A stretch of DNA of 64,000 bases from positions 62,001 to 126,000 of the forward strand of contig NZ_JARGDO010000005.1 of the NCBI RefSeq assembly GCF_029211185.1, read 5' to 3'. A program made the translations under genes and the position numbers. The notes under the pieces were generated by a model, which was not told where the DNA came from, made no database searches, and saw only the letters and a program-made list of their open reading frames with translations. Shown one piece after another: positions 1 to 64,000 of this stretch. Each line of letters begins with the position of its first letter. Position 1 is the first letter of the stretch. The DNA comes from Tessaracoccus caeni. GTDB taxonomy: Bacteria; Actinomycetota; Actinomycetes; Propionibacteriales; Propionibacteriaceae.

Positions 1-28
1 GGTTTGGTTCAGGCTTGGTCGAGCCCCG

Positions 29-748
29 CTATTTCGTGGTCGGGTGGTTCGGCGCGGACACGTCGTAGACGCGCGCCTCCACGCTCAGCAGGGCTGCCAG
101 AACGTCGGCTTTGAGGCTGGAGTCGTCGGCGCTGCCCCACACCACCTCGCGGTTCTCCGGCAGGGTCAACACGATCTTGTCGACGCTCGGGTTGTTCATG
201 GTGATCTGCTGGCCGTCCAGCGCGTCGGGCAGGTTGCTCACCACCGTGGCGATGTCGCGCAGCAGCCTGGTCTCGGCGTCACCCAGCTGGGCCACGGGAA
301 CACCCTTCGGGGCCTTGGCGTCGGTATGGAACTCGACGCCGTCCTCATCGACCCAGACGTAGCCCTCGCTGCTCTTGCGCACGAAGACGAGCTCCCGCTC
401 CACGATCTCGACGACGATCGCGTCCGGGAACGAGCGCGACGCCGCCACCGAGGCCACCGGATTCAAGGATCCGACGCGGGCCTCCACTGCACCCAGGTCG
501 ACCCGCACCAGGGGCAGACCCGACGCCACGCCGGCGGCGGTCACGACGTCGTCCTTGCTCAGCAGCGACTCCCCTGACACCTCGACCCGTTTCACCACCA
601 GCAGCGGCGAGAACCAGAACGCCCAGATCGCGACGCCGACGAGCAGCAGCACGACTCCCGCCACGACGGCGGCGATGAGACGACGCCGGCGGCGCCGGGC
701 CTGTTCCGTGGCCTTGAGCGCACCGAAGGAGTTCGGCGTCGTGGTCAC
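29..748 (-). CDS. ftsQ: cell division protein FtsQ
   Basis: Bitopic divisome protein that links early and late division proteins. The 239-residue product has a basic cytoplasmic tail (Arg-rich, residues 18-23), one membrane helix at about 24-46, then a POTRA segment (about 52-120) that begins VKRVEVSGE and is followed by the FtsQ beta domain. The GTG start overlaps the murC stop by 4 nt, so translation is coupled. It is the last gene of the dcw run visible here; ftsZ would be expected beyond the left edge but is not in the window. Length is normal for actinobacterial FtsQ. Confidence 0.93.
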   Translation of the reverse strand: MTTTPNSFGALKATEQARRRRRRLIAAVVAGVVLLLVGVAIWAFWFSPLLVVKRVEVSGESLLSKDDVVTAAGVASGLPLVRVDLGAVEARVGSLNPVASVAASRSFPDAIVVEIVERELVFVRKSSEGYVWVDEDGVEFHTDAKAPKGVPVAQLGDAETRLLRDIATVVSNLPDALDGQQITMNNPSVDKIVLTLPENREVVWGSADDSSLKADVLAALLSVEARVYDVSAPNHPTTK

Positions 749-2190
749 CGCACCGCGCCGGGACGCTCGGCGAGCAGGTCGGCGAGCAGCGGGCCGACGA
801 TGGTCACGTCGCCGCAGCCCAGGGTGATGATCAGGTCGCCGGGACGCGCGATGTCGTTCAGCGCCGCGGGAAGGTCGTACTTGTCGATCACGTAGACCAC
901 CTCCTTCGCGCCGTGCTTGATGGCCTCGTCGACGACGAGCTGGCCGGTGACTCCCGGCACCGGATCCTCGCGCGCGCCGCAGATGTCGTTGATCACCGCG
1001 ATGTCTGCCAGGGTCATCACCTCGCCGAACTCGCTGGCGAAGTCGATGGTGCGCGAGTACAGGTGGGGCTGGAAGCAGGCGATCAGCCGCCCCTGCCTTC
1101 CGCTCTCCTCGTTGCTGGCGGTGACGGCCACCCGGGCGCCGGTCAGGGCCGCGCGGATCTCCGTGGGGTGGTGGGCGTAGTCGTCGTAGACGCGCACGCC
1201 GTCGAGATCGCAGATCAGCTGGAAGCGCCGAAGCGTTCCCACATAGGCCCCGACTGCGGTGAGGGCGTCGTCGTGGCTCAGGCCGAGAAGACGTCCGACG
1301 GCGTAGGAGGCGGAGGCGTTGACCAGGTTGTGGTCGCCGGGCACCTGCAGCACCAGCCGGCCCGACTCGTCGCCGTAGCTGAGGGTGGCGCTGATGCCGG
1401 TGCCCAGCGCCTTGGCATCGCTGACCCGCACGTCGGCATCCTCGGCGAGGCCGTAGCGCACGACGGTCTTATCAGTGGAGGCGAGTTCGTCCGCCAGCGC
1501 ACGCGAGCCCGGATCGTCGACGTTGATCACGACCGACTTGACGCCCGGCTGGCCCGCGAAACGCCGGTAGGCTGCCGCGTAGTTCTCGGGGGTGCCCCAG
1601 TTGACGAGGTGATCGGCCTCGATGTTGGTGATCACCGCGATCTCAGTGGGGTACTGCATGAACGAGCCGTCGGACTCGTCGGCCTCGATCACGAAGGCAG
1701 GGCCCGTGCCCAGCTCCGCGCTGGAGCCCGTGGCCGACAGCGGGCCGCCGATCACGTAGCTGGGGTCGCAGCCGGCGGCGACCAGCATCACGGCCGTCAT
1801 CGCGGTGGTGGTGGTCTTGCCGTGGGTGCCCGTCACGGACACGCCCCGCTTCCCGAGCATCAGCGCGGCGAGGGCGGCTGACCGGTGCCACACCCGCAGG
1901 CCTCGGCGACGGGCCTCGGCCAGCTCGGGGTTGGTCTCGCGCACGGCCGACGAGATGACGACGGTCTCGGCGTCGCCGAGCTGCGACGCATCGTGCCCGA
2001 CGTGGATGCGCACGCCCACCTCGGCCAGCCCCTGGAGTGCGGTGGAGTCCTTCTGGTCCGATCCTGAGGTGACGACCCCCAGCTGCGCGTAGAGCCTGGC
2101 GATGCCGCTCATGCCCGATCCCCCGGCGGCGATGAAATGCACGGGCCCCACCTGGTCGGCGGGGAGCACCTCGATCGGTTCTACGAGCAT
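745..2190 (-). CDS. murC: UDP-N-acetylmuramate--L-alanine ligase
   Basis: Cytoplasmic Mur ligase that adds the first L-Ala of the stem peptide to UDP-MurNAc using ATP. The 481-residue protein has the MurC N-terminal Rossmann motif AAGGSGMSG (21-29), the ATP-binding loop GTHGKTTT (121-128) and the central-domain run EADESDGSF. Length and motif order match the family. It sits 16 nt downstream of murG and overlaps ftsQ, in the usual actinobacterial murG-murC-ftsQ order. Confidence 0.97.
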   Translation of the reverse strand: MLVEPIEVLPADQVGPVHFIAAGGSGMSGIARLYAQLGVVTSGSDQKDSTALQGLAEVGVRIHVGHDASQLGDAETVVISSAVRETNPELAEARRRGLRVWHRSAALAALMLGKRGVSVTGTHGKTTTTAMTAVMLVAAGCDPSYVIGGPLSATGSSAELGTGPAFVIEADESDGSFMQYPTEIAVITNIEADHLVNWGTPENYAAAYRRFAGQPGVKSVVINVDDPGSRALADELASTDKTVVRYGLAEDADVRVSDAKALGTGISATLSYGDESGRLVLQVPGDHNLVNASASYAVGRLLGLSHDDALTAVGAYVGTLRRFQLICDLDGVRVYDDYAHHPTEIRAALTGARVAVTASNEESGRQGRLIACFQPHLYSRTIDFASEFGEVMTLADIAVINDICGAREDPVPGVTGQLVVDEAIKHGAKEVVYVIDKYDLPAALNDIARPGDLIITLGCGDVTIVGPLLADLLAERPGAVR

Positions 2191-2206
2191 GGATTGACTC
2201 CGTTCA

Positions 2207-3292
2207 TCAGCGCTGTGCGAGGTCGAGTGCGACGCGAGCCAGGTTCTCGGCGGCGTCGGAGGGATACATGTCGCGGCAGATCTTAGCCATCCGCTCCAGC
2301 GCGCCCGGCTCGTCGACGAGGCCGCGCACGGTGGTGGCGAGGCGTTCCGCGGTGAGCTCGGTCTCCGGGATCAGAATGCCGCCGCCGGCCGCGACCAGCT
2401 CCGCGGCGTTCTTGCCCTGCTCCCCGTTGCCCCAGGGCAGCGGGACGAAGATCACGGGCAGGCCGGAGACGGCCGTCTCCATCACGGTGCCGGCGCCGGC
2501 ACGCCCCAGCATCAGGTCGGCGGCGGAGTAGGCCACCGCCATGTCGTCGATGAACTCGACGGGCACGTAGCGCGCGCCGCTGGCGTGTTCCACCACGACG
2601 TCGTCTTCCGTGAAGTTCTTGGGGCCGATCGCGTGCAGCATCTGGATGCCGGCGGCGAGCAGCGTCTCGCGGGCGTCCAGCGTCGCCTGGTTGAGGGCGA
2701 GCGCGCCCTGCGATCCGCCGCTGATCAGCAGGGTAGGGCGGTGTTCATCGAGCCCGAAGAAGCGCCGGGCCTCCTCACGGCCCACGACGGGGTGCGTGAT
2801 GGAGCGGGCCATCGGCATGCCGACCAGCTGCGCGCCCTGGATCCGGGTGGCGGCGAAGGTGATGCCCACGAACTTCGCGAACCGCGCACCCACCTTGTTG
2901 GCGATGCCGGCGAGCTTGTTGGCCTCGTGCACCACGACCGGCACCCGGCAGAGCCAGGCCGCGAGATAAGCGGGAGTGGAGGCGTAGCCGCCGAAGCCGA
3001 TCAGCACGTCGGCCTTGGCCTTCCTCAGCACCCGGACGGCCTGCCCGGTGGACAGCGCGAGCTTGAACGGCGTCTTGAGCATCTCCAGGCCGGGCTTGCG
3101 CGGCAGCGGCACCGGGTGCACCAGCGCCAGTTCCAGGCCGGCGGCGGGCACCACGCGGGTCTCCAGTCCCCTGGGGGTGCCGATGCAGACGACCGACGAC
3201 CCCGGGGCCATGGCCTCGAAGGCCTTCGCGGTGGCGATCATCGGCGACGTGTGGCCGGCGGTTCCTCCGCCGGCGAGCACAACGCTGGTCAT
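2207..3292 (-). CDS. murG: undecaprenyldiphospho-muramoylpentapeptide beta-N-acetylglucosaminyltransferase
   Basis: Membrane-associated GT28 enzyme that transfers GlcNAc from UDP-GlcNAc to lipid I, giving lipid II. The 361-residue sequence has the N-terminal glycine loop GGGTAGHTSP (8-17) and the UDP-binding loop GGSQGA (192-197); the C-terminal segment GRAGAGTVMETA is the family's donor-site helix. Its ATG shares one base with the TAA of ftsW (TAATG), a tight translational coupling. Confidence 0.97.
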   Translation of the reverse strand: MTSVVLAGGGTAGHTSPMIATAKAFEAMAPGSSVVCIGTPRGLETRVVPAAGLELALVHPVPLPRKPGLEMLKTPFKLALSTGQAVRVLRKAKADVLIGFGGYASTPAYLAAWLCRVPVVVHEANKLAGIANKVGARFAKFVGITFAATRIQGAQLVGMPMARSITHPVVGREEARRFFGLDEHRPTLLISGGSQGALALNQATLDARETLLAAGIQMLHAIGPKNFTEDDVVVEHASGARYVPVEFIDDMAVAYSAADLMLGRAGAGTVMETAVSGLPVIFVPLPWGNGEQGKNAAELVAAGGGILIPETELTAERLATTVRGLVDEPGALERMAKICRDMYPSDAAENLARVALDLAQR

Positions 3293-4518
3293 TACTCTCC
3301 CCTCGACGCGGCCATCACGCTGGTCATCCGCGGGCGCTTGGCGCCCTTGCGGCGCGCGAGCATACGCCGCGCGGCCGGGGTGTCCCTGGCCAACGAGAGC
3401 AGCACCCCGACGCCTAACAGGTTAGCGAGCAGTGAGGAACCGCCGTACGAGACGAAGGGAAGGGTGACGCCGAGCACCGGAAGGAGGTGCATCACGACGG
3501 CGATGTTGATGAGGGCCTGCACGAGGAACCAGCCGACGATGCCGCCGGCGGCCACGCGGTTGAACATCTTGTCCGACTGCATCGCCACCTCGAGCCCGGC
3601 GTAGGCCAGCAGGCCGAACATGGCCAGCACGAGCAGCACTCCGAACAGGCCCAGCTCCTCGCCGATCACGGCGAAGATGAAGTCGGAATGGGCGACGTCC
3701 TTGAGGCCGCCCCACTTCTGCCGGGACGCGCCGAGGCCCATGCCCCACCATCCGCCGGAGGCCAGGGCGTAGAGCGCGGACATGGGTTGCGACGACAGAT
3801 CGGTGTTGGACTGCGGATCGAGGAAGATCAGGATGCGGCTCATCCGGTTCTCGGAGCCCATCACATAGACCGCCACCACCGCGGCGCCGAGGATCGTCGG
3901 CAGGGCGAGCAGCTTGATCGGCGTCCCCACCAGCCAGAGCATCAGGAACATGATGGCGACGAAGATCAGGCCGGTGCCGAGATCCTTGCCCGCCAGCACC
4001 AAGGCGATGATCAGGCCGCCCAGCGGGAGGAAGGGCCAGATCAGCTGCAGCGGCTCGTGCAGCACCCGGCGCTTCCTATGGAAGATGGCGGCGCCCCATA
4101 CGATCAGCGCCAGCTTGGCCAGCTCCGAGGGCTGGATTCGGACCGGGCCGAGGTTCAGGCCGCTCCGGTTGCCCTGCCACACGTGGCCCATGGGCGTCAG
4201 CACCAGCATCAGCAGCACGACGGCGACCGCCCAGGCGATCCAGCCCAGGCCACGTATCGTCACGGCCTTCATCCGGGCCAGCGCGACGCAGCCCACCAAG
4301 CCGATGGCGAGGAACAGGAGTTGCCGCAGCGAGTAGTAGTACGGGTTCTCGGCCTTCGACAGCGCGAGCACCGAGGAGGCCGACAGCACCATCAGCGAGC
4401 CGATGGAGACGAGGATGCCGACGCTCGCGATGATCAGGTAGTGGGGCGCGAGGGGCGCCGTCAACAATGCCCGGAGCTGACCGCCGGCCTTCGGCCGCGG
4501 GGGTGCCTCAGTGGCCAT
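3292..4518 (-). CDS. ftsW: SEDS peptidoglycan polymerase FtsW
   Basis: Polytopic membrane protein of 408 residues with about ten hydrophobic segments. It is the septal SEDS glycosyltransferase that works with the class B PBP encoded upstream (FtsI). Family features include NLGPVRIQPSELAKLALI, the DLGTGLI loop and the GVTLPFVSYGGSS segment near the C-terminus. The C-terminus ends in a basic tail. The 51 nt between murD and ftsW is one of the few gaps inside the cluster and carries no clear terminator. Confidence 0.96.
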   Translation of the reverse strand: MATEAPPRPKAGGQLRALLTAPLAPHYLIIASVGILVSIGSLMVLSASSVLALSKAENPYYYSLRQLLFLAIGLVGCVALARMKAVTIRGLGWIAWAVAVVLLMLVLTPMGHVWQGNRSGLNLGPVRIQPSELAKLALIVWGAAIFHRKRRVLHEPLQLIWPFLPLGGLIIALVLAGKDLGTGLIFVAIMFLMLWLVGTPIKLLALPTILGAAVVAVYVMGSENRMSRILIFLDPQSNTDLSSQPMSALYALASGGWWGMGLGASRQKWGGLKDVAHSDFIFAVIGEELGLFGVLLVLAMFGLLAYAGLEVAMQSDKMFNRVAAGGIVGWFLVQALINIAVVMHLLPVLGVTLPFVSYGGSSLLANLLGVGVLLSLARDTPAARRMLARRKGAKRPRMTSVMAASRGE

Positions 4519-4569
4519 CGGTCGGCTCCTTTCTCTTCGGCTCGTTCTAGTGTCCTGTCATCGGCATGG

Positions 4570-6024
4570 TCACGAGGCGGTCAGGTAGCGATCCACTGCG
4601 GCGGCGAAGGCATCCCCTCGCGCCGAGTAGCTGGCGTACATGTCCAAGCTGGCGCATCCGGGCGACAGCAGGACCACGTCTCCGGGACGCGCCGTCTCGG
4701 CGGCCAACCGCACCACCTCGTCCATCACCCCACTATCGGTGCGATCGAGCACGGTGACGGGAACCTCGGGCGCGTGTCGCGCCATCGCGTCGGCGATCAG
4801 TTGACGATCGACGCCCAGCACCACCACGGCACGCATGGAGGCGCGATGTCGCTCGATCAGCTCGTCGAAGCTGGTTCCCTTCGCCTGCCCACCGGCGATC
4901 CAGACGAAGGACTCGTAGGCGTTCATGGCGGAGTTGGCGGCATGGGGGTTGGTGGCCTTGGAGTCGTCGACGAACGAGATGCCGTCGCGCTCGGCCACCT
5001 TCTGGATCCGGTGGCCCGCCAGCTGGAGGTTCCGCAGTCCTTGGCCGACGGCCTTGGCCTTCACGCCGAAGCTGCGGGCCAGCGCCGCCGCGGCCAGGGC
5101 GTTGGCGACGTTGTGCGGGGCGAACGGCTGCACGTCGCTGACCTTGGCCAGTTCCAAGGCGGAGGTCTGGCGCTGCGCGACGAACGCGCGGTCCACGATC
5201 AGGTCGTCGACGACGCCCAGCATGCTGGGGCCTGGGATGCCGAGGGTGAACCCGATGGCGCGGGCGCCCTCCTGCACGTCGGCGTCCTCGACGAGGTGCT
5301 CGGTGGTCTCCTCCTCGACGTTGTAGACGCAGGAGTGGCTGACCCCCTCGTAGATCCGCGCCTTGTCGGCGACGTAGGCGTCATAGCCGCCGAGATCGGC
5401 GTACCACTCCAGGTGGTCCTGATGCAGGTTCAGCACGGCGGCCGAGTGCAGCTTCACCGAGTTCATCCAGTGCAGCTGGAAGCTGGAGAGTTCGACGACG
5501 AACGCGTCGTAGGTGTGCTCGTCCAGCACGGCCTCGACGATGGGCCGCCCGATGTTGCCCACTTCGGCGACGCGGAGGCCGTCGGCCTCCAACATGGCGG
5601 TGAGCATCTGGGTGGTGGTGGTCTTGCCGTTGGTGCCGGTGACGGCGAGCCAGGGAACGACGCGGTCGGGCTGCTGCATGCGCCACGCCAGCTCCGTCTC
5701 GCCCCAGATCGGGATCCCCGCCGCGGCGGCTTGGGCGAGCAGCGGAGCGGTCGGCCGCCAACCGGGCGAGGTCACCACCAGGTCGGTGCCCTCGGGCAGC
5801 GTCGTTGTGCTGCCCTTGCCGAGCCGCACCGTGACGTCGAGGTGCTCCAGCAGGGCGGCCTTGTCGGCGTGGGCTTCGGACTCGTCGAGCACCGTGACGT
5901 TGGCGCCCAGGTCGACCAGCCCGTCGGCCGCGGCGTAGCCCGAGACTCCCAGGCCGGCCACCACGACGTTGGCGGAGGCCCAGTCGGAGTGGCGGTCGGC
6001 GTCGTTCATCCAGTCCTTGGTCAT
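4570..6024 (-). CDS. murD: UDP-N-acetylmuramoyl-L-alanine--D-glutamate ligase
   Basis: Adds D-Glu to UDP-MurNAc-L-Ala. I take the ATG at 6024, which overlaps the mraY stop as ATGA; the open frame runs further upstream only as a shadow of mraY. The 484-residue product has the N-terminal loop GLGVSG (24-29) and the ATP loop TGTNGKTTT (129-137). C-terminal residues such as [19 protein letters not shown] are typical MurD. Length is slightly above E. coli MurD but normal for actinobacteria. Confidence 0.95.
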
Positions 6025-7094
6025 CGTCCGACCACCTGCCATTCCGCGTAGAAGAGGCCCATGCCGGCGGCGACGAAGACGCCGCAGATGATCCAGAACC
6101 GGATCACCACGGTGACCTCGTCCCAGCCCTTGAGCTCGAAGTGATGATGGATGGGAGACATCTTGAAGATGCGCTTGCCGCCGGTGGACTTGAAGTAGGC
6201 CACCTGGAGCGCGACCGAGCCGACCTCCATCACGAACAGGAAGCCGATCACGACGAGCAGCAGCTCGGTGCGGCTCATGATCGACAGGCCGGCGAGGGCG
6301 GCGCCGATCGCCATCGAGCCGGTGTCGCCCATGAAGATCTTGGCCGGCTTGGCGTTCCACCAGAGGAAGCCGCCGCAGGCCGCCAGCATGGCCATCGCGA
6401 CCATGGCGAGGTCGAGCGGGTCGCGGGCCTCGTAGCAGCGCGGCCCCGCGCGCGAAGTCAGCGAGCACCACTGGTTGAACTGCCAGAAGTTCACGATCAG
6501 GTAGGCCGTGAAGACCAGGGTGGCGGAGCCGGCCGCCAGCCCGTCCAGCCCGTCGGTGAGGTTCACCGCGTTCGACCAGGACATGATCAGCAGCGTGATC
6601 CACACCACCGCCAGCGCGACCGGCAACGTCAGCGCCGGAATGTCGCGCAGGAAGGAGATCGCCGGCGAGGCCGGGGTCAGGCCCCATTCGTTCTTGAAGT
6701 TCAGCGCCAGGAGACCGAAGCCGGCGCCGATCACGAACTGCCCGATCAGCTTGCCCCGCGGGGTCAGGCCGAGGCTGCGCTCGTGGGAGATCTTGGACCA
6801 GTCGTCGAGGAAGCCGAGGAAGCCCATCGCCACCATCAGGCCGAGCACCAGCACCGCCGACAGCGTCGGCGCCTGCCAGCGCACCAGGTGGGTCACGAAG
6901 TAGGCCAGCACCGCCGCCGTGACGATCACCAGACCGCCCATGGTGGGGGTGCCGCGCTTGACGTGGTGCGACGTGGGTCCGTCCTCGCGGATGAACTGGC
7001 CGTACTGGCGTCGGGTGAGGAATTTGATCAGCAGGGGCGTGCCGACCAACGTGAAGATGAGTGACAGGCCACCTGCCAGCAGGATGTTGATCAC
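6021..7094 (-). CDS. mraY: phospho-N-acetylmuramoyl-pentapeptide transferase
   Basis: Integral membrane enzyme that attaches phospho-MurNAc-pentapeptide to undecaprenyl phosphate (lipid I). It has 357 residues and about ten hydrophobic segments. Diagnostic motifs are the Asp pair in [26 protein letters not shown], the catalytic loop [11 protein letters not shown] and the histidine motif [10 protein letters not shown] near the C-terminus. It overlaps murF and murD by 4 nt on both sides. Confidence 0.97.
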
Positions 7095-8524
7095 CGGGTC
7101 ACCTTACCCATCACTTCGTCCGCGACGCGTTCCAGCCCTATTCCACGAGAGCCCTTGATCAGCAGCACATCGCCCGGCCGGAGGTCCAGCAGAGCCGCAA
7201 CCTCGTCGCGGGTGGTCACCCTCGCGGGCACATCTGCATCCTTCGCGCCGGCCACCACGTCGGCCGCGAACTCACCGATCGCGAACACCTCCGCTTCGGC
7301 CAGAGAACCGGCGCGCAGGCCGAGTTGATGGTGCAGCACGGCTGAGTCCTCGCCGAGTTCCAGCATGTCGCCCAGCACCGCCACGGCCCGAGCCTGCGGG
7401 TACTCGGAGCGTCGCGCCGCCACGAGCTGAGCCAGCGTGGCGAGCGCGGCCTCCATCGAGTTGGGGTTGGCGTTGTAGGCGTCATTCAGCACCAGTACGC
7501 CGTCCTCGCGCTCGGCCAGCGCCATCCGCCACGCAGAGCGGGTCTCGGCCTCGCTCAGGGCCGCCGCCACCTGCGCGACGGTCAGGCCTGCGGCCAGCGC
7601 CGCCGCCGCCGCGCTCAGCGCGTTACCCACGTTGTGCCGGCCCACCACCTTCAAACCGACGGGGGCGGTCTCGGTGCCCGACGGCGTGGTCACCACAAGC
7701 TCGAAGGAGGCCCGGCTCAGCGCGTCGAGGGTGACCTCGCGCGCCGTGACGCGCAGCTCGCCATCCGGCAGGTCGGACTCGCCCACCCAGGCGATCCGCG
7801 CGGGGGTGCGCTCGGCCATCGCCCGCACCAGCGGATCGTCGGCGTTGAGCACCGCCCAGCCGCTCTCGGGGAGATCCGCCACCAGCTCGGACTTGGCCGC
7901 CGCCACCTGATCGATGTCCCCGAACTCTCCGATGTGCGCCTGTCCGACGTTGATCACGACGGCGACGTCCAGCGGCACCAGCGAGGTGAGCCAGGCGATG
8001 TGGCCGACGCCACGAGCGCCCATCTCGCTGACCAGGAAGCGGGTGTCGTCGTCGATGCGGCAGGCCGTCAGCGGCACGCCGATCTCGTTGTTCTGGCTGC
8101 CGACGGGGGCCACCGTGGGGCCGGCCGACTCCAGGATCTGAGCGAGCAGATCCTTGGTGCTGGTCTTGCCCGAGGATCCGGTGACGCCGAGGCTGAGCAT
8201 GCCGCGAGTCCGCTGCTCCCGCACCAGCCCCCGCGCAAGCGCCGAGAGGCCCTGCACGGAGTCGGCGCACAGGATGTGGGGGATCTCGGCGTCGGTGACG
8301 GAGGTGCCGATCACCGCGCCGGCACCGGCCTCGGCGGCCGCCTTGGCGAACCGATGCCCATCGACGCGCTCGCCGGGAATGGCGACGAAGACCGCCCCGG
8401 GCGTCGCCGCGCGGTTGTCGATCACCACATCCGGCCCCACCAGGGCATCCTCCCCGAACAGCTCTACCGGCTCCGGCTCCATCAGAGCCACCAACTCGAC
8501 AATGCTTCGCTGACGCATCGTCAT
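7091..8524 (-). CDS. murF: UDP-N-acetylmuramoyl-tripeptide--D-alanyl-D-alanine ligase
   Basis: Adds D-Ala-D-Ala to the UDP-MurNAc-tripeptide; the dipeptide is made by Ddl at 62707-63819. I chose the ATG at 8524 because it overlaps the murE stop as ATGA; the frame stays open 14 codons further. The 477-residue protein has the MurF form of the ATP loop, TGSSGKTST (115-123), and the conserved run [16 protein letters not shown]. It is part of the overlapping murE-murF-mraY-murD block. Confidence 0.94.
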
Positions 8525-10083
8525 CCCCTTCCCCCATGCGAGCGCGACTCGGAGAGTTCGCGCCACGCCTTACGCACCTCGACTCGATCGTCGAAGTCGA
8601 CGATCCTGTCCGCGAGGATCTGTCCCCGCTCGTGGCCCTTTCCGAGCACGGCCACCACCGTACGCCCATCGGCCTGTTCCAGCGCACATCGAATGGCGGC
8701 GCCGCGTCCCACCACGTCGTGGACGGCGGCGCCGCTTGTCTCGGCTGTCTCCCGTGCTCCTTCGAGGATCTCTGCTCGGATGGCCTCGGGCGGCTCGCTG
8801 CGCGGGTTGTCGTCGGTGACGATCACCACGTCGGCGAGGGAGGCCGCGGCGGAGCCCATCAAGGGACGCTTGTCCGCGTCGCGGTCGCCGCCGCAGCCGA
8901 GGACGGCGATCAGCCGTCCCGGGCCCTTCAGCGCCTGCAAGGCCGCCGTCACCGCCTGGGGAGTGTGAGCGAAGTCGACGACGACGAGCGGAGCGTCGTC
9001 GCCATCCAGCGCGACCGTCTCCATCCGGCCGGGCACCTGCGCGCCCGAAAGCCCCCGCAGCGCATCGCCCCGCGCGACCCCGACCGCCTCCAGCATGGCC
9101 AGCGCCACCACCGCGTCGATCATGTTGTAGCGACCGGGCAGGGCGATGGTCAGCTCGACGCGCTCGTCGCGCACGAACACCTCGGCCGCAGTGCCCATCC
9201 GCCCCGACTCCCACACCTCGCCCAGGCGGTAGTCGACGTCCGCACCGGTGCCCGCGGTGATCAACCGAGGGCGGCCCACGGCGCGAATCCGGTCGGCGAC
9301 GGTGCGCCCGGCGGGATCGTCGACCCAGACCACGGCGGCCTCGGAGCGGTCCGGCTCGAAGAGCCGGGCCTTGGCCTCGAAGTAGACCTCCAGGTCGCGG
9401 TGGAAGTCCAGGTGGTCGCGCCCGAGATTCAGGAAGGCCACCACGTCGAAAGCGATCGCGTCGACGCGCTGCTGGGCCAGCGCGTGCGAAGAAACCTCGA
9501 GCGCGACGGCGTCCGCGCCTCGTTCCGCCATCACGGCCAATAGCGCCTGGAGATCGGGCGAGTCGGGCGTGGTGACCGTCGAACGGCTGGAGACGAGCGG
9601 CTCGGCCCCCAGCCGGAACCCGATGGTCCCGATGGTGCCGGCGGTGCGGCCGGCGGCGGCCAGGCCGGCGTGCAGGAGCGCCACGGTGGTGGTCTTGCCG
9701 TTGGTCCCGGTCACGCCCAGCATCGCGAGACGCTCCGACGGACGCCCGAAGATGGCTGCCGAGGCCTTCGCCATCGCCGCGCGCAGGTCGTCGACCACCA
9801 GCACGGGAAGGCCGACATCACTCGCGTGCGCGGCCCCGTCGGGGTCGGTGAGCACGGCAACAGCACCCAAGCCCTCGGCCTGGAGCGCGAAGCGCGCCCC
9901 GTGCGTGCGCAGGCCCGGCAGCCCGACGTACAGCCAGCCGGGCATGACGGCCCGAGAGTCCGCCGTGATCCCGCTGACCGCGATCGAGGACGCCGGTGCC
10001 GCAGCGCCGACCAGGCGAGCGATCTCGTCGAGACCTACCGGCGCCGACGACTCCGGACGGATGGGCGCGGCCGACTCACTCAT
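8521..10083 (-). CDS. murE: UDP-N-acetylmuramoyl-tripeptide synthetase
   Basis: Adds the third stem-peptide residue. The 520-residue protein has the ATP loop TGTNGKTTT (125-133) and the amino-acid selectivity motif DNPR (425-428), associated in the family with diaminopimelate rather than lysine. That agrees with dapF at 45361-46176. Whether the isomer is meso- or LL-DAP cannot be told from this motif. The start overlaps the ftsI end by 8 nt. Confidence 0.95.
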   Translation of the reverse strand: MSESAAPIRPESSAPVGLDEIARLVGAAAPASSIAVSGITADSRAVMPGWLYVGLPGLRTHGARFALQAEGLGAVAVLTDPDGAAHASDVGLPVLVVDDLRAAMAKASAAIFGRPSERLAMLGVTGTNGKTTTVALLHAGLAAAGRTAGTIGTIGFRLGAEPLVSSRSTVTTPDSPDLQALLAVMAERGADAVALEVSSHALAQQRVDAIAFDVVAFLNLGRDHLDFHRDLEVYFEAKARLFEPDRSEAAVVWVDDPAGRTVADRIRAVGRPRLITAGTGADVDYRLGEVWESGRMGTAAEVFVRDERVELTIALPGRYNMIDAVVALAMLEAVGVARGDALRGLSGAQVPGRMETVALDGDDAPLVVVDFAHTPQAVTAALQALKGPGRLIAVLGCGGDRDADKRPLMGSAAASLADVVIVTDDNPRSEPPEAIRAEILEGARETAETSGAAVHDVVGRGAAIRCALEQADGRTVVAVLGKGHERGQILADRIVDFDDRVEVRKAWRELSESRSHGGRG

Positions 10084-12106
10084 CGGCTTCCAACGCTCCG
10101 CCGGGCGGTTCCGTCGTCGACGGCAACACGTTGTATCGCGGCAGCGCGAACTTCAGCACGTTGTTGACGACGGGCAGCGCCAGCTTGCTGCCGAGGTTGC
10201 CGTTCTTGGGCTGGTCGAGCACGACGTAGACCAGGATCTGCGGATCCTCCGCCGGAGCGACGCCGACGAAGGACGACGTGAAGCCGTTGTAGCACTTGCA
10301 GTCGGGGTCGTAGCGCTGGGCCGTGCCCGACTTGCCGGCGGTGCGGTAGCCGTCGATCTTCCGAGAGCCGTTGCCCATCTCGGAGATCACGGCCTCCATC
10401 ATGTTCAGCGTCGCGGCCGAGGCTTCCTCGGAGACCACTCGATGGGTCTTGGGCTCGGGCAGCTCGATCGGGGTGCCGTCGGCCTCGGTGGCCGACTTGA
10501 TGATGGTCGGCTGGATATAGGTGCCGCCGTTGGCCACCGCCCCCACCGCCGCGGCCATCTGGATGGCGTTGACGGAGAGGCCCTGCCCGAAGGAGATCTG
10601 GTCGCGGGTGTAGTCGGCCATGTCCGGACCGGGCAGCGAGCCGGTGGTCTCGCCGGGCAGCCCCAGACCGGTCTTGGCGCCGAGGCCGAAGGAGGAGAGG
10701 TATTCGGATAGCTGCGCCTTCGGCATCTGCCGGGCGAGGTTGATGGTGCCGATGTTCGACGACTGCGCGATCACCCCGCGCGCCGTCAGCTTGATGTGGC
10801 CGTGGCTGAAGGAGTCGCGCACGTAGCCGGACCCGGAGGGGATGCGGGCCGGCACGTCGACCGCGAGGTCGGGCTCCACCAGGCCCTGGTCGGCCAGCGC
10901 CGCCATGGTCAGCACCTTCTGCACCGATCCGGGCTCGTAGGCCTCGGTGACGACGCGGTTGCCCAGGTCGTCGGTGTCGGCGGCGCCGGGATCGGCGGCG
11001 TCATAGGACGGGTAGTTCGCTAGAGCCAGCACCTCGCTGGTGTTCACGTTGAGCATCACCAGCATGCCGGTGGAGGCCCCCGCCTTGGCGACCCCCTCGG
11101 CCAGGGCCTGCTCGGCGAACCAGTTCATCTGGCTGTCGAGGGTGAGCTGGAAGGAGGCGCCGTCCTGCGGCGGGATCAGCTCGTTGGTGCCCAGCGGGAT
11201 CCGGCCGTAGGTGGAGCGCTCGTAGGTGGCCTTGCCCGGCACGCCGGTCAGCTTGTCGTTCAGCGCGTACTCGAGGCCTGCGGCACCCTCCCGCTCGGCG
11301 TTGATGAAGCCCACCACATTCGACGCGACGCTGCGGTTGGGGTAGACCCGGATGGGATCGGGATCGCCGAACACGCCGTACCAGGGGCGCTCGCCGTCAC
11401 CGTCGATGCCGGCCTTCATATCGGCCTGCAGCTGGGTATAGGTGTGCGCGGGAACGGCCCGCTTGACCAGCTCGTACTGGTTCTTCGTCTTGCCGTCGTC
11501 CCGGAACTTCTTGGAGATCAGCTCGAGATAGGTCTCGGGCCGGCCCCCCAGGTGCTTGGCCAGAATCTCGGCGACCGCATGCGGCGCGGCCTTCGCTTCC
11601 TCCTGCTTGTTCTCGCTCATCGGGTAGCGCTCGTCGGCACCATTGGTGTTGATCATGTACGGATCGATGCTCACCACCATCGCCGGCTCGGTCTCGGCGA
11701 GGACGACGCCGTTGCGATCGACGATCGCGCCGCGGGCAGCCTCCAACTCGACGGTGCGCTGCATCCGCTCGGCGGCGGTCGACGCGTAGGCCTGGCTGTC
11801 CAGGGCTTGGAGCATGAAGCCCCGCACGGCGATGCCGGAGAGGAGCACGCCGAACACCACGAGAAGCGCCCTGATGCGCACCGTGGGGCGGCCGAGTTGA
11901 AGCCTCGCCCTCCGACGGTGCCGGCGCGGCGCGGGACGTTGGGCGTCGGGTCGCGGGGGGCGAGGCCTGGAGGCGCGCGGATCGGGCTTGCCGGCGGGGG
12001 CCTCCTTGACGGGATCCTTCTTCGCTGGCCGCGCACCCGCGGCCTTGGGGCGCAACGTGATGGGTCGGTTCGCGGAGCCTTTGGGGCCCCGCGAAGCGGC
12101 GCTCAT
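10076..12106 (-). CDS. ftsI: class B penicillin-binding protein FtsI (PBP3, septal transpeptidase)
   Basis: Membrane-anchored D,D-transpeptidase that cross-links septal peptidoglycan with FtsW. The 676-residue protein starts with about 75 Pro/Arg/Lys-rich cytoplasmic residues, then one membrane helix (about 80-100) and the pedestal domain. The transpeptidase motifs are all present: SVQK with nucleophile Ser394, SSN (449-451) and KSGT (592-595). A Cys pair, DPDCKCYN, lies just after KSGT. The long basic Pro-rich N-terminus is usual for actinobacterial FtsI. Confidence 0.95.
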   Translation of the reverse strand: MSAASRGPKGSANRPITLRPKAAGARPAKKDPVKEAPAGKPDPRASRPRPPRPDAQRPAPRRHRRRARLQLGRPTVRIRALLVVFGVLLSGIAVRGFMLQALDSQAYASTAAERMQRTVELEAARGAIVDRNGVVLAETEPAMVVSIDPYMINTNGADERYPMSENKQEEAKAAPHAVAEILAKHLGGRPETYLELISKKFRDDGKTKNQYELVKRAVPAHTYTQLQADMKAGIDGDGERPWYGVFGDPDPIRVYPNRSVASNVVGFINAEREGAAGLEYALNDKLTGVPGKATYERSTYGRIPLGTNELIPPQDGASFQLTLDSQMNWFAEQALAEGVAKAGASTGMLVMLNVNTSEVLALANYPSYDAADPGAADTDDLGNRVVTEAYEPGSVQKVLTMAALADQGLVEPDLAVDVPARIPSGSGYVRDSFSHGHIKLTARGVIAQSSNIGTINLARQMPKAQLSEYLSSFGLGAKTGLGLPGETTGSLPGPDMADYTRDQISFGQGLSVNAIQMAAAVGAVANGGTYIQPTIIKSATEADGTPIELPEPKTHRVVSEEASAATLNMMEAVISEMGNGSRKIDGYRTAGKSGTAQRYDPDCKCYNGFTSSFVGVAPAEDPQILVYVVLDQPKNGNLGSKLALPVVNNVLKFALPRYNVLPSTTEPPGGALEADE

Positions 12107-12579
12107 CCGTCGACCTCCGGCAGTGCCGGAGTCTCAGCGCCCGGCAGCGGCGCATCAGGGGTGACGGTCGTCAGGAAGGACAGCTCGTCGCCCTTCACCG
12201 GGACGGGCTCACCGAGCACGCTGCCGTCCTTCAAGGAGATGAAGGCCGGGTAGGGGTTGGGCGCCATGCCCAGCCGCGAGGCCTGGAGCGCAAGGGAGGG
12301 GGCGCTGGACCGCTGCTGGAGTTCGGTGGTCAAGGAGGCGGCCTGGTATCCGAGTTCGGTCGACTGAGTGGTCAGCTTGGCCAGTTCTCGCGATTGCTGG
12401 GCGACAGAGGTGGTCACCACCATCACGATAGCCAGGCCCGCGATCACGAGCGCAAGGATCATCAGGGCGAAGCCAAGGACGGAGACCGTCGATTGTGGGC
12501 GTTCGACCACAGACAGCTTGGGGTGCGCCTTCGCCTCCGCGACAGCGCTGAGATCGTGCTCGACCGTGGCAGCACTCAT
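12103..12579 (-). CDS. ftsL: FtsL-like septum formation initiator
   Basis: A 158-residue bitopic protein with a cytoplasmic N-terminus, one membrane helix (about 33-57) and an extracytoplasmic coiled-coil-like stretch (about 60-95, rich in Gln, Leu and Ser), ending in a Pro-rich tail. Position between rsmH and ftsI, size and topology identify it as the FtsL component of the FtsQ-FtsB-FtsL complex; sequence similarity in this family is low. It overlaps both neighbours by 4 nt (ATGA). Confidence 0.8.
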   Translation of the reverse strand: MSAATVEHDLSAVAEAKAHPKLSVVERPQSTVSVLGFALMILALVIAGLAIVMVVTTSVAQQSRELAKLTTQSTELGYQAASLTTELQQRSSAPSLALQASRLGMAPNPYPAFISLKDGSVLGEPVPVKGDELSFLTTVTPDAPLPGAETPALPEVDG

Positions 12580-13526
12580 GCTTCCTCCCTGATCCGTTCT
12601 GCGGCCCGCAGCTTCGCCGACGCGGCCCGGGGGTTCTCAACGATTTCTTCAGCCGAGGGACGCTCCGCCCCTCGGGTCAACAGCCGCAACTCCGCCGTCA
12701 GATGCGAAGGAACGACCGGCATGTTCTTCGGCGCGCGGTCGGTGGCCAGTTCGCCCATGGCGCGCTTGACCATCCGGTCCTCCAGCGAGTGGTAGGACAG
12801 CACGGCCAGCCGCCCGCCGACCGCGAGCGCGGAGAGCGCCGCGGGAAGGACCGTGCGCAGGCCCTCCAGCTCCTGGTTGACCTCGATGCGCAGCGCCTGG
12901 AAGGTGCGCTTGGCGGGATGCCCGCCGGTGTGACGGGCGGCTGCGGGGATCGCACCGCCGATCGTCTCCACCAGACGCGCGGAGCTCTCAAAGGGGCGGC
13001 CCGCGACGATGGCGCGCGCGATCCGCCCGGCGAAGCGCTCCTCGCCGTAGCGGGCGAGGATGCGGGTGAGATCCCGCTCGGAGTACTGGTTCAGGACGTC
13101 CTGGGCGGTGATGCCCTTGGTGGCGTCCATCCGCATGTCGAGCGGCGAATCGGCGCGGTAGGCGAAGCCTCGGTCCAGCCGGTCGATCTGCAGCGACGAG
13201 AGCCCCAGGTCGAGCAGCATGGCGTCGATTCGCGCTACCCCCAGGTCGGCCAGCACGTCGGCCAGCTCGTCGTAGCCGGCATGCACCAGTGTGGCGCGCG
13301 GAGCCAGCTCACCGAGACGCTCTCGCGCCACTTCGTGCGCGTCGAGGTCGCGGTCGATGCCGATCAGCCGCGCCTCGGGGCAGGCCCGCAGGATGGCCGC
13401 GGCGTGGCCGGCGAGGCCGAGGGTGCCGTCGACGTATACGGCGCCCGGGCGCTGCAGCGCGGGGGCGAGAAGTTCAACGATCCGCTCCCGCAGCACCGGG
13501 ACGTGGATGGTGGACGTTTCGGGCAC
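12576..13526 (-). CDS. rsmH: 16S rRNA (cytosine(1402)-N(4))-methyltransferase RsmH (MraW)
   Basis: SAM-dependent methyltransferase that N4-methylates C1402 of 16S rRNA. The 316-residue protein shows the SAM-binding start VYVDGTLGLAGHA and the family runs FAYRADSPLDMRMD and ALRIEVNQELEGL, with VLSYHSLEDRMVK near the end. Translation starts at GTG (13524-13526), preceded by an AAAGGA ribosome-binding site. A 123-nt gap separates it from mraZ, the largest gap inside the dcw operon. Confidence 0.96.
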   Translation of the reverse strand: MPETSTIHVPVLRERIVELLAPALQRPGAVYVDGTLGLAGHAAAILRACPEARLIGIDRDLDAHEVARERLGELAPRATLVHAGYDELADVLADLGVARIDAMLLDLGLSSLQIDRLDRGFAYRADSPLDMRMDATKGITAQDVLNQYSERDLTRILARYGEERFAGRIARAIVAGRPFESSARLVETIGGAIPAAARHTGGHPAKRTFQALRIEVNQELEGLRTVLPAALSALAVGGRLAVLSYHSLEDRMVKRAMGELATDRAPKNMPVVPSHLTAELRLLTRGAERPSAEEIVENPRAASAKLRAAERIREEA

Positions 13527-13649
13527 TATCCGGTCCTTTCTGTGGGTGGTGGGTGGTGGTGTCGTTGATGCGGGTTCCCTTCCGGCGGTACCTGGCTACG
13601 GGGAAGAAAGTCAGGGCCGCACCGGCGGGGAGCCGGCGCCAACGAAGCC
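13527..13649. other. mraZ-rsmH intergenic gap
   Basis: A 123-nt gap between mraZ and rsmH, unlike the overlaps elsewhere in the cluster. It holds a short GC stem (CCGGC/GCCGG at 13622-13636) followed, on the minus strand, by a pyrimidine-rich run (TTTCTTCCCC). This could act as a weak attenuator, but the stem is only five base pairs. The rsmH ribosome-binding site is at its left edge. Confidence 0.35.
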
Positions 13650-14081
13650 TCATGAATCGTTGATCGAAAACTCCTCATCCAGGTCGGCGAAGCCGGCCTC
13701 GCTCTCGGCCGAGTACCGCTGCCAGGCCTCGGCGTCCCAGATCTCGGCGCGGTTCATGGCGCCGATCACGACCACATCGCGATCGAGACCCGCATAGTTG
13801 CGCAGGATCGGCGGTATGGTGACCCGCCCCTGCTTGTCGGGCACCTCGAAGCTCGCGCCGGCGCTCATCATGCGCTGGTAGTCGCGAACCTGCTTCACGG
13901 TGCTCGGCGCGGAGCTGACCGGAGCCATCAACTGCTCGAAGGTCTCCTTGGGGTACACCGCCAGCGCTCGATCCTGGGCCCGAGTGACGACGAGGCCGCC
14001 CGCCAGGGCGTCGCGGAACTTCGCGGGCAGGATGAGCCGACCCTTGTCGTCCAGCTTCGGGGTGTACGTCCCCAGGAACAT
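13650..14081 (-). CDS. mraZ: transcriptional regulator MraZ
   Basis: First gene of the dcw cluster. The 143-residue protein carries two MraZ/SpoVT-AbrB-type half-domains, the first opening MFLGTYTPKLDDKGRL and the second with DKQGRVTIPP. In other bacteria MraZ forms a ring-shaped oligomer that binds short direct repeats in its own promoter and adjusts dcw expression. Such repeats are present immediately upstream (14101-14160). A GGGGAGGTGAG ribosome-binding site precedes the ATG. Confidence 0.96.
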   Translation of the reverse strand: MFLGTYTPKLDDKGRLILPAKFRDALAGGLVVTRAQDRALAVYPKETFEQLMAPVSSAPSTVKQVRDYQRMMSAGASFEVPDKQGRVTIPPILRNYAGLDRDVVVIGAMNRAEIWDAEAWQRYSAESEAGFADLDEEFSINDS

Positions 14082-14100
14082 CGGCGCTCACCTCCCCGAC

Positions 14101-14160
14101 CCATTGCACTCCACTTTGCTCCAATTGCCGCCACTTTACCCCACTTTCCCCCACCAAGAC
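14101..14160 (-). promoter_or_regulatory. MraZ-type operator: six 10-bp-phased direct repeats
   Basis: Read on the plus strand, six successive 10-base blocks each begin CCA (14101, 14111, 14121, 14131, 14141, 14151); on the coding strand the best copies read AAAGTGGNG. One-helical-turn spacing of a GTGG-type core in front of mraZ is the known arrangement of MraZ-binding sites. A possible -10 (TAAAGT, 14133-14138 on the complement) lies inside the array, so MraZ binding would block the dcw promoter. The number of functional sites is inferred. Confidence 0.75.
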
Positions 14161-14219
14161 ATGCCAACCACGCGGCAATTCCCCACCAGTGATCAATGCG
14201 CGGCCTGCTCGTGGCCAAG

Positions 14220-14225
14220 TAGGGT
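14220..14225 (+). promoter_or_regulatory. candidate -10 element of the moxR operon
   Basis: TAGGGT about 40 nt upstream of the moxR GTG start fits the actinobacterial TANNNT -10 pattern. No good -35 hexamer is visible. It lies in the 184-nt gap divergent from mraZ. Confidence 0.4.
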
Positions 14226-14265
14226 GTGTGCGGAGCCTGTAGGAAGCCATGAGGAGGAACCGAGC

Positions 14266-15231
14266 GTGAGCGAGTCACCGACAGCCACCCTGGGAGACGT
14301 GCAACGGATCGCCAACTCGATCACCGCTGAGATCGCGCGTGTCATCGAGGGCAAACCCCGCCAGGCCGCCCTCGCGGTGGTGGTTCTCCTCGCCGGCGGG
14401 CATCTGCTGATCGAGGACGTGCCCGGCGTCGGCAAGACCGTGCTCGCCAAGGCGCTCGGCCGTTCCATCGGCGGCGACGTCAAGCGCATCCAGTTCACCC
14501 CTGATCTGCTGCCGAGCGACGTCACCGGCGTGTCGGTGTTCAATCAGGCCACCCGAGCCTTCGAGTTCCAGCGCGGCGGCATCTTCGCCAACGTGGTGCT
14601 GGGCGACGAGATCAACCGCGCCTCCCCCAAGACCCAGTCCGCGCTGCTGGAGGCCATGGCCGAGGCGCAGGTCTCCGTCGACGGTCACACGTACCGCCTG
14701 GCGAGCCCGTTCATGGTGATCGCCACCCAGAACCCGATCGAGATGGAGGGCACCTATCCCCTCCCCGAGGCGCAGCGCGACCGGTTCATGGCCCGGATCG
14801 AGATGGGCTACCCGGCCAAGGCCTCCGAGGTGGCGATGCTCGCCGCCCAGGCCGGCGGGGATCAGTTGGCCTCGGTGCGCCCGGTGACCACGTCGGACGA
14901 GGTCGCCGCCGCCGTCGCGGCGCTGCGCCAGGTCTACGTCGCCCCGGCCATCAACGAATACATCGTGAACATCGTGGACGCCACCCGCTCCCATCCGGAT
15001 CTGCGGCTCGGAGCCAGCCCCCGTGCCTCGCTCCATCTGATGCGCGCGTCCCGCGCCGTCGCCGTGCTGGAGGGGCGCGACTACGTGATCCCCGAGGATG
15101 TCTCCAGGCTGAGCCGCGAAGTACTGGAGCACCGGCTGCTCACCACCGTCGAAGCACAGGTGGCCGGGCGCACCCCCGGAAGGATCATCAAGAGCGTCGT
15201 GGAACGCATCCCGGCGCCGGGCCGGGGATAG
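14266..15231 (+). CDS. MoxR-family AAA+ ATPase
   Basis: AAA+ chaperone-like ATPase of the MoxR branch, 321 residues. I chose the GTG at 14266 because a strong GAGGAGG site lies at 14251-14257; the open frame continues upstream without support. Walker A is GVGKT (54-58) and Walker B is GDEIN (113-117), followed by the sensor region VIATQNPIEMEGTYPLPEAQ typical of MoxR. It is followed by DUF58 and transglutaminase genes, the standard MoxR operon whose precise substrate is unknown. Confidence 0.93.
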   Translation: MSESPTATLGDVQRIANSITAEIARVIEGKPRQAALAVVVLLAGGHLLIEDVPGVGKTVLAKALGRSIGGDVKRIQFTPDLLPSDVTGVSVFNQATRAFEFQRGGIFANVVLGDEINRASPKTQSALLEAMAEAQVSVDGHTYRLASPFMVIATQNPIEMEGTYPLPEAQRDRFMARIEMGYPAKASEVAMLAAQAGGDQLASVRPVTTSDEVAAAVAALRQVYVAPAINEYIVNIVDATRSHPDLRLGASPRASLHLMRASRAVAVLEGRDYVIPEDVSRLSREVLEHRLLTTVEAQVAGRTPGRIIKSVVERIPAPGRG

Positions 15232-15235
15232 CCGA

Positions 15236-16474
15236 ATGCCCTTGCTCAGCCTCCGGGGCCTGGTGGTCCTGATCATGGGCATCGTGGCCGGCGGCGCAGG
15301 TTCGCTGCTCGGCGAGCCGGATCTGCTGCGGTTGGGGGTGTTCTTGACGCTCCTCCCCCTGGCGGCTCTGCTTTATCTCTTGCTGGCCAGGCCCGAGATC
15401 AGCGTCGAGCGCGTCCCGAAGCCGGCGCAGAGCACGATCGGGTCCGACGTCGAGGTGGTGTTGAGGCTGCACAACGCCAAGCCCTTCGCCACCGGCTCGC
15501 TTGAGTTCACCGATCTGGCGCCGACGGCCATCGGCGGCGGAGCGCAGTTCCGGGTGGCCAGGGCCTTCGGTTCCTGGACCCAGGCGGTGTCCTACCAGAT
15601 CACGACGACGCAGCGAGGCCGGTTCCCGATCGGGCCCCTCAAGGTGCGCTTCACCGACCCCCTCGGGCTGGCCCGGTGCACACGTTCCACGCGGGGAGCC
15701 CTCACCAACCTTCGGGTGTCGCCTCGGGTCTGGCCGCTCGACGCGCTCCCGCGCACCGCGGGCACGGGCGCCAGTCAGCAGTCCTCACCGAGCCGGCTCG
15801 GTCAGTCAGGCCAGGACGACGTGCTGGTGCGCGAACATCGTCACGGCGATGACATGCGTCGCGTGCACTGGAGGATGAGCGCGAAGCAGGGTGAGCTGAT
15901 GGTGCGCATTGCCGAGGATCCGTGGGATCCGTCGTGCACGCTGCTGGTGGACTGCCGATCCTTCAGCCATGCCGGGGTGGGGCCCGACTCCAGCATGGAG
16001 TGGGCGATCTCCGCCACCACGTCGATCGCCGCCAAGCTGCTGGCATCGCGCTGGCGGCTGACGGTGCTCGGCGGCGCGAGCTCGTTCTTCGATCCCTCGC
16101 AGCAGCTGAGCGGCCTGGGCGCGAAGGAGCCCATGCTGGAGGCGATGACCGAGTTGGAGGCGTCTCAGGACACGGCTCTGTCGGCGCTGATCGACGACCT
16201 CGACTCGGTGGGCGGCGCCACCCTGGTCGCCACGCTCGGCCTGATCAGCACGAGGGACGCCGCCACCTTGATCGCCCTGTCCACCCGGGCCCTGCGCGGA
16301 TTCGCGATGGTTCCGGACGCCGCAGCGTGGGAGTTCTCCGGTGAGCGCCTGGACGAGCACGTCGACGCCACGAGGATGCTCGTCGCCGCTGGCTGGGCGC
16401 TGGCCACCTATCGTCCAGGGGAACCGGTGCCGGACGTGTGGCGACGCCTGGTCGGGCAAGGAGGGCACCGATGA
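15236..16474 (+). CDS. DUF58 domain-containing membrane protein
   Basis: A 412-residue protein with two N-terminal hydrophobic segments (about 6-45) and the DUF58 signature at about 198-224 (VREHRHGDDMRRVHWRMSAK), followed by a von Willebrand A-like fold region. DUF58 proteins are usual partners of MoxR ATPases. It starts 4 nt after moxR, and its stop overlaps the transglutaminase start (ATGA), indicating one operon. The molecular role is unknown. Confidence 0.9.
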   Translation: MPLLSLRGLVVLIMGIVAGGAGSLLGEPDLLRLGVFLTLLPLAALLYLLLARPEISVERVPKPAQSTIGSDVEVVLRLHNAKPFATGSLEFTDLAPTAIGGGAQFRVARAFGSWTQAVSYQITTTQRGRFPIGPLKVRFTDPLGLARCTRSTRGALTNLRVSPRVWPLDALPRTAGTGASQQSSPSRLGQSGQDDVLVREHRHGDDMRRVHWRMSAKQGELMVRIAEDPWDPSCTLLVDCRSFSHAGVGPDSSMEWAISATTSIAAKLLASRWRLTVLGGASSFFDPSQQLSGLGAKEPMLEAMTELEASQDTALSALIDDLDSVGGATLVATLGLISTRDAATLIALSTRALRGFAMVPDAAAWEFSGERLDEHVDATRMLVAAGWALATYRPGEPVPDVWRRLVGQGGHR

Positions 16475-18654
16475 AATCCTCCCGGTACCTCCTCCTGTCC
16501 CCGGCGCTCGCGCTGGCGGTCTGGCTCAGCATTCTTCCCTTGGGATCCCTCGTCCAGGGTTCGACGTTCATCTGGGAGGCGGGCCTGGTGCTCGCCACCG
16601 GGGCTTTGACCGGCCTCTTCCTGAGCATGCTCCACTCGCCCCGTCCGTTGATCCCTCTGGCGCAGGCTCTGCTCATGGGCGGTGTGCTCGCGTGGCGGGG
16701 GCTGACCGCCATGCCCGGCGAGCCCGACGAGGCGTGGACCTCGCGCCTGATCCAGCTCTGGATCCGGGCCATGGACGCGGTGCAGACCGGCAGCCCGCCG
16801 ATCGCTCCGGATCCGGGAGTGGTGTGGGCGGTCGCCGGCATGGCCGCTCTGCTCCTCCTGCTGACCGAGGTTCTCGCAAGCCAGCTCGAACAGCCGGCCT
16901 GGGCGCTCGCCCCCCTGGCGCTGCCCTACCTGGTGGGCGCCCTCTCGCGGGCCAACGACCTCGATTGGACCCAGCTCGGCTGGGTGGCCCTGGCCTTCAT
17001 CACGGTGCTCGCCTCCACCCACGGCCAAGGCAGCGGACACCTGGTGCGCTCGGCGTCCCGCGTGGCCGCCAACCGGGCAGCGCGCGGCACCCAGGCGCTC
17101 GGCCTGGGCGCGATCGCCCTTCTGCTGGCCGCCCTGCTCGCCCCCCTTATTCCGATCGGACCCAAGCTCAGCCTCGGCGACGGCGACAGCGGCCCCATCC
17201 AGCTGTCGGATCCCACCGCCGAGCTGGCCAGCAACCTGCAGCGGCCGTCCGCGGTGCCGGTGCTGAACTATGTCTCGTCGACCGGCGAAGGGGTCTACCT
17301 CCGGCTGGTTGCGCTCACCAAGCTCGACACCCGGGGAATGCACCTTGTTCCCATGGCCCTCTCGTCGATCGGCCTGGATCTCGCCAGCACTTCCCCCGGT
17401 GAGCAACTCGACGTGTCGGTGCAGATGGCGGACGTGCCGTCGGAGTATCTCCCGGTGCCCTTCGTCGTCGACTCCTTCGACGCGGCCGGTCAGTGGGCGT
17501 TCGATCCCTCGACCATGTCGATCATCGGAACCGGCGGCATGAGGCAGGACCAGACCCGAGGGCTGGAGTACACCGTGCATTCGACGGTGCCCACCCCCGA
17601 CGCCGCCGCCATGAGCGCCGCCGAGGCCGGCCGTCCGTCCGACGCCGACCTGCTGCTCGAGGTGCCGTCCCTGGACGACGACGTGCTCACCCTGACCGAG
17701 CAGGTCGTCGCCGACGCCGACGCCACCACCGCGGGCGAGAAGGCGATCGCGATCCAGCGTTTCCTGCGCTCGCCGGAGTTCTCCTACTCCTTGAGCGCCC
17801 CCGACTCGACGAGTCGCGACACCCTCTCCGAGTTCCTCCTCTCCGAACGCACCGGATACTGCATCCACTTCGCCGCCGGAATGGTCGCGATGGCACGGAT
17901 CGAGGGCATTCCCGCGAGGATGGCCGTCGGCTTCACACCCGGCACCGCCCAGCCCGACGGCAGCTACGCCGTCACCACGCACGACATGCACGCGTGGCCC
18001 GAGCTCTACTTCGACGATCTGGGCTGGGTGCCCTTCGAGCCGACGCCGGGCGGCACCACGCCCACGCCCCCTGACGAAGGTGAGAACGGAGACCAGCCCA
18101 ACGCGTCGCCGTCCCCCACGCCGTCGGCCTCCGATCCGGCCGAGAGCGAGCCGCCCCAGCAGGAGCCGAACACCCCGTCGACCACCTCACCCGATGATCA
18201 GGCCACGGGATCATCGGCACTGAGCGGTTGGCTGCTCCCCATCGGAGGAGTGATCCTCCTGCTGCTGATTCCGGCGACGCTGCGATGGGCGCTGAGAGCG
18301 TGGCGGCTGCGCTCCCGCCAGCCGGCACCGGAGCTCGCGGACGCCGTGCTCGCCGAGATCCGCGACACCTTCGTCGACACGGGACGGACCTGGCCCGACG
18401 GTTCACCGATGCCCGCGGCGACCGCCGCGGCCGAGGAACTCACGCCGGAGGCCGCGGCGTCGCTGCTCGCGATCGCCGGGCATCTGGAACGCATCCACTT
18501 CGCTCCCTCGTTCTCCGACGTGACCCCTCTTCCCGCGGACACGAAACGCCTGTTGAAGGAGCTTCGACGCAGCGCCAGCCCGCCCGGGATGCGCTACCTC
18601 AGCGTCCTTTTGCCACGCTCTCTTTCCCCGGTGAGAGTGTTCGCAAAGAAGTAG
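16471..18654 (+). CDS. DUF3488/transglutaminase-like membrane protein
   Basis: The 727-residue protein starts at the ATG overlapping the DUF58 stop. It has about five to six N-terminal membrane helices, an extracytoplasmic transglutaminase core, a Thr/Pro/Ser-rich linker, one further helix (about 588-610) and a cytoplasmic C-terminal segment. The core has Cys464 (RTGYCIHFAAGM) and His507 (DMHAWPELYF); the usual third-residue segment reads VPFEPTPG, with Glu where many relatives have Asp. It resembles TgpA-type proteins; a protease or transferase role in the envelope is inferred. Confidence 0.9.
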   Translation: MKSSRYLLLSPALALAVWLSILPLGSLVQGSTFIWEAGLVLATGALTGLFLSMLHSPRPLIPLAQALLMGGVLAWRGLTAMPGEPDEAWTSRLIQLWIRAMDAVQTGSPPIAPDPGVVWAVAGMAALLLLLTEVLASQLEQPAWALAPLALPYLVGALSRANDLDWTQLGWVALAFITVLASTHGQGSGHLVRSASRVAANRAARGTQALGLGAIALLLAALLAPLIPIGPKLSLGDGDSGPIQLSDPTAELASNLQRPSAVPVLNYVSSTGEGVYLRLVALTKLDTRGMHLVPMALSSIGLDLASTSPGEQLDVSVQMADVPSEYLPVPFVVDSFDAAGQWAFDPSTMSIIGTGGMRQDQTRGLEYTVHSTVPTPDAAAMSAAEAGRPSDADLLLEVPSLDDDVLTLTEQVVADADATTAGEKAIAIQRFLRSPEFSYSLSAPDSTSRDTLSEFLLSERTGYCIHFAAGMVAMARIEGIPARMAVGFTPGTAQPDGSYAVTTHDMHAWPELYFDDLGWVPFEPTPGGTTPTPPDEGENGDQPNASPSPTPSASDPAESEPPQQEPNTPSTTSPDDQATGSSALSGWLLPIGGVILLLLIPATLRWALRAWRLRSRQPAPELADAVLAEIRDTFVDTGRTWPDGSPMPAATAAAEELTPEAAASLLAIAGHLERIHFAPSFSDVTPLPADTKRLLKELRRSASPPGMRYLSVLLPRSLSPVRVFAKK

Positions 18655-18667
18655 TCAAGAGTGGCCT

Positions 18668-18695
18668 TTGCCCAACCCTGAAGCGGGCATAGGAT
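18668..18695 (+). promoter_or_regulatory. candidate promoter of the DUF3040 gene
   Basis: TTGCCC (18668-18673) and TAGGAT (18690-18695) are separated by 16 bp, a reasonable housekeeping promoter just downstream of the transglutaminase gene. Transcription would start about 30 nt upstream of the DUF3040 start. Confidence 0.5.
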
Positions 18696-18731
18696 AGGTA
18701 TTCACAGTCGATGGAGGACAGGGAGGCCGCC

Positions 18732-19115
18732 ATGGCGCTATCAGAGCAGGAGCGCAAGCTGCTAGAGCAGCTTGAGGCGTCCTTGATCGCCGACGACCCC
18801 AAGCTCGCCGAGACGCTGCGAGGCACGGGCCACGTCCGTATCCATCGCAAGCGTGCCACGGTGGCTGGGCTCGGATTCGTCGTCGGCCTGCTCGTGCTGG
18901 TTCTCGGGGTGCAGATTCATCCTGCGGTCAGCATCCTCGGCTTCATCATCATGCTGGCCTCGGCCATCGTCGGCATCAACTCCTGGCAACGCATCGGGGG
19001 CGACGGCGGTCGCTCCGTTCGCCATCCCGACAGCCCTCCCCGTCCGGGAAGCAACCAGGAGTTCATGGACAAGCTCGAGGAGCGCTGGCGCCGCAATCAG
19101 CAGGGCGATCAGTAG
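18732..19115 (+). CDS. DUF3040 domain-containing protein
   Basis: A 127-residue protein of the actinobacterial DUF3040 family. The N-terminal segment MALSEQERKLLEQLEASL is the family hallmark, followed by two hydrophobic segments (about 48-66 and 68-85) and a polar C-terminus. I start at 18732 because GGGAGG lies 5 nt upstream; an in-frame ATG at 18711 has no comparable site. Function is unknown. In many actinomycetes this family sits near the mraZ end of the dcw region, as here. Confidence 0.88.
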   Translation: MALSEQERKLLEQLEASLIADDPKLAETLRGTGHVRIHRKRATVAGLGFVVGLLVLVLGVQIHPAVSILGFIIMLASAIVGINSWQRIGGDGGRSVRHPDSPPRPGSNQEFMDKLEERWRRNQQGDQ

Positions 19116-19148
19116 CAACTCCGCACACGCATCCCATGCCCGACCGGT

Positions 19149-19154
19149 TACCCT
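19149..19154 (+). promoter_or_regulatory. leaderless-type -10 (TACCCT)
   Basis: TACCCT ends 7 nt before the ATG at 19162, with no ribosome-binding site, so the transcript probably begins at the start codon. The same bases form the loop of a perfect 10-bp stem (19135-19144 with 19155-19164) that includes the ATG. Confidence 0.55.
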
Positions 19155-19161
19155 GTCGGGC

Positions 19162-20394
19162 ATGGTGTCTGTTCAGGGGGCGACGTTGGCCGGCATGGCT
19201 GCGGCTGCGCGGCTCGCCCGGCTCGGACATCCCGTCACTGTGCACACCTGCGGCGAACCTCTCGGTGGACGCTGGGCTCCGGCGGGCGACGCCGAGAGCT
19301 CCTTGCCCCCGCTGATCATCCTGCCTGCGGCGTGGCGCGACCTCTTCAAGAAGACCGGAAGGGCGCTGGATCCTGAGCTCGCGCGTCGCGGCCTGCGATT
19401 CGCTCCCGCACCGCCCGTCCGCCATCTCTTCGACGACGGCACCTCCCTCGACCTGCCGTCCGAGCGCGGCGCACAGTTCTACGCGCTTGCCGAACGCTAT
19501 GGAACCTCTGTCGCGGAGCGTTGGCGCGATCTTCTCGACGGCGCCGACGACGCGTGGACGGCAGCACGTCGATTCGGCGTCGAGTCTCCTGCCTCTCCCG
19601 CCTCCCCCGCGCACCGCCGCTCCCTGTGGCTGGACCGGACGCTCGCCGATCTGGCCGACCGCGTCGACGAGCCGCATCTGGCCCGCATCCTCCTCGACCT
19701 GCGTTTTCCCGCCGGCACCGCATCCACCGCGGCCCCGGGCCTTCTTGCCACTCGGCTCGCCGTCGAGCGTCAGTTCGGTCGCTGGCAGCTCGTCGATGGC
19801 GACGGCCACGCCCGCCCTTCGTCGCTGCTCCTCGAGCTGCTGATCGAGCGCCTGAGCGCGAGGGGCGTGCAGATCGTCGATGAGCCCGCCGAGAGTCCCG
19901 ACATCGACTGCCTCCCGCACCGTCCTCGGACCGCCTGGTGGCGACTCCGGGTTCCGCTCGCCCAAGCGCCGCTCATCGGCTATGCCGCACTCGATCCCGC
20001 GAGCAGCGTCGACAGCCTGCACCACGAGACATCCCAGACGATCGACCACACCTCGTCGCAGGTGGTGATCTCCTGGCGCGTCCCGCATCCCGACGGCGCC
20101 CGGCAGCTCACCTGGGACTACCGCAGCACCCGACGCGATCTCGCCTGGGGGCTCGAGCCCCGCCGTGCGAGGGAGATTCTCGCCCGACCGGCCATCGACG
20201 ATCACGGCAGCCTGCGTGCCTCGGTTTGTTCTCCGGCCGGCCCCGAACCGTGGGCCGAGCTGTCCAGCGCGGCACTCGCGGTCTACGAGCTCCACGAGCG
20301 CCTGACCGGGCAGGACTGCCGGCCGACCAACCGCGACTTCCGCCTCCCGCCCGTTCCCCGACCTCGACGGGCGCTTGGCGCATCTGAGAAGTAG
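19162..20394 (+). CDS. FAD/NAD(P)-binding oxidoreductase-like protein
   Basis: A 410-residue protein that begins almost directly with a dinucleotide-binding fold: VQGATLAGMAAAARLARLG (4-22) followed by GEPLGGRW. The glycine pattern is GATLAG rather than the usual GxGxxG, so cofactor binding is likely but not certain. The rest lacks motifs I can assign; it loosely resembles phytoene-desaturase or amine-oxidase-type flavoproteins. I chose the ATG preceded by a -10-like TACCCT (leaderless). It stands between DUF3040 and the helD gene; no pathway partner is adjacent. Confidence 0.6.
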   Translation: MVSVQGATLAGMAAAARLARLGHPVTVHTCGEPLGGRWAPAGDAESSLPPLIILPAAWRDLFKKTGRALDPELARRGLRFAPAPPVRHLFDDGTSLDLPSERGAQFYALAERYGTSVAERWRDLLDGADDAWTAARRFGVESPASPASPAHRRSLWLDRTLADLADRVDEPHLARILLDLRFPAGTASTAAPGLLATRLAVERQFGRWQLVDGDGHARPSSLLLELLIERLSARGVQIVDEPAESPDIDCLPHRPRTAWWRLRVPLAQAPLIGYAALDPASSVDSLHHETSQTIDHTSSQVVISWRVPHPDGARQLTWDYRSTRRDLAWGLEPRRAREILARPAIDDHGSLRASVCSPAGPEPWAELSSAALAVYELHERLTGQDCRPTNRDFRLPPVPRPRRALGASEK

Positions 20395-20425
20395 TAGACT
20401 GTTTCGTCCGCTCCCGGCAAAAGGA
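20395..20425 (+). promoter_or_regulatory. candidate -10 and ribosome-binding site of the HelD-family gene
   Basis: TAGACT (20395-20400) matches the TANNNT -10 pattern directly after the preceding stop codon. AAAAGGA (20419-20425) sits 7 nt before the TTG at 20433 and decides that unusual start. No rifamycin-associated palindrome like that upstream of some helR genes is visible. Confidence 0.5.
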
Positions 20426-20432
20426 TCATCCT

Positions 20433-22628
20433 TTGACCAATACTCGCGCAGATCTCGACCGTGAGATCGCCCTCGAACAGGCCCACGTCGACAAGGTCTA
20501 TCAGCGGCTCGGTTCCGCGACCGCGAGCGCGAAGAACCTGGCCAAGCAGGGTCGCGAGATCTTCTTGACCGACCGCGACAACTTCCTCCGAGAGGAGGAC
20601 GGCACGGCTCTGTTCGAACGCGATGCCTTCGCCTATCAGGCTGCGCGCCGACTGGCGGTGCTGGATGCCGAGCATGAGGGCCTGGTCTTCGGCCGGATCG
20701 ACCTGGCCGATGACGACGCGCGCTACATCGGGCGCATCGGGGTGCGGGATGACGACTACAACCCGCTGACCATCGACTGGCGAGCCCCCGCCGCGGAGCC
20801 GTTCTACCGTGCCACTCAGCTGGAGCCGATGGGAGTCATCCGTCGCCGCGTGCTGCGCTGCCGCGATGACAAGGTGATCGGGTTGGAGGACGACCTGCTC
20901 GACTCGTCGGCCCACACGGATCTGCCGATCTTCGGCGAGGGCGCATTGATGGCGTCGATCAGTCGGGCGCGCGGCCTGACCATGCGCGACATCGTCGCCA
21001 CCATCCAGGCCGAACAGGACGAGGCCATCCGCGCGCCGTACCAGGGCGTGACCATCATCTCGGGCGGCCCCGGCACCGGCAAGACGGTTGTTGCGCTGCA
21101 CCGCGCCGCTTACCTGCTGTACACGTACCGGGCCCGGTTGGAGCGCGGCGGGGTGCTCGTCGTGGGTCCGTCGAGCGTGTTCATGAACTACATCGAGCGC
21201 GTGCTGCCCAGCCTCGGCGAGGACTCCGTGGCGCTCAAGGCCATCGGCGGCGTGGCCAGCGACGTGCTCGGCATCATGAGCGAGCGTGTGGACGGCGCGG
21301 CGGCGGCCACCATCAAGGGCAGCCTGGCGATGCTGCCGGTGCTGCGCAAGCTCGTGCGGCTGCCGTTGATCGAAGGTTCCGAGGCGTTGCGGGTCAGGGT
21401 CACCGTCAAGGGCGAGGTGCTGACCCTCACCGAACCCGAGCTGGCCCGGATCCGAGACCAGGTGCTGGCCTCCACCAAGATGAACCGCGGGCGCGGGCAG
21501 GCCCTGCAGCTGGTGATCACGGCGCTGGCCGCCAAGATGCCCGACGACGTGGCGATCGAGCCCGACGAGCTGCGCGAGGCCATTCGCGAGCATCCCAGCC
21601 TCGCGATGTTCATGAACGCCTGGTGGCCGTCGCTCTCCGCCATCCGGGTGCTGGCACGGCTGTCCCACCCCGAGGTGGTGGAGCGGGTGGGCCGCAACCT
21701 CAGTCCGGAGCAGCGCCGTCAGCTGTCCGACTCCTACTCCTGGATCCAGGCCCGCGATGAACTCGAGCCGGTGCGCGGATGGTCCGTGGCCGACATCGCG
21801 CTGCTCGACGAGCTCGCCGGCGTGCTGGGCGTGCCCGACGAAGAGCCCGGTGACGGCCCCGACGTGTTCATCGAGGGCGGCGAGAGGGCAGAACTGGTCA
21901 CCACCGCCGACCTGCTCAGCCGCGCCCGCGACGTCGACCCCGACGATGACCCCCAGACCACCTACGCCCACATCCTGGTTGATGAGGGTCAGGACATCAC
22001 CCCCATGCAGTGGCGGATGCTGCGGCGACGGGGGCCGCAGGCGTCGTGGACCATCGTCGGCGATCCGGCTCAAAGCTCCTACCCCGACCAGGCCGAGACC
22101 CAGCGCGCCATGGACGAGGTGGTGGGGCGCGGCAAGCTGCGCCGGTTCACGCTGTCCACCAACTATCGCTCCCCCAGCGAGGTCTTCAACCTGGCGGCCA
22201 AGGTGATCACCAAGGTCTTCCCCGACGCCGACCTCCCCCGGGCGGTCCGCAACACCGGCGTCGAACCGCTGCTCGCCGCCACCGACAGCACCGGCCTGCA
22301 CGACGCGGTGCGCACGCACGTGCTGAACCTGGCCGGCCAGGTCGGCGGCACCATCGGCGTGATCGTGCCGCCGTCGCGCCAGCAGGACATCCAGCTCTTC
22401 GTGATGGGAGACCCCCGCCTGGGAGCCTTCGAGGACCGCATTCTGGTGGTCACCTCGCTCCAGGCCAAGGGCTTGGAATACGACGGCGTGCTGGTGGTCT
22501 CCCCCGACGAGATCGTCGCCGAAGCCCCCAACGGCGTCCGCGTCCTCTACGTCGCCCTGACCAGGGCCACCCAGCGCATGATCACCCTCGACGTCGACAC
22601 CTCCGCCTGGCGCCCCCTGGTGGATTAG
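20433..22628 (+). CDS. HelD/HelR-family UvrD-like ATPase
   Basis: A 731-residue superfamily 1 protein. The N-terminal 100 residues are helical and charged, as in HelD proteins that insert into RNA polymerase channels. Next comes the conserved FGRIDLADDDARYIGRIGVR segment, Walker A GGPGTGKT (about 210-217), Walker B ILVDEGQD, and the C-terminal helicase motifs VTSLQAKGLEYDGVLVV and YVALTRATQRM. HelD-type enzymes recycle stalled RNA polymerase, and some (HelR) give rifamycin tolerance; which applies here is not shown by sequence. Translation starts at TTG with AAAAGGA 7 nt upstream. Confidence 0.88.
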   Translation: MTNTRADLDREIALEQAHVDKVYQRLGSATASAKNLAKQGREIFLTDRDNFLREEDGTALFERDAFAYQAARRLAVLDAEHEGLVFGRIDLADDDARYIGRIGVRDDDYNPLTIDWRAPAAEPFYRATQLEPMGVIRRRVLRCRDDKVIGLEDDLLDSSAHTDLPIFGEGALMASISRARGLTMRDIVATIQAEQDEAIRAPYQGVTIISGGPGTGKTVVALHRAAYLLYTYRARLERGGVLVVGPSSVFMNYIERVLPSLGEDSVALKAIGGVASDVLGIMSERVDGAAAATIKGSLAMLPVLRKLVRLPLIEGSEALRVRVTVKGEVLTLTEPELARIRDQVLASTKMNRGRGQALQLVITALAAKMPDDVAIEPDELREAIREHPSLAMFMNAWWPSLSAIRVLARLSHPEVVERVGRNLSPEQRRQLSDSYSWIQARDELEPVRGWSVADIALLDELAGVLGVPDEEPGDGPDVFIEGGERAELVTTADLLSRARDVDPDDDPQTTYAHILVDEGQDITPMQWRMLRRRGPQASWTIVGDPAQSSYPDQAETQRAMDEVVGRGKLRRFTLSTNYRSPSEVFNLAAKVITKVFPDADLPRAVRNTGVEPLLAATDSTGLHDAVRTHVLNLAGQVGGTIGVIVPPSRQQDIQLFVMGDPRLGAFEDRILVVTSLQAKGLEYDGVLVVSPDEIVAEAPNGVRVLYVALTRATQRMITLDVDTSAWRPLVD

Positions 22629-22756
22629 CTCTCGCGCCAGGTCTTTTCGAGGCTCGTTCCTCGCACCTCAAAGACCGTAATCCCCCTTACGCTCTTTGAG
22701 GCGCGGAGGCTCGGGGGCGAGGAACGAGCCCCCAAGCCGGAGCCTCGAAAAGAGCC
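22629..22756. repeat. REP-like palindromic unit A
   Basis: Immediately after the helD-family stop lie two hairpins in tandem. The first pairs GTCTTTTCGAGG with CCTCAAAGAC, the second GCTCTTTGAGG with CCTCGAAAAGAGC. The unit begins CTCTCGCGCCAG and is repeated with small changes at 22808-22918 (unit B). No coding potential fits this stretch, which together with unit B fills the 406-nt gap before the DUF222 gene. The first hairpin may also serve as a terminator. Confidence 0.75.
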
Positions 22757-22807
22757 ACCGGCAACCAAACCACCGCATCAATCACCGTCACCAACCCCCT
22801 GTGAATT

Positions 22808-22918
22808 CTCGCGCCAGGTCTTTTCGAGGCTCCGCTGCGCTCCGCACCTCAAAGACCGTAATCCCCCCACGCTCTTTGAGGTGCGAGGCCGCCTGCGGCC
22901 GAGCCTCGAAAAGAGCCC
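22808..22918. repeat. REP-like palindromic unit B
   Basis: Second copy of unit A. It keeps CTCGCGCCAGGTCTTTTCG, the paired CACCTCAAAGACCGTAATCC, and the closing AGCCTCGAAAAGAGCC; the loop sequences differ (CTCCGCTGCGCTCCG instead of CTCGTTCCTCG). Conserved stems with diverged loops indicate selection or recent copying of the palindromes. The remaining 22919-23034 is AT-richer and shows nothing else recognisable apart from the start of the next gene. Confidence 0.75.
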
Positions 22919-23088
22919 CCGCAAGAATCCCTAAACAACACAACCACCAGTTGGCCACAACACCCACTCTTGTCAAGCATCAGTTTTGGAACAGTGGAAA
23001 ACAAGTTATAAAACCGTGACACGCAATAGGCGCCGTGGACCCGGTTTTATCGGGGAAACTGTCAGAGGTCACTGGAACAATTCATGTT

Positions 23089-24585
23089 ATGACCGTAGAA
23101 CAGTTCCAAGACCTGATGCAGCAAGCTCTTGCTGCCGGGTGGGACTGCCTCCACACTCTTCATTCGGATCGGCCTGCGGAAGCGATCGCGCTGTTCGAAA
23201 CGATCACCCAGACAGAAGCCCAACTCGCCGGCTTGCGGCTTCGGCTGTTCACCGAAGCCAAACACCTCGACACCGCCGTCGTACTCGACCAGATACGGTC
23301 ATCCACCCGCCTCAACGAAGCCCAGTCCAAAGCCGCGATCAGGCTCGCGAGCGAGCTGGCGGAACGGTTCCCGATCATCAACACAGCGTTGTGCGATGGA
23401 TACATCTCCCTGGAACAGGCTCATGCGATCATCACCGGGTTGAAGAAACTCCCCACCCACTTCACCAAAACCGATCTCGAGATCTGTCAAAACCAGTGCC
23501 TGCAATACGTCCACGAGTTAGGACCGAAAGAACTCCGCTCCCTTGCCGCTCGCATGGCAGAGATCATTGATCCTGAAGAAGCCGACCTAGAGGAAGCGAA
23601 ACGCTTGGAACGGGAAGAACAAAAAGCCTTTGCCGATAGGTTCCTGCGTATCCGCCCCGACTTCCACGGCTCCATCACCATCACCGGGAAACTACCCACA
23701 GTTGACGGAACCCTCCTGTCTGCGCAGATCGAAGCCCTCATGCCGTCTGTCAGCTCCTATGGTGCGACGGGTGAAACCCCGACCCCTGATGCCAGGCGCG
23801 CCGACGCGCTCACCAGGTTGATCGCTATCGCCGCCAACAGTGCAGAGTTACCGGCCCAGGGTGGTGACCGACCCCAGATCCAGATCACAATGACCCTCGA
23901 CAACCTCACTGCACGGCTAGGCCGAGCAGAACTCCTCAACAACAGCCAACCCATATCCCCCGGTGCTGCTCGACGGATGTGCTGCGACGCCAGCATCATC
24001 CCGGTCGTCCTCGGAACGGATTCGGAACCGTTGGATGTTGGACGCACGAAGCGGTTGTTCACCAAACCCCAACGCCAACTCCTCACCGCCCGCGATCAGG
24101 GCTGCGCCTTCCCCTCCTGCGACGCACCACCCGCCGCCTGCCAAGGCCACCACATCATCCCCTGGGTCGACGGAGGCAACACCGATCTAGACCACGCAGT
24201 CCTGGTGTGTCCATACCACCATCGGGTAGTAGAACCCGACCAGAGCATCTCCCCAGAACTCCAATGGGAAGTCCACTTGGATCCCATCACGAAGCTCCCG
24301 TGGTTCACCCCACCCCGACACATCGACCCAAGACGCACACCCCGACAACACCGCCGCTACCGACTCCAACAGGCAAAACTGGCCGCCGACAGCGAGGCAC
24401 CACCCTGCCCCGAGCCAGAACCTCCGCCCTGGAACATCCCACACAACGACGAGATGCCACTGCGACGACCACCGAAGACACTCGAGCCCGACCCCTTCGC
24501 CGAGTTCCGACGCATCATCGAACGAAACCAAGCCACCCAAGCGCAGCAACCCGTCGAACCCAACCCCTGGCACCCCCAGGAATAG
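23089..24585 (+). CDS. DUF222 / HNH endonuclease (13E12 repeat family)
   Basis: The N-terminal DUF222 region (LETITQTEAQLAGLRLRLF onwards) is followed by a C-terminal HNH nuclease domain reading CAFPSCDAPPAACQGHHIIP, then a Gly pair and LVCPYHH. The position usually occupied by Asn in the HNH motif is His here (TDLDHAVLVC). I give the ATG at 23089 (498 residues); an in-frame GTG at 23035 would add 18 residues, and neither has a clear ribosome-binding site. Base composition is visibly less GC-rich than the neighbours, suggesting transfer. The family relates to REP13E12 of Mycobacterium tuberculosis. No role in the host is established. Confidence 0.85.
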   Translation: MTVEQFQDLMQQALAAGWDCLHTLHSDRPAEAIALFETITQTEAQLAGLRLRLFTEAKHLDTAVVLDQIRSSTRLNEAQSKAAIRLASELAERFPIINTALCDGYISLEQAHAIITGLKKLPTHFTKTDLEICQNQCLQYVHELGPKELRSLAARMAEIIDPEEADLEEAKRLEREEQKAFADRFLRIRPDFHGSITITGKLPTVDGTLLSAQIEALMPSVSSYGATGETPTPDARRADALTRLIAIAANSAELPAQGGDRPQIQITMTLDNLTARLGRAELLNNSQPISPGAARRMCCDASIIPVVLGTDSEPLDVGRTKRLFTKPQRQLLTARDQGCAFPSCDAPPAACQGHHIIPWVDGGNTDLDHAVLVCPYHHRVVEPDQSISPELQWEVHLDPITKLPWFTPPRHIDPRRTPRQHRRYRLQQAKLAADSEAPPCPEPEPPPWNIPHNDEMPLRRPPKTLEPDPFAEFRRIIERNQATQAQQPVEPNPWHPQE

Positions 24586-24629
24586 CCCTGCCGTTCGACT
24601 CCCAACTACAGTCCCTGCCCCACCTCACG

Positions 24630-24676
24630 CTGGGTCTTTTCGAGGCTCCGCTGCGCTCCGCACCTCAAAGACCGTG
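24630..24676. repeat. REP-like palindrome, copy C
   Basis: GTCTTTTCGAGG (24634-24645) pairs with CCTCAAAGAC (24663-24672) around the same CTCCGCTGCGCTCCG loop seen in unit B. It therefore repeats, downstream of the HNH gene, the palindrome found upstream of it. Confidence 0.75.
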
Positions 24677-25224
24677 ATAGCGACGCCCTCCGAGGTGCGA
24701 AACCCCAGGACGAGGAACACACGACGCTCTTCGAGGTGCGGAGGCGCTGGGGCGCACTTCGAGACGCTCGTACCTCGCTCCTCAGCACCCGGACGAGCCC
24801 CGAAGCCGTAGCCTCGAGGAGAGCCAACCGGCAGCCGAACGCGTAGTCGTGTGGAGGATGGGGTCCGCCTTCACGCTCTTCGAGGTGCGGAGCGCAGCGG
24901 AGCCTCGAGGAGAGCCAACCGGCAGCCGAAGAACCAAGTCGTGTGGAGGATGGGGTCCGCGAGTGGGTGTGGTGGGCGTAAAAGCCGTGAGCCCGCGCGA
25001 AGCGCCGGAACACGGCCGGCGGCGGGCACTTCGAGGCTCGCTCCGCTCGCACCTCAGCAACCGCGACCCCATCCGTAACACAACGCACCCACCCACCGAA
25101 ACCCGACCACAAGCCCCCAGACACCGTCACGCTCTCCTCGAGGCTCGACCGCGGACGGCCTCGCACCTCGAAGAGCGTAGGTGGGGTGCACCTCGACGAG
25201 CGTGGCGGACTCGCTTCGGCCGGC
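24677..25224. repeat. field of degenerate REP-like repeats, no gene
   Basis: About 550 nt without a credible gene. It contains at least five more copies of a CTTCGAGGTGCGGAGC-type palindrome in both orientations (around 24725, 24768, 24875, 25030 and 25130-25180). Two imperfect direct repeats of 58-59 bp start at 24811 and 24902. The final hairpin (CGCTCTCCTCGAGG with CCTCGAAGAGCG, 25129-25177) ends shortly before the 3' end of the rhodanese gene and could terminate its transcript. Confidence 0.7.
24811..24960. repeat. imperfect tandem direct repeat, 91-bp period
   Basis: The segments 24811-24868 and 24902-24960 both begin GCCTCGAGGAGAGCCAACCG and both end GTGTGGAGGATGGGGTCCGC; the only marked difference is a short patch in the middle (CGCGT against GAACCA). 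The 33 nt between them is one of the REP-like palindromes. Confidence 0.85.
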
Positions 25225-26022
25225 TCAGGGGGCGGTAGCTGCGGGGCGGTCGGTGTTGCTGTACTGCGACCAGGAGCCCGGGTACAGGCGGCCCGTGCCC
25301 AAGCCTGCGTACTCCAGCGCGATCAGGTTGTGGCAGGCGGTGATGCCGGAGCCGCAGTAGGAGATCACCTCGGACGCGTCCGTCACGTCGGCGAAGCGAT
25401 CCTGGAGAGCTGCCGGGGCGAGGAAGCGTCCATCGGCAGCGAGGTTGCCCGTCAGTGGGTAGTTTCTAGCGCCGGGGATATGACCGGCGCGAGGATCGAT
25501 GGGCTCGGTCTCGCCGCGATAGCGCTCGGGCGCGCGGGCGTCGATCACGAAGCTCCCGGAGGCGGCCTCGTCGATCGTGGCCAACGCGTCGGCGGGCCAC
25601 GGCTTCGGCGTGAACACTCGCGGCTCGACGACGGGCACCTCCATCGTCAGCTCACCCGGCCACGCAGCGAGGCCACCGTCGAGCAGGGCCGCGTCGTGTC
25701 CGAGCATGCGCAGCAGCCAAACCAAACGTCCGGCCATCGCTCCCCCGGCGTCGTCGTAGGCCACAACCACGCTCTCATCCCCGATACCGACCTCAGACAG
25801 CCCGGCGGCAAACTTCTCGGGCGACGGCAGCGGATGCCGTCCGGCTTCCGGCGCGGCGTGCTCGGCCAGCACCGCATCCATGTCGACGCGGACCGCGCCG
25901 GGGATGTGGCGATCAGCATAGGCATCGGCTGCGGAGCGGCCATCCAGGTAGTAACGCACGTCGGCAATAACGACGTTCGGGTGCGCCTCAACCCAAGCGA
26001 CATCGACAACAGGAGAGATCAT
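25225..26022 (-). CDS. thiosulfate/3-mercaptopyruvate sulfurtransferase (tandem rhodanese)
   Basis: A 265-residue protein with two rhodanese domains. The N-terminal one is inactive (no Cys in its loop, AYDDAGGAMAG); the C-terminal one carries the catalytic loop SYCGSGITACHN with Cys223. This layout is typical of SseA-type sulfurtransferases, which move sulfur to cyanide or other acceptors through a Cys persulfide. The loop does not distinguish thiosulfate from mercaptopyruvate as donor. Probably leaderless (TAGGCT 6 nt before the ATG). It stands alone between the repeat field and the SorC regulator. Confidence 0.9.
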   Translation of the reverse strand: MISPVVDVAWVEAHPNVVIADVRYYLDGRSAADAYADRHIPGAVRVDMDAVLAEHAAPEAGRHPLPSPEKFAAGLSEVGIGDESVVVAYDDAGGAMAGRLVWLLRMLGHDAALLDGGLAAWPGELTMEVPVVEPRVFTPKPWPADALATIDEAASGSFVIDARAPERYRGETEPIDPRAGHIPGARNYPLTGNLAADGRFLAPAALQDRFADVTDASEVISYCGSGITACHNLIALEYAGLGTGRLYPGSWSQYSNTDRPAATAP

Positions 26023-26028
26023 GGCGCA

Positions 26029-26034
26029 AGCCTA
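26029..26034 (-). promoter_or_regulatory. leaderless-type -10 (TAGGCT) of the rhodanese gene
   Basis: On the minus strand TAGGCT is followed after 6 nt by the ATG at 26022, and no ribosome-binding site is present. The rest of the 167-nt gap to 26189 shows nothing recognisable. Confidence 0.5.
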
Positions 26035-26189
26035 CGCGGCAACACTCCGCCACCAACCCGGACTTCTCCTCAGCTTCCACGCCGGTTCCGGCTGCCGAGA
26101 GGGAAGTGGCGGCACTTTCGTGTGAGACACCTCAGTGCAGACGAGATGGCGACCGAGAAGACTCGACACCGGCCGGTACGCGAGACTCC

Positions 26190-27143
26190 TCAACGGGCTT
26201 CGGCCTTCTTGATCAACGATCGGGCGACCACCTCGTCGGTGACGAGTGAGTTGATGAGTCGCGACTTGAGGACGCTCTCGATAGCCAGAGCCTTGGTCGC
26301 GCCGCCCGCCACCGCGATCACCGTAGGGATCCGACGCAGCCGATCGGGGCTGATGGCGAGGATCCGCTCCGTGGCCGGATCGTCGATCAATTCGCCAGAA
26401 TCATCGGGCATCGCACGGCCGATCTCGGCGACCACACCTCGCTTCAAGAGCCGCTCCACCTCGCTCACCTGGAACTGCAGGCGCAGCTGGGAGTTGGGCG
26501 GCACCCAGCTACCGATCGACATCACTGCCACCGTGACCTGGCTGTGCATGGCGAAGGTCTCCGCGATGCTCGACTCCTCGAGCAGTCCCTGCGTGGTGGC
26601 CGCGTTCGGCAGCACCAGCGGCGCATAGAGCGGATAGGCCGGGCCGTTCGACACCTTCGCGAACCGGCGCACCACCTCCGTCGAGTTGTTCTCGGGACCA
26701 CCCGTCATTCCGGACAGCTGCACGACGGGGCACCGCGGCAGGCGCGCGAGGTGGGGAAGGATCGCCTGGATGCTGCGCCCCCAGGTGATACCCAGGATGT
26801 CGCGGTCCGTGAGGATCCGCTCGAGCAGGAAGGCAGCGGTGCGACCGAGCCCGTCCCAGAGCCCGCGCTCCGTCGAGAAGCTGCCATCCACCACCTCGGC
26901 GAACTCGAGTCCATAGGCCTCCTTCAGCTCCCTTCCCATCGGCGTGGCGGGCGCGTCGTCTCCGATGCGGATCTGCACCAAGCCCTGAGAACGCGCCGAA
27001 GTGATCAAACGAGCGACTCTGAAGCGTGAGATCCCCAAGGCGTCGGCAATCTCGATTTTCGACTGTTCCTCCAAGTAATACCGCTTACAAACGTCGATCA
27101 GCAGCGTCCGATCGGCCCTACTCTGCTCTCTGCTCACGCTCAT
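26190..27143 (-). CDS. SorC/DeoR-type sugar-responsive transcriptional regulator
   Basis: A 317-residue SorC-family protein. The N-terminal helix-turn-helix (about 17-55: KRYYLEEQSKIEIADALGIS followed by RFRVARLI) precedes a sugar-phosphate-binding domain of the NagB fold with ILGITWGRSIQAI and AVAGGATKALAIESVL. It is transcribed divergently from the kinase/ABC operon across an 82-nt gap, so it almost certainly controls that operon in response to a phosphorylated sugar. The start has a TAATAT -10 only 6 nt upstream, suggesting a leaderless transcript. Confidence 0.9.
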   Translation of the reverse strand: MSVSREQSRADRTLLIDVCKRYYLEEQSKIEIADALGISRFRVARLITSARSQGLVQIRIGDDAPATPMGRELKEAYGLEFAEVVDGSFSTERGLWDGLGRTAAFLLERILTDRDILGITWGRSIQAILPHLARLPRCPVVQLSGMTGGPENNSTEVVRRFAKVSNGPAYPLYAPLVLPNAATTQGLLEESSIAETFAMHSQVTVAVMSIGSWVPPNSQLRLQFQVSEVERLLKRGVVAEIGRAMPDDSGELIDDPATERILAISPDRLRRIPTVIAVAGGATKALAIESVLKSRLINSLVTDEVVARSLIKKAEAR

Positions 27144-27155
27144 ACGAGCATATTA
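27138..27155 (-). promoter_or_regulatory. sorC leaderless promoter and small inverted repeat
   Basis: TAATAT (27150-27155 on the complement) lies 6 nt before the regulator's ATG. Next to it, GCTC-ATAC-GAGC (27138-27149) forms a short inverted repeat covering the start codon that might be part of an operator. The kinase promoter on the other strand is not obvious. Confidence 0.4.
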
Positions 27156-27225
27156 CTGGCGGTCATGGTGCACGAACGGCGATGCTTTGTCGCACACGCA
27201 GATGGCACAAGGAGGTGGCCAGAAC

Positions 27226-28824
27226 ATGAACTACAGCGTCGGGATCGACTTCGGCACCGAGTCCGGTCGAGCGGTTGTCATCGACCTCAAGGACGGCCGG
27301 ATCATCGGCAGCGCAGAACATGCTTACCGGCACGGCGTGATCGACGAGCGTCTGCCCGGAAGCGACGATCGCCTGCCGTTCAGCTCGGCCCTGCACGACC
27401 CGGACGACTACCTGGAGATCTTGGAGACGGTAGTCCCAGCGGCGGTGCGGGAGAGCGGGGTCGATCCCAGCCAGATCGTCGCCTTCGGCGTGGACAGCAC
27501 CGCGTCCACTCCGCTCCCGGCGCTCGACGACGGCACACCGCTCAGCCGGCTGCCACACCATCGGTCGTCGCGTCACGCCTACGCGCGGCTCTGGAAGGAC
27601 CACTCGTCGCAGCCGTGGGCATCCCGACTCAACACCGTCTGGGCGGAACGAGCCCCTGACCTGCTGGCCCGGTACGGCGGGACGGTCTCGTCCGAGTGGC
27701 TGATGCCGAAGTCCCTTCAGCTGTTCGACGAGGCACCTGAGCTCTTCGACGAGGCCGGCTACATCCTGGAGGTGGGCGACTGGCTCACCTGGCAGCTCAC
27801 CGGCACCCTCCGTCGCAATGCCTCCGTCGCGGGTTACAAGGCATGCCACCAGCCGGACCTGGGCGGATTCCCCGACGCCGACCTCCTGGAGGCGCTCTCA
27901 CCGGGCTTCTCCGCACTGCTGCCCAAGCTGGCCGGGGAGCTGAGCTACCCGGGCGACGCCGCGGGCACACTGTCAGCGCGGTGGCAGCAACGATTAGGAC
28001 TCGGGCCGATCACGGTCGGGGTCAGCAACATGGACGCCCAGGTCGCCGTGCTCGCGGCGGGCATCGACCGCCCCGGTCAGCTGCTCCTCGTGATGGGCAC
28101 GTCGGTGTGCGACATGCTGGTTGCCGACGACCTCCGCCCGGTCGCGGGCATCTCCGGCGTCGTCCACCAGGGCATGCTGCCCGACAGCTACGGCTACGAG
28201 GCGGGACAGGCAGGCGTCGGCGATTCGCTCAACTGGTTCGTACGGCGGTTCGCCGATGGCGACCACCAAGAGCTCATCCGCCTGATCCAAGACCCCACGC
28301 AGGACGGGCCGAAGGTGCTCGCGCTCGAGTGGTTGAACGGAACCCGCTCGCCCCTGGTGGATCCGTCGCTCAGCGGAGTGTTCGTCGGAATGACCCTGGA
28401 CACCCGTCCGCACCACATCTACCTGGCCCTCCTGGAGGGCGCGGCCTTCGGACAGCAGCTCATCATCGAGAACTTCCGAGCGCAGGGTCTCCCCGTCGAC
28501 GAGATCATCGTGTGCGGCGGGCTGGGACTCAAGAACCCCGTCCTGATGCAACTGCTGGCGGATGCCACCGGGTTGCCTGTTTCCGCCGTCGAGTCCGCGA
28601 ACCTTCCCGCGACGGGCGCCGCGCTGCACGCCGCCGTGGCCGCCGGAGTCTTCGCCGACCACTCACAGGCCGCCGCGCAATGCCGGCCCAAGGTGGCGGC
28701 GCTCTACTCCCCCACTCCGGAAGGCCGAGCCGACCTTGCCCCGCGCCTCCGCACCTATCAACAGCTCTTCGCCTACTTCGGCGTCGAGCACCCACAGATC
28801 ATGCACGCCCTCCGCGGCGTGTAG
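27226..28824 (+). CDS. ribulokinase-like FGGY-family sugar kinase
   Basis: A 532-residue FGGY kinase closely resembling AraB-type ribulokinases: N-terminal DFGTESGRAVVIDLKDG, AYRHGVIDERLPG, VSSEWLMPKSLQ, and the C-terminal phosphate-binding segment MGTSVCDML with YGYEAGQAGVGD. I start at 27226 (MNYSVGIDFG) because AAGGAGGT lies 9 nt upstream. AraB enzymes phosphorylate L-ribulose and several other pentuloses. Neither an AraA nor an AraD gene is nearby. It is the first gene of the operon with the ABC transporter and SIS isomerase. Confidence 0.88.
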   Translation: MNYSVGIDFGTESGRAVVIDLKDGRIIGSAEHAYRHGVIDERLPGSDDRLPFSSALHDPDDYLEILETVVPAAVRESGVDPSQIVAFGVDSTASTPLPALDDGTPLSRLPHHRSSRHAYARLWKDHSSQPWASRLNTVWAERAPDLLARYGGTVSSEWLMPKSLQLFDEAPELFDEAGYILEVGDWLTWQLTGTLRRNASVAGYKACHQPDLGGFPDADLLEALSPGFSALLPKLAGELSYPGDAAGTLSARWQQRLGLGPITVGVSNMDAQVAVLAAGIDRPGQLLLVMGTSVCDMLVADDLRPVAGISGVVHQGMLPDSYGYEAGQAGVGDSLNWFVRRFADGDHQELIRLIQDPTQDGPKVLALEWLNGTRSPLVDPSLSGVFVGMTLDTRPHHIYLALLEGAAFGQQLIIENFRAQGLPVDEIIVCGGLGLKNPVLMQLLADATGLPVSAVESANLPATGAALHAAVAAGVFADHSQAAAQCRPKVAALYSPTPEGRADLAPRLRTYQQLFAYFGVEHPQIMHALRGV

Positions 28825-28857
28825 GCAACTGAGCCCCATCAGATGAAAGGAACCCCC

Positions 28858-29919
28858 ATGTCCAAGATCAACAAGCCGAAGCTGGCTCTGTCTCTCGGGT
28901 TGGCCGCGGCCATCCTCCCCCTCGCGGCCTGCGGTACGGCCGATCCTGCCGCCAACACCGGCGACCCGGCCGCACCGAACACCGCCGCCGGCGAGAAGAA
29001 CACCGACGGCGAGTTCATCTTCGTCGTCAAGCTCTCGGGTGGCGACTGGTTCAACCGGATGGACGCTCTGGCCCAGGAATACGGCACCGCCAACGGCCTC
29101 ACCGTCAAGCAGCTCGCGGGCGACGACGCCAGCGAGGAGAAGCAGATCTCGATCATCTCCGACGTCATCCCGCAGCAGCCCGCCGCGCTCCTGGTGGTGC
29201 CCAACTCGCCCGAGTCCGTCGAAAACGTGCTCAAGCGGGCGCGCGACGCCGGCATCACCGTGATCACCCACGAGGCCGCAGGCATCACCAACACCGACGC
29301 CTCGATCGAGGCCTTCGAGGACAAGGCCTACGGCGCGCACCAGATGGACGTGCTGTCGGAATGCATGGGCGGCGAAGGCACCTACGCCCACATCGTCGGC
29401 TCGCTGACCGTGAAGTCGCACAACCTGTGGGCCGAGGGCGCACTCGAGCATGCCGCCGCGACGTACACCGGAATCACCCGCGTCGCCGACCCGATCTCCT
29501 CCGACGAGAACCAGGAGACCGCCTACCAGCGCACGAAGGAGCTGCTGGCCACCAATCCCGACATCAAGGGCTTCCTCGGCTCCGCCTCCACCGACGTCGC
29601 CGGCATCGGCCGGGCCATCGAAGAGGCCGGGCGCGCGGATGACACCTGCGTCGTCGGCACCTCGCTGCCCTCGATCGCCGGACAGCTGCTGGAGACCGGC
29701 GCCGTCGACACCATCACCTTCTGGGATCCGGGTCTGGCCGGCCAGGCGATGCTCTCGGCTGCCGGCAAGGTCAACGCCGGCGAGGCCATCGCGGAGGGCA
29801 CCGACCTCGGCATCGAGGGCTACAACTCCCTGGTGCCCAGCAGCGAGTTCCCCAACACGTTCTTCGGCCAAGCCTGGATCGACGTGACCAAGGACAACGC
29901 CGCCGACTACCCGTTCTGA
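28858..29919 (+). CDS. sugar ABC transporter substrate-binding lipoprotein
   Basis: A 353-residue periplasmic-binding-protein-fold lipoprotein: signal peptide 1-24 with lipobox LAAC, the lipidated residue being Cys25, then a Pro/Ala-rich spacer and a Peripla_BP_4-type domain (VVKLSGGDWFNRM, LLVVPNSPESVENVL, GSASTDVAGIGRAIEEAG). The class resembles ribose, rhamnose and AI-2 binding proteins. The start at 28858 is preferred because GAAAGGA lies just upstream. It delivers a sugar to the ABC proteins encoded directly downstream; the ligand is unknown. Confidence 0.9.
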   Translation: MSKINKPKLALSLGLAAAILPLAACGTADPAANTGDPAAPNTAAGEKNTDGEFIFVVKLSGGDWFNRMDALAQEYGTANGLTVKQLAGDDASEEKQISIISDVIPQQPAALLVVPNSPESVENVLKRARDAGITVITHEAAGITNTDASIEAFEDKAYGAHQMDVLSECMGGEGTYAHIVGSLTVKSHNLWAEGALEHAAATYTGITRVADPISSDENQETAYQRTKELLATNPDIKGFLGSASTDVAGIGRAIEEAGRADDTCVVGTSLPSIAGQLLETGAVDTITFWDPGLAGQAMLSAAGKVNAGEAIAEGTDLGIEGYNSLVPSSEFPNTFFGQAWIDVTKDNAADYPF

Positions 29920-29937
29920 TCGGGAAGACGAGCACAC

Positions 29938-31434
29938 ATGTCCCACTCACTCCTTGAGGTCCGAGGGATCTCCAAGCGATACGGAGGAGTGCAGGCCCTG
30001 AAGGACGTTTCGGTGACCTTCGGCGCCGGCCGGGTGCATTGCCTGGCCGGCGTCAACGGCTCCGGGAAGTCGACGCTGATCAAGATCATCAGCGGAGTCG
30101 AGGCCCCGGACGCCGGGGAACTGACTCTCGAGGGCCATCCTCTCCGTCACCACAACGCACGCCTCGCACTCCAGCACGGCATCCAGGTCATCTACCAGGA
30201 CCTGGCGCTCTTCGGGAACCTCAGCGTCGCCGAGAATATCGACATGCTGCGTCGCTCCCTGCAAAGCGGACCGATCGTCGGCCAACGCGAGGCCCTCCAA
30301 CGAGCAGAAGCCGTGACCGAGCGTCTCGGCCTCTCGCTCCCCCTCACCACCGACGTCGACGACCTCTCCGTCGCCGACCGTCAGCTCACCGCGATCTGCC
30401 GCGCCCTGGCACAGGACGCGAAGGTGCTCTTCATGGACGAGCCCACCACCGCGTTGACCTGGCGCGAGGTGGACAAGCTGTTCGAGGTGGTCCAACGGCT
30501 GAAGGACGACGGGGTCGCAATCGTCTTCGTCTCGCACAAGCTCGACGAGGCCCTCGCCATCTCCGACGACATGACGGTGATCCGCAACGGCATCAAGGTC
30601 GCCGAGGGGCTGGCCGACAGCTTCACGGAAGACTCCCTGGCGGAGGCACTGGTGGGATCCCGCACCACCACCGAACGCAAGACCGTGGAGAGCCCCGCGG
30701 CTGCGGAAGTCGCCCTGTCGGTGCGCGGCCTCGGTGTCGCCACCCAGTTCCACGACATCTCCTTCGATCTCAAGGCCGGCGAGATCGTGGGGCTGACCGG
30801 TCTGCGTGGCTCCGGGCGCACCCAGATCGCCGACGCGCTGTTCGGACTGCTGCCTGCGGACAGCGGGGAGATCCGGATCTTCGGCGAGCCGGTGAAGCTC
30901 ACCTCCCCCGACGCCGCCATCACGGCCGGCGTCGCCTACGTCCCAGAGGATCGCCTCCGACAAGGGGTCTTCCTCACCCGATCCATCTCGGAGAACCTCG
31001 TCGCCGCGACCATCGACGACCTCAGCAAGGCGGGCGTGATCAACCGGAGCCGCGTCGCAGAACAGGTGGACTCGTCGGTCGATGCGCTGCAGATCAAGAT
31101 CGGCAAGCCGTCCGATCCGATCCGCACCCTCTCCGGCGGCAATCAGCAGAAGGTGGTCATCGGCAAGTGGGTGGCCACTCGGCCGCGGATCCTCATCCTC
31201 AACGGCCCGACCGTGGGCGTCGACATCGGCGCGAAGTTCGGCATCCTGCAGATCCTGCGCACCTACGCCGAGGAGGGCATGGCGATCCTGGTGGTCTCGG
31301 ATGACTTCCAGGAGGTGGCCGGCGTCTGCAACCGGGTTCTCGTCGTCGACAAGGGCCTGCTCCGCGGCGAGGTCACGGGCGACGACGTGAGCGTCGAAGC
31401 GGTCCGTGAACTCGTGATGGAGGTGAGCCAGTGA
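29938..31434 (+). CDS. sugar ABC transporter ATP-binding protein (RbsA-type)
   Basis: A 498-residue tandem ABC ATPase. The first domain has Walker A GVNGSGKSTL and the signature region LSVADRQLTAI, with VLFMDEPTTAL as Walker B. The second has the degenerate Walker A GLRGSGRTQIA and the signature LSGGNQQKVVI, as in RbsA/MglA/XylG proteins. Double-domain carbohydrate ATPases of this class energise monosaccharide import. Its stop overlaps the first permease start. Confidence 0.94.
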   Translation: MSHSLLEVRGISKRYGGVQALKDVSVTFGAGRVHCLAGVNGSGKSTLIKIISGVEAPDAGELTLEGHPLRHHNARLALQHGIQVIYQDLALFGNLSVAENIDMLRRSLQSGPIVGQREALQRAEAVTERLGLSLPLTTDVDDLSVADRQLTAICRALAQDAKVLFMDEPTTALTWREVDKLFEVVQRLKDDGVAIVFVSHKLDEALAISDDMTVIRNGIKVAEGLADSFTEDSLAEALVGSRTTTERKTVESPAAAEVALSVRGLGVATQFHDISFDLKAGEIVGLTGLRGSGRTQIADALFGLLPADSGEIRIFGEPVKLTSPDAAITAGVAYVPEDRLRQGVFLTRSISENLVAATIDDLSKAGVINRSRVAEQVDSSVDALQIKIGKPSDPIRTLSGGNQQKVVIGKWVATRPRILILNGPTVGVDIGAKFGILQILRTYAEEGMAILVVSDDFQEVAGVCNRVLVVDKGLLRGEVTGDDVSVEAVRELVMEVSQ

Positions 31435-32432
31435 TGAGCTTGGCATCTTTGAAAGGCAAGAACAACGAAGGCGTGCTGGTCGCCGTGATCCTGGCGCTGC
31501 TGGTCTTCATGGCCGTCATGGCTCCCGGTTCCCTCAGCCTCGGGTTCGCGGGCGACATCATCCGCTCCGGGCTGGTGAACATGTGTCTCGCGCTCGGCGT
31601 GCTGATGGTGATCATCGCCGGCGGCTTCGACGTGTCGTTCATGGCGATCGCCATCACGGCGGCCTACTCGACCGTGTTGATCATGCAGAGCACCTCGTGG
31701 GACGGGAGCGTCACGCCGTTCCTGGTCTCGATCGTCATCGGCCTCGTCTTCGCACTTCCCAACGTGCTGCTGATCGCCTACTACCGGGTTCCCACCCTCA
31801 TGGCGACGCTGGGCACGCAGACGATCATCCGTGGCACCCTGCTGGCGTTCGTCGGTTCCACCTACATCGCCCAGTTGCCGTCGGGCCTCGACGCCGTGGG
31901 ACGGGCTTCGTTGTTCACGCTCGGCTCCAGCCCCGTGAGCATCCTGATCCTCCCCATCATCCTGCTCTGCGTCGGCATCGCCTTCTTCCTCGGCAAGACC
32001 TACTACGGTCGCGCGATCTACGCCATCGGCGGGGATCCGGAGGCGGCGGATCGAGCCGGCATTCCGGTCTTCCGCGTCCAGGCGCTGCTTCTTCTGCTGG
32101 CAGGTGGCATCGCTGGCTTCGCTGGCATGGTCCATGTGTCGCTGAACCGCACGGCCAACCCCTTCGATCTCGTCGGCGGCGAGCTCGACGTGATCGCCGC
32201 CGTCGTCATCGGCGGCGCCCTGGATACCGGCGGACGCGGCAGCGTGAAGGGCACCGTGCTCGGCGTGCTGCTGATCGCGCTCGTCCGCAACAGCCTCATC
32301 CGTCTGGGCGTGGCCAGCTACTGGCACACCTTCGCCATCGGTCTGGTCGTCCTGATCGGCGTCGCAGTGCAGGCCCTCAGCAACCGGCGCAGGGGTCATC
32401 AGACCCCGATCCTGGAAGGAGCCGTCAAGTGA
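31431..32432 (+). CDS. sugar ABC transporter permease 1 (RbsC-type)
   Basis: A 333-residue membrane protein with about eight to ten hydrophobic segments and the BPD_transp_2 runs VIIAGGFDVSFMAIAITAAY and GRAIYAIGGDPEAADRAGIP. It forms the channel with the second permease. The start ATG overlaps the ATPase stop as ATGA, and it is coupled to the next permease by a GTGA overlap. Confidence 0.92.
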   Translation: MMSLASLKGKNNEGVLVAVILALLVFMAVMAPGSLSLGFAGDIIRSGLVNMCLALGVLMVIIAGGFDVSFMAIAITAAYSTVLIMQSTSWDGSVTPFLVSIVIGLVFALPNVLLIAYYRVPTLMATLGTQTIIRGTLLAFVGSTYIAQLPSGLDAVGRASLFTLGSSPVSILILPIILLCVGIAFFLGKTYYGRAIYAIGGDPEAADRAGIPVFRVQALLLLLAGGIAGFAGMVHVSLNRTANPFDLVGGELDVIAAVVIGGALDTGGRGSVKGTVLGVLLIALVRNSLIRLGVASYWHTFAIGLVVLIGVAVQALSNRRRGHQTPILEGAVK

Positions 32433-33448
32433 ACATCAAGGATCTAGGGGGCGCGGCGCTGCGGCACGACACCGCGAGGATGGCCATCCTCCTCGCCCTG
32501 GGAGTCGTGGTCTTTGGAGCGCTGACGCCACGCACCTTCCTGACCGGCCTCAACCTCCAGTCGCTGTCGTTCAGCATTCCCGAGATCGGCATCCTCGCTC
32601 TCGCCATGGTCATCGCCATGGCTAGCGGCGGCATCGATCTGTCGGTGGTGGCCATCGCCAACCTCTCGGCGATCTCCATCGCGCTGGTCGGCCAATGGGG
32701 CATCGACTACGCAGTGCATCCGATCTTCCTGACCCTGATCGCGGTGCCGGTGTCGATTCTCGTGGGCATCGCCTGCGGACTGGTCAACGGAATCCTCGTG
32801 TCGGCGGTGAACATCCGGCCCATCCTCACCACGCTGGCGACGGGAAGCCTCTTCGCCGGTCTGGGCATCGCGATCACCAACGGCAAGGCCCTCTACAGCC
32901 TGCCGCAGCCCATCGCGGATCTGGGTCTCGCCACCCTTGCCGGGGTGCCGGTCACGTTGATCCTCTTCGCTGTGGTGGGCCTGGCCGTCTGGTTCGTGCT
33001 GGACCGCACCACCTTCGGCCACCGGGCACTGCTGTTCGGCACCAATGAGACCTCCGCCAGGTACACCGGTTTCAGCATCTCGAAGATCCATCTGCAGACC
33101 TATGCCTTCGCCGGAGCACTCGCGGGAATCGCGGCGATCTTCATCGTCGCGCGAGCGGCGAGCGCATCGGCGGGCTTCGGCGGCAGCTACATCATGCTGG
33201 CGATCACCATCGCCGTGCTGGGCGGCACCGACCCGACGGGTGGCCGCGCGCGGGTGGTCGGATGCCTGCTCGCCACCGTTCTGCTGCAGGTGGTGTCCAA
33301 CGGGTTCAACCTCCTGCAGGTCAATCCGTACATCTACCAGATTATCCAGGGCCTCATCCTGGCGACCTTCGTGACCATGTCCGTCGGCCGCCGTCGCGCT
33401 CGTGCACCGAGACCCGCACCAACACAGAAAGAAACAACACATGCCTAA
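32429..33448 (+). CDS. sugar ABC transporter permease 2 (RbsC-type)
   Basis: A 339-residue permease starting at the GTG that overlaps the previous stop (GGAAGGA lies 8 nt upstream); the longer open frame upstream is a shadow of permease 1. It has the same family features: IAMASGGIDLSVVAIANLSA, the NIRPILTTLATGSLF segment and LFGTNETSARYTGFS. Two different RbsC-type permeases in one operon are typical of the rhamnose/AI-2 transporter subclass, unlike ribose importers with one permease gene. Confidence 0.92.
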   Translation: MNIKDLGGAALRHDTARMAILLALGVVVFGALTPRTFLTGLNLQSLSFSIPEIGILALAMVIAMASGGIDLSVVAIANLSAISIALVGQWGIDYAVHPIFLTLIAVPVSILVGIACGLVNGILVSAVNIRPILTTLATGSLFAGLGIAITNGKALYSLPQPIADLGLATLAGVPVTLILFAVVGLAVWFVLDRTTFGHRALLFGTNETSARYTGFSISKIHLQTYAFAGALAGIAAIFIVARAASASAGFGGSYIMLAITIAVLGGTDPTGGRARVVGCLLATVLLQVVSNGFNLLQVNPYIYQIIQGLILATFVTMSVGRRRARAPRPAPTQKETTHA

Positions 33449-34076
33449 GCCAACATCGGAGGATCTCGCCGAGGCGCTCAAGACCTCCCGTGGTCTGGTC
33501 TCTGCTGAGGCGCGAGGAGTTGCCGCCGTCGAGGACCTCGTCGAGACCGCCGAGTTCCGGACCTTCCTCGGCATCCTGCTGGACACCGACGGCAAGGTCA
33601 TCACGTCTGCGGCGGGCACCTCAGGCGCCGTGGCCCGCAGGCTCGCCCATCTGCTGTCGGTCTGCGGAACCCCCGCGTTGTATCTGCATCCCACGGAGGG
33701 TCTGCACGGAAGCCTGGGCGCGGTCGCACCCGGCGATATCGTCATCGCGCTGTCGAAGGGCGGGGGCACCGGAGAACTCACCGAGTTCGCCGCGCGCGCC
33801 AAGGCACGTGGGGCCCGCATCCTCGTCATGACCAGCCGCAACCAGTCCCCCTTGTCGGAGGTCGCCGACGATGTCGCCATCATTCCTGCGGGAGAGGGCG
33901 ATCCGGGAGGCGCGATCGCGATGGGCAGCACCTTGGCCATGGCCTCGTGGGGCGACGCACTGGCCATCTCCCTGATGCAGCTACGCGGCTACACCTGGGA
34001 GCAGTTCCTCTTCACCCATCCCGCAGGGAAGGTGGGCGAGGACGCCGAGGAGATCCTGAGCAGGGTCGGCAACTAG
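33441..34076 (+). CDS. SIS-domain sugar-phosphate isomerase (KdsD/KpsF-like, no CBS domains)
   Basis: A 211-residue protein with one SIS domain: the phosphosugar loop ALSKGGGTGEL, then ILVMTSRNQSPLSEVAD, and the closing motif FLFTHPAGKVGED that matches the SHPGG-LG end of the KdsD/KpsF SIS domain. LHPTEGLHGSLGAV also matches that branch. Arabinose-5-phosphate isomerases interconvert ribulose 5-phosphate and D-arabinose 5-phosphate, normally for LPS, which this organism would lack. The start at 33441 overlaps the permease end by 8 nt. An alternative is a hexulose-6-phosphate isomerase; family-level confidence is good, substrate is not. Confidence 0.75.
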   Translation: MPKPTSEDLAEALKTSRGLVSAEARGVAAVEDLVETAEFRTFLGILLDTDGKVITSAAGTSGAVARRLAHLLSVCGTPALYLHPTEGLHGSLGAVAPGDIVIALSKGGGTGELTEFAARAKARGARILVMTSRNQSPLSEVADDVAIIPAGEGDPGGAIAMGSTLAMASWGDALAISLMQLRGYTWEQFLFTHPAGKVGEDAEEILSRVGN

Positions 34077-34092
34077 GAGAACCCTCCAAGAC

Positions 34093-34133
34093 ACGAGACG
34101 GGGTGTCCGGCCTGGCCGGACACCCCGTCTCGT
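34093..34133. terminator. bidirectional hairpin terminator
   Basis: ACGAGACGGGGTGTCCGG pairs perfectly with CCGGACACCCCGTCTCGT (18 bp) around CCTGG. It lies between the convergent SIS-isomerase and nrdJ genes, so it likely ends transcription from both sides. No strong U-tract follows on either strand. Confidence 0.85.
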
Positions 34134-34151
34134 TGCACTCCTCTTGTCCGT

Positions 34152-36977
34152 TCAGCTGCAGCCGCTTGTGGAGCCGCAGCCCTCGCAGACGTAGCAGCTG
34201 CCCGACGGGCGCATCTTGGTGCCGCAGGTCATGCAGAGCGGCGCGTCGACGGCGGTGCCGGTGAGCGACTCGAGCAGCTCGGCCGTGGTGTGCACGTCGA
34301 TCAGTGAGGGCTGACGGGCGCCGTCGACGTCGAAGTCGTCGCCGGCGTCGTTGCGCAGCTGGTCGGCCTCGGACAGCGACGACTCGTCCTCCTCCGACAG
34401 GTAGCTGCCGGTCTCGACGTAGCGGGCCCGCTCGGCGGCGGTGTAGATGCCCAGCTCGGCGCGATCGTCGAAGTCGAGGTAGTCCAGTGCGAGACGACGG
34501 AAGATGTAGTCCATGAAGGACTGCGCGATCCGGATGTCGGGATCGTCCGTCATGCCGGCCGGCTCGAACTTCAGGTTGGTGAACTTCTGCACGAAGCTCT
34601 CCAGCGGCACGCCGTACTGCAGGCCGATCGACACCGCGATCGAGAAGGCGTCCATCACGCCGGCCAGCGTGGAACCCTGCTTGCCGAGCTTGAGGAACAC
34701 CTCGCCCAGGCGGCCGTCCTCGTAGGAACCAGAGGTCATGTAGCCCTCGGCACCGCTCACGGAGAAGCTGGTGGTGCGTCCCAGACGCGACTTGGGCAGC
34801 CGCTCACGCTTGGGCCGGTAGACGATCTTCTCGACCACCTCGGTGACGACCTTCGCCTCTTCCTGCTTCTTCTTGCCGTCGGACAGCGGCTGGCCGACCT
34901 TGCAGTTGTCGCGGTAGACCGCGAGCGCCTTCAGGCCCAGCTTCCAGCCCTGCAGGTAGACGTCTTCGATCTCCTCCACCGTCGCCGACTCGGGCAGGTT
35001 GACCGTCTTTGAGATGGCACCGGAGAGGAACGGCTGCACGGCCGCCATCATCCGGACGTGGCCCATGGGCTTGATCGCCCGCTCCCCCATCGCGGTGTCG
35101 AAGACCTCGTAGTGCTCGCGGGCAAGCCCAGGCGCACCGACGACGTGACCGTGCTCGGCGATGAAGTCGACGATCGTCTTCGACGCCGACGGGCTGTAGC
35201 CCAGGCGAGCCAGCGCGCGCGGGATGGTCTGGTTGACGATCTGCATGGATCCGCCGCCCACCAGCTTCTTGAACTTCACCAGCGAGAAATCGGGCTCCAC
35301 GCCGGTGGTGTCGCAGTCCATCATGAAGCCGATGGTGCCGGTGGGAGCCAGCACCGACGCCTGAGCGTTGCGATAGCCGTTCTCGTCGCCGAGCCGGATC
35401 ACCGCGTCCCACTCACGGGTGGCGACCGCATGCAGCGCCCGCTCGTCGGCGGTCGGAGCCAACGCGGCGTTGGCATCGCGATGCTGACGCATGACGCGCT
35501 TGTGCGGCTCCTCGTTGACGGCATATCCCTCGTACGGGCCGACGATCGCGGCCAGCTCGGCGGAACGACGATACGACGCGCCCGTCATGATCGAGGTGAT
35601 GGCGGCGGCCATCGAACGACCACCCTCGGTGTCATAGCCCTTGCCCATGGCCATCAGGAGCGCGCCGAGGTTGGCGTAGCCGATGCCCAGCTGGCGGAAC
35701 TTGCGCGTGGTGTCGCCGATCGACTCCGTGGGGAAGTCGGCGAAGCAGATGGAGATGTCCATCGCCGTGATGATCAGCTGCACGGCCTTGACGAACAGCT
35801 CGGCGTCGAAGGTGCCGTCCTCGCGCAGGAACTTCAGCAGGTTGAGGCTGGCGAGGTTGCACGACGAGTTGTCCAGGCTCATGTACTCCGAGCACGGGTT
35901 GGACGCGGTGATCGGGCCGGTCACGGAGTTGGTGTGCCAGTTGTTGATGGTGTCGTGGTACTGGATGCCGGGATCGGCGCAGGCCCAGGCTGCCTGCGAC
36001 ATGGTGCGGAACAGCGTGCGGGCGTCCACCTCCTTCACGACCGAGCCATCCATACGCGCCTTGAGGCCGAACGGCCGGCCGGCCTCCACGGCGGCCATGA
36101 ACTCGTCGGTGACGCGCACCGAGTTGTTCGCGTTCTGGTACTGGACCGAGGTGATGTCCTTGCCACCCAGATCCATGTCGAAACCGGCGTCGCGCAGCGC
36201 GCGGATCTTGTCTTCCTCGCGCGCCTTGGTCTCGATGAACTCCTCGATATCGGGATGGTCCACGTCGAGCACCACCATCTTGGCCGCTCGGCGGGTGGCA
36301 CCTCCCGACTTGATGGTGCCCGCGGAGGCGTCGGCGCCCCGCATGAAGGACACCGGGCCGGAGGCCTGTCCACCGGAGCTCAGCAGCTCCTGCGACGAGC
36401 GGATCCTCGAGAGGTTCAGGCCCGCGCCGGAGCCGCCCTTGAAGATGAAGCCCTCTTCCTTGTACCAGTTGAGGATCGACTCCATCGAGTCGTCGACCGA
36501 CAGGATGAAGCAGGCGCTCACCTGCTGCGGCGACGGGGTGCCGACGTTGAACCACACCGGTGAGTTGAAGGAGAAGTACTGGTGCAGCAGCATCCAGGTG
36601 AGCTCGGCCTCGAAGACGTCGGCGTCCTGCTCGGTGGCGAAGTAGTCGAAATCGCGGCCCGCCTTGCCGTAGGTGTTCACCACGCGGTCGATGATCGTGC
36701 GCAGGCTGGCCTCGCGCTGCGGAGTGCCGAGAGCGCCGCGGAAGTACTTGGACGTGACGATGGTGGACGCGTTCACGCTCCAGAAGCGGGGGAACTCGAC
36801 GCCGCGCTGCTCGAAGACGGTCTCCCCTGTCTTCCAGTTGGTCTGGACGACATCGCGGCTCTCCCACTCGACCTCGTCGTAGGGGCGCACGCCTTCAGTG
36901 CTGAAGACGCGCTCGATCTTCAGTCCCCGAGGAGCTCCGCCGAGTCCGGCTTCTGATCTGGTTGCGGTCGCAGTCAT
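34152..36977 (-). CDS. nrdJ: adenosylcobalamin-dependent (class II) ribonucleoside-diphosphate reductase
   Basis: Reduces ribonucleotides with adenosylcobalamin as radical source, so it works with or without oxygen. The 941-residue protein shows the substrate/radical-site regions CSEYMSLDNSSCNLASLNLL and APTGTIGFMMDCDTTGVEPD, and a Cys-rich C-terminus (CMTCGTKMRPSGSCYVCEGC) that recycles the active-site disulfide. I start at ATG 36977; a TTG at 36998 in the same frame would add seven residues. It lies downstream of nrdR, presumably in one transcript. The class fits a B12-producing actinomycete. Confidence 0.95.
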   Translation of the reverse strand: MTATATRSEAGLGGAPRGLKIERVFSTEGVRPYDEVEWESRDVVQTNWKTGETVFEQRGVEFPRFWSVNASTIVTSKYFRGALGTPQREASLRTIIDRVVNTYGKAGRDFDYFATEQDADVFEAELTWMLLHQYFSFNSPVWFNVGTPSPQQVSACFILSVDDSMESILNWYKEEGFIFKGGSGAGLNLSRIRSSQELLSSGGQASGPVSFMRGADASAGTIKSGGATRRAAKMVVLDVDHPDIEEFIETKAREEDKIRALRDAGFDMDLGGKDITSVQYQNANNSVRVTDEFMAAVEAGRPFGLKARMDGSVVKEVDARTLFRTMSQAAWACADPGIQYHDTINNWHTNSVTGPITASNPCSEYMSLDNSSCNLASLNLLKFLREDGTFDAELFVKAVQLIITAMDISICFADFPTESIGDTTRKFRQLGIGYANLGALLMAMGKGYDTEGGRSMAAAITSIMTGASYRRSAELAAIVGPYEGYAVNEEPHKRVMRQHRDANAALAPTADERALHAVATREWDAVIRLGDENGYRNAQASVLAPTGTIGFMMDCDTTGVEPDFSLVKFKKLVGGGSMQIVNQTIPRALARLGYSPSASKTIVDFIAEHGHVVGAPGLAREHYEVFDTAMGERAIKPMGHVRMMAAVQPFLSGAISKTVNLPESATVEEIEDVYLQGWKLGLKALAVYRDNCKVGQPLSDGKKKQEEAKVVTEVVEKIVYRPKRERLPKSRLGRTTSFSVSGAEGYMTSGSYEDGRLGEVFLKLGKQGSTLAGVMDAFSIAVSIGLQYGVPLESFVQKFTNLKFEPAGMTDDPDIRIAQSFMDYIFRRLALDYLDFDDRAELGIYTAAERARYVETGSYLSEEDESSLSEADQLRNDAGDDFDVDGARQPSLIDVHTTAELLESLTGTAVDAPLCMTCGTKMRPSGSCYVCEGCGSTSGCS

Positions 36978-37015
36978 CGTATCTGCGCTTCCCTTCAATC
37001 TTCTTCAGTAGTGGT

Positions 37016-37561
37016 TCAGCCGATCAGGGGCTCTTGCCCCTGATCGACGGTGGCCTTCTTACGCGACGACCGCGTGGCCTTTCGCGCGGGCTTCGCCGGG
37101 AGTTCCTCCTCGGCCGCCTCCCTGAGTCGTAGTTCCTCGATCTCCTTGGCGAAGTCCTCGACCGACTCGAACTGCTTGTAGACGCTCGCGAACCGGAGAT
37201 AGGCGACGGTGTCCAACTCGCTGAGCGGCCCGAGGATTGCCAAGCCCACGCGTTCGGAGGGAATCTCGGCCTGACCCGAAGCCCGCAGGTCTTCCTCCAC
37301 ACGCTGAGCCAACGTGGCGAGCTGTGCGGGAGTGACGGGGCGGCCCTGGCACGCCTTGGAGACGCCCTTGAGTACTTTGTCGCGGTTGAAGGTCTCGCTC
37401 ACGCCATTGCGCTTGGCGACCATCAACACGATCTGCTCCATGGTGGTGAACTTGCGCTCGCACACCGGGCACACTCGCCGGCGACGGATCGCGGAGCCTT
37501 CTTCGGCCGCCCGCGAATCGGACACCTTCGTGTCCTCGTGACGACAGAACGGACACCGCAT
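37016..37561 (-). CDS. nrdR: transcriptional repressor NrdR
   Basis: Nucleotide-sensing repressor of ribonucleotide reductase genes. The 181-residue protein begins [17 protein letters not shown]; its zinc ribbon has CPFC and CPVC pairs, followed by an ATP-cone domain (about 49-136). A basic, Ala/Glu-rich C-terminal extension (after about 145) goes beyond the usual length of about 150. I start at 37561 because the zinc ribbon begins there and GAGAGGTGGGG lies upstream. Two NrdR-type boxes lie about 83-130 nt upstream. Confidence 0.96.
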
Positions 37562-37643
37562 GATCGCGCCCCACCTCTCGCATACTTCCGGGCGAGAAGG
37601 CCTCAGGCCCGGGATCGACAACGATGCCACCCGGACCCCAAAT

Positions 37644-37691
37644 ACACAAGGGGTTGTGGGACGGCGTCGTTGCGGCTACTACATGTAGGGA
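37644..37691 (-). promoter_or_regulatory. paired NrdR boxes upstream of nrdR-nrdJ
   Basis: Box 1 is ACACAAGGGGTTGTGG (37644-37659), matching 11 of 16 positions of the published ACACWATATATWGTGT consensus by my count. Box 2 is CTACTACATGTAGGGA (37676-37691), containing the perfect palindrome CTACATGTAG. Their centres are 32 bp apart, the three-helical-turn spacing known for NrdR box pairs. They lie only in front of nrdR, so the operon is likely autoregulated by dATP/ATP levels. Confidence 0.8.
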
Positions 37692-37755
37692 AAAGACTAG
37701 GCCTCGGGTGGGCCTGGGTCAACTCGGCGCGCACGCATCGCACCGCTAGAACGCC

Positions 37756-38085
37756 TCAGGAATTGGGCACGACGTGCGCCCATTCCGGCGCACCGGCGAC
37801 ATAGCTCGGGGCTGGAACATCGGGCTCGGCCAGATGAACCGCAGCCATCGTAGCCGCCGACAGACTGAGCACGGCAACCGCCCCCACCTTCAGCCTCAGC
37901 AGCCACGCGCCGCCACGCCGCACCACGGGCGCGGCGGGCCTCGCCACCACGCAGGCCGATGGACGGCGACCCCCGCGCAACACCGTCACGCGAGGGCGTG
38001 CCACCGGGAGGCGCAGATCCGGGCGCCCCGCCCCTCGAACCGTCCGGCGCGGCGACTCGGTAACCCGAACACTCAACACGGTCAT
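37756..38085 (-). CDS. small SOS-linked membrane protein, divergent from lexA (putative division inhibitor)
   Basis: A 109-residue protein starting at ATG 38085 behind GGAGGTGGG. The first 70 residues are Arg/Pro-rich, one membrane helix follows (LRLKVGAVAVLSLSAATMAA, about 71-92), and the short outer tail ends YVAGAPEWAHVVPNS. Position and SOS boxes match the YneA/ChiZ/DivS type of damage-induced division inhibitors encoded next to lexA in Gram-positives. Those often end in a LysM domain; this protein stops where one would begin (AHVV). The role is inferred from context only. Confidence 0.6.
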   Translation of the reverse strand: MTVLSVRVTESPRRTVRGAGRPDLRLPVARPRVTVLRGGRRPSACVVARPAAPVVRRGGAWLLRLKVGAVAVLSLSAATMAAVHLAEPDVPAPSYVAGAPEWAHVVPNS

Positions 38086-38105
38086 CTGACCCACCTCCAC
38101 AAATC

Positions 38106-38121
38106 TCGCACGTCTGTACGA
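38106..38121 (-). promoter_or_regulatory. SOS box of the small membrane protein gene
   Basis: TCGCACGTCTGTACGA on the plus strand matches 10 of the 12 fixed positions of the TCGAAC-N4-GTTCGA LexA consensus. It lies 21-36 nt upstream of the minus-strand ATG at 38085. Confidence 0.7.
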
Positions 38122-38150
38122 ATCAACAGTAATCCCAGGAGGCGCCAGAT

Positions 38151-38166
38151 TCAAACATTTGTTTGA
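38151..38166. promoter_or_regulatory. central SOS box in the lexA divergent region
   Basis: TCAAACATTTGTTTGA is a nearly perfect inverted repeat with the LexA-box layout (AAAC-N4-GTTT core). It lies mid-way between the two divergent genes and could serve either. Confidence 0.7.
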
Positions 38167-38274
38167 GTCGACATCGCTTGCCTCCCACCACGTACCCAAC
38201 AGGAAGGGTCTGACAGTTTTGATCGGCGGGCGCGTCGCGCACCCTTTCGGAGGCCGAGACACGCCCCAAATAAT

Positions 38275-38290
38275 TCGTACATCTGTTCCA
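38275..38290 (+). promoter_or_regulatory. SOS box of lexA
   Basis: TCGTACATCTGTTCCA resembles the LexA box (TCG-AC-N4-GTTC-A positions kept). It covers the -35 region of the presumed lexA promoter, whose -10 is TAGGGT at 38300-38305, so LexA would repress its own gene. Confidence 0.7.
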
Positions 38291-38299
38291 CCGAGGCGG

Positions 38300-38305
38300 T
38301 AGGGT
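38300..38305 (+). promoter_or_regulatory. leaderless-type -10 (TAGGGT) of lexA
   Basis: TAGGGT is followed after 6 nt by the ATG at 38312, which supports this start over the GTG at 38306 and suggests a leaderless lexA mRNA. Confidence 0.6.
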
Positions 38306-38311
38306 GTGCGT

Positions 38312-39052
38312 ATGGCACGCAACGATGATCAGCCCCGCCGTCTCGGTCGCCCCACCAAGTCCGCCGTCGACGCGCAGCTCGAAGCGGCCGGCCTCTCACC
38401 GGAGGCGCTGCAGACCAACGGGCTCACCGCCCGCCAGGGCGCCCTCCTGCTGGCCATCCAGCGCGCCATCGACGAGGTCGGCTATCCCCCGAGCGTGCGC
38501 GAGCTGGCATCCAAGCTGGGCTTCGCTTCGCCGTCGAGCGTCACCTACCAGCTGCGCAACCTCGAGGAGAAGGGTTTCCTGCGCAAGGATCCTCATCGCC
38601 CGCGCGCCCTCGTGGTCACCATCCCCGGGCAGACCAGGCCGGAGCTGGACTCAGCGCAAAGCTACGACAGCACCCCGGAGGCGCTGTCCGTTCCGCTGGT
38701 CGGCCGGATCGCGGCCGGCGGCCCCATTCTCGCCGAGGAGCACGTGGAGGACGTCTTCGCGCTGCCCAAGCAATTGGTCGGCGACGGCGAGATGTTCATG
38801 CTGGAGGTGCAGGGCGACTCCATGGTGGACGCCGCCATCTGCAGCGGCGACTGGGTGGTGGTGCGCCGCCAGAACGCCGCGAACAACGGTGACATCGTGG
38901 CCGCACTGCTCGACGACGAGGCCACGGTCAAGACCTACCGCCGCGACGACACCGGCGTGTGGCTGCTGCCGCACAACGAGGCCTACTCCCCCATCGACGG
39001 GCGCTTCGCCACCATCATGGGCAAGGTCGTCGCCGTCATGCGCAGGGTCTGA
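38312..39052 (+). CDS. lexA: SOS repressor LexA
   Basis: Repressor-protease of the DNA-damage response, 246 residues. It has an N-terminal winged helix (about 36-95: [20 protein letters not shown]), the Ala135-Gly136 cleavage bond in RIAAGGPI, and the catalytic dyad Ser170 (GDSM) and Lys207 (ATVKTYRR). The N-terminus has a 30-residue extension before the LTARQ start of the DNA-binding domain, common in actinobacteria. RecA (55247-56290) would trigger its self-cleavage. Confidence 0.97.
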
Positions 39053-39062
39053 GCGTCGACGG

Positions 39063-41048
39063 CTACTCCTCGCCGCGCAAGCGGCGCAGGGCATGCACCG
39101 CGACATCGCCGTCGGTGGTGAGCCAGAAGTCGGGCAGCGACGAGCGCAGGAACGACCCGTAGCGAGCCTTCATCAGCCGGGGATCCAGCACGGCGACGAC
39201 GCCACGATCGTCGGCGCGGCGGATCAATCGCCCGGACCCCTGGGCAAGCAGGAGCGCGGCGTGCGTCGCCGCCACCTGCATGAAACCGTTGCCGCCCGCA
39301 TCGTCGACCGCCTTCTTGCGCGCCTGCATCAACGGGTCGTCGGGACGCGGGAACGGGATCTTGTCGATCAGCACCAACTGGCAGGTGTCCCCGGGCACAT
39401 CCACCCCTTGCCACAGCGACATCGTGCCGAACAGACACGCTCTGGGATCCTCCTGGAACCGGCGGGTCAGCTCCGGCAGCTGCGCGTCGCCCTGGCACAG
39501 GATGGTGAACCCGGGCAGCTCGCGGCGACAGTGATCAGCCGCCTGTTCCGCGGCCCTGCGCGACGCGAACAGCCCCAAAGTGCGTCCGTCGGCCGCCCAC
39601 ACCAGTTGCGCCACCTCGGCGAGGGTCTCCTTGGTGAGGCCGTCGCGCCCGGGGTTGGGCAGGCGGGTGGCGGCGTAGAGGATGCCCTGGCGCCGATAGT
39701 CGAAGGGCGAGCCCACGTCGAAGGCCCTCCAGGCGAACTCCGGAGGATCCTCCACCTCCTCCACTCGCTCTGAGCGTCGAAGACCCACCTGCGCGGCCAC
39801 CGGCTCGAAACTGCCCCCGAGGGCCAGCGTGGCGGAGGTGAGCACGGCGGTGGTCTCCCCGAAGACGCTGGTCCTCAGCAGCCCTGAGACGTCCAGCGGC
39901 GCCACATAGACCGCCTTGCCTGCGATCTCCGAGTCGGTGATCCACACCACGTCGGCATCGGCCAGGGCTGCGATCCGCTCGGCGACGTCGTAGACCTCGC
40001 GCACGGCCCCGAGCGCTTGCGTGCGGTCGGCATCGGTGTCCTTGTTGCCGCCGAGCGCCGTCGCGACGCGGCGGCTCACGTCGCGCACCACCGAGGCCGC
40101 GTAGACCACGGGTGCGGTACCCGAGGTCACCCGGCCCGGCTCGCTCTCACCGAGCGCGATACCCAGCTCCTCGGCCGCGGTCAGGAAGTCGTGCCCCAGG
40201 TCGTCATCGAGCCACTCCATCGCGCGCCGCGCCGTGCGGTCGACGATGCCCTGCGTCAACTCGTCGGTGGCAGCGGTGGTGATCCGAGAGACCAGCTCGT
40301 GGGCCTCGTCGATGATCACGGCGCCGTGCTCGGGAAGGATCGTGCGGTTCTGCATGGCGTCGAAGGCCAGCAGCGCGTGGTTGGTGACGACGAGGTCGGC
40401 CTTTCGGGCGCGGTCGCGCGACGCCTCCACCAGGCATTGCTCGCCGAACGGACAGGCGTTCACACCCAAGCACTCACGGTTGGGGATCGATACCTGCGCC
40501 CAGCCCCTCGCCGTGTGCGAAGGCGCGTCGTCGCGATCGCCGAGGCCGCCGTCCTGAACCTCCTGCTCCACCCACTCCCGCAGCGCCAGCACCTCGAGCC
40601 CGAGCTTGCTGGTGTCGTCGGCCGCGACCGGCGCCGACCCGAACTCCCCGGCCCCGATGAGCGCCGCCTGCCCGGGATCCACGCCGCCGCGCGAGCGGTA
40701 CAGACACGCGTAGTTGGTGCGCCCCTTCATCACCGCGGCCTTGGGCCGGACGCCGGTGACCTCCTCGACCGCGTCCAGCGCCGCCGGGATGTCCTTGTTG
40801 GCGAGCTGCGCCTGGAGCGCCAGGGTGGCGGTGGCGATCACCACCCGCTCGCCCGTGTCCACCACGTGGGCCAGCGCCGGCGCGAGGTAGCCCAGCGACT
40901 TGCCGGTGCCGGTGCCGGCCTGAACCAGCAGGTGCACGCCGGACTCGAGGGACTCCGAGAGCACCTCGACCATCCGCTGCTGCCCGGGCCGGGCGTCGCC
41001 GTGGATCTCGCCGACAGCAGCCCTCAGAACGGACTGCGCGTCAGTCAT
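39063..41048 (-). CDS. DinG/XPD-like ATP-dependent DNA helicase
   Basis: A 661-residue superfamily 2 helicase with Walker A GTGTGKS (45-51), DEAH box (VIIDEAHEL) and XPD-type iron-sulfur cysteines (NYACLY, then ECLGVNACPFGEQC). The C-terminal half has motif VI-like QGSGRLIRRADDRG. DinG enzymes unwind R-loops and damaged DNA; in many bacteria the gene is SOS-controlled. It is convergent with lexA (10-nt gap) and overlaps hflX by 8 nt, and no own SOS box is visible. I start at 41048 (MTDAQS); 41069 is possible. Confidence 0.92.
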   Translation of the reverse strand: MTDAQSVLRAAVGEIHGDARPGQQRMVEVLSESLESGVHLLVQAGTGTGKSLGYLAPALAHVVDTGERVVIATATLALQAQLANKDIPAALDAVEEVTGVRPKAAVMKGRTNYACLYRSRGGVDPGQAALIGAGEFGSAPVAADDTSKLGLEVLALREWVEQEVQDGGLGDRDDAPSHTARGWAQVSIPNRECLGVNACPFGEQCLVEASRDRARKADLVVTNHALLAFDAMQNRTILPEHGAVIIDEAHELVSRITTAATDELTQGIVDRTARRAMEWLDDDLGHDFLTAAEELGIALGESEPGRVTSGTAPVVYAASVVRDVSRRVATALGGNKDTDADRTQALGAVREVYDVAERIAALADADVVWITDSEIAGKAVYVAPLDVSGLLRTSVFGETTAVLTSATLALGGSFEPVAAQVGLRRSERVEEVEDPPEFAWRAFDVGSPFDYRRQGILYAATRLPNPGRDGLTKETLAEVAQLVWAADGRTLGLFASRRAAEQAADHCRRELPGFTILCQGDAQLPELTRRFQEDPRACLFGTMSLWQGVDVPGDTCQLVLIDKIPFPRPDDPLMQARKKAVDDAGGNGFMQVAATHAALLLAQGSGRLIRRADDRGVVAVLDPRLMKARYGSFLRSSLPDFWLTTDGDVAVHALRRLRGEE

Positions 41049-42456
41049 GCCCGAGGCCGGCCAGTTCATCGGCCAGGCTGGGCAGCACGCGCGCGACGAT
41101 CCGGGTGCCCTCCGGCAGGTGCTCGATCAGCTCGATCACGCCGGCCTTGTGCACCTTGTCCACGAGGTCGCCCCGGCTGTACGGCACCACCACGTCGACC
41201 TGATGCTCCGGCTGCGGTAGCCCCGCCTCGACGGCGCGGCGCAGATCCTCGAGACCGGCGCCGGTGCGGGCGGAGACGATGACCGCGTGCGGGTTGCGAG
41301 AGCGCAGCGCGAGGATCGCGTCGTCGGAGGCCAGATCCGCCTTGTTCAGCACCAGCAGCTCAGGGATGTCTCCGGCGCCGATCTCGTTCAGCACGCCGCG
41401 CACCGCGTCGATCTGACCCTCAGGATCGGAATCGGACGCGTCGACGACGTGCAGCAACAGATCAGCGGTAGCGGTCTCCTCCAGGGTGGAGCGGAACGCC
41501 TCGACCAGATCGTGCGGCAGGTGACGCACGAAGCCGACGGTGTCGGTGTAGGTGAAGATGCGACTGTCGTCGGTCTGGGCGCGGCGGGTGGTGGGATCGA
41601 GGGTGGCGAACAGCGCGTCCTCCACCAGCACGCCCGCCCCGGTCAGCCGGTTCAGCAGCGACGACTTGCCCGCATTGGTGTAGCCGACGATGGCCACCGA
41701 CGGCACCTTGTTGCGGCGCCGCTCGGCGCGCTTGCCCTCGCGCGTGGCCTCCATGTCCTTCAGACGACGACGCAGCTGAGCGATCCGGGTGTGGATGCGC
41801 CGCCGATCGGTCTCGATCTTCGTCTCGCCGGGGCCGCGTCCGCCGATGCCCGCGCCGCCGGCCGCCCGGCCGCCGGCCTGTCGAGACAGGTTGCCGCCCC
41901 AGCCGCGCAGACGCTGCTTGAGGTATTGCAGCTGAGCCAGCTCGACCTGCGCCTTGCCCTCGGCGCTCTTGGCGTGCTGGGCGAAGATGTCCAGGATCAG
42001 GGCGGTGCGATCGACCACCTTGACCTTGATCCGGTCCTCCAGGTTCCTCAGCTGCGCGGGCTCCAGTTCGCCGTCGCAGATCACGGTATCGGCGCCGACG
42101 GCGTGCACCACCTCGGTGATCTCCGCGACTTTGCCGCTGCCGACATAAGTGGCCGGATCGGGCTGGCTGCGACGCTGCACCAAGGCGTCGAGCACCTCGG
42201 ATCCGGCGGTCTCGGCCAGCAGCTTCAGCTCGGCCATCGCGTTGTCGGCGTCGGCCTGGGTGCCGGAGGTCCACACGCTGACCAGCACCACGCGTTCCAG
42301 CCGCAGCTGGCGGTATTCGACCTCGGTGACGTCGCTCAGTTCTGTGGACAGGCCTGCGACCCGGCGCAGCGAGTGCCGCTCGGCCAGGTCTTGTTGGTCG
42401 CCGTCCACGGAGGCGGTATCGAAGGTGGTGGACTCGTGCAGTTCGGTTTCCGTCAT
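41041..42456 (-). CDS. hflX: ribosome-associated GTPase HflX
   Basis: GTPase of 471 residues that splits or rescues stalled 70S ribosomes in other bacteria. The N-terminal HflX domain contains LERVVLVSVWTSGTQADADN and DPATYVGSGK, with the Gly-rich linker RQAGGRAAGGAGIGGRGPGE. The G domain has G1 GYTNAGKS (about 256-263), G3 DTVGFVRHLPHDLVEAF and NKAD. The Gly-rich linker is characteristic of the family. It precedes the dinG-like gene. Confidence 0.95.
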   Translation of the reverse strand: MTETELHESTTFDTASVDGDQQDLAERHSLRRVAGLSTELSDVTEVEYRQLRLERVVLVSVWTSGTQADADNAMAELKLLAETAGSEVLDALVQRRSQPDPATYVGSGKVAEITEVVHAVGADTVICDGELEPAQLRNLEDRIKVKVVDRTALILDIFAQHAKSAEGKAQVELAQLQYLKQRLRGWGGNLSRQAGGRAAGGAGIGGRGPGETKIETDRRRIHTRIAQLRRRLKDMEATREGKRAERRRNKVPSVAIVGYTNAGKSSLLNRLTGAGVLVEDALFATLDPTTRRAQTDDSRIFTYTDTVGFVRHLPHDLVEAFRSTLEETATADLLLHVVDASDSDPEGQIDAVRGVLNEIGAGDIPELLVLNKADLASDDAILALRSRNPHAVIVSARTGAGLEDLRRAVEAGLPQPEHQVDVVVPYSRGDLVDKVHKAGVIELIEHLPEGTRIVARVLPSLADELAGLGHD

Positions 42457-42535
42457 CGTCCGCCCATTGTCTCAGGGCCGGACCACCTGACCAAGCCACC
42501 ACCCCGGGCCTGTGGACATCGTCGACGCCGCACCG

Positions 42536-43906
42536 CTATGACGGGCGACCCCGCGTCGGTCGAACGGCGCCGGAGGGCGTCTCGCCAGTCGTCGGCCAGC
42601 CGATCCGGCTGAGTCTTGCGACCAGCGCCGCCGCGGCGATGGCCCATCCGACGGCGACGGGAACCGCTCGGTAGGTGAAGAACGAATGGATCTGGGAGTG
42701 GTTGGACAGCACCTCGTACCATACGGGGACGATCGCCACCGGAAGCACCAGCAGCACCCACGCCGCCAAAGCCTTCGCCCCGTGCGTCCGTGCGGCGAGA
42801 GCGATCAACGCGACGATCGCGATGGCGCCCACCGCGGCAACAACCCCAGTCAGCGGCATCTCCGACCACGTGCGCAGGTTCTTGACCAGCCCGGCACCCA
42901 GAGCCGAGCTGACGTTCTTGTGCTCGCCGGACAGTCGTTCTGTCACCTTTCCGCCGACCTGCTCCCGCAGCTCATCCAGCCCGAAGACCAACGCGCCGAC
43001 CACCCAGCGGAACACCCAAGTCAATGCGAAGCCCGCCATCCATGCGGCGGCCGAGATCACTCCGAGCCGCAGCGCCCGCGCGGCACCCGCTGCAACGAAC
43101 CCTCCCGCCGTCGCAAGAGCGGTGACGAGCAGCCACGCCAGAGGAGGATTGCTCAGAAGGTCGAAGAAGCAATAGACGGAGCCCGCGGTCAGTGCGGCGA
43201 GCACGACGGCTCGATCGGCATGACGCGTCGCCGCCAGCACCAGCCCCGCGCCCGCGAACGCCACACCGATGAGCATCGAGTGCAAGGCGCTGCCAGAGGG
43301 CAGCACGGCAAGATCCGCCGACATCAGCAACGGCACGATCAGCAGCGCCGAACTCCAGATCCCCAGCCGCCGGATCCCGACGATGAGGAAGGACGCCACG
43401 CCGGCGGCGAGGATCGCCCCACTGATCGCGCGCATCGCGTCCATGCCTCCGAAGGCCAGGGCGGGCTTGGTGACGATTGTGTACCCCGCCCAGTAGCGAA
43501 GATAGTTGCCCGGCGTGACGTACTCGCCGCGGGCGATCAGGGGAATCACCTCTTCTCCGCCGACGCAGGGCGTGATGCGCGGCATCAGCAGTGAACGCTC
43601 GACCGCACCGATGTCCGGGCGTCCGATCCCGGTGCCGGCCACCACGCAGTCGGTGAACAGGTCGAAGCGTCCCCCCACCCCGTTCGGCCGGTAGTTGGTA
43701 TCCGGATAGGCGCCGGTGTCGAGATCGTCGACCAGCATCTGCGCGATCCGCTGCTCGGGCACCGTCGCCGCGACGAGGTTGAGGCCGAGGAACAGCACCT
43801 GCAGACCGATCAGAAGGGCCGCGCACGACGACAACGTGGCCACCCAGCCCCGCGTTCGGAGAGGGGATGCGCGGTGCCGTTCGACCGCCGGCGCCGCTTG
43901 ATTCAT
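42536..43906 (-). CDS. polytopic membrane protein, function unknown
   Basis: A 456-residue protein with about ten to eleven hydrophobic segments and one large outer loop (about residues 45-150) with Cys residues (DLFTDCVVAGTG, ITPCVGGEE). Layout resembles polyprenol-dependent glycosyltransferases of the GT-C type, but I see no family motif that proves it. I start at 43906 because TATACT lies 7 nt upstream. It is divergent from a GT2 gene and a GtrA gene, so a role in surface glycan modification is plausible. Confidence 0.6.
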   Translation of the reverse strand: MNQAAPAVERHRASPLRTRGWVATLSSCAALLIGLQVLFLGLNLVAATVPEQRIAQMLVDDLDTGAYPDTNYRPNGVGGRFDLFTDCVVAGTGIGRPDIGAVERSLLMPRITPCVGGEEVIPLIARGEYVTPGNYLRYWAGYTIVTKPALAFGGMDAMRAISGAILAAGVASFLIVGIRRLGIWSSALLIVPLLMSADLAVLPSGSALHSMLIGVAFAGAGLVLAATRHADRAVVLAALTAGSVYCFFDLLSNPPLAWLLVTALATAGGFVAAGAARALRLGVISAAAWMAGFALTWVFRWVVGALVFGLDELREQVGGKVTERLSGEHKNVSSALGAGLVKNLRTWSEMPLTGVVAAVGAIAIVALIALAARTHGAKALAAWVLLVLPVAIVPVWYEVLSNHSQIHSFFTYRAVPVAVGWAIAAAALVARLSRIGWPTTGETPSGAVRPTRGRPS

Positions 43907-43913
43907 GCGCGTC

Positions 43914-43923
43914 AGTATAGGAT
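43914..43923. promoter_or_regulatory. overlapping divergent -10 elements
   Basis: On the minus strand TATACT (complement of 43914-43919) lies 7 nt before the membrane-protein ATG at 43906. On the plus strand TAGGAT (43918-43923) could serve the GT2 gene at 43957. The two share 43918-43919, so the promoters should exclude one another. Confidence 0.5.
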
Positions 43924-43956
43924 GCCGGCAGTGTTGCCCAGTTTTGATGAGGAAGC

Positions 43957-44904
43957 GTGACTGCACACTCACCCACGATCGCCGCCATTGTGCCGTGCCA
44001 CAACGAGGAAGTGGCCGTGGGCAAGGTGGTCCGGGACCTCTTGGCCGCGATCCCCGAGATGACGGTCTACGTCTACGACAACAACAGCACCGATCGCACG
44101 GCCAAACGCGCCGCCGAGGCGGGCGCCGTCGTCCGTTTCGAGAAGCGCAAGGGCAAGGGCAACGTCGTGCGACGCGCCTTCGCCGACATCGACGCCGACA
44201 TCTATCTACTCATCGACGGCGACGACACCTACGATGCCTCTGCCGCGCCGCGACTGGTCGCTGCGCTCCAGGAAGGCCCGCTGGATCACGTGCTCGGAGT
44301 ACGCCAGGACGACCCGGCCCACAGCGCCTACGCACCAGGCCACGCCACCGGGAACCTGATGTTCAACCGTCTCGTCGGCGGGCTGTTCGGCGAGCCCGTC
44401 AGCGACATGCTCAGCGGTTATCGGGTTCTCTCACGCCGGTTCGTGAAGTCCTTTCCGGCGCTGTCGCGCGAGTTCGAGATCGAGACCGAGCTGACGGTCC
44501 ACACCATGAACCTCAGGGTGCCCGCGGCAGAGGTGCCGGTGGGCTTTCGGGATCGGCCCGAGGGCAGCGTCAGCAAGCTCCGCACCTACCACGACGGTTT
44601 CCGCATCCTGCAACTCATCGGCCAGTTGCTCCAGCATGAGCGCCCCGTGCTGCTCTACGGCATCGCCTCCACCCTGTTCGCCCTGGCTTCTCTGGTCCTG
44701 GGCGTCCCCGTCGTGGTGGAGTTCGCGCAGACCGGCTTGGTACCGCGGCTCCCGACCGCCGTGCTGTCGGCGTCGCTGATGATGATCGCCGCCCTGCTGT
44801 GGCTGGTCGGGCTCATTCTCAACGGCATCCTGCGGGCGCGAAAAGAGGCGGTCCGCTTGGCCTATCTGCGGTGGGATCCCCCGCCGTCGCACCCCGTCGG
44901 ATGA
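43957..44904 (+). CDS. GT2-family glycosyltransferase (polyprenyl-phosphate sugar synthase type)
   Basis: A 315-residue GT2 enzyme with GTG start and GAGGAAGC just upstream. The catalytic domain has IVPCHNEEVAVGKVV, VYVYDNNSTDRT, the DXD region YLLIDGDDTYDA and GYRVLSRRFVKSFP. Two C-terminal membrane helices (about 228-250 and 263-285) anchor it. Such enzymes charge polyprenyl phosphate with a sugar for use by a membrane GT-C enzyme. It overlaps the GtrA gene (ATGA), which fits a glycan-modification module. Confidence 0.88.
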   Translation: MTAHSPTIAAIVPCHNEEVAVGKVVRDLLAAIPEMTVYVYDNNSTDRTAKRAAEAGAVVRFEKRKGKGNVVRRAFADIDADIYLLIDGDDTYDASAAPRLVAALQEGPLDHVLGVRQDDPAHSAYAPGHATGNLMFNRLVGGLFGEPVSDMLSGYRVLSRRFVKSFPALSREFEIETELTVHTMNLRVPAAEVPVGFRDRPEGSVSKLRTYHDGFRILQLIGQLLQHERPVLLYGIASTLFALASLVLGVPVVVEFAQTGLVPRLPTAVLSASLMMIAALLWLVGLILNGILRARKEAVRLAYLRWDPPPSHPVG

Positions 44905-45350
44905 CCGAGACACCTGGGCGCCTCGGAGCCTGGCTGCGCGCCCGCGGCTCGTTCCTGCGGTACGCGCTGGTCGGGGGCTTCAACAGCCTGCTCGATCTCT
45001 CGCTGTTCAGCCTGTTCGCGGTTGTCGCGCACCTGGACGTCTTCGTGGCCAACGTGATCTCGACCACGATCACAATGTGCGTCAGCTACCTCCTGAACCG
45101 GTTCTGGGTATTCCGCTCCGATGCCGGGTGGGCGTCCACCGCCGCCGGCTTCGTCGGTGTCACCTTGTTCTCTGGGCTGGTGATTCAGTCGGCCGTGATC
45201 TGGACGGTGCTGCAGGCCGGAGCCACCGTGGTTCCAGGGCTTCCGTACGAACTCCTGGCGCCGATCGCCAAGGCCTGCGCCATGGGCGTCGGCATGGTGA
45301 CGAACTACCTTGGATACCGCTGGCTGTTCGGCACCCGGAGTGCCCCGTGA
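44901..45350 (+). CDS. GtrA-family membrane protein
   Basis: A 149-residue protein with four membrane helices and GtrA-family features: FLRYALVGGFNSLLDLSLF, SYLLNRFWVFRS and the closing TNYLGYRWLF. GtrA proteins are thought to flip polyprenyl-linked sugars across the membrane. The ATG start overlaps the GT2 stop. Together the two genes form the usual synthase-flippase pair, with the membrane protein at 42536-43906 as the possible acceptor-side transferase. Confidence 0.88.
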   Translation: MTETPGRLGAWLRARGSFLRYALVGGFNSLLDLSLFSLFAVVAHLDVFVANVISTTITMCVSYLLNRFWVFRSDAGWASTAAGFVGVTLFSGLVIQSAVIWTVLQAGATVVPGLPYELLAPIAKACAMGVGMVTNYLGYRWLFGTRSAP

Positions 45351-45360
45351 GGAACCTCCC

Positions 45361-46176
45361 CTAAATCCAGATCTCGCCGCGACCCACGACGACGGCGGGA
45401 CCGATCAGCGTCGCCTCGTCGCCATCGAACTCGACGCTCAGCTCGCCACCGGGCACGCGGACCCGGATCGTGCCGTCGAAGCCGCTGTGCGCGCGATAGG
45501 CAGCAGCCGCGGCGACGACGCCCGTGCCGCAGCTCATCGTCTCGCCCACGCCGCGCTCGTGCACCCTCATCTGCAGCTCGCCCGGCGCCTGCACGTGCAC
45601 GAACTCGAGATTGACCCCCTCGGGGAACCGAGAGCGCGGCAGCCAGGTGGGTTGGGTGCTGAGATCCAGCGCGGCCAACTGCTCGGCGTCCACCATGCTC
45701 ACCGCGTGCGGGTTGCCGACGTAGACCGCAGTGGCGTCGAACTCTCCGACGTTGGCGACGACCTTCACTGCGTCTGCGGCAACCTCGGCCTTCCCGAGCC
45801 GAGTGGAGATCATGCCGCCCCCGCCGACCCGGACGTGCTTCACGCCGGCGCGGGTGGCGACGTCGAAGTCGACGCTGTCCACGAGCTGCTCGTTGACCAA
45901 ATGGCGTGCGAACACCCGAAGACCATTGCCGCACATCTCGGCGATGCTGCCGTCGGCGTTGTAGTAGTCCATGAACCAGAGCCCCGCGTCACCACGCCAT
46001 TGCTTGATGCCGCCAGCGCGCACGACGCGGATGAGGCCGTCGCCGCCAAGCCCCTGGCGGCGGTCACAGATCGCCATCACGAGGTCGGGCGTGAGTTGCT
46101 GCAGTCCGTGCGGATCGTCGATCAGCACGAAGTCGTTCATGGTGGCATGACCCTTGACGACGTTGAATCGGCGCAT
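45361..46176 (-). CDS. dapF: diaminopimelate epimerase
   Basis: Cofactor-independent racemase that converts LL- to meso-diaminopimelate for lysine and peptidoglycan. The two catalytic cysteines are present: Cys82 (AEMCGNGLRVFA) and Cys216 (ETMSCGTGVVAA). I start at ATG 46176 (MRRFNVVKGHATMNDF) with AAGGGAGAGG just upstream. It is convergent with GtrA (10-nt gap) and follows miaA. Length 271 is normal. Confidence 0.95.
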   Translation of the reverse strand: MRRFNVVKGHATMNDFVLIDDPHGLQQLTPDLVMAICDRRQGLGGDGLIRVVRAGGIKQWRGDAGLWFMDYYNADGSIAEMCGNGLRVFARHLVNEQLVDSVDFDVATRAGVKHVRVGGGGMISTRLGKAEVAADAVKVVANVGEFDATAVYVGNPHAVSMVDAEQLAALDLSTQPTWLPRSRFPEGVNLEFVHVQAPGELQMRVHERGVGETMSCGTGVVAAAAAYRAHSGFDGTIRVRVPGGELSVEFDGDEATLIGPAVVVGRGEIWI

Positions 46177-46235
46177 CGCCTCTCCCTTCTCCGGCAGCAC
46201 TGCCGGCTCCGCCGGGGGCCGACTGATGAGATCCC

Positions 46236-47165
46236 CTAGAACCTCTTGTCCCAGTCTATCGCCGCCACTATCAGCTCGGGGTTGCGGGGGTCACCTGCAC
46301 TCAGCCACTGGATCCGGGGATCGCGTCGGTACCAGGACAACTGCTTGCGGAAGAAGGTGCGCGTCGCTCGCTGCACCTGCTGTCTCGCCTCGTCCTCGGT
46401 GATCTCCCCGTCGAGAAAGGACACCACCTGCCGATAGCCGATCGCCCGCAACGCGGTGAGCCCGTCGCGTAGGCCCCGATCGAGGAGGCCGCGCACCTCC
46501 TCCACCAGACCATCGGCCCACATCCGTTCGACCCGATCGTCGATGCGGCGGTCAAGATCCTCGCGGGGCAGCGTCAAACCGAACTGGTGCACGTCGTCGA
46601 GTTCGTAGGTCCATTCGGGCAGCTCCGGCCGGTGTCCGCCCGTGAGCTCTGCCACCTCGAGGGCCCGCACGACGCGTCGCCCGTTGCCGGGCTCGATGTG
46701 CGCGGCGGACTGCGGTGCGATCTCCGCCAACCGAGCATGCAAGGCGTGTGGCCCGATCCGGTCCAGCTCGGCTTGCCACTTCGCCCGCACCGCGTCGTCG
46801 GATCCAGGGAAGTCGAAGTGATCGAGGATCGCGCGCGAGTACAGCGCCGAGCCTCCGACGAGGATCGGCACGACGCCTCGCGCCCGAAGCCTCGCGATGG
46901 TCTCGCGCGCCAAGGCCTGGAACTGCGCCACCGACGCCTTCTCCGAGACGTCCATGATGTCGATCAGGTGATGCGGAATGCCACGTCGCTCGTCGAGCGT
47001 GGGCTTCGCGGTGCCGATGTCCATGCCGCGGTAGACGAGCATCGAGTCGGCGTTGACCACCTCGGCCGCACGCCCCTGCTGAGCCAGCAGCAGAGCCAGT
47101 TCGACGGCCAGTTGACTTTTCCCTGTCGCGGTGGGCCCCACCAGGGCTACGATCGGCACAGCCAT
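46236..47165 (-). CDS. miaA: tRNA dimethylallyltransferase
   Basis: Transfers a dimethylallyl group to A37 of tRNAs reading UNN codons; MiaB, encoded at 47430-48947, then adds a methylthio group. The 309-residue protein has the P-loop GPTATGKS (10-17), NADSMLVYRGMDIGTAKP and SALYSRAIL. I start at 47165; a longer frame to 47258 overlaps the start of the opposite-strand antitoxin-like gene and is less likely. Confidence 0.94.
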   Translation of the reverse strand: MAVPIVALVGPTATGKSQLAVELALLLAQQGRAAEVVNADSMLVYRGMDIGTAKPTLDERRGIPHHLIDIMDVSEKASVAQFQALARETIARLRARGVVPILVGGSALYSRAILDHFDFPGSDDAVRAKWQAELDRIGPHALHARLAEIAPQSAAHIEPGNGRRVVRALEVAELTGGHRPELPEWTYELDDVHQFGLTLPREDLDRRIDDRVERMWADGLVEEVRGLLDRGLRDGLTALRAIGYRQVVSFLDGEITEDEARQQVQRATRTFFRKQLSWYRRDPRIQWLSAGDPRNPELIVAAIDWDKRF

Positions 47166-47235
47166 GGGCTCCAGTCTTCCATGAGAGCCCCGGGCGCCGC
47201 CGCAGTGACTACTGCCCGACAAAGGAGAAACCGCC

Positions 47236-47415
47236 ATGGGTCTGCTGGACAACATCAAGGACGCCGCCGCTCAGCACGAGGACAAGATCGAGGCCGCCAT
47301 CGAGAAGGTGGGCGACGTGATCGACGAGAAGACCGGCGGCAAGTACGCCGACAAGGTCGACCAGGCGCAGGACTTCGTCAACGACCAGGTCGACAAGCTG
47401 ACCGGCGGCGAGTGA
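47236..47415 (+). CDS. MT0933/Rv0909-like antitoxin family small protein
   Basis: A 59-residue, highly charged helical protein beginning MGLLDNIKDAAAQHEDKIEA and ending DFVNDQVDKLTGGE. AAAGGAG lies 8 nt before the ATG. It matches the short actinobacterial family annotated as antitoxin (Rv0909 type), with the tell-tale EKVGDVIDEKTGGKYADKVD core. In M. tuberculosis the partner is a START-like protein; no such gene is adjacent here, so a toxin-neutralising role is doubtful. Confidence 0.8.
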   Translation: MGLLDNIKDAAAQHEDKIEAAIEKVGDVIDEKTGGKYADKVDQAQDFVNDQVDKLTGGE

Positions 47416-47429
47416 GTTAGCTCTCGTCC

Positions 47430-48947
47430 CTACTTAGCGCCGCACGCGCTCTGGGGGGCCTCGGTCACGACCGGGCGACCGAGAGTGGGCATACCCAGCC
47501 CCACTCCGACCGGCTTCGGAGCGCTGATCGAGGCCTCCCACGCGTCTCCGCCCCGGGTGCGACGAAGCCCCCGCGGCGGCAGGTCGGAGTTCAGATGATG
47601 CGGAGCGGCGTGGGTGATCGTCGCCATGGCGATGTCGCCGGGGCGCGGCCGCTCGGCCGGATCGGCGCTGACGGCGACGTGCACCAGGCGGTTGTCGCGG
47701 GCGCGTCCGCTCATCCGGTTGGTCTCGGCGTCCTTGCGGCCCTCACCCAGCGCGAACATCACCTCGACCTCCTGCCCCTCGAGCTTCTTGTTCTCGTCCC
47801 AGGCGATCTCGCCCACCAGATCGACCAGCCGCTCGTAGCGCTCCTGGACCACCTGCTTGGGCACCTGGTTGGGCATGGTGGCCGCCGGCGTGCCGGGGCG
47901 GATCGAGTACTGGAAGGTGAAGGCTGCGGAGAACCGGGACTCGCGCACCACGTCGAGGGTGCCCTGGAAGTCGGCTTCCGTCTCGCCGGGGAAGCCGACG
48001 ATGATGTCGGTGGTGATCGCCGCGTGCGGCATGGCCTCGCGGACCCGGTCGATGATGCTGAGGAAACGCTTGCTGCGGTAGGAGCGGCGCATCGACTTCA
48101 GGATCGCGTCGGAGCCCGACTGCAGCGGCATGTGCAGGCTGGGCATCACGTTGTGGGTCTCCGCCATGGCCGCGATCACGTCGTCGGTGAAGTCCTTGGG
48201 GTGCGGCGAGGTGAAGCGCACCCGCTCCAAGCCCTCGATCTCACCGCAGGCGCGCAACAGCTTGGCGAAGGCCTGGCGATCGCCGAACTCCACACCATAG
48301 GCGTTGACGTTCTGGCCCAGCAGCGTGATCTCCTGCACGCCCTGGGAGACCAGCATCTCGATCTCGGCCAGGATGTCGCCGGGACGACGGTCGGTCTCCT
48401 TGCCGCGCAGCGCGGGCACGATGCAGAAGGTGCAGGTGTTGTTGCAGCCCACGGAAATCGAGACCCAGCCGGAGTACGGCGACTCGCGCCGGCTCGGCAG
48501 GTTGCTGGGGAAGGTCTCCAGCGCCTCCTTGATCTCCACCTGGGCCTGCTTCTCGACGCGGGCGCGCTCCAACAGCACCGGCAGCGAGCCGACGTTGTGG
48601 GTGCCGAAGACCACGTCCACCCAGGGCGCCTTCTTGACGATCAGGTCACGGTCTTTCTGCGCCATGCAGCCGCCGACGGCGATCTGCAGATCGGGCCGCG
48701 TCGACTTGATCTTGGCCATGTGGCCGAGGTTGCCGTAGAGCCGGTTGTCGGCGTTCTCGCGCACCGCGCAGGTGTTGAACACCACCACGTCGGCGCCGTT
48801 CCCCAGGCCCTCCGTGTCGCCCTCGGCACGCTGCAACCCGGCCTCCTCCAGCAGTCCACTGATCCGCTCGGAATCGTGGACGTTCATCTGGCAGCCGTAG
48901 GTGATCACGTTGTACGTGCGGGGCGTGGACATCGAGGACGTAGACAT
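47430..48947 (-). CDS. miaB: tRNA-2-methylthio-N6-dimethylallyladenosine synthase
   Basis: Radical-SAM methylthiotransferase acting on i6A37 of tRNA. The 505-residue protein has the UPF0004 N-terminal domain ([18 protein letters not shown], with further Cys in NTCAVRENA and GGCMAQK) that binds the second iron-sulfur cluster. The radical-SAM CxxxCxxC is GCNNTCTFC (about 167-175). A TRAM-like C-terminal domain follows. It remains intact, unlike its relative rimO near 59061. Confidence 0.95.
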
Positions 48948-48956
48948 AGCGCATCA

Positions 48957-48962
48957 ACTCTA
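48957..48962 (-). promoter_or_regulatory. near-leaderless -10 (TAGAGT) of miaB
   Basis: TAGAGT on the minus strand lies 9 nt before the miaB ATG at 48947, so any leader would be only one to three bases long. Confidence 0.45.
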
Positions 48963-49004
48963 ATCGAATCCCGGCGCCACCCCTACAAGGACGAGCACCC
49001 CGAC

Positions 49005-49010
49005 TAGAGT
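49005..49010 (+). promoter_or_regulatory. leaderless-type -10 (TAGAGT) of the epimerase gene
   Basis: TAGAGT is followed after 6 nt by the ATG at 49017 with no ribosome-binding site. Confidence 0.55.
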
Positions 49011-49016
49011 TTCGCC

Positions 49017-49898
49017 ATGACGATCGCACCCACCGGAACCCAGTATCAGCTCACCCACGGCCGCTACGGCGCGACGATCACGGAGGTCGGCGCGGTGCTG
49101 CGCAGCCTCACGGTCGACGGCCGCGAGGTGCTGTGGACCTTCGCAGAGGACGAGGCGCCTCGCTCGTCGATGGGCCGTCAGCTGATCCCGTGGCCCAACC
49201 GGATCCGCGACGGCAAGTACAGCTTCGACGGCGTCGACTACCAGCTGCCCATCACCGAGGTGCCCCGCCACAACGCCAGCCACGGACTGGGGGTGGGCCT
49301 GCCGTGGAGCGTGGTCGCGCAGAGCGACGACGCGATCACCCAGCGCGCCACCATCTACCCGCAGGCCGGCTGGCCGCACGTGCTCACCGTCGAGATCACC
49401 CACCAGCTCAGCGACGACGGCGTGGCCGTGACCGTGAACGCACTGAACGACGGCCCCACGGCGCTGCCCTACGGCTACGGTGTGCACCCCTACTTCGCGG
49501 TGCCGGAGGGTGTCGAGTCGGCGAAGCTCCGCACCCCGTTCACCCGCCGCCTGCTCGTGGACGACCGCCTGCTGCCCTCCGATCTGGTGCTGGCTGAAGG
49601 TGAGTACGACCTGACCGTCGGCGTCACCATCGGCGACCTGTTCCTCGACACCGCCTTCACCGGCGCCTCGGGCGCCTGGGAGGTGGAGCTCACCACGGCG
49701 GCCTCGACGGTGACCGTCTGGGCCGACGACACGCTGGGTTGGTGTCAGTTGTTCATCCCCGGCAGCCGCGACGCCGTCGCCGTCGAGCCCATGACCTGCG
49801 GCCCCAACGCCTTCAACCCCGGCCCCACCCACGACGAACTCATCGTGCTGCAGCCGGGCGAGACCCACAGCGCCCACTGGGGCATCCGCGTCGGCTAG
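49017..49898 (+). CDS. aldose 1-epimerase family protein
   Basis: A 293-residue galactose-mutarotase-fold protein. Recognisable parts are GRQLIPWPNRIRDGKYSFDG, the His of NASHGLG, and the second His in YGYGVHPYFAVP, the two histidines typical of the active site, with Glu in VEPMTCGPNAFN. It interconverts alpha and beta anomers of sugars or sugar phosphates. Stands alone between miaB and the DUF2809 gene; its sugar is unknown. Confidence 0.85.
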   Translation: MTIAPTGTQYQLTHGRYGATITEVGAVLRSLTVDGREVLWTFAEDEAPRSSMGRQLIPWPNRIRDGKYSFDGVDYQLPITEVPRHNASHGLGVGLPWSVVAQSDDAITQRATIYPQAGWPHVLTVEITHQLSDDGVAVTVNALNDGPTALPYGYGVHPYFAVPEGVESAKLRTPFTRRLLVDDRLLPSDLVLAEGEYDLTVGVTIGDLFLDTAFTGASGAWEVELTTAASTVTVWADDTLGWCQLFIPGSRDAVAVEPMTCGPNAFNPGPTHDELIVLQPGETHSAHWGIRVG

Positions 49899-49929
49899 AA
49901 CCTCAACCGACCAGGATGGCCGGGGTCAG

Positions 49930-49935
49930 TAGTCT
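49930..49935 (+). promoter_or_regulatory. leaderless-type -10 (TAGTCT) of the DUF2809 gene
   Basis: TAGTCT is followed after 7 nt by the ATG at 49943, without a ribosome-binding site. Confidence 0.5.
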
Positions 49936-49942
49936 CGAGCGC

Positions 49943-50338
49943 ATGGACAACCGATCGCCGCGCTCCCGACTCCGCATCGTTGGGGTCGCGGTGCTCGTGG
50001 TTGCATTCGGCCTTCTCGGCCGGCAGCTACCTGGTTTGGTGGGTGACGTCGCCGGTGGCGTGCTGTATGCCGTGCTGCTCTACCTGGTCTTCGCCTTCGT
50101 CATACCGCACGCACGCCCCCTCGTGCTGGTGGCAGCGGTCTCCATCGCCGGCGTTGGCATCGAGCTGTTCCAGCTCACCGGTATCCCGGCGCAGGTCGGC
50201 GCGGCCTTTCCACCCGCAAGGCTCGTGCTCGGCTCCACCTTCGTGCCGCTGGACCTCCTCATCGCCATCGTTGGCGCAGCCTGCGGCCCCCCGACCGACG
50301 CGCTCACACGCAGCAAGAAGCTGCCCCTCGACGCGTAA
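49943..50338 (+). CDS. DUF2809 family membrane protein
   Basis: A 131-residue protein with four hydrophobic segments. The runs GDVAGGVLYAVLLYLVFAFV and LVLGSTFVPLDLLIAIVGAA, with ELFQLTGIPA between them, match DUF2809 proteins. Function is unknown. The longer open frame reaching back to 49739 lies inside the epimerase gene and is ignored. Transcription runs toward the 60-bp palindrome at 50367-50426. Confidence 0.75.
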   Translation: MDNRSPRSRLRIVGVAVLVVAFGLLGRQLPGLVGDVAGGVLYAVLLYLVFAFVIPHARPLVLVAAVSIAGVGIELFQLTGIPAQVGAAFPPARLVLGSTFVPLDLLIAIVGAACGPPTDALTRSKKLPLDA

Positions 50339-50366
50339 CCTCTCGTCGTTGCAATGAGGCCCCACG

Positions 50367-50426
50367 AAGTGCTCCAGTGTAAGAAGTTCCACCGTAGACG
50401 GTGGAACTTCTTACACTGGAGCACTT
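50367..50426. repeat. perfect 29-bp inverted repeat with 2-nt spacer
   Basis: The arms 50367-50395 and 50398-50426 are exact complements separated by AG. The right arm contains the last codons and TAA stop of the minus-strand NAD(P)-binding protein. The position between convergent genes suggests a bidirectional terminator, but the stem is unusually long and no U-tract follows. A miniature mobile element is an alternative. Confidence 0.85.
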
Positions 50427-51067
50427 TCAGCACCCCGCAACGCCTCCGCGATGGCAGTATCTCCGTCGTTGTACTCGATGGTGCGGCCGATGGTGGTGTC
50501 ATCGGCGAGGGCTTGAACGATCGTGAGGGCGACGTTGCCTCGTGACACCTCACCCTTGTCGTTGTGCAGACCGATCCTGCCGGTTGCCTCGCCCAGCGTG
50601 AGGCGGCTAGGGCCCAGAACGGTCCAGTCCAGTTCAGTGCCGCGCAGGTGTTCGTCTGCTGCGGCCTTCGCCTCGGCGTAGGCGAAGAAACTGTCGGACG
50701 GGTCGACGCCATGATCGCGACCCGCACCGAAGTAGGACACCATGACAAAACGCTTCACCCCCGCTCGCTCTGCGGCGGTCATGGTGCGGATGGCGGCATC
50801 TCGATCGACGGCGTAGGTACGAGCAGCGTTTCCACCGCCTGCGCCTGCCGACCAGACCACCGCGTCGTGCTCGCGCACGAGCTCAGCGAGCTGGTCGACA
50901 TCGAGTACCTCCACGTCCGCCACCACCGGATGCGCGCCCGTCTCGGCGACATCCTCGATGTGGGCGGGATTGCGGATCACGGCATCGACCTCGTGCCCCG
51001 CCCCGACGAGCAGCGGCGCCGCCAGCAACGCGACTTTGCCGTGTCCGCCAATGATGATGATCTTCAT
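50411..51067 (-). CDS. NAD(P)-binding SDR-like protein
   Basis: A 218-residue atypical short-chain dehydrogenase/reductase. The N-terminal nucleotide loop is IIGGHGKVALLAAPLL, then DAVVWSAGAGGG and RFVMVSYFGAG, with YAEAKAAADEHL where the catalytic Tyr-Lys region lies. It resembles YwnB/NmrA-type NAD(P)H-binding proteins. Its final residues (ESAPV) are encoded by one arm of the palindrome at 50367-50426. Leaderless start likely (TAGAGT, 6-nt spacer). Confidence 0.82.
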   Translation of the reverse strand: MKIIIIGGHGKVALLAAPLLVGAGHEVDAVIRNPAHIEDVAETGAHPVVADVEVLDVDQLAELVREHDAVVWSAGAGGGNAARTYAVDRDAAIRTMTAAERAGVKRFVMVSYFGAGRDHGVDPSDSFFAYAEAKAAADEHLRGTELDWTVLGPSRLTLGEATGRIGLHNDKGEVSRGNVALTIVQALADDTTIGRTIEYNDGDTAIAEALRGAESAPV

Positions 51068-51073
51068 CGCTCC

Positions 51074-51079
51074 ACTCTA
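51074..51079 (-). promoter_or_regulatory. leaderless-type -10 (TAGAGT) of the SDR gene
   Basis: On the minus strand TAGAGT lies 6 nt before the ATG at 51067. The remaining 80 nt to 51159 carry nothing recognisable. Confidence 0.5.
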
Positions 51080-51159
51080 TGAGCCCAAGCCACCCGTGAA
51101 GGGCACCGGAGCAGGCATACCGTTTAATCGGCTGTTCCGCAGCTCGTTTGAGCAGGCCA

Positions 51160-51942
51160 TCAGAGTGCGTCGATCTTGGCGAGGACGGTGTTGGTCACGA
51201 GCGCCGCCGCAGCGTCAACGTCGTACCCGACGGGCCACTCCGTGACCAACGGATCGAGATCGATCCGGAAGGCACGATCCGAGCGCTTCGCCTCCAGGTT
51301 TGCTGCCGCGACTTTGGCGGTGTATCCCGCCGGCCGGTACGGCGGAAAGGCGGCGATGATCTCATCCGCGTCAAGATGCAGTCGACTGAGGGCAAGCCAT
51401 AGATCAAAGAGGTCACGGCCTTTCTTGCGTTGGTAGAGGGCGCGCAACTTGGTCGCACTCATCTCGATCGCGTCAAACACCGGAACGTCGGCCTCTCCCG
51501 TCCACCACGACGAGTCCACTGCAAACCGCGAGCGGACGACGCACCGTGCCGGGGATCGCTCGTGGGTGTTCACCTCGATCTTGATCCGGATGGGGATGCC
51601 GTTATGGGCGAGGGTGCTCCAATACACCTTCGGATGCGCGCTGATCTTCGTGCGAACGGTGAACCCAAGGTCTCCGCCGAGCTCGGTCAGGGCCTTGGTG
51701 ACCGGCCCAATCCCGCCGGCAGTGGAGCGGACATAGTCGAGGTCCTCGCTGTAACGCAGGGCCTCTGTCAGGTGCAGCTTGTGGAAGGCCGTGCCCCCAC
51801 GAAACACCAGCTCATCGCCCAGATAGGGATGGTTTGCGATCTCGCAGATCGCGCGGGACAGCAGCAGGTCTTGTTCGATCTGTTCGGCGGTACGCCAAGC
51901 ATGGGTAAGACCCCAGGCCGTCACCGCATCAGCAGGGATCAT
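51160..51942 (-). CDS. abiEii: AbiEii-family nucleotidyltransferase toxin
   Basis: A 260-residue nucleotidyltransferase-fold protein: motif I LVFRGGTAFHKLHL with SEDLDYV, KIEVN, and the C-terminal ATKLRALYQRKKGRDLFDLW typical of AbiEii/AbiGii toxins. In the characterised type IV system the toxin modifies tRNA or nucleotides and stops growth during phage infection. I start at 51942, where ATG overlaps the antitoxin stop. Compared with the nearby core genes it sits in an accessory stretch. Confidence 0.88.
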   Translation of the reverse strand: MIPADAVTAWGLTHAWRTAEQIEQDLLLSRAICEIANHPYLGDELVFRGGTAFHKLHLTEALRYSEDLDYVRSTAGGIGPVTKALTELGGDLGFTVRTKISAHPKVYWSTLAHNGIPIRIKIEVNTHERSPARCVVRSRFAVDSSWWTGEADVPVFDAIEMSATKLRALYQRKKGRDLFDLWLALSRLHLDADEIIAAFPPYRPAGYTAKVAAANLEAKRSDRAFRIDLDPLVTEWPVGYDVDAAAALVTNTVLAKIDAL

Positions 51943-52754
51943 GCTTCGACCTCGACTTCTGCGTTGACTCGCACATGCCAACGCTCGTCGAGCCGCCCCC
52001 GCGAAGGACCGAGCGAGTCCAGCAGGGACGGGGTTGGCGTCGCCGCCACCACCGCCTGATGCAACTTCTCAAGACCGTCCACCTCGGCGAAATGATCCAG
52101 GATCCAACCCACCCGGCGGCCGACCGTCGATGGGAAATGAGGCACCAGCGCCACCATCTGATCCACCTCCAGCCTGGCGTCCTCCGCCAGCTCGACTATC
52201 ACGGTGGCAACATTGTCCAACCCGCCACCGACAGTAAGGTCTGCTGCGAGATCGAACACGGTCAACTCTGGCGTCGACACTCTCACTGGCCCGGAGCGAG
52301 CCATGTGCGAGGTTGTCGGCAGCTGTCCCGCCTGGGAACGGTGGTAGAACCGGAGCGACACACGCCCCACCTCGCGATCGCGCACCAGGCGCGACGTGGC
52401 GACTTGCGTCACCTGGGGGGCATGGTGCGCCGCGCCGAACAGGGCCGCCCCGCTGAGCCAACCCAGGTAGTAGTCAGCTCCAAGGTGGCGCATGAGTGTT
52501 CCGAGAAACTCAAGCGCCGGCGGGCCTCCCCACCCCCGATACTCGGGCGACACCGGAACCCACAGGCCGCGAGCGGGAGTCACCCACTCGACACGGCGCA
52601 TCGCGCTGGCCAGCCGCTGTGACACTTGCGTGGCAGGAGCCCCAAGAAGCTCCGCTACCTCCGTAGTGGTGAGCGCGCTGATCCCTCGCGACAGCGCCCA
52701 GTCCGCTGCCTGCGGGGCACGCACTCGTTCTCGACTCGAAGAAGAGTTCTCCAT
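51939..52754 (-). CDS. abiEi: AbiEi-type antitoxin/transcriptional repressor
   Basis: A 271-residue protein with an N-terminal winged helix (ISALTTTEVAELLGAPATQV), then the AbiEi C-terminal fold (YYLGWLSGAALFGAAHH, TPELTVFDLAAD). AbiEi proteins neutralise AbiEii without binding it directly and repress their own operon. I prefer ATG 52754; the frame extends to 52799 but through the inverted repeat that looks like the operator. It is the first gene of the pair. Confidence 0.85.
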   Translation of the reverse strand: MENSSSSRERVRAPQAADWALSRGISALTTTEVAELLGAPATQVSQRLASAMRRVEWVTPARGLWVPVSPEYRGWGGPPALEFLGTLMRHLGADYYLGWLSGAALFGAAHHAPQVTQVATSRLVRDREVGRVSLRFYHRSQAGQLPTTSHMARSGPVRVSTPELTVFDLAADLTVGGGLDNVATVIVELAEDARLEVDQMVALVPHFPSTVGRRVGWILDHFAEVDGLEKLHQAVVAATPTPSLLDSLGPSRGRLDERWHVRVNAEVEVEA

Positions 52755-52760
52755 GTGCCT

Positions 52761-52785
52761 TATTCTCATTGTTTTAATGAGAATA
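52761..52785 (-). promoter_or_regulatory. abiE operator-promoter: perfect 10-bp inverted repeat
   Basis: TATTCTCATT and AATGAGAATA are exact complements separated by GTTTT (52771-52775). The repeat is strikingly AT-rich for this genome and starts 7 nt upstream of the preferred abiEi start. Its right arm contains TATTCT (minus strand, 52780-52785), a likely -10. Known AbiEi repressors bind inverted repeats in their own promoters, so this is the expected operator. Confidence 0.7.
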
Positions 52786-52883
52786 TGCAATAGCATCATT
52801 ATGCGACACCGCGCCCGCGCACTCGGGGGAACGACAAGCGGGATCTCAACCGCGACAATCGTCGCCCGGCCAGGACCGTGCTT

Positions 52884-54491
52884 CTAGTGGGCGGTGGCAG
52901 TGGCGCGGGATTCGCGGACCACGGTGATCTTGATCTGGCCCGGGAAGCTCAAGTTCTTCTCCACTTCCTGGGCGATCTCGCGCGCGAGGGCGTGGGCGCC
53001 GGAGTCGTCGACGCGGTCGGGCGCCACCATGACGCGCACCTCGCGGCCGGCCTGCATGGCGTAGGCGCGGGTGACGCCCTTCTTGGACGTGGCGATCGAC
53101 TCGAGAGTGCTCATCCGCTCGACGTAGGCCTCCAGCGACTCACGGCGAGCGCCAGGGCGGGAACCTGAGATCGCATCGGCGGCCTGAACGAGGATCGCCT
53201 CGACGGTCTCGGGCTCGACCTCGTTGTGGTGCGCCTCGACGGCGTGCACGATGTCGGGATGTTCGCCGTGCTTGCGCAGCAGTTCGGCGCCGATCAGGGC
53301 GTGCGGACCCTCCACCTCGTGGGTCAACGCCTTGCCGATGTCGTGCAGGAAGGCCGCCCGCTTGCAGGTGGCGATGTCCAGGCCCAGCTCGGCGGCCATC
53401 ACGCCGGCCAGATGCGCGCACTCGACGAGGTGACGCAGCACGTTCTGGCCATAGGAGGTGCGGAACGCCAGCGAGCCGACGATGGGAATGAGATCGGGAT
53501 GCAGGTCGACGATGCCCACCTCAGCCAGCGCGTCCTCGGCCTCACGCTCGATCCGCTTGGCGATGTCGCGCTTGCTGATCTCGTAGACCTCTTCGATCCG
53601 CGCAGGATGAATCCGGCCGTCCGCAACCAGGCTGGCCAGCGCCATGCGCGCGGTCTCGCGTCGCACTGGGTCGAAGCAGCTGAGCAGCACCGACTCGGGG
53701 GTGTCGTCGATGAGGACGTTGACCCCGGTGATCTGCTCGAATGCACGGATGTTGCGGCCCTCGCGGCCGATGATCCGGCCCTTCATGTCGTCGCTGGGCA
53801 GATGAATGGAGGTGACCACCGACTCGCTGGTGAGCTCCGACGCGCAGCGCTGCATCGCGCTGACGACGATCTGCCGAGCCCGCTTATCGGCATCACGACG
53901 GGCGCTCGACTCGATCTCGCGCACCAAAGTGGCGGCGGACAGCCTGGCCTGGCGCTCCGCCTCCGCGATCACCTCGTTGCGAGCCTCCTCGACGGTCAGG
54001 TTGGCCACCCGTTCCAGTTCTGCCGCGGCCTTCTCCTGCTCCGCGCGTAAAGCGAGGCGCTGCGCCTTCAGCTCCTGCTTGTAGTCGGCCAGCTTGGCAG
54101 CCCTGGCCTCGTGACCTTCCATCTCGGCGGCCAGCCGGTCTTCGCGTTCGCTCAGCCGCGACTCCCTGCGCTCAATCGTGGCACGGGCTTCCCGAAGTTC
54201 CCGTCGCTGGCTCGCCAACGACTTCTCCACTTCTTGACGATGCCGATCGGTGTCGGCCAAGGACTCCCGGGCCCGGTCCTCCGCGGAGTCGAGCAGACGC
54301 TGGGCATCCTCGCGGATGAGACTGGCGGTCTCCTGCGCACTGGCGCGCACCGACTCCATGTCGGCCTGGGACTGCTTGTCCCACCGCTCCCGCTCGGTCC
54401 GTTGACGACGCTGCATGAGCACGGCCACGACGAGCGCGACGACCAAACCGACCAAGAGGCCAGCCACGACGCCCCACACGGATCCCGGCAT
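52884..54491 (-). CDS. rny: ribonuclease Y
   Basis: Membrane-anchored endoribonuclease, 535 residues: one N-terminal helix (about 5-27), a long coiled coil (about 30-190), a KH domain (LPSDDMKGRIIGREGRNIRA) and an HD domain (FLHDIGKALTHEVEG) ending in the SYGQNVLRHLVE region before it. I start at 54491 because GAGGAGG lies upstream; a longer frame to 54521 would contain that site. It initiates mRNA decay in Gram-positives. Confidence 0.94.
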   Translation of the reverse strand: MPGSVWGVVAGLLVGLVVALVVAVLMQRRQRTERERWDKQSQADMESVRASAQETASLIREDAQRLLDSAEDRARESLADTDRHRQEVEKSLASQRRELREARATIERRESRLSEREDRLAAEMEGHEARAAKLADYKQELKAQRLALRAEQEKAAAELERVANLTVEEARNEVIAEAERQARLSAATLVREIESSARRDADKRARQIVVSAMQRCASELTSESVVTSIHLPSDDMKGRIIGREGRNIRAFEQITGVNVLIDDTPESVLLSCFDPVRRETARMALASLVADGRIHPARIEEVYEISKRDIAKRIEREAEDALAEVGIVDLHPDLIPIVGSLAFRTSYGQNVLRHLVECAHLAGVMAAELGLDIATCKRAAFLHDIGKALTHEVEGPHALIGAELLRKHGEHPDIVHAVEAHHNEVEPETVEAILVQAADAISGSRPGARRESLEAYVERMSTLESIATSKKGVTRAYAMQAGREVRVMVAPDRVDDSGAHALAREIAQEVEKNLSFPGQIKITVVRESRATATAH

Positions 54492-54729
54492 GACACGTGC
54501 CTCCTCACTCGTTCCAGCCAAAGCGCATGCACGCGAGGAGCATCAAAGGACGCGACCGACCGAAGAGTCGGCTAAGCACCTGCGAACCGGCATAGCCGGG
54601 CCAGCAGGATCTGTCACGAATATGCTCGAGCGCCCGAAGACGAACGAGGTTGATGTTCATCGTGTGGCCCGAAGACTCGGGCCGGTTCATGCGGGGTTCG
54701 GCGACGTGTCATGGTCGTCGAGCCTTGCC
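54492..54729. other. rny-recX intergenic region with hairpin
   Basis: A 238-nt gap. GGCCCGA-AGAC-TCGGGCC (54666-54683) is a perfect 7-bp hairpin downstream of recX on the minus strand and may terminate the recA-recX transcript, though no U-run follows. A 61-codon open frame inside the gap shows no family resemblance or ribosome-binding site. Confidence 0.4.
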
Positions 54730-55246
54730 CTAGAGGTTAGCACTCCCCCACTCGGCGAAAACCTCGGCCAGTACCTGTTCGACGACGTGCCCCGGGAAGC
54801 CTCGACGAGCCAGCGCACCGCCCAGTCTGCGGTAGGCGACGTGCCGCTCCAGCCCGGCCATCGACCGGGCCCGCTTCTCGGCGAACCGACGCGCTGCGTC
54901 CACCTCGTCCTGAGGGTCGAGCTGCGCGAGCACTTCTGCCGCCTGCTCCCGAGAGACGCCCTTCTCCGTCAGTTCCTGCCGGATTCGGTGCCGACCGCGC
55001 AGGCTGTGCGTCATCCGCGAAGAGGCCAACCCCTCCGCGAATGCTGCATCATCGATCAGTCCGACCTCGGCCAAACGACCGAGCACCTCGTCGGCGACAT
55101 CCTGGGGGACGCCACGACGGGCCACGGCCCGCCGCAGTTCAGCCATGGATCGATCCCGGGTGGACAGCTGATTGAGAGCGACCGTGCGCGCCGCCTCCAC
55201 CTGAGCCGCGCGCGACGCGGGCTGTGCGTCGCGCGCGGACGAAGGC

Positions 55247-55263
<17 letters not shown>
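54730..55263 (-). CDS. recX: regulatory protein RecX
   Basis: A 177-residue RecX: helical repeats with [38 protein letters not shown] and [20 protein letters not shown]. RecX binds RecA filaments and limits their extension. The start overlaps the end of recA by 17 nt, so recA-recX is one operon under the SOS box at 56420-56435. Confidence 0.93.
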
Positions 55264-56290
<1,027 letters not shown>

Positions 56291-56413
56291 GTCATCCTCT
56301 TCTCTGTCGACCGCGTGCGGCCGTCTCTCACGGAACTGTGTCTCACTGTAGAAACCGGGTCTGACATTTTGCCGTCGGATCTACTGAGCTGTGGACAACT
56401 TCACGCGTGGCAC

Positions 56414-56435
56414 ACTATACCGAACATTTGTTTCA
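56414..56435 (-). promoter_or_regulatory. SOS box and -10 of recA
   Basis: CCGAACATTTGTTTCA (56420-56435) keeps the CGAAC-N4-GTT core of the LexA box. TATAGT (complement of 56414-56419) directly adjoins it as the -10, so LexA bound there would block the recA promoter. Confidence 0.75.
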
Positions 56436-56460
56436 TTGAGGAATAACACGTCTCCGCGTG

Positions 56461-56655
56461 TCATCGAAGCGTCTCGGGCAGCTCCAGTTGCGCCCAGACG
56501 GCGCGCCAGATCCGCTTGCACGGCAGCCCGGCGGTCAACGCCTCGCGCACCGTGCGACCGCCCAGATCCGCGAGCACGACCTGATCGGCCCAGACCTCGC
56601 TGTACCCTCCGGGCAGCACCTCGGCCATCCGGGCCCACATCTCCGCTTCGCGCAT
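56461..56655 (-). CDS. DUF3046 domain-containing protein
   Basis: A 64-residue actinobacterial protein with the family pattern WARMAEVLPGGYSEVWADQV then LGGRTVREALTAG and WRAVWAQLELP. It is normally encoded just upstream of recA, as here. Function unknown; no Cys-metal or catalytic motif. Likely leaderless (TAGGTT 7 nt before the ATG). Confidence 0.85.
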   Translation of the reverse strand: MREAEMWARMAEVLPGGYSEVWADQVVLADLGGRTVREALTAGLPCKRIWRAVWAQLELPETLR

Positions 56656-56662
56656 GCAGGAC

Positions 56663-56668
56663 AACCTA
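56663..56668 (-). promoter_or_regulatory. leaderless-type -10 (TAGGTT) of the DUF3046 gene
   Basis: On the minus strand TAGGTT is followed after 7 nt by the ATG at 56655. A divergent TATGCT (56694-56699) may be the -10 of the DeoR gene. Confidence 0.5.
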
Positions 56669-56763
56669 CCTGCGCGCCAGAAGACGGGACGACTATGCTT
56701 GCGATCACGAAACCGGTGCCGCGACGCACGACCCACAACATCCATGCTTTTGGAGCCGCCCAT

Positions 56764-57558
56764 ATGAACACCGCCGGGGCCCCCTCGCGCAAGCGATCGG
56801 ATCGCATGGTGGCGCTGCTCGCGCTGCTGTCCGAGCGCGGACACGTCCAGCTGTCCACGTTGGCGGAAGAGCTGGGCACCTCCGCCGCCACCATCCGGCG
56901 CGACGTCGCGCTGCTGGCAGAACAAGGCCTGATCGAGCGCACTCACGGCGGCGCACGGCCGGCGCGCGACACACAGGAACTCCCCGTGCGTTTCCGCGGC
57001 AGCCATCACCACGAGGCGAAGCGCCGGATCGCGCAGCTCGTCGCCTCCCTGATTCCGAAGGGCCGCCACGCGATCAGCCTGAGCGGGGGCACCACCACCG
57101 CCGAGGTATTGCGTGCGCTGCAAGGCCGCAGCGACCTCACCATCATCACCAACTCGCTGAGCATCGGACTGGAGGCCGCCGAGCTGGGGCAGGCGCGCGT
57201 CCTGATCGCGGGCGGCGTGCTGCGCAGCAACTCGCTGGAACTGGTCGGCTCGCTCGCCGAATCCACCATGAAGCTGGTCAACGTGGGCACCGCCATCATC
57301 GGCGTCGACGGCATCAGCGCCGACGGCGGACTCACCACGCACGACGAGACCGAGGCGCGCACCAACTATCTGATGATCGAGCGGGCGCAGCAGGTGATCG
57401 TCGTCACCGACTCCAGCAAGATCGGCAATCGCACTCTGGCCAAGATGGCGGACTGCTCCGAGGTGCAGGTGCTGGTCACCGACGCCGACGCGGATCCCGT
57501 CGAGTTGGACAGGATCCGCGCGCTCGGCGTCGATGTGCGTCTCGTGGAGGTGTCCTGA
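56764..57558 (+). CDS. DeoR-family transcriptional regulator
   Basis: A 264-residue regulator: N-terminal helix-turn-helix (about 14-60, LSTLAEELGTSAATIRRDV with the DeoR ending ERTHGGA) and a sugar-phosphate-sensing DeoRC domain (SLSGGTTTAEVLRAL, IIGVDGISADGGLTTHD). I start at ATG 56764 with GGAG 8 nt upstream; the frame is open further but unsupported. No sugar gene is adjacent, so its target is elsewhere or unknown. It is convergent with clgR (12-nt gap). Confidence 0.88.
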   Translation: MNTAGAPSRKRSDRMVALLALLSERGHVQLSTLAEELGTSAATIRRDVALLAEQGLIERTHGGARPARDTQELPVRFRGSHHHEAKRRIAQLVASLIPKGRHAISLSGGTTTAEVLRALQGRSDLTIITNSLSIGLEAAELGQARVLIAGGVLRSNSLELVGSLAESTMKLVNVGTAIIGVDGISADGGLTTHDETEARTNYLMIERAQQVIVVTDSSKIGNRTLAKMADCSEVQVLVTDADADPVELDRIRALGVDVRLVEVS

Positions 57559-57570
57559 CCGTCGACGACG

Positions 57571-57846
57571 TCAGGCCGCGACGGCGACGCGCGGCACGCT
57601 GAGCGACTCGAGCTCTGCGATCTTGACGCTGATCTTCGCCATCAGGTCGGACAGGGAGACGTTGAGGGCGGACGCGATGGCGAACAGCACCTCGCTGGAG
57701 GCCTCCTTGTGGCCGCGCTCGATCTCCGACAGATAGCCGAGCGACACCATGGAGCACATGGAGACCTCTCGCAGGGTCATGCCGGCGGCGACCCGGGTCT
57801 CCCGGAGCGTCTGGCCCATCACCTTACGAATGAGAATGGTCTTCAT
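57571..57846 (-). CDS. clgR: ClgR/PopR-like XRE-family regulator
   Basis: A 91-residue helix-turn-helix protein: [20 protein letters not shown] followed by [20 protein letters not shown], the ClgR signature. In Streptomyces and Corynebacterium, ClgR/PopR activate clp protease and other stress genes and are themselves degraded by ClpP through a C-terminal Ala-Ala. This protein also ends in VAVAA, so the degron seems conserved. It is the usual neighbour of cinA in actinomycetes. Confidence 0.88.
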
Positions 57847-57931
57847 GGTTACTTGCCTAACCCATCGGCGAGCCCGTTGCCCGCGTCTGATGGATCCAAC
57901 CAGGACGCATCCCGGTTTATTCCCACAGCGA

Positions 57932-58429
57932 TCAAAAAACTCTGAGCAGCATCCGGAAGGCGTGTTCGATGGACGCCTGACGGATGGCCTCGCGGTCGCC
58001 GTCGAAATGCACGAGTTCCGTGAACCGCGGCCGGCCCGACATGCCCCTCTTCTGCCCGACGACGGCGAACCACACGGTGCCGACCGGGTGACCCTCGATC
58101 GCGGTGGGGCCCGCCACGCCCGTCGTAGCGACTCCCCAGTCGGCGTCGCAGCGACGCAGCGCACCCTTGGCCATCTGCAGCGCGGTGAGCTCGTTGACCA
58201 CGCCCTTCTCGGTGATCAGCTCGAGATCGACGCCTGCGAGAGTGTTCTTGAGGTCGCTGGCGTAGGTGATGAAGCCGCCGCGGTAGACCGCCGACGCGCC
58301 GGGCACGGAGGTCAGCGCCGAGCCGATCCCTCCGCCGGTGATGGACTCGCAGGTGGCGAGGGTCAGGGTGCGCTGCCGCATCATCTCGATCACCTGACGG
58401 GCCAACTCCACGCTTCCACTCATCGCCAT
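57932..58429 (-). CDS. CinA C-terminal-type nicotinamide-nucleotide amidohydrolase
   Basis: A 165-residue single-domain CinA (PncC type): [36 protein letters not shown], and the closing [20 protein letters not shown]. It deamidates nicotinamide mononucleotide in NAD recycling; the N-terminal molybdopterin-binding-like domain of long CinA is absent, as usual in actinobacteria. TAGACT 7 nt before the ATG suggests a leaderless mRNA. Confidence 0.93.
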
Positions 58430-58436
58430 GGCGCCA

Positions 58437-58442
58437 AGTCTA
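58437..58442 (-). promoter_or_regulatory. leaderless-type -10 (TAGACT) of cinA
   Basis: On the minus strand TAGACT is followed after 7 nt by the ATG at 58429; no ribosome-binding site is present. Confidence 0.55.
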
Positions 58443-58479
58443 GAGGCGGGCTCTCAGCGGTTTCACTCAGGGGTTGCGC

Positions 58480-59064
58480 TCAGGCCCTGCTCTTGCCCTC
58501 GGTACGGATGCGCTGCGCCTCGCGCAGGTAGTCGAGGCCGGTGAGCACGGTGAGCACCAGCGCGGCCCACATGATGCCCTGAGCGATGTAGCTCAGCCAG
58601 ACCGGAAGATTCGACAGCCCCACCAGGTACAGGATCAGCGCGACCGACTGGGTGACCGTCTTCAGCTTGCCGCCGCGGTTGGCCGCCATGATGCCGTACT
58701 TGGCGATGGCCGCGCGCAGCCAGGTGATGCCCCATTCCCGCACCAGGATGATGATGGTGAAGTACCACGGCAACTCGCCGAGGATGCTGAGCGAGATGAA
58801 TGCGGCGCCGGTCAACGCCTTGTCGGCGACGGGATCCCAGAGCTTCCCGAAGTCGGTCACCAGGTTGTACTTGCGGGCGATGTTGCCGTCGGCCATGTCC
58901 GTGAGGATGGCCACCGTGAACGCCACCGACGACCAGATCCGCCAGGTGGGATCGTCCGGTCGCAGGAACAAGATGATCAGGAACACCGGCACCAAGATGA
59001 TGCGCAGCACGGTCAGCGCATTGGGCAGGTTGAAGTTGCTCGGCTTGGTGGCCTCGCTGGTCAT
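58480..59064 (-). CDS. pgsA: CDP-diacylglycerol--glycerol-3-phosphate 3-phosphatidyltransferase
   Basis: Membrane CDP-alcohol phosphatidyltransferase of 194 residues. The catalytic signature D-x2-DG-x2-AR-x8-G-x3-D-x3-D is complete (DMADGNIARKYNLVTDFGKL then WDPVAD), with several membrane helices around it. It makes phosphatidylglycerol phosphate. The ATG overlaps the stop of the rimO remnant (ATGA), and GGAGG lies 5 nt upstream inside that remnant. Confidence 0.92.
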   Translation of the reverse strand: MTSEATKPSNFNLPNALTVLRIILVPVFLIILFLRPDDPTWRIWSSVAFTVAILTDMADGNIARKYNLVTDFGKLWDPVADKALTGAAFISLSILGELPWYFTIIILVREWGITWLRAAIAKYGIMAANRGGKLKTVTQSVALILYLVGLSNLPVWLSYIAQGIMWAALVLTVLTGLDYLREAQRIRTEGKSRA

Positions 59065-59192
59065 GGTGCCTCCACTTCTACGATCTGGAAGCCGCCATCC
59101 TCGAGCCTGGCGGCCAGCTCCTCCGAGTCCACGTCATTGCGTGCGCAACCGAGCGTCGCGATGTGGACGGATCGGAGGCTGGTTGCGGTCAT
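59061..59192 (-). pseudogene. rimO: 43-codon N-terminal remnant of rimO
   Basis: Between ftsK and pgsA, where many actinomycetes carry rimO, a short frame encodes VHIATLGCARNDVDSEELAA and then RLEDGGFQIVEVEAP before a stop that overlaps the pgsA start. TLGCARNDVDSEELA is the diagnostic start of the ribosomal protein S12 methylthiotransferase, including its first iron-sulfur Cys. Everything after about residue 38 of the usual 450-500, including the radical-SAM domain, is missing. It cannot be an active RimO. The reading frame is intact and coupled to pgsA. Confidence 0.8.
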
Positions 59193-59217
59193 CAGATACC
59201 AATTATCCCGCCGGGGA

Positions 59218-61740
59218 CTAACCGTTCGCCAGGTTCGCGAGAACCTCGTCGAGATCCTCGGGTTTGACCAGCACGTCGCGGGCCTTGGAGCCCTCGGACG
59301 GACCGACGACGCCGCGGGACTCCAGGATGTCCATCAGGCGGCCGGCCTTGGCGAAGCCGACGCGCAGCTTGCGCTGCAGCATCGACGTGGAGCCCAGCTG
59401 GAGCTCCACCACCAGGCCGCAGGCGTCGAGCACCAGCTCCAGGTCGTCGCCGATGTCGTCGACCACCTTCTTCTCCGACGCGCCGGGAGCGGTGACGTCC
59501 TCGCGGTAGGTGGGCTGGAGCTGTCCGGAGATGAAGCTCACCACCTCGCGGATCTCCGACTCGTTCACCCACGCGCCTTGCACGCGGATGGGCTTGCCGG
59601 AGCCCATCGGCAGGAAAAGCCCGTCGCCCTTGCCCACCAGGCGCTCGGCGCCCGGCTGGTCCAGGATGACGCGAGAATCCGTCATCGACGACGTGGCGAA
59701 GGCCAGCCGGGATGGCACGTTGGCCTTGATCAGGCCCGTGACCACGTCGGTCGACGGACGCTGGGTGGCCAGCACCAGGTGGATGCCGGCGGCGCGGGCG
59801 AGCTGGGTGATGCGCACCACCGACTCCTCGACGTCGCGCGGGGCCACCATCATCAGGTCGGCCAGCTCGTCGACCACCACCAGCAGGTAGGGATACGGCG
59901 CCAGCTTGCGCTCGGAACCAGGCGGCAGCACCACCTGGCCGGCGCGCACCGCCTTGTTGAAGTCGTCGACGTGCCGGAACCCGAAGGCGGCCAGGTCGTC
60001 GTAGCGCATGTCCATCTCGCGCACCACCCAGGCCAGCGCCTCGGCGGCCTTCTTCGGGTTGGTGATGATGGGCGTGACAAGGTGCGGAATGCCCTCGTAC
60101 TGGTTCAGCTCGACGCGCTTCGGGTCGACCAGCAGCATCCGCACCTCTTCGGGCGTGGAGCGCATCATGATCGAGGTGATCAGCGAGTTGATGAAGCTCG
60201 ACTTGCCGGAGCCGGTGGCGCCCGCCACCAGCAGGTGCGGCATCTTGGCCATGTTCGCCACGACGAAGCCGCCGTCGACGTCCTTGCCCAGGCCCACCGT
60301 GAGCGGATGATGGTCGTTGCGGGCCTTGTTCGAGCGCAGCACGTCGCCGAGCGAGACCACTTCCTTATCGAGGTTGGGGATCTCGACGCCGATCGCGGAC
60401 TTGCCCGGAATGGGCGTGAGAATGCGGATCTCGTTGCTGCCCACCGCGTAAGCGATGTTGTCGGCCAGGCCGGTGACCTTGCTCACCTTGACGGCGGGGC
60501 CGAGCTCCACCTCGTAGCGGGTGACCGTCGGGCCCCGCGTGTAGCCGGTGACGCGGGCGTCGATCTCGAACTCGCGCAGCACCTCGGCGAGCTGACGCAC
60601 CACCTTGTCGGACGCCTCGCTGCGCGCCTTGGGCTTGGAGCCGGGCACGAGCAGCCGCTCGTCAGGCAGCTGGTACAGCACGTCGCCGTCGAGCTGCAGC
60701 TGCTCGCCTCGCGGCACGTCGATGGGCGGTGCCGGGGGCTGCAACGGCTCGGGCTCGGGCGCCGCGAAGGTGACCGGCTCGACAGGGGCGGGCTCGGCCT
60801 TGGCGCCGCGACGCCGTCCCGCCGTGACGGGCTTGGGCTGAGGCTCGGGCTCGGATTCGAGCTCGGCCCACCGGTCGTCCCAGGACTTCTCGTCGGGGTC
60901 GGACACCAGCGGGGTGTCGTAGGGCACGTCGACGCCGAGGGTGAGCTTCTCCTTCTCCACCGCCGGCTTCTCGACCAGCGCGCCCAGCAGGCCGCCGATA
61001 CCGGCGACGATGTCGCGCACCGGGCGTCCGATCACCATCACGACGCCGTACAGCGCGACGATGGTCAGCAGCGGGATGGCCAGCCAGATCGTCCCCAGAT
61101 CCACCAGCATGCTGGAGGAGACGAAGCCGAGGATGCCGCCGGCCTCCCGCACCAGGTCCATCTGGTCGGGACGGGGCACGCCGTGGGCGATGCTCACCAG
61201 GCCCAGCACGCCGAGTGTGAGCAGCACCCATCCCATGCCCGTGCTGGGGGCGCGGTCGACGTCGGCGGGGTGGCGCAGCACGCGCCAGGAGCCGTAGTAC
61301 AGGACGGCGGGCACCGCCACGGCGAGGGTGCCGAAGATGGTGGTCAGCGCGATGCGCACCCACTCGGCGGCGCCGTCGAGGTTGGACCACACGCCACCCG
61401 AGGCGACGATGGCCAGCGCCAGCAGCAGCAGGCCCCAACCGTCGCGACGCAGGGCGGGCTCGACGCTGTTGGCCGAGCCGCCGATGCTGCGCGCGATCCA
61501 GCCCACGCCCGAGGCGAGGCCGCGGAAGATCGCGGCGATGCCCTTCAGGATGCTGGTTCCGACGCCAGGCCCCTGCTTGGGCTTCTTTGCCGGGGGGCGC
61601 GCGGAGGACGCACGCGTGGTCGATTTGCCAGCCCCTTTGGGGGCCGGCTTCTTGGCCGTGGAACGTGCAGCGCCTGACCCGCTCGAGGAGCGCGCCTTAG
61701 TGCCGGTGTTCCGCGCTGGGGAAGAAGAGCGGGACGCCAT
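59218..61740 (-). CDS. ftsK: DNA translocase FtsK
   Basis: Septal DNA pump of 840 residues: basic, Ser/Lys-rich N-terminus, four membrane helices (about 75-240), a Pro/Glu-rich linker, then the motor with Walker A GATGSGKSS (about 506-514), Walker B LVVVDELADLM and MLLVDPKRVEL. The C-terminal gamma winged helix (LRVGFAKAGRLMDILESRGV) would read the orienting KOPS-type sequences. I start at ATG 61740, with TAACGT 7 nt upstream. Downstream comes the rimO remnant. Confidence 0.95.
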   Translation of the reverse strand: MASRSSSPARNTGTKARSSSGSGAARSTAKKPAPKGAGKSTTRASSARPPAKKPKQGPGVGTSILKGIAAIFRGLASGVGWIARSIGGSANSVEPALRRDGWGLLLLALAIVASGGVWSNLDGAAEWVRIALTTIFGTLAVAVPAVLYYGSWRVLRHPADVDRAPSTGMGWVLLTLGVLGLVSIAHGVPRPDQMDLVREAGGILGFVSSSMLVDLGTIWLAIPLLTIVALYGVVMVIGRPVRDIVAGIGGLLGALVEKPAVEKEKLTLGVDVPYDTPLVSDPDEKSWDDRWAELESEPEPQPKPVTAGRRRGAKAEPAPVEPVTFAAPEPEPLQPPAPPIDVPRGEQLQLDGDVLYQLPDERLLVPGSKPKARSEASDKVVRQLAEVLREFEIDARVTGYTRGPTVTRYEVELGPAVKVSKVTGLADNIAYAVGSNEIRILTPIPGKSAIGVEIPNLDKEVVSLGDVLRSNKARNDHHPLTVGLGKDVDGGFVVANMAKMPHLLVAGATGSGKSSFINSLITSIMMRSTPEEVRMLLVDPKRVELNQYEGIPHLVTPIITNPKKAAEALAWVVREMDMRYDDLAAFGFRHVDDFNKAVRAGQVVLPPGSERKLAPYPYLLVVVDELADLMMVAPRDVEESVVRITQLARAAGIHLVLATQRPSTDVVTGLIKANVPSRLAFATSSMTDSRVILDQPGAERLVGKGDGLFLPMGSGKPIRVQGAWVNESEIREVVSFISGQLQPTYREDVTAPGASEKKVVDDIGDDLELVLDACGLVVELQLGSTSMLQRKLRVGFAKAGRLMDILESRGVVGPSEGSKARDVLVKPEDLDEVLANLANG

Positions 61741-61747
61741 GAGCGCC

Positions 61748-61753
61748 ACGTTA
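61748..61753 (-). promoter_or_regulatory. leaderless-type -10 (TAACGT) of ftsK
   Basis: On the minus strand TAACGT is followed after 7 nt by the ATG at 61740; no ribosome-binding site is seen. Confidence 0.45.
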
Positions 61754-61763
61754 GCCGAGATTC

Positions 61764-62684
61764 CTAAGAAAAGTGATCCCAACCCGCTGCGCCATCGAAG
61801 CTCGCACCGTCGACGAGCACCCCGTCGCCCTCGACCACGCGGCCGATCAGGCGCCATCCCTGCGGCACCGCGGCCTCGGCCGGGAAGGTGCCGACGAGCG
61901 CGTGGTCCTCTCCCCCGGTGAGCACGAAGCTGAGCGCGGAGCGGCCCGTCGCAGCCGCCACCCGGACCACCGGATCGGGCAGCTCCAGAGTGGAGGTGTC
62001 GACGTCGATGGCCACGCCTGAGCCGCGCGCGATGTGGCCGAGATCCTGCAGCAGGCCGTCGGAGACGTCCATCAGCGCGGTGGCGCCGGCCTCCGCCGCG
62101 ACGACCCCCTGGCCGTAGGGCACGCTCGGGCACAGCTGCTCCGCGACGGCGTCCTTAGGCGAGCGGAAGCCGCGCATCAGCGTCGCCAGGCCGGCGCCGG
62201 CCATGCCGAGCGTGCCGCAGTAGGCCACCACGTCGCCGGCTTTGGCACCGGTGCGGGTCAGCGGCGCGCGCCCTTGGAGATCGCCGACGGCGGTGCCCGA
62301 GATGCAGACGATCGACGACGAACTCATGTCACCGCCCACCAGGCTCACCCCGGCGCGCTCGCATTCGGCGCGTACGCCCTTGGTGAACTCGCTCACCCAG
62401 CGCGGATCCTGACTCTTGGGAAACGCCAGGGTGACGACGATCGACGACGGCTTGGCGCCCATCGCCTCCACGTCGGAGACGTTCACCGCCACCGTCTTGC
62501 GGCCCACGGCCTCGGCCGACGACCATTGCTGCTTGAAGTGCACGCCCTCGATCAGGGCGTCGGTGGTGATCGCCACGTCGCCGCTCAGGCGCAGCACCGC
62601 GCAGTCGTCGCCGGGGCCCAGCACCACGTCGTCGCCTTGCGGCAGCTCGTGGGTGATCTCGTCGATCAGGTCGAACTCGCCCAT
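61764..62684 (-). CDS. thiL: thiamine-monophosphate kinase
   Basis: Phosphorylates thiamine monophosphate to the diphosphate cofactor. The 306-residue AIRS/PurM-type protein has VVLGPGDDCAVLRL, the Mg-binding NVSDVEAMGAKP, SLVGGDMSSSS and TALMDVSDGLLQDLGHIA. It lies 22 nt after ddl in the same direction, with a GGAAGGA site, so the two are probably cotranscribed. Confidence 0.95.
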   Translation of the reverse strand: MGEFDLIDEITHELPQGDDVVLGPGDDCAVLRLSGDVAITTDALIEGVHFKQQWSSAEAVGRKTVAVNVSDVEAMGAKPSSIVVTLAFPKSQDPRWVSEFTKGVRAECERAGVSLVGGDMSSSSIVCISGTAVGDLQGRAPLTRTGAKAGDVVAYCGTLGMAGAGLATLMRGFRSPKDAVAEQLCPSVPYGQGVVAAEAGATALMDVSDGLLQDLGHIARGSGVAIDVDTSTLELPDPVVRVAAATGRSALSFVLTGGEDHALVGTFPAEAAVPQGWRLIGRVVEGDGVLVDGASFDGAAGWDHFS

Positions 62685-62706
62685 CTCGGTCTCGTCCTTC
62701 CCTGGA

Positions 62707-63819
62707 TCAGCGCAGGCCGACGGGGCGCTCCAGCGCCAGGTCGATCAGCGCGGCCACCAGGTCGGGGTAGGTCATGCCGGAGACCTGCCAGAGCGTCGGG
62801 AACATCGAGATCTGGGTGAAGCCCGGCATGGTGTTGACCTCGTTGATGAAGATCTCGTCGCCGGAGACGAAGAAATCGGCGCGCACCAGGCCCTCGGCGT
62901 CGACCGCAAGATAGGCCTGCTTTGCCAGCTCCTGAAGCCTCGTCGAGAGCGCCTCGTCCAGCACGGCGGGCGCATCCAGGGCGGCGCCGTTCTCGTCGAA
63001 GTACTTGGCCTCGTAGTCGTAGAAGCCGTCATCCGCCTGCACCCGGATCTCGCCGATCACGGACGCGACGCAGCCGTCGGGATTCTCGGGCGCGCCCAGC
63101 ACGGCGCACTCCAGCTCGCGCGCGCCGACGAAGCCCTGCTCCACCACCACCTTCGGGTCGAAGCGCTGGGCCTCGGCGATGGCAGCGTCCAGCTCCGAGG
63201 GATCGGCGACGCGGCTGATGCCGATCGAGGAGCCGCCGCGGGAGGGCTTCACGAAGAGCGGGTAGGTGAGCTGGTTGATCTCGGCCAGCACCTCGTCGCG
63301 ATGATGCCGCAGACGATGCGCGGACGCCGCGACGTAGGGCCACACCGGCAGCCCGGCCGCCTCGAAGGCGACCTTCATGAAGTGCTTGTCCATGCCGATC
63401 GCCGACGCGGCCACGCCGCTGCCGACGTAGCGGATGCCCATCATCTCGAACAGCCCCTGGATGGTGCCGTCCTCGCCGTACGGCCCGTGCAGCAGCGCGA
63501 ACGCCACATCGACGCCGTGGATGTCGACCAACCGTTCACCGTTGCGGGTGGCCACCTGGCAGCCGTCGGGGCCGACCATCCAGACCGCGTCATGGTCGGG
63601 CTCGGTCACCTCCGGCGGGGCACCGTCGACGATGCGGTAATCCGCGATGTCCTCCAGCGACACCTGGCACCAACGGCCGGACTTGGCGATGCCGACGCCC
63701 ACCACGTCGTAGCGGTCCTGATCGATCGCCCGCAGCACGCTGGCGGCCGTCAGACACGACACGCCGTGCTCTGGCGACTGGCCGCCGAAGATCAATGCGA
63801 CGCGGATGCGCTGGCCCAT
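62707..63819 (-). CDS. ddl: D-alanine--D-alanine ligase
   Basis: Makes D-Ala-D-Ala for MurF. The 370-residue ATP-grasp protein shows FGGQSPEHGVSCLTA, LHGPYGEDGTIQG, the Lys of PLFVKPSRGGSSIGIS and the Mg-binding end FINEVNTMPGFT. The large insert and length are typical of actinobacterial and VanA-type Ddl. GGGAGGA precedes the start. The dcw cluster itself carries no ddl, so this locus supplies the dipeptide. Confidence 0.96.
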   Translation of the reverse strand: MGQRIRVALIFGGQSPEHGVSCLTAASVLRAIDQDRYDVVGVGIAKSGRWCQVSLEDIADYRIVDGAPPEVTEPDHDAVWMVGPDGCQVATRNGERLVDIHGVDVAFALLHGPYGEDGTIQGLFEMMGIRYVGSGVAASAIGMDKHFMKVAFEAAGLPVWPYVAASAHRLRHHRDEVLAEINQLTYPLFVKPSRGGSSIGISRVADPSELDAAIAEAQRFDPKVVVEQGFVGARELECAVLGAPENPDGCVASVIGEIRVQADDGFYDYEAKYFDENGAALDAPAVLDEALSTRLQELAKQAYLAVDAEGLVRADFFVSGDEIFINEVNTMPGFTQISMFPTLWQVSGMTYPDLVAALIDLALERPVGLR

Positions 63820-63864
63820 GTGGTCCTCCCTCAGATGTCCGCCGGACAGCCTATAAGAAGAGTA

Positions 63865-64000
63865 TTAAGGTCGCGTCACGCGGGCCCCCACCCGCGCGTC
63901 GTAGCGGCCCTCGGGCGCAGGGAAGCCGCGGATCTCGGAGACCATCGCGGTCAGGGTGTCGAGGATCACCTCGGTGACCTCGAGCTGGGCCTCTTTGTCG
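63865..64000 (-). CDS. 3' end of a probable 1-acyl-sn-glycerol-3-phosphate acyltransferase gene
   Basis: Partial at the window edge. The last 45 codons encode DKEAQLEVTEVILDTLTAMV and SEIRGFPAPEGRYDARVGAR, then a short tail and stop. The ending (helix, then RG-PAP--YD) resembles the C-terminus of actinobacterial PlsC-type acyltransferases, which are often encoded near ddl and gpsA. The catalytic region is beyond the window, so this assignment is tentative. Confidence 0.45.
   Translation of the reverse strand, partial: DKEAQLEVTEVILDTLTAMVSEIRGFPAPEGRYDARVGARVTRP

Follow-up and report, generated by a model that had tools for sequence, protein, structure and literature searches.

The window analysed here, a 64,000-nucleotide stretch of a Tessaracoccus caeni contig (genome G000 in the comparisons below), carries a 43-codon open reading frame between ftsK and pgsA. 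On the alignments described below, this frame joins approximately 39 codons from the 5' end of rimO in frame with approximately four from its 3' end. RimO is the methylthiotransferase acting on Asp88 of ribosomal protein S12 (TIGR01125). We put the probability that rimO was deleted in this way, with loss of RimO activity, at roughly 0.8, for a scar known from one genome (that of the window) and from sequence only. The deletion withstood every test applied. Taken as a whole, the locus records the loss of a dispensable modification enzyme, an ordinary and recurrent event that here left an unusually tidy scar; the tidiness is best read, we infer, as the survival of the expression signals of pgsA. 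No published description of the locus was found by a search to which subscription journals were mostly out of reach. The features referred to throughout are the following (positions of the window, basis in brackets):

61740 to 59218 (59218..61740), minus strand: ftsK, open frame of 840 aa (open reading frame; conserved C-terminus)
59202..59207, minus strand: GATAAT, a -10-like box situated 9 nt upstream of the remnant's ATG (conserved as NATA[AC]T in relatives)
59061..59192, minus strand: rimO remnant, 43 codons, whole frame with the stop included (sequence and profile matches)
59076..59192, minus strand: segment descended from the N-terminal end of RimO, codons 1-39 (congener alignments and column comparison; boundary uncertain by a few codons)
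59061..59075, minus strand: segment descended from the C-terminal end of RimO, about V-E-A-P-stop (3' ends of congeners; boundary uncertain)
59069..59073, minus strand: GGAGG, Shine-Dalgarno-like site for pgsA within the final codons of the remnant (sequence)
58480..59064, minus strand: pgsA, intact, 194 aa (TIGR00560, above cut-off)
47430..48947, minus strand: miaB, the sole full-length methylthiotransferase found by the RimO model in G000 (TIGR01574)

Identity of the remnant

The remnant starts with ATG, ends with TGA and encodes 43 amino acids (MTATSLRSVHIATLGCARNDVDSEELAARLEDGGFQIVEVEAP). When it was compared with five NCBIfam families, TIGR01125 (RimO) scored highest (25.6 bits, E-value 5.7e-6), with residues 9-39 aligning to profile positions 2-32 of 432; the Pfam model UPF0004 gave 26.5 bits (E-value 6.4e-6) and marginally missed its gathering score of 27 bits. 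Out of 24 congeners, 23 have a longer RimO frame whose N-terminus matches the remnant, with identities of 67-83%. Judged from these matches, the likeness to RimO is not due to chance, and the RimO-like start followed by a stop after 43 codons that the initial annotation described corresponds exactly to this frame. Its descent and its locus, between ftsK and pgsA, are those of RimO, and its single Cys, also correctly reported at the outset, occupies the position of the first Cys of the auxiliary cluster.

The remnant differs from RimO in having neither the rest of the UPF0004 domain nor the radical-SAM and TRAM domains. In the accessible parts of two papers the radical-SAM motif of RimO is given as CxxxCxxC (PMC5352715; PMC3347575), and the second of these, to the same extent, gives the auxiliary-cluster residues of the Escherichia coli enzyme as Cys17, 53 and 82. 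With one Cys in 43 residues, the remnant has no CxxxCxxC motif and only one Cys where RimO has three for the auxiliary cluster, and its 25.6 bits compare with a membership cut-off of 356.95 bits for TIGR01125. The predicted product cannot be an enzyme.

Both neighbouring genes have open frames and show good conservation. PgsA scored 140.6 bits with TIGR00560 (cut-off 109.1), and its nearest records are from Arachnia, Tessaracoccus species and uncultured Propionibacteriaceae, the highest identity being 77% to T. antarcticus (named contigs). The C-terminal 250 residues of FtsK are 87-93% identical to those of congeners.

Deletion and junction

Alignments of congeners to the remnant stop at its residue 39 or 40, and its end (gtg gag gca cca tga) is matched in the same frame by the ends of many intact congeners, which read like gcg gag gcg aag tga. 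Since both termini of rimO are represented in one frame, the scar consists of the two ends of the gene joined in frame. Intact copies (n = 33), measured from 13 residues before LGCARN, have 463-477 codons with a median of 474; compared with this median, about 430 codons (about 91%) are missing from the 43-codon frame. The ftsK-pgsA locus was examined in 37 genomes (36 numbered genomes and one named contig), and full-length rimO lies between the two genes in 33 of them. The initial estimate that more than 90% of the gene had been deleted is borne out by these comparisons.

In the preferred explanation, rimO of this species lost its catalytic body through one in-frame deletion of about 430 codons. 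The spared ends, as the sequence shows, are the start of rimO, preceded by the -10-like box, and the final rimO codons, which contain the pgsA ribosome-binding site and the ATGA overlap. An in-frame junction would arise in one case out of three in the absence of selection, which was counted against the preferred explanation; G000 has no close intact relative for comparison of the junction.

That an assembly or sequencing artefact conceals a full rimO is very unlikely. The assembly is in 82 contigs, which would allow for such an error, but the locus lies well within a contig of 206 kb, the two ends of rimO meet in frame and the body of rimO is absent elsewhere in G000. Moreover, the break regions share no exact repeat longer than 11 nt in the 33 intact relatives, too short for an assembly collapse.

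RimO activity and ribosomal protein S12

The initial annotation had called for a search of the full genome for an intact rimO. When all of G000 (4.16 Mb, 82 contigs, completeness 100) was searched with the TIGR01125 profile, no second rimO was found: there were two matches only, the remnant and a protein at 285 bits (cut-off 357), the latter being identified as MiaB by the model for that family (TIGR01574, 460 bits against a cut-off of 355). As the genome holds only the remnant and MiaB, loss of S12 methylthiolation is predicted, that is, RimO activity is predicted to be absent and Asp88 of S12 to be unmodified in this species. The target Asp is retained: the S12 stretch KDLPGVR is present both in G000 and in G048, a congener whose loss of rimO is described below, and no change around Asp88 was found in these two genomes.

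RimO is dispensable as far as can be told from an E. coli rimO mutant, for which the accessible part of the report gives slightly reduced growth as the sole difference (PMC3347575), and from the other Propionibacteriales that are without rimO. The species offers a natural case without rimO next to congeners that carry the gene, among them T. antarcticus and T. bendigoensis, and is useful for probing the role of S12 methylthiolation.

Distribution of rimO among relatives

Among 39 genomes of the genus, G000 included, 32 scored above the NCBIfam cut-off for RimO; the seven below it were G000 (the remnant), G048, G008, G043, G014, G042 and G050. The last three were rejected as losses, their assemblies being fragmented (rimO of G014 is interrupted by a contig end). 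In G008 and G043, rimO is broken into pieces and so is miaB, which suggests sequencing errors. G048 consists of one contig with a single match to the RimO model, below the cut-off. G000, G048, G008 and G043 are also the four of the 37 loci that are without full-length rimO. The cut-off is strict: it was passed by none of 12 queried genomes, including G147 (352.5 bits) and G152 (351.3 bits) with their long rimO frames, and by only 6 of 14 control genomes. What supports a call of absence is therefore the lack of a second full-length match.

Among 149 genomes of the family with a completeness of at least 90%, 143 gave a match when searched with the remnant. The six that did not were G048, G014, G075, G091, G158 and G169, and the RimO model found nothing above its cut-off in G048, G075, G091, G158 or G169. 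Across the order, a match was obtained for 173 of the 196 genomes sampled and, by the order-wide tally, for 27 of 29 genera. The genomes without a match number 23, and the 20 listed comprise 17 of genus g3, two of genus g35 and G075. No sampled genome of g3 or g35 (19 among those listed) matched the RimO N-terminus query, and rimO loss may therefore be old in these two genera; G026 (g3), the sole genome of either to be checked with the RimO model, gave one match, below the cut-off.

Several short frames were rejected as further remnants. A 56-aa open frame in G152, a candidate second case in the family, is a frame break within a long rimO, and the short frames of G144, G136, G146, G159 and G203 (145 aa in the last) run into contig ends.

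A tree of 40 taxa, built from the FtsK C-terminus and PgsA, places G048 together with G002, G004 and G005, all three with rimO (support 100), and pairs G000 with G007, which also has rimO, with a support of only 65. As G048 and G000 each group with rimO-carrying genomes, the two losses in the genus are independent, and on these genome comparisons the loss of rimO is recurrent. The whole-gene losses of G048, G075, G091 and G026 resemble that of G000 in that no RimO was found and pgsA is retained; they differ from it in that no recognisable rimO reading frame remains (for G091, as assessed from match positions only). The earlier proposal that the lineage lacks the S12 modification thus stands in so far as G000 has no second rimO, and is too broad as to the lineage: the scar is in G000 only, and G007, its weakly supported neighbour, has a full rimO.

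Expression signals and a possible lead-in for pgsA

The last four bases of the remnant, ATGA (59061-59064), are shared with the start of pgsA at 59064, so that its stop overlaps the next start as in a coupled lead-in frame. The coding strand has GGAGG 4 nt upstream of the pgsA ATG (CCTCC on the plus strand, 59069-59073). Both the overlap and the ribosome-binding site had been pointed out in the initial annotation and are confirmed here. In 32 of the 33 intact relatives the rimO stop lies in ATGA or GTGA, and PgsA is read from this overlap (G005 has TGATG), PgsA being recognised by a strict motif in 24 of the 33 frames and by eye from the N-termini in the other 9; a GGAG/GAGG/AGGA-like site precedes pgsA in 30. 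The stop/start overlap is therefore ancestral, and any coupling between rimO and pgsA predates the deletion. According to the accessible part of a review that covers closely spaced ORFs, NTGA is their most frequent spacing (PMC12548453). The remnant is like the NTGA-coupled short ORFs described in that part in being short, in its -4 nt spacing and in having the next start inside its stop; it is unlike them in deriving from a deleted enzyme gene, and its own coupling is putative.

Upstream, a NATA[AC]T box precedes rimO in 30 of 36 loci (G000 included), compared with a mean of 1.19 and a maximum of 6 in 500 mononucleotide shuffles, and in 29 of the 36 it lies 3-14 nt ahead of the first in-frame start after it. 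A GATAAT/GATACT-like box was seen in 27 of the 33 intact relatives, the exceptions being G001, G007, G009, G013, G016 and G044; as G007 keeps rimO without it, the box is not indispensable. P. acnes belongs to the same family. Its RNA-seq, in the accessible part of the report, revealed TAnnnT boxes whose centre lies some 9 nt upstream of the transcription start, together with numerous leaderless mRNAs (PMC3848588). The conserved box, being suitably spaced from the start codon, suggests a nearly leaderless rimO-pgsA transcript. In G000 it begins with G instead of the T of TAnnnT, which makes it a -10-like site only and was counted against this explanation. No two-box sigma-70 promoter was found in 58400-59600 by a strict scan (chance expectation 0.1), and no special RNA fold was seen (z -0.87).

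A nearly leaderless mRNA would be read from the ATG of the remnant, which would then serve as the transcription start of pgsA and as a translated lead-in; ribosomes would end at ATGA and then start pgsA, and the peptide itself would probably be without function. The translational lead-in already envisaged in the initial annotation is plausible, and for the remnant region as a lead-in for pgsA expression we infer a chance of about one half. G048, G075 and G091, which presumably express pgsA without such a remnant, count against it. A stronger version seems unlikely: here selection would retain the remnant because pgsA, unable to initiate independently, requires it as a leaderless lead-in, and the scar would set the output of phosphatidylglycerol synthesis. 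The locus illustrates how the first gene of a two-gene unit, being dispensable, can go without harm to the second, the deletion sparing the promoter-and-start end and the coupling end.

Age or possible constraint of the scar

Over the 31 N-terminal codons, G000 retains 19 of the 20 columns invariant in 35 relatives, and its terminal branch is long (0.20 aa substitutions per site, FtsK C-terminus and PgsA). The median non-synonymous difference of G000 from the others is 0.112, the seventh highest of 33 in a ranking that left out G008, G013 and G043, and within the range of intact copies; synonymous differences from G007 amount to 13.5 of 24 sites in the N-terminal stretch. In a simple, equal-rates neutral simulation run from the present sequence, the probability of at most one change at the 20 invariant columns was 0.152, 0.064 and 0.013 at distances of 0.08, 0.1 and 0.15 substitutions per site, respectively. 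Column retention and simulation together therefore imply that the deletion occurred late on the long branch or that the scar is constrained; for this one genome, the scar would be either young or constrained.

A plain recent gene loss would account for a young scar, with the remnant as passive debris not yet eroded and pgsA expressed by read-through from ftsK or from its own ribosome-binding site. This reading shares the deletion with the preferred explanation and differs from it solely in the lead-in role. It agrees with the presence of the remnant in G000 only, with the retention of pgsA without a remnant in the other family members that lost rimO, and with the simulation, which is compatible with a scar as old as about 0.1 substitutions per site. 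The intact frame, box and overlap and the 19 conserved columns argue against it, given the length of the terminal branch, and we rate it a serious possibility at slightly under even odds.

Third-position GC is 0.77 for the whole remnant versus 0.95 for pgsA, which was counted against the preferred explanation; that of the 31 N-terminal codons is 0.81, within the range of 0.74-1.0 in 32 relatives. The latter value and the intact frame would suit a new functional microprotein with one Cys, as the initial annotation had alternatively proposed. This proposal found no backing in the comparisons, in which no other genome had the short form among the matches listed for congeners, family and order, and descent from RimO accounts for the conservation; a functional microprotein is thus most improbable.

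The ftsK-pgsA region in other genomes without rimO

In G048 (C1:1856000-1874000), the gap between ftsK and pgsA is 92 nt long and contains a 27-residue frame (MSGMGKSMREKDKDKDQRGTREGWRHA), the ATG of which overlaps the ftsK stop as ATGA. This frame has no clear likeness to rimO, and comparison of the gap with rimO of G004 revealed no remnant, neither end being clearly above chance (the left match was equalled by 158 of 300 shuffles and the right by 16 of 300). G075 (C1:983500-987500, at about 1.8-2.2 kb) is a family member without rimO in which a CATACT box lies 6 nt upstream of the ATG of pgsA, so that this gene looks as though it had turned leaderless; ftsK was not found within the 4 kb examined. 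In G091 (C184:1-4500), there is no rimO between ftsK and pgsA; the pgsA match starts at 2867, inside the end of the ftsK match at 2880, and the two genes therefore abut or overlap.
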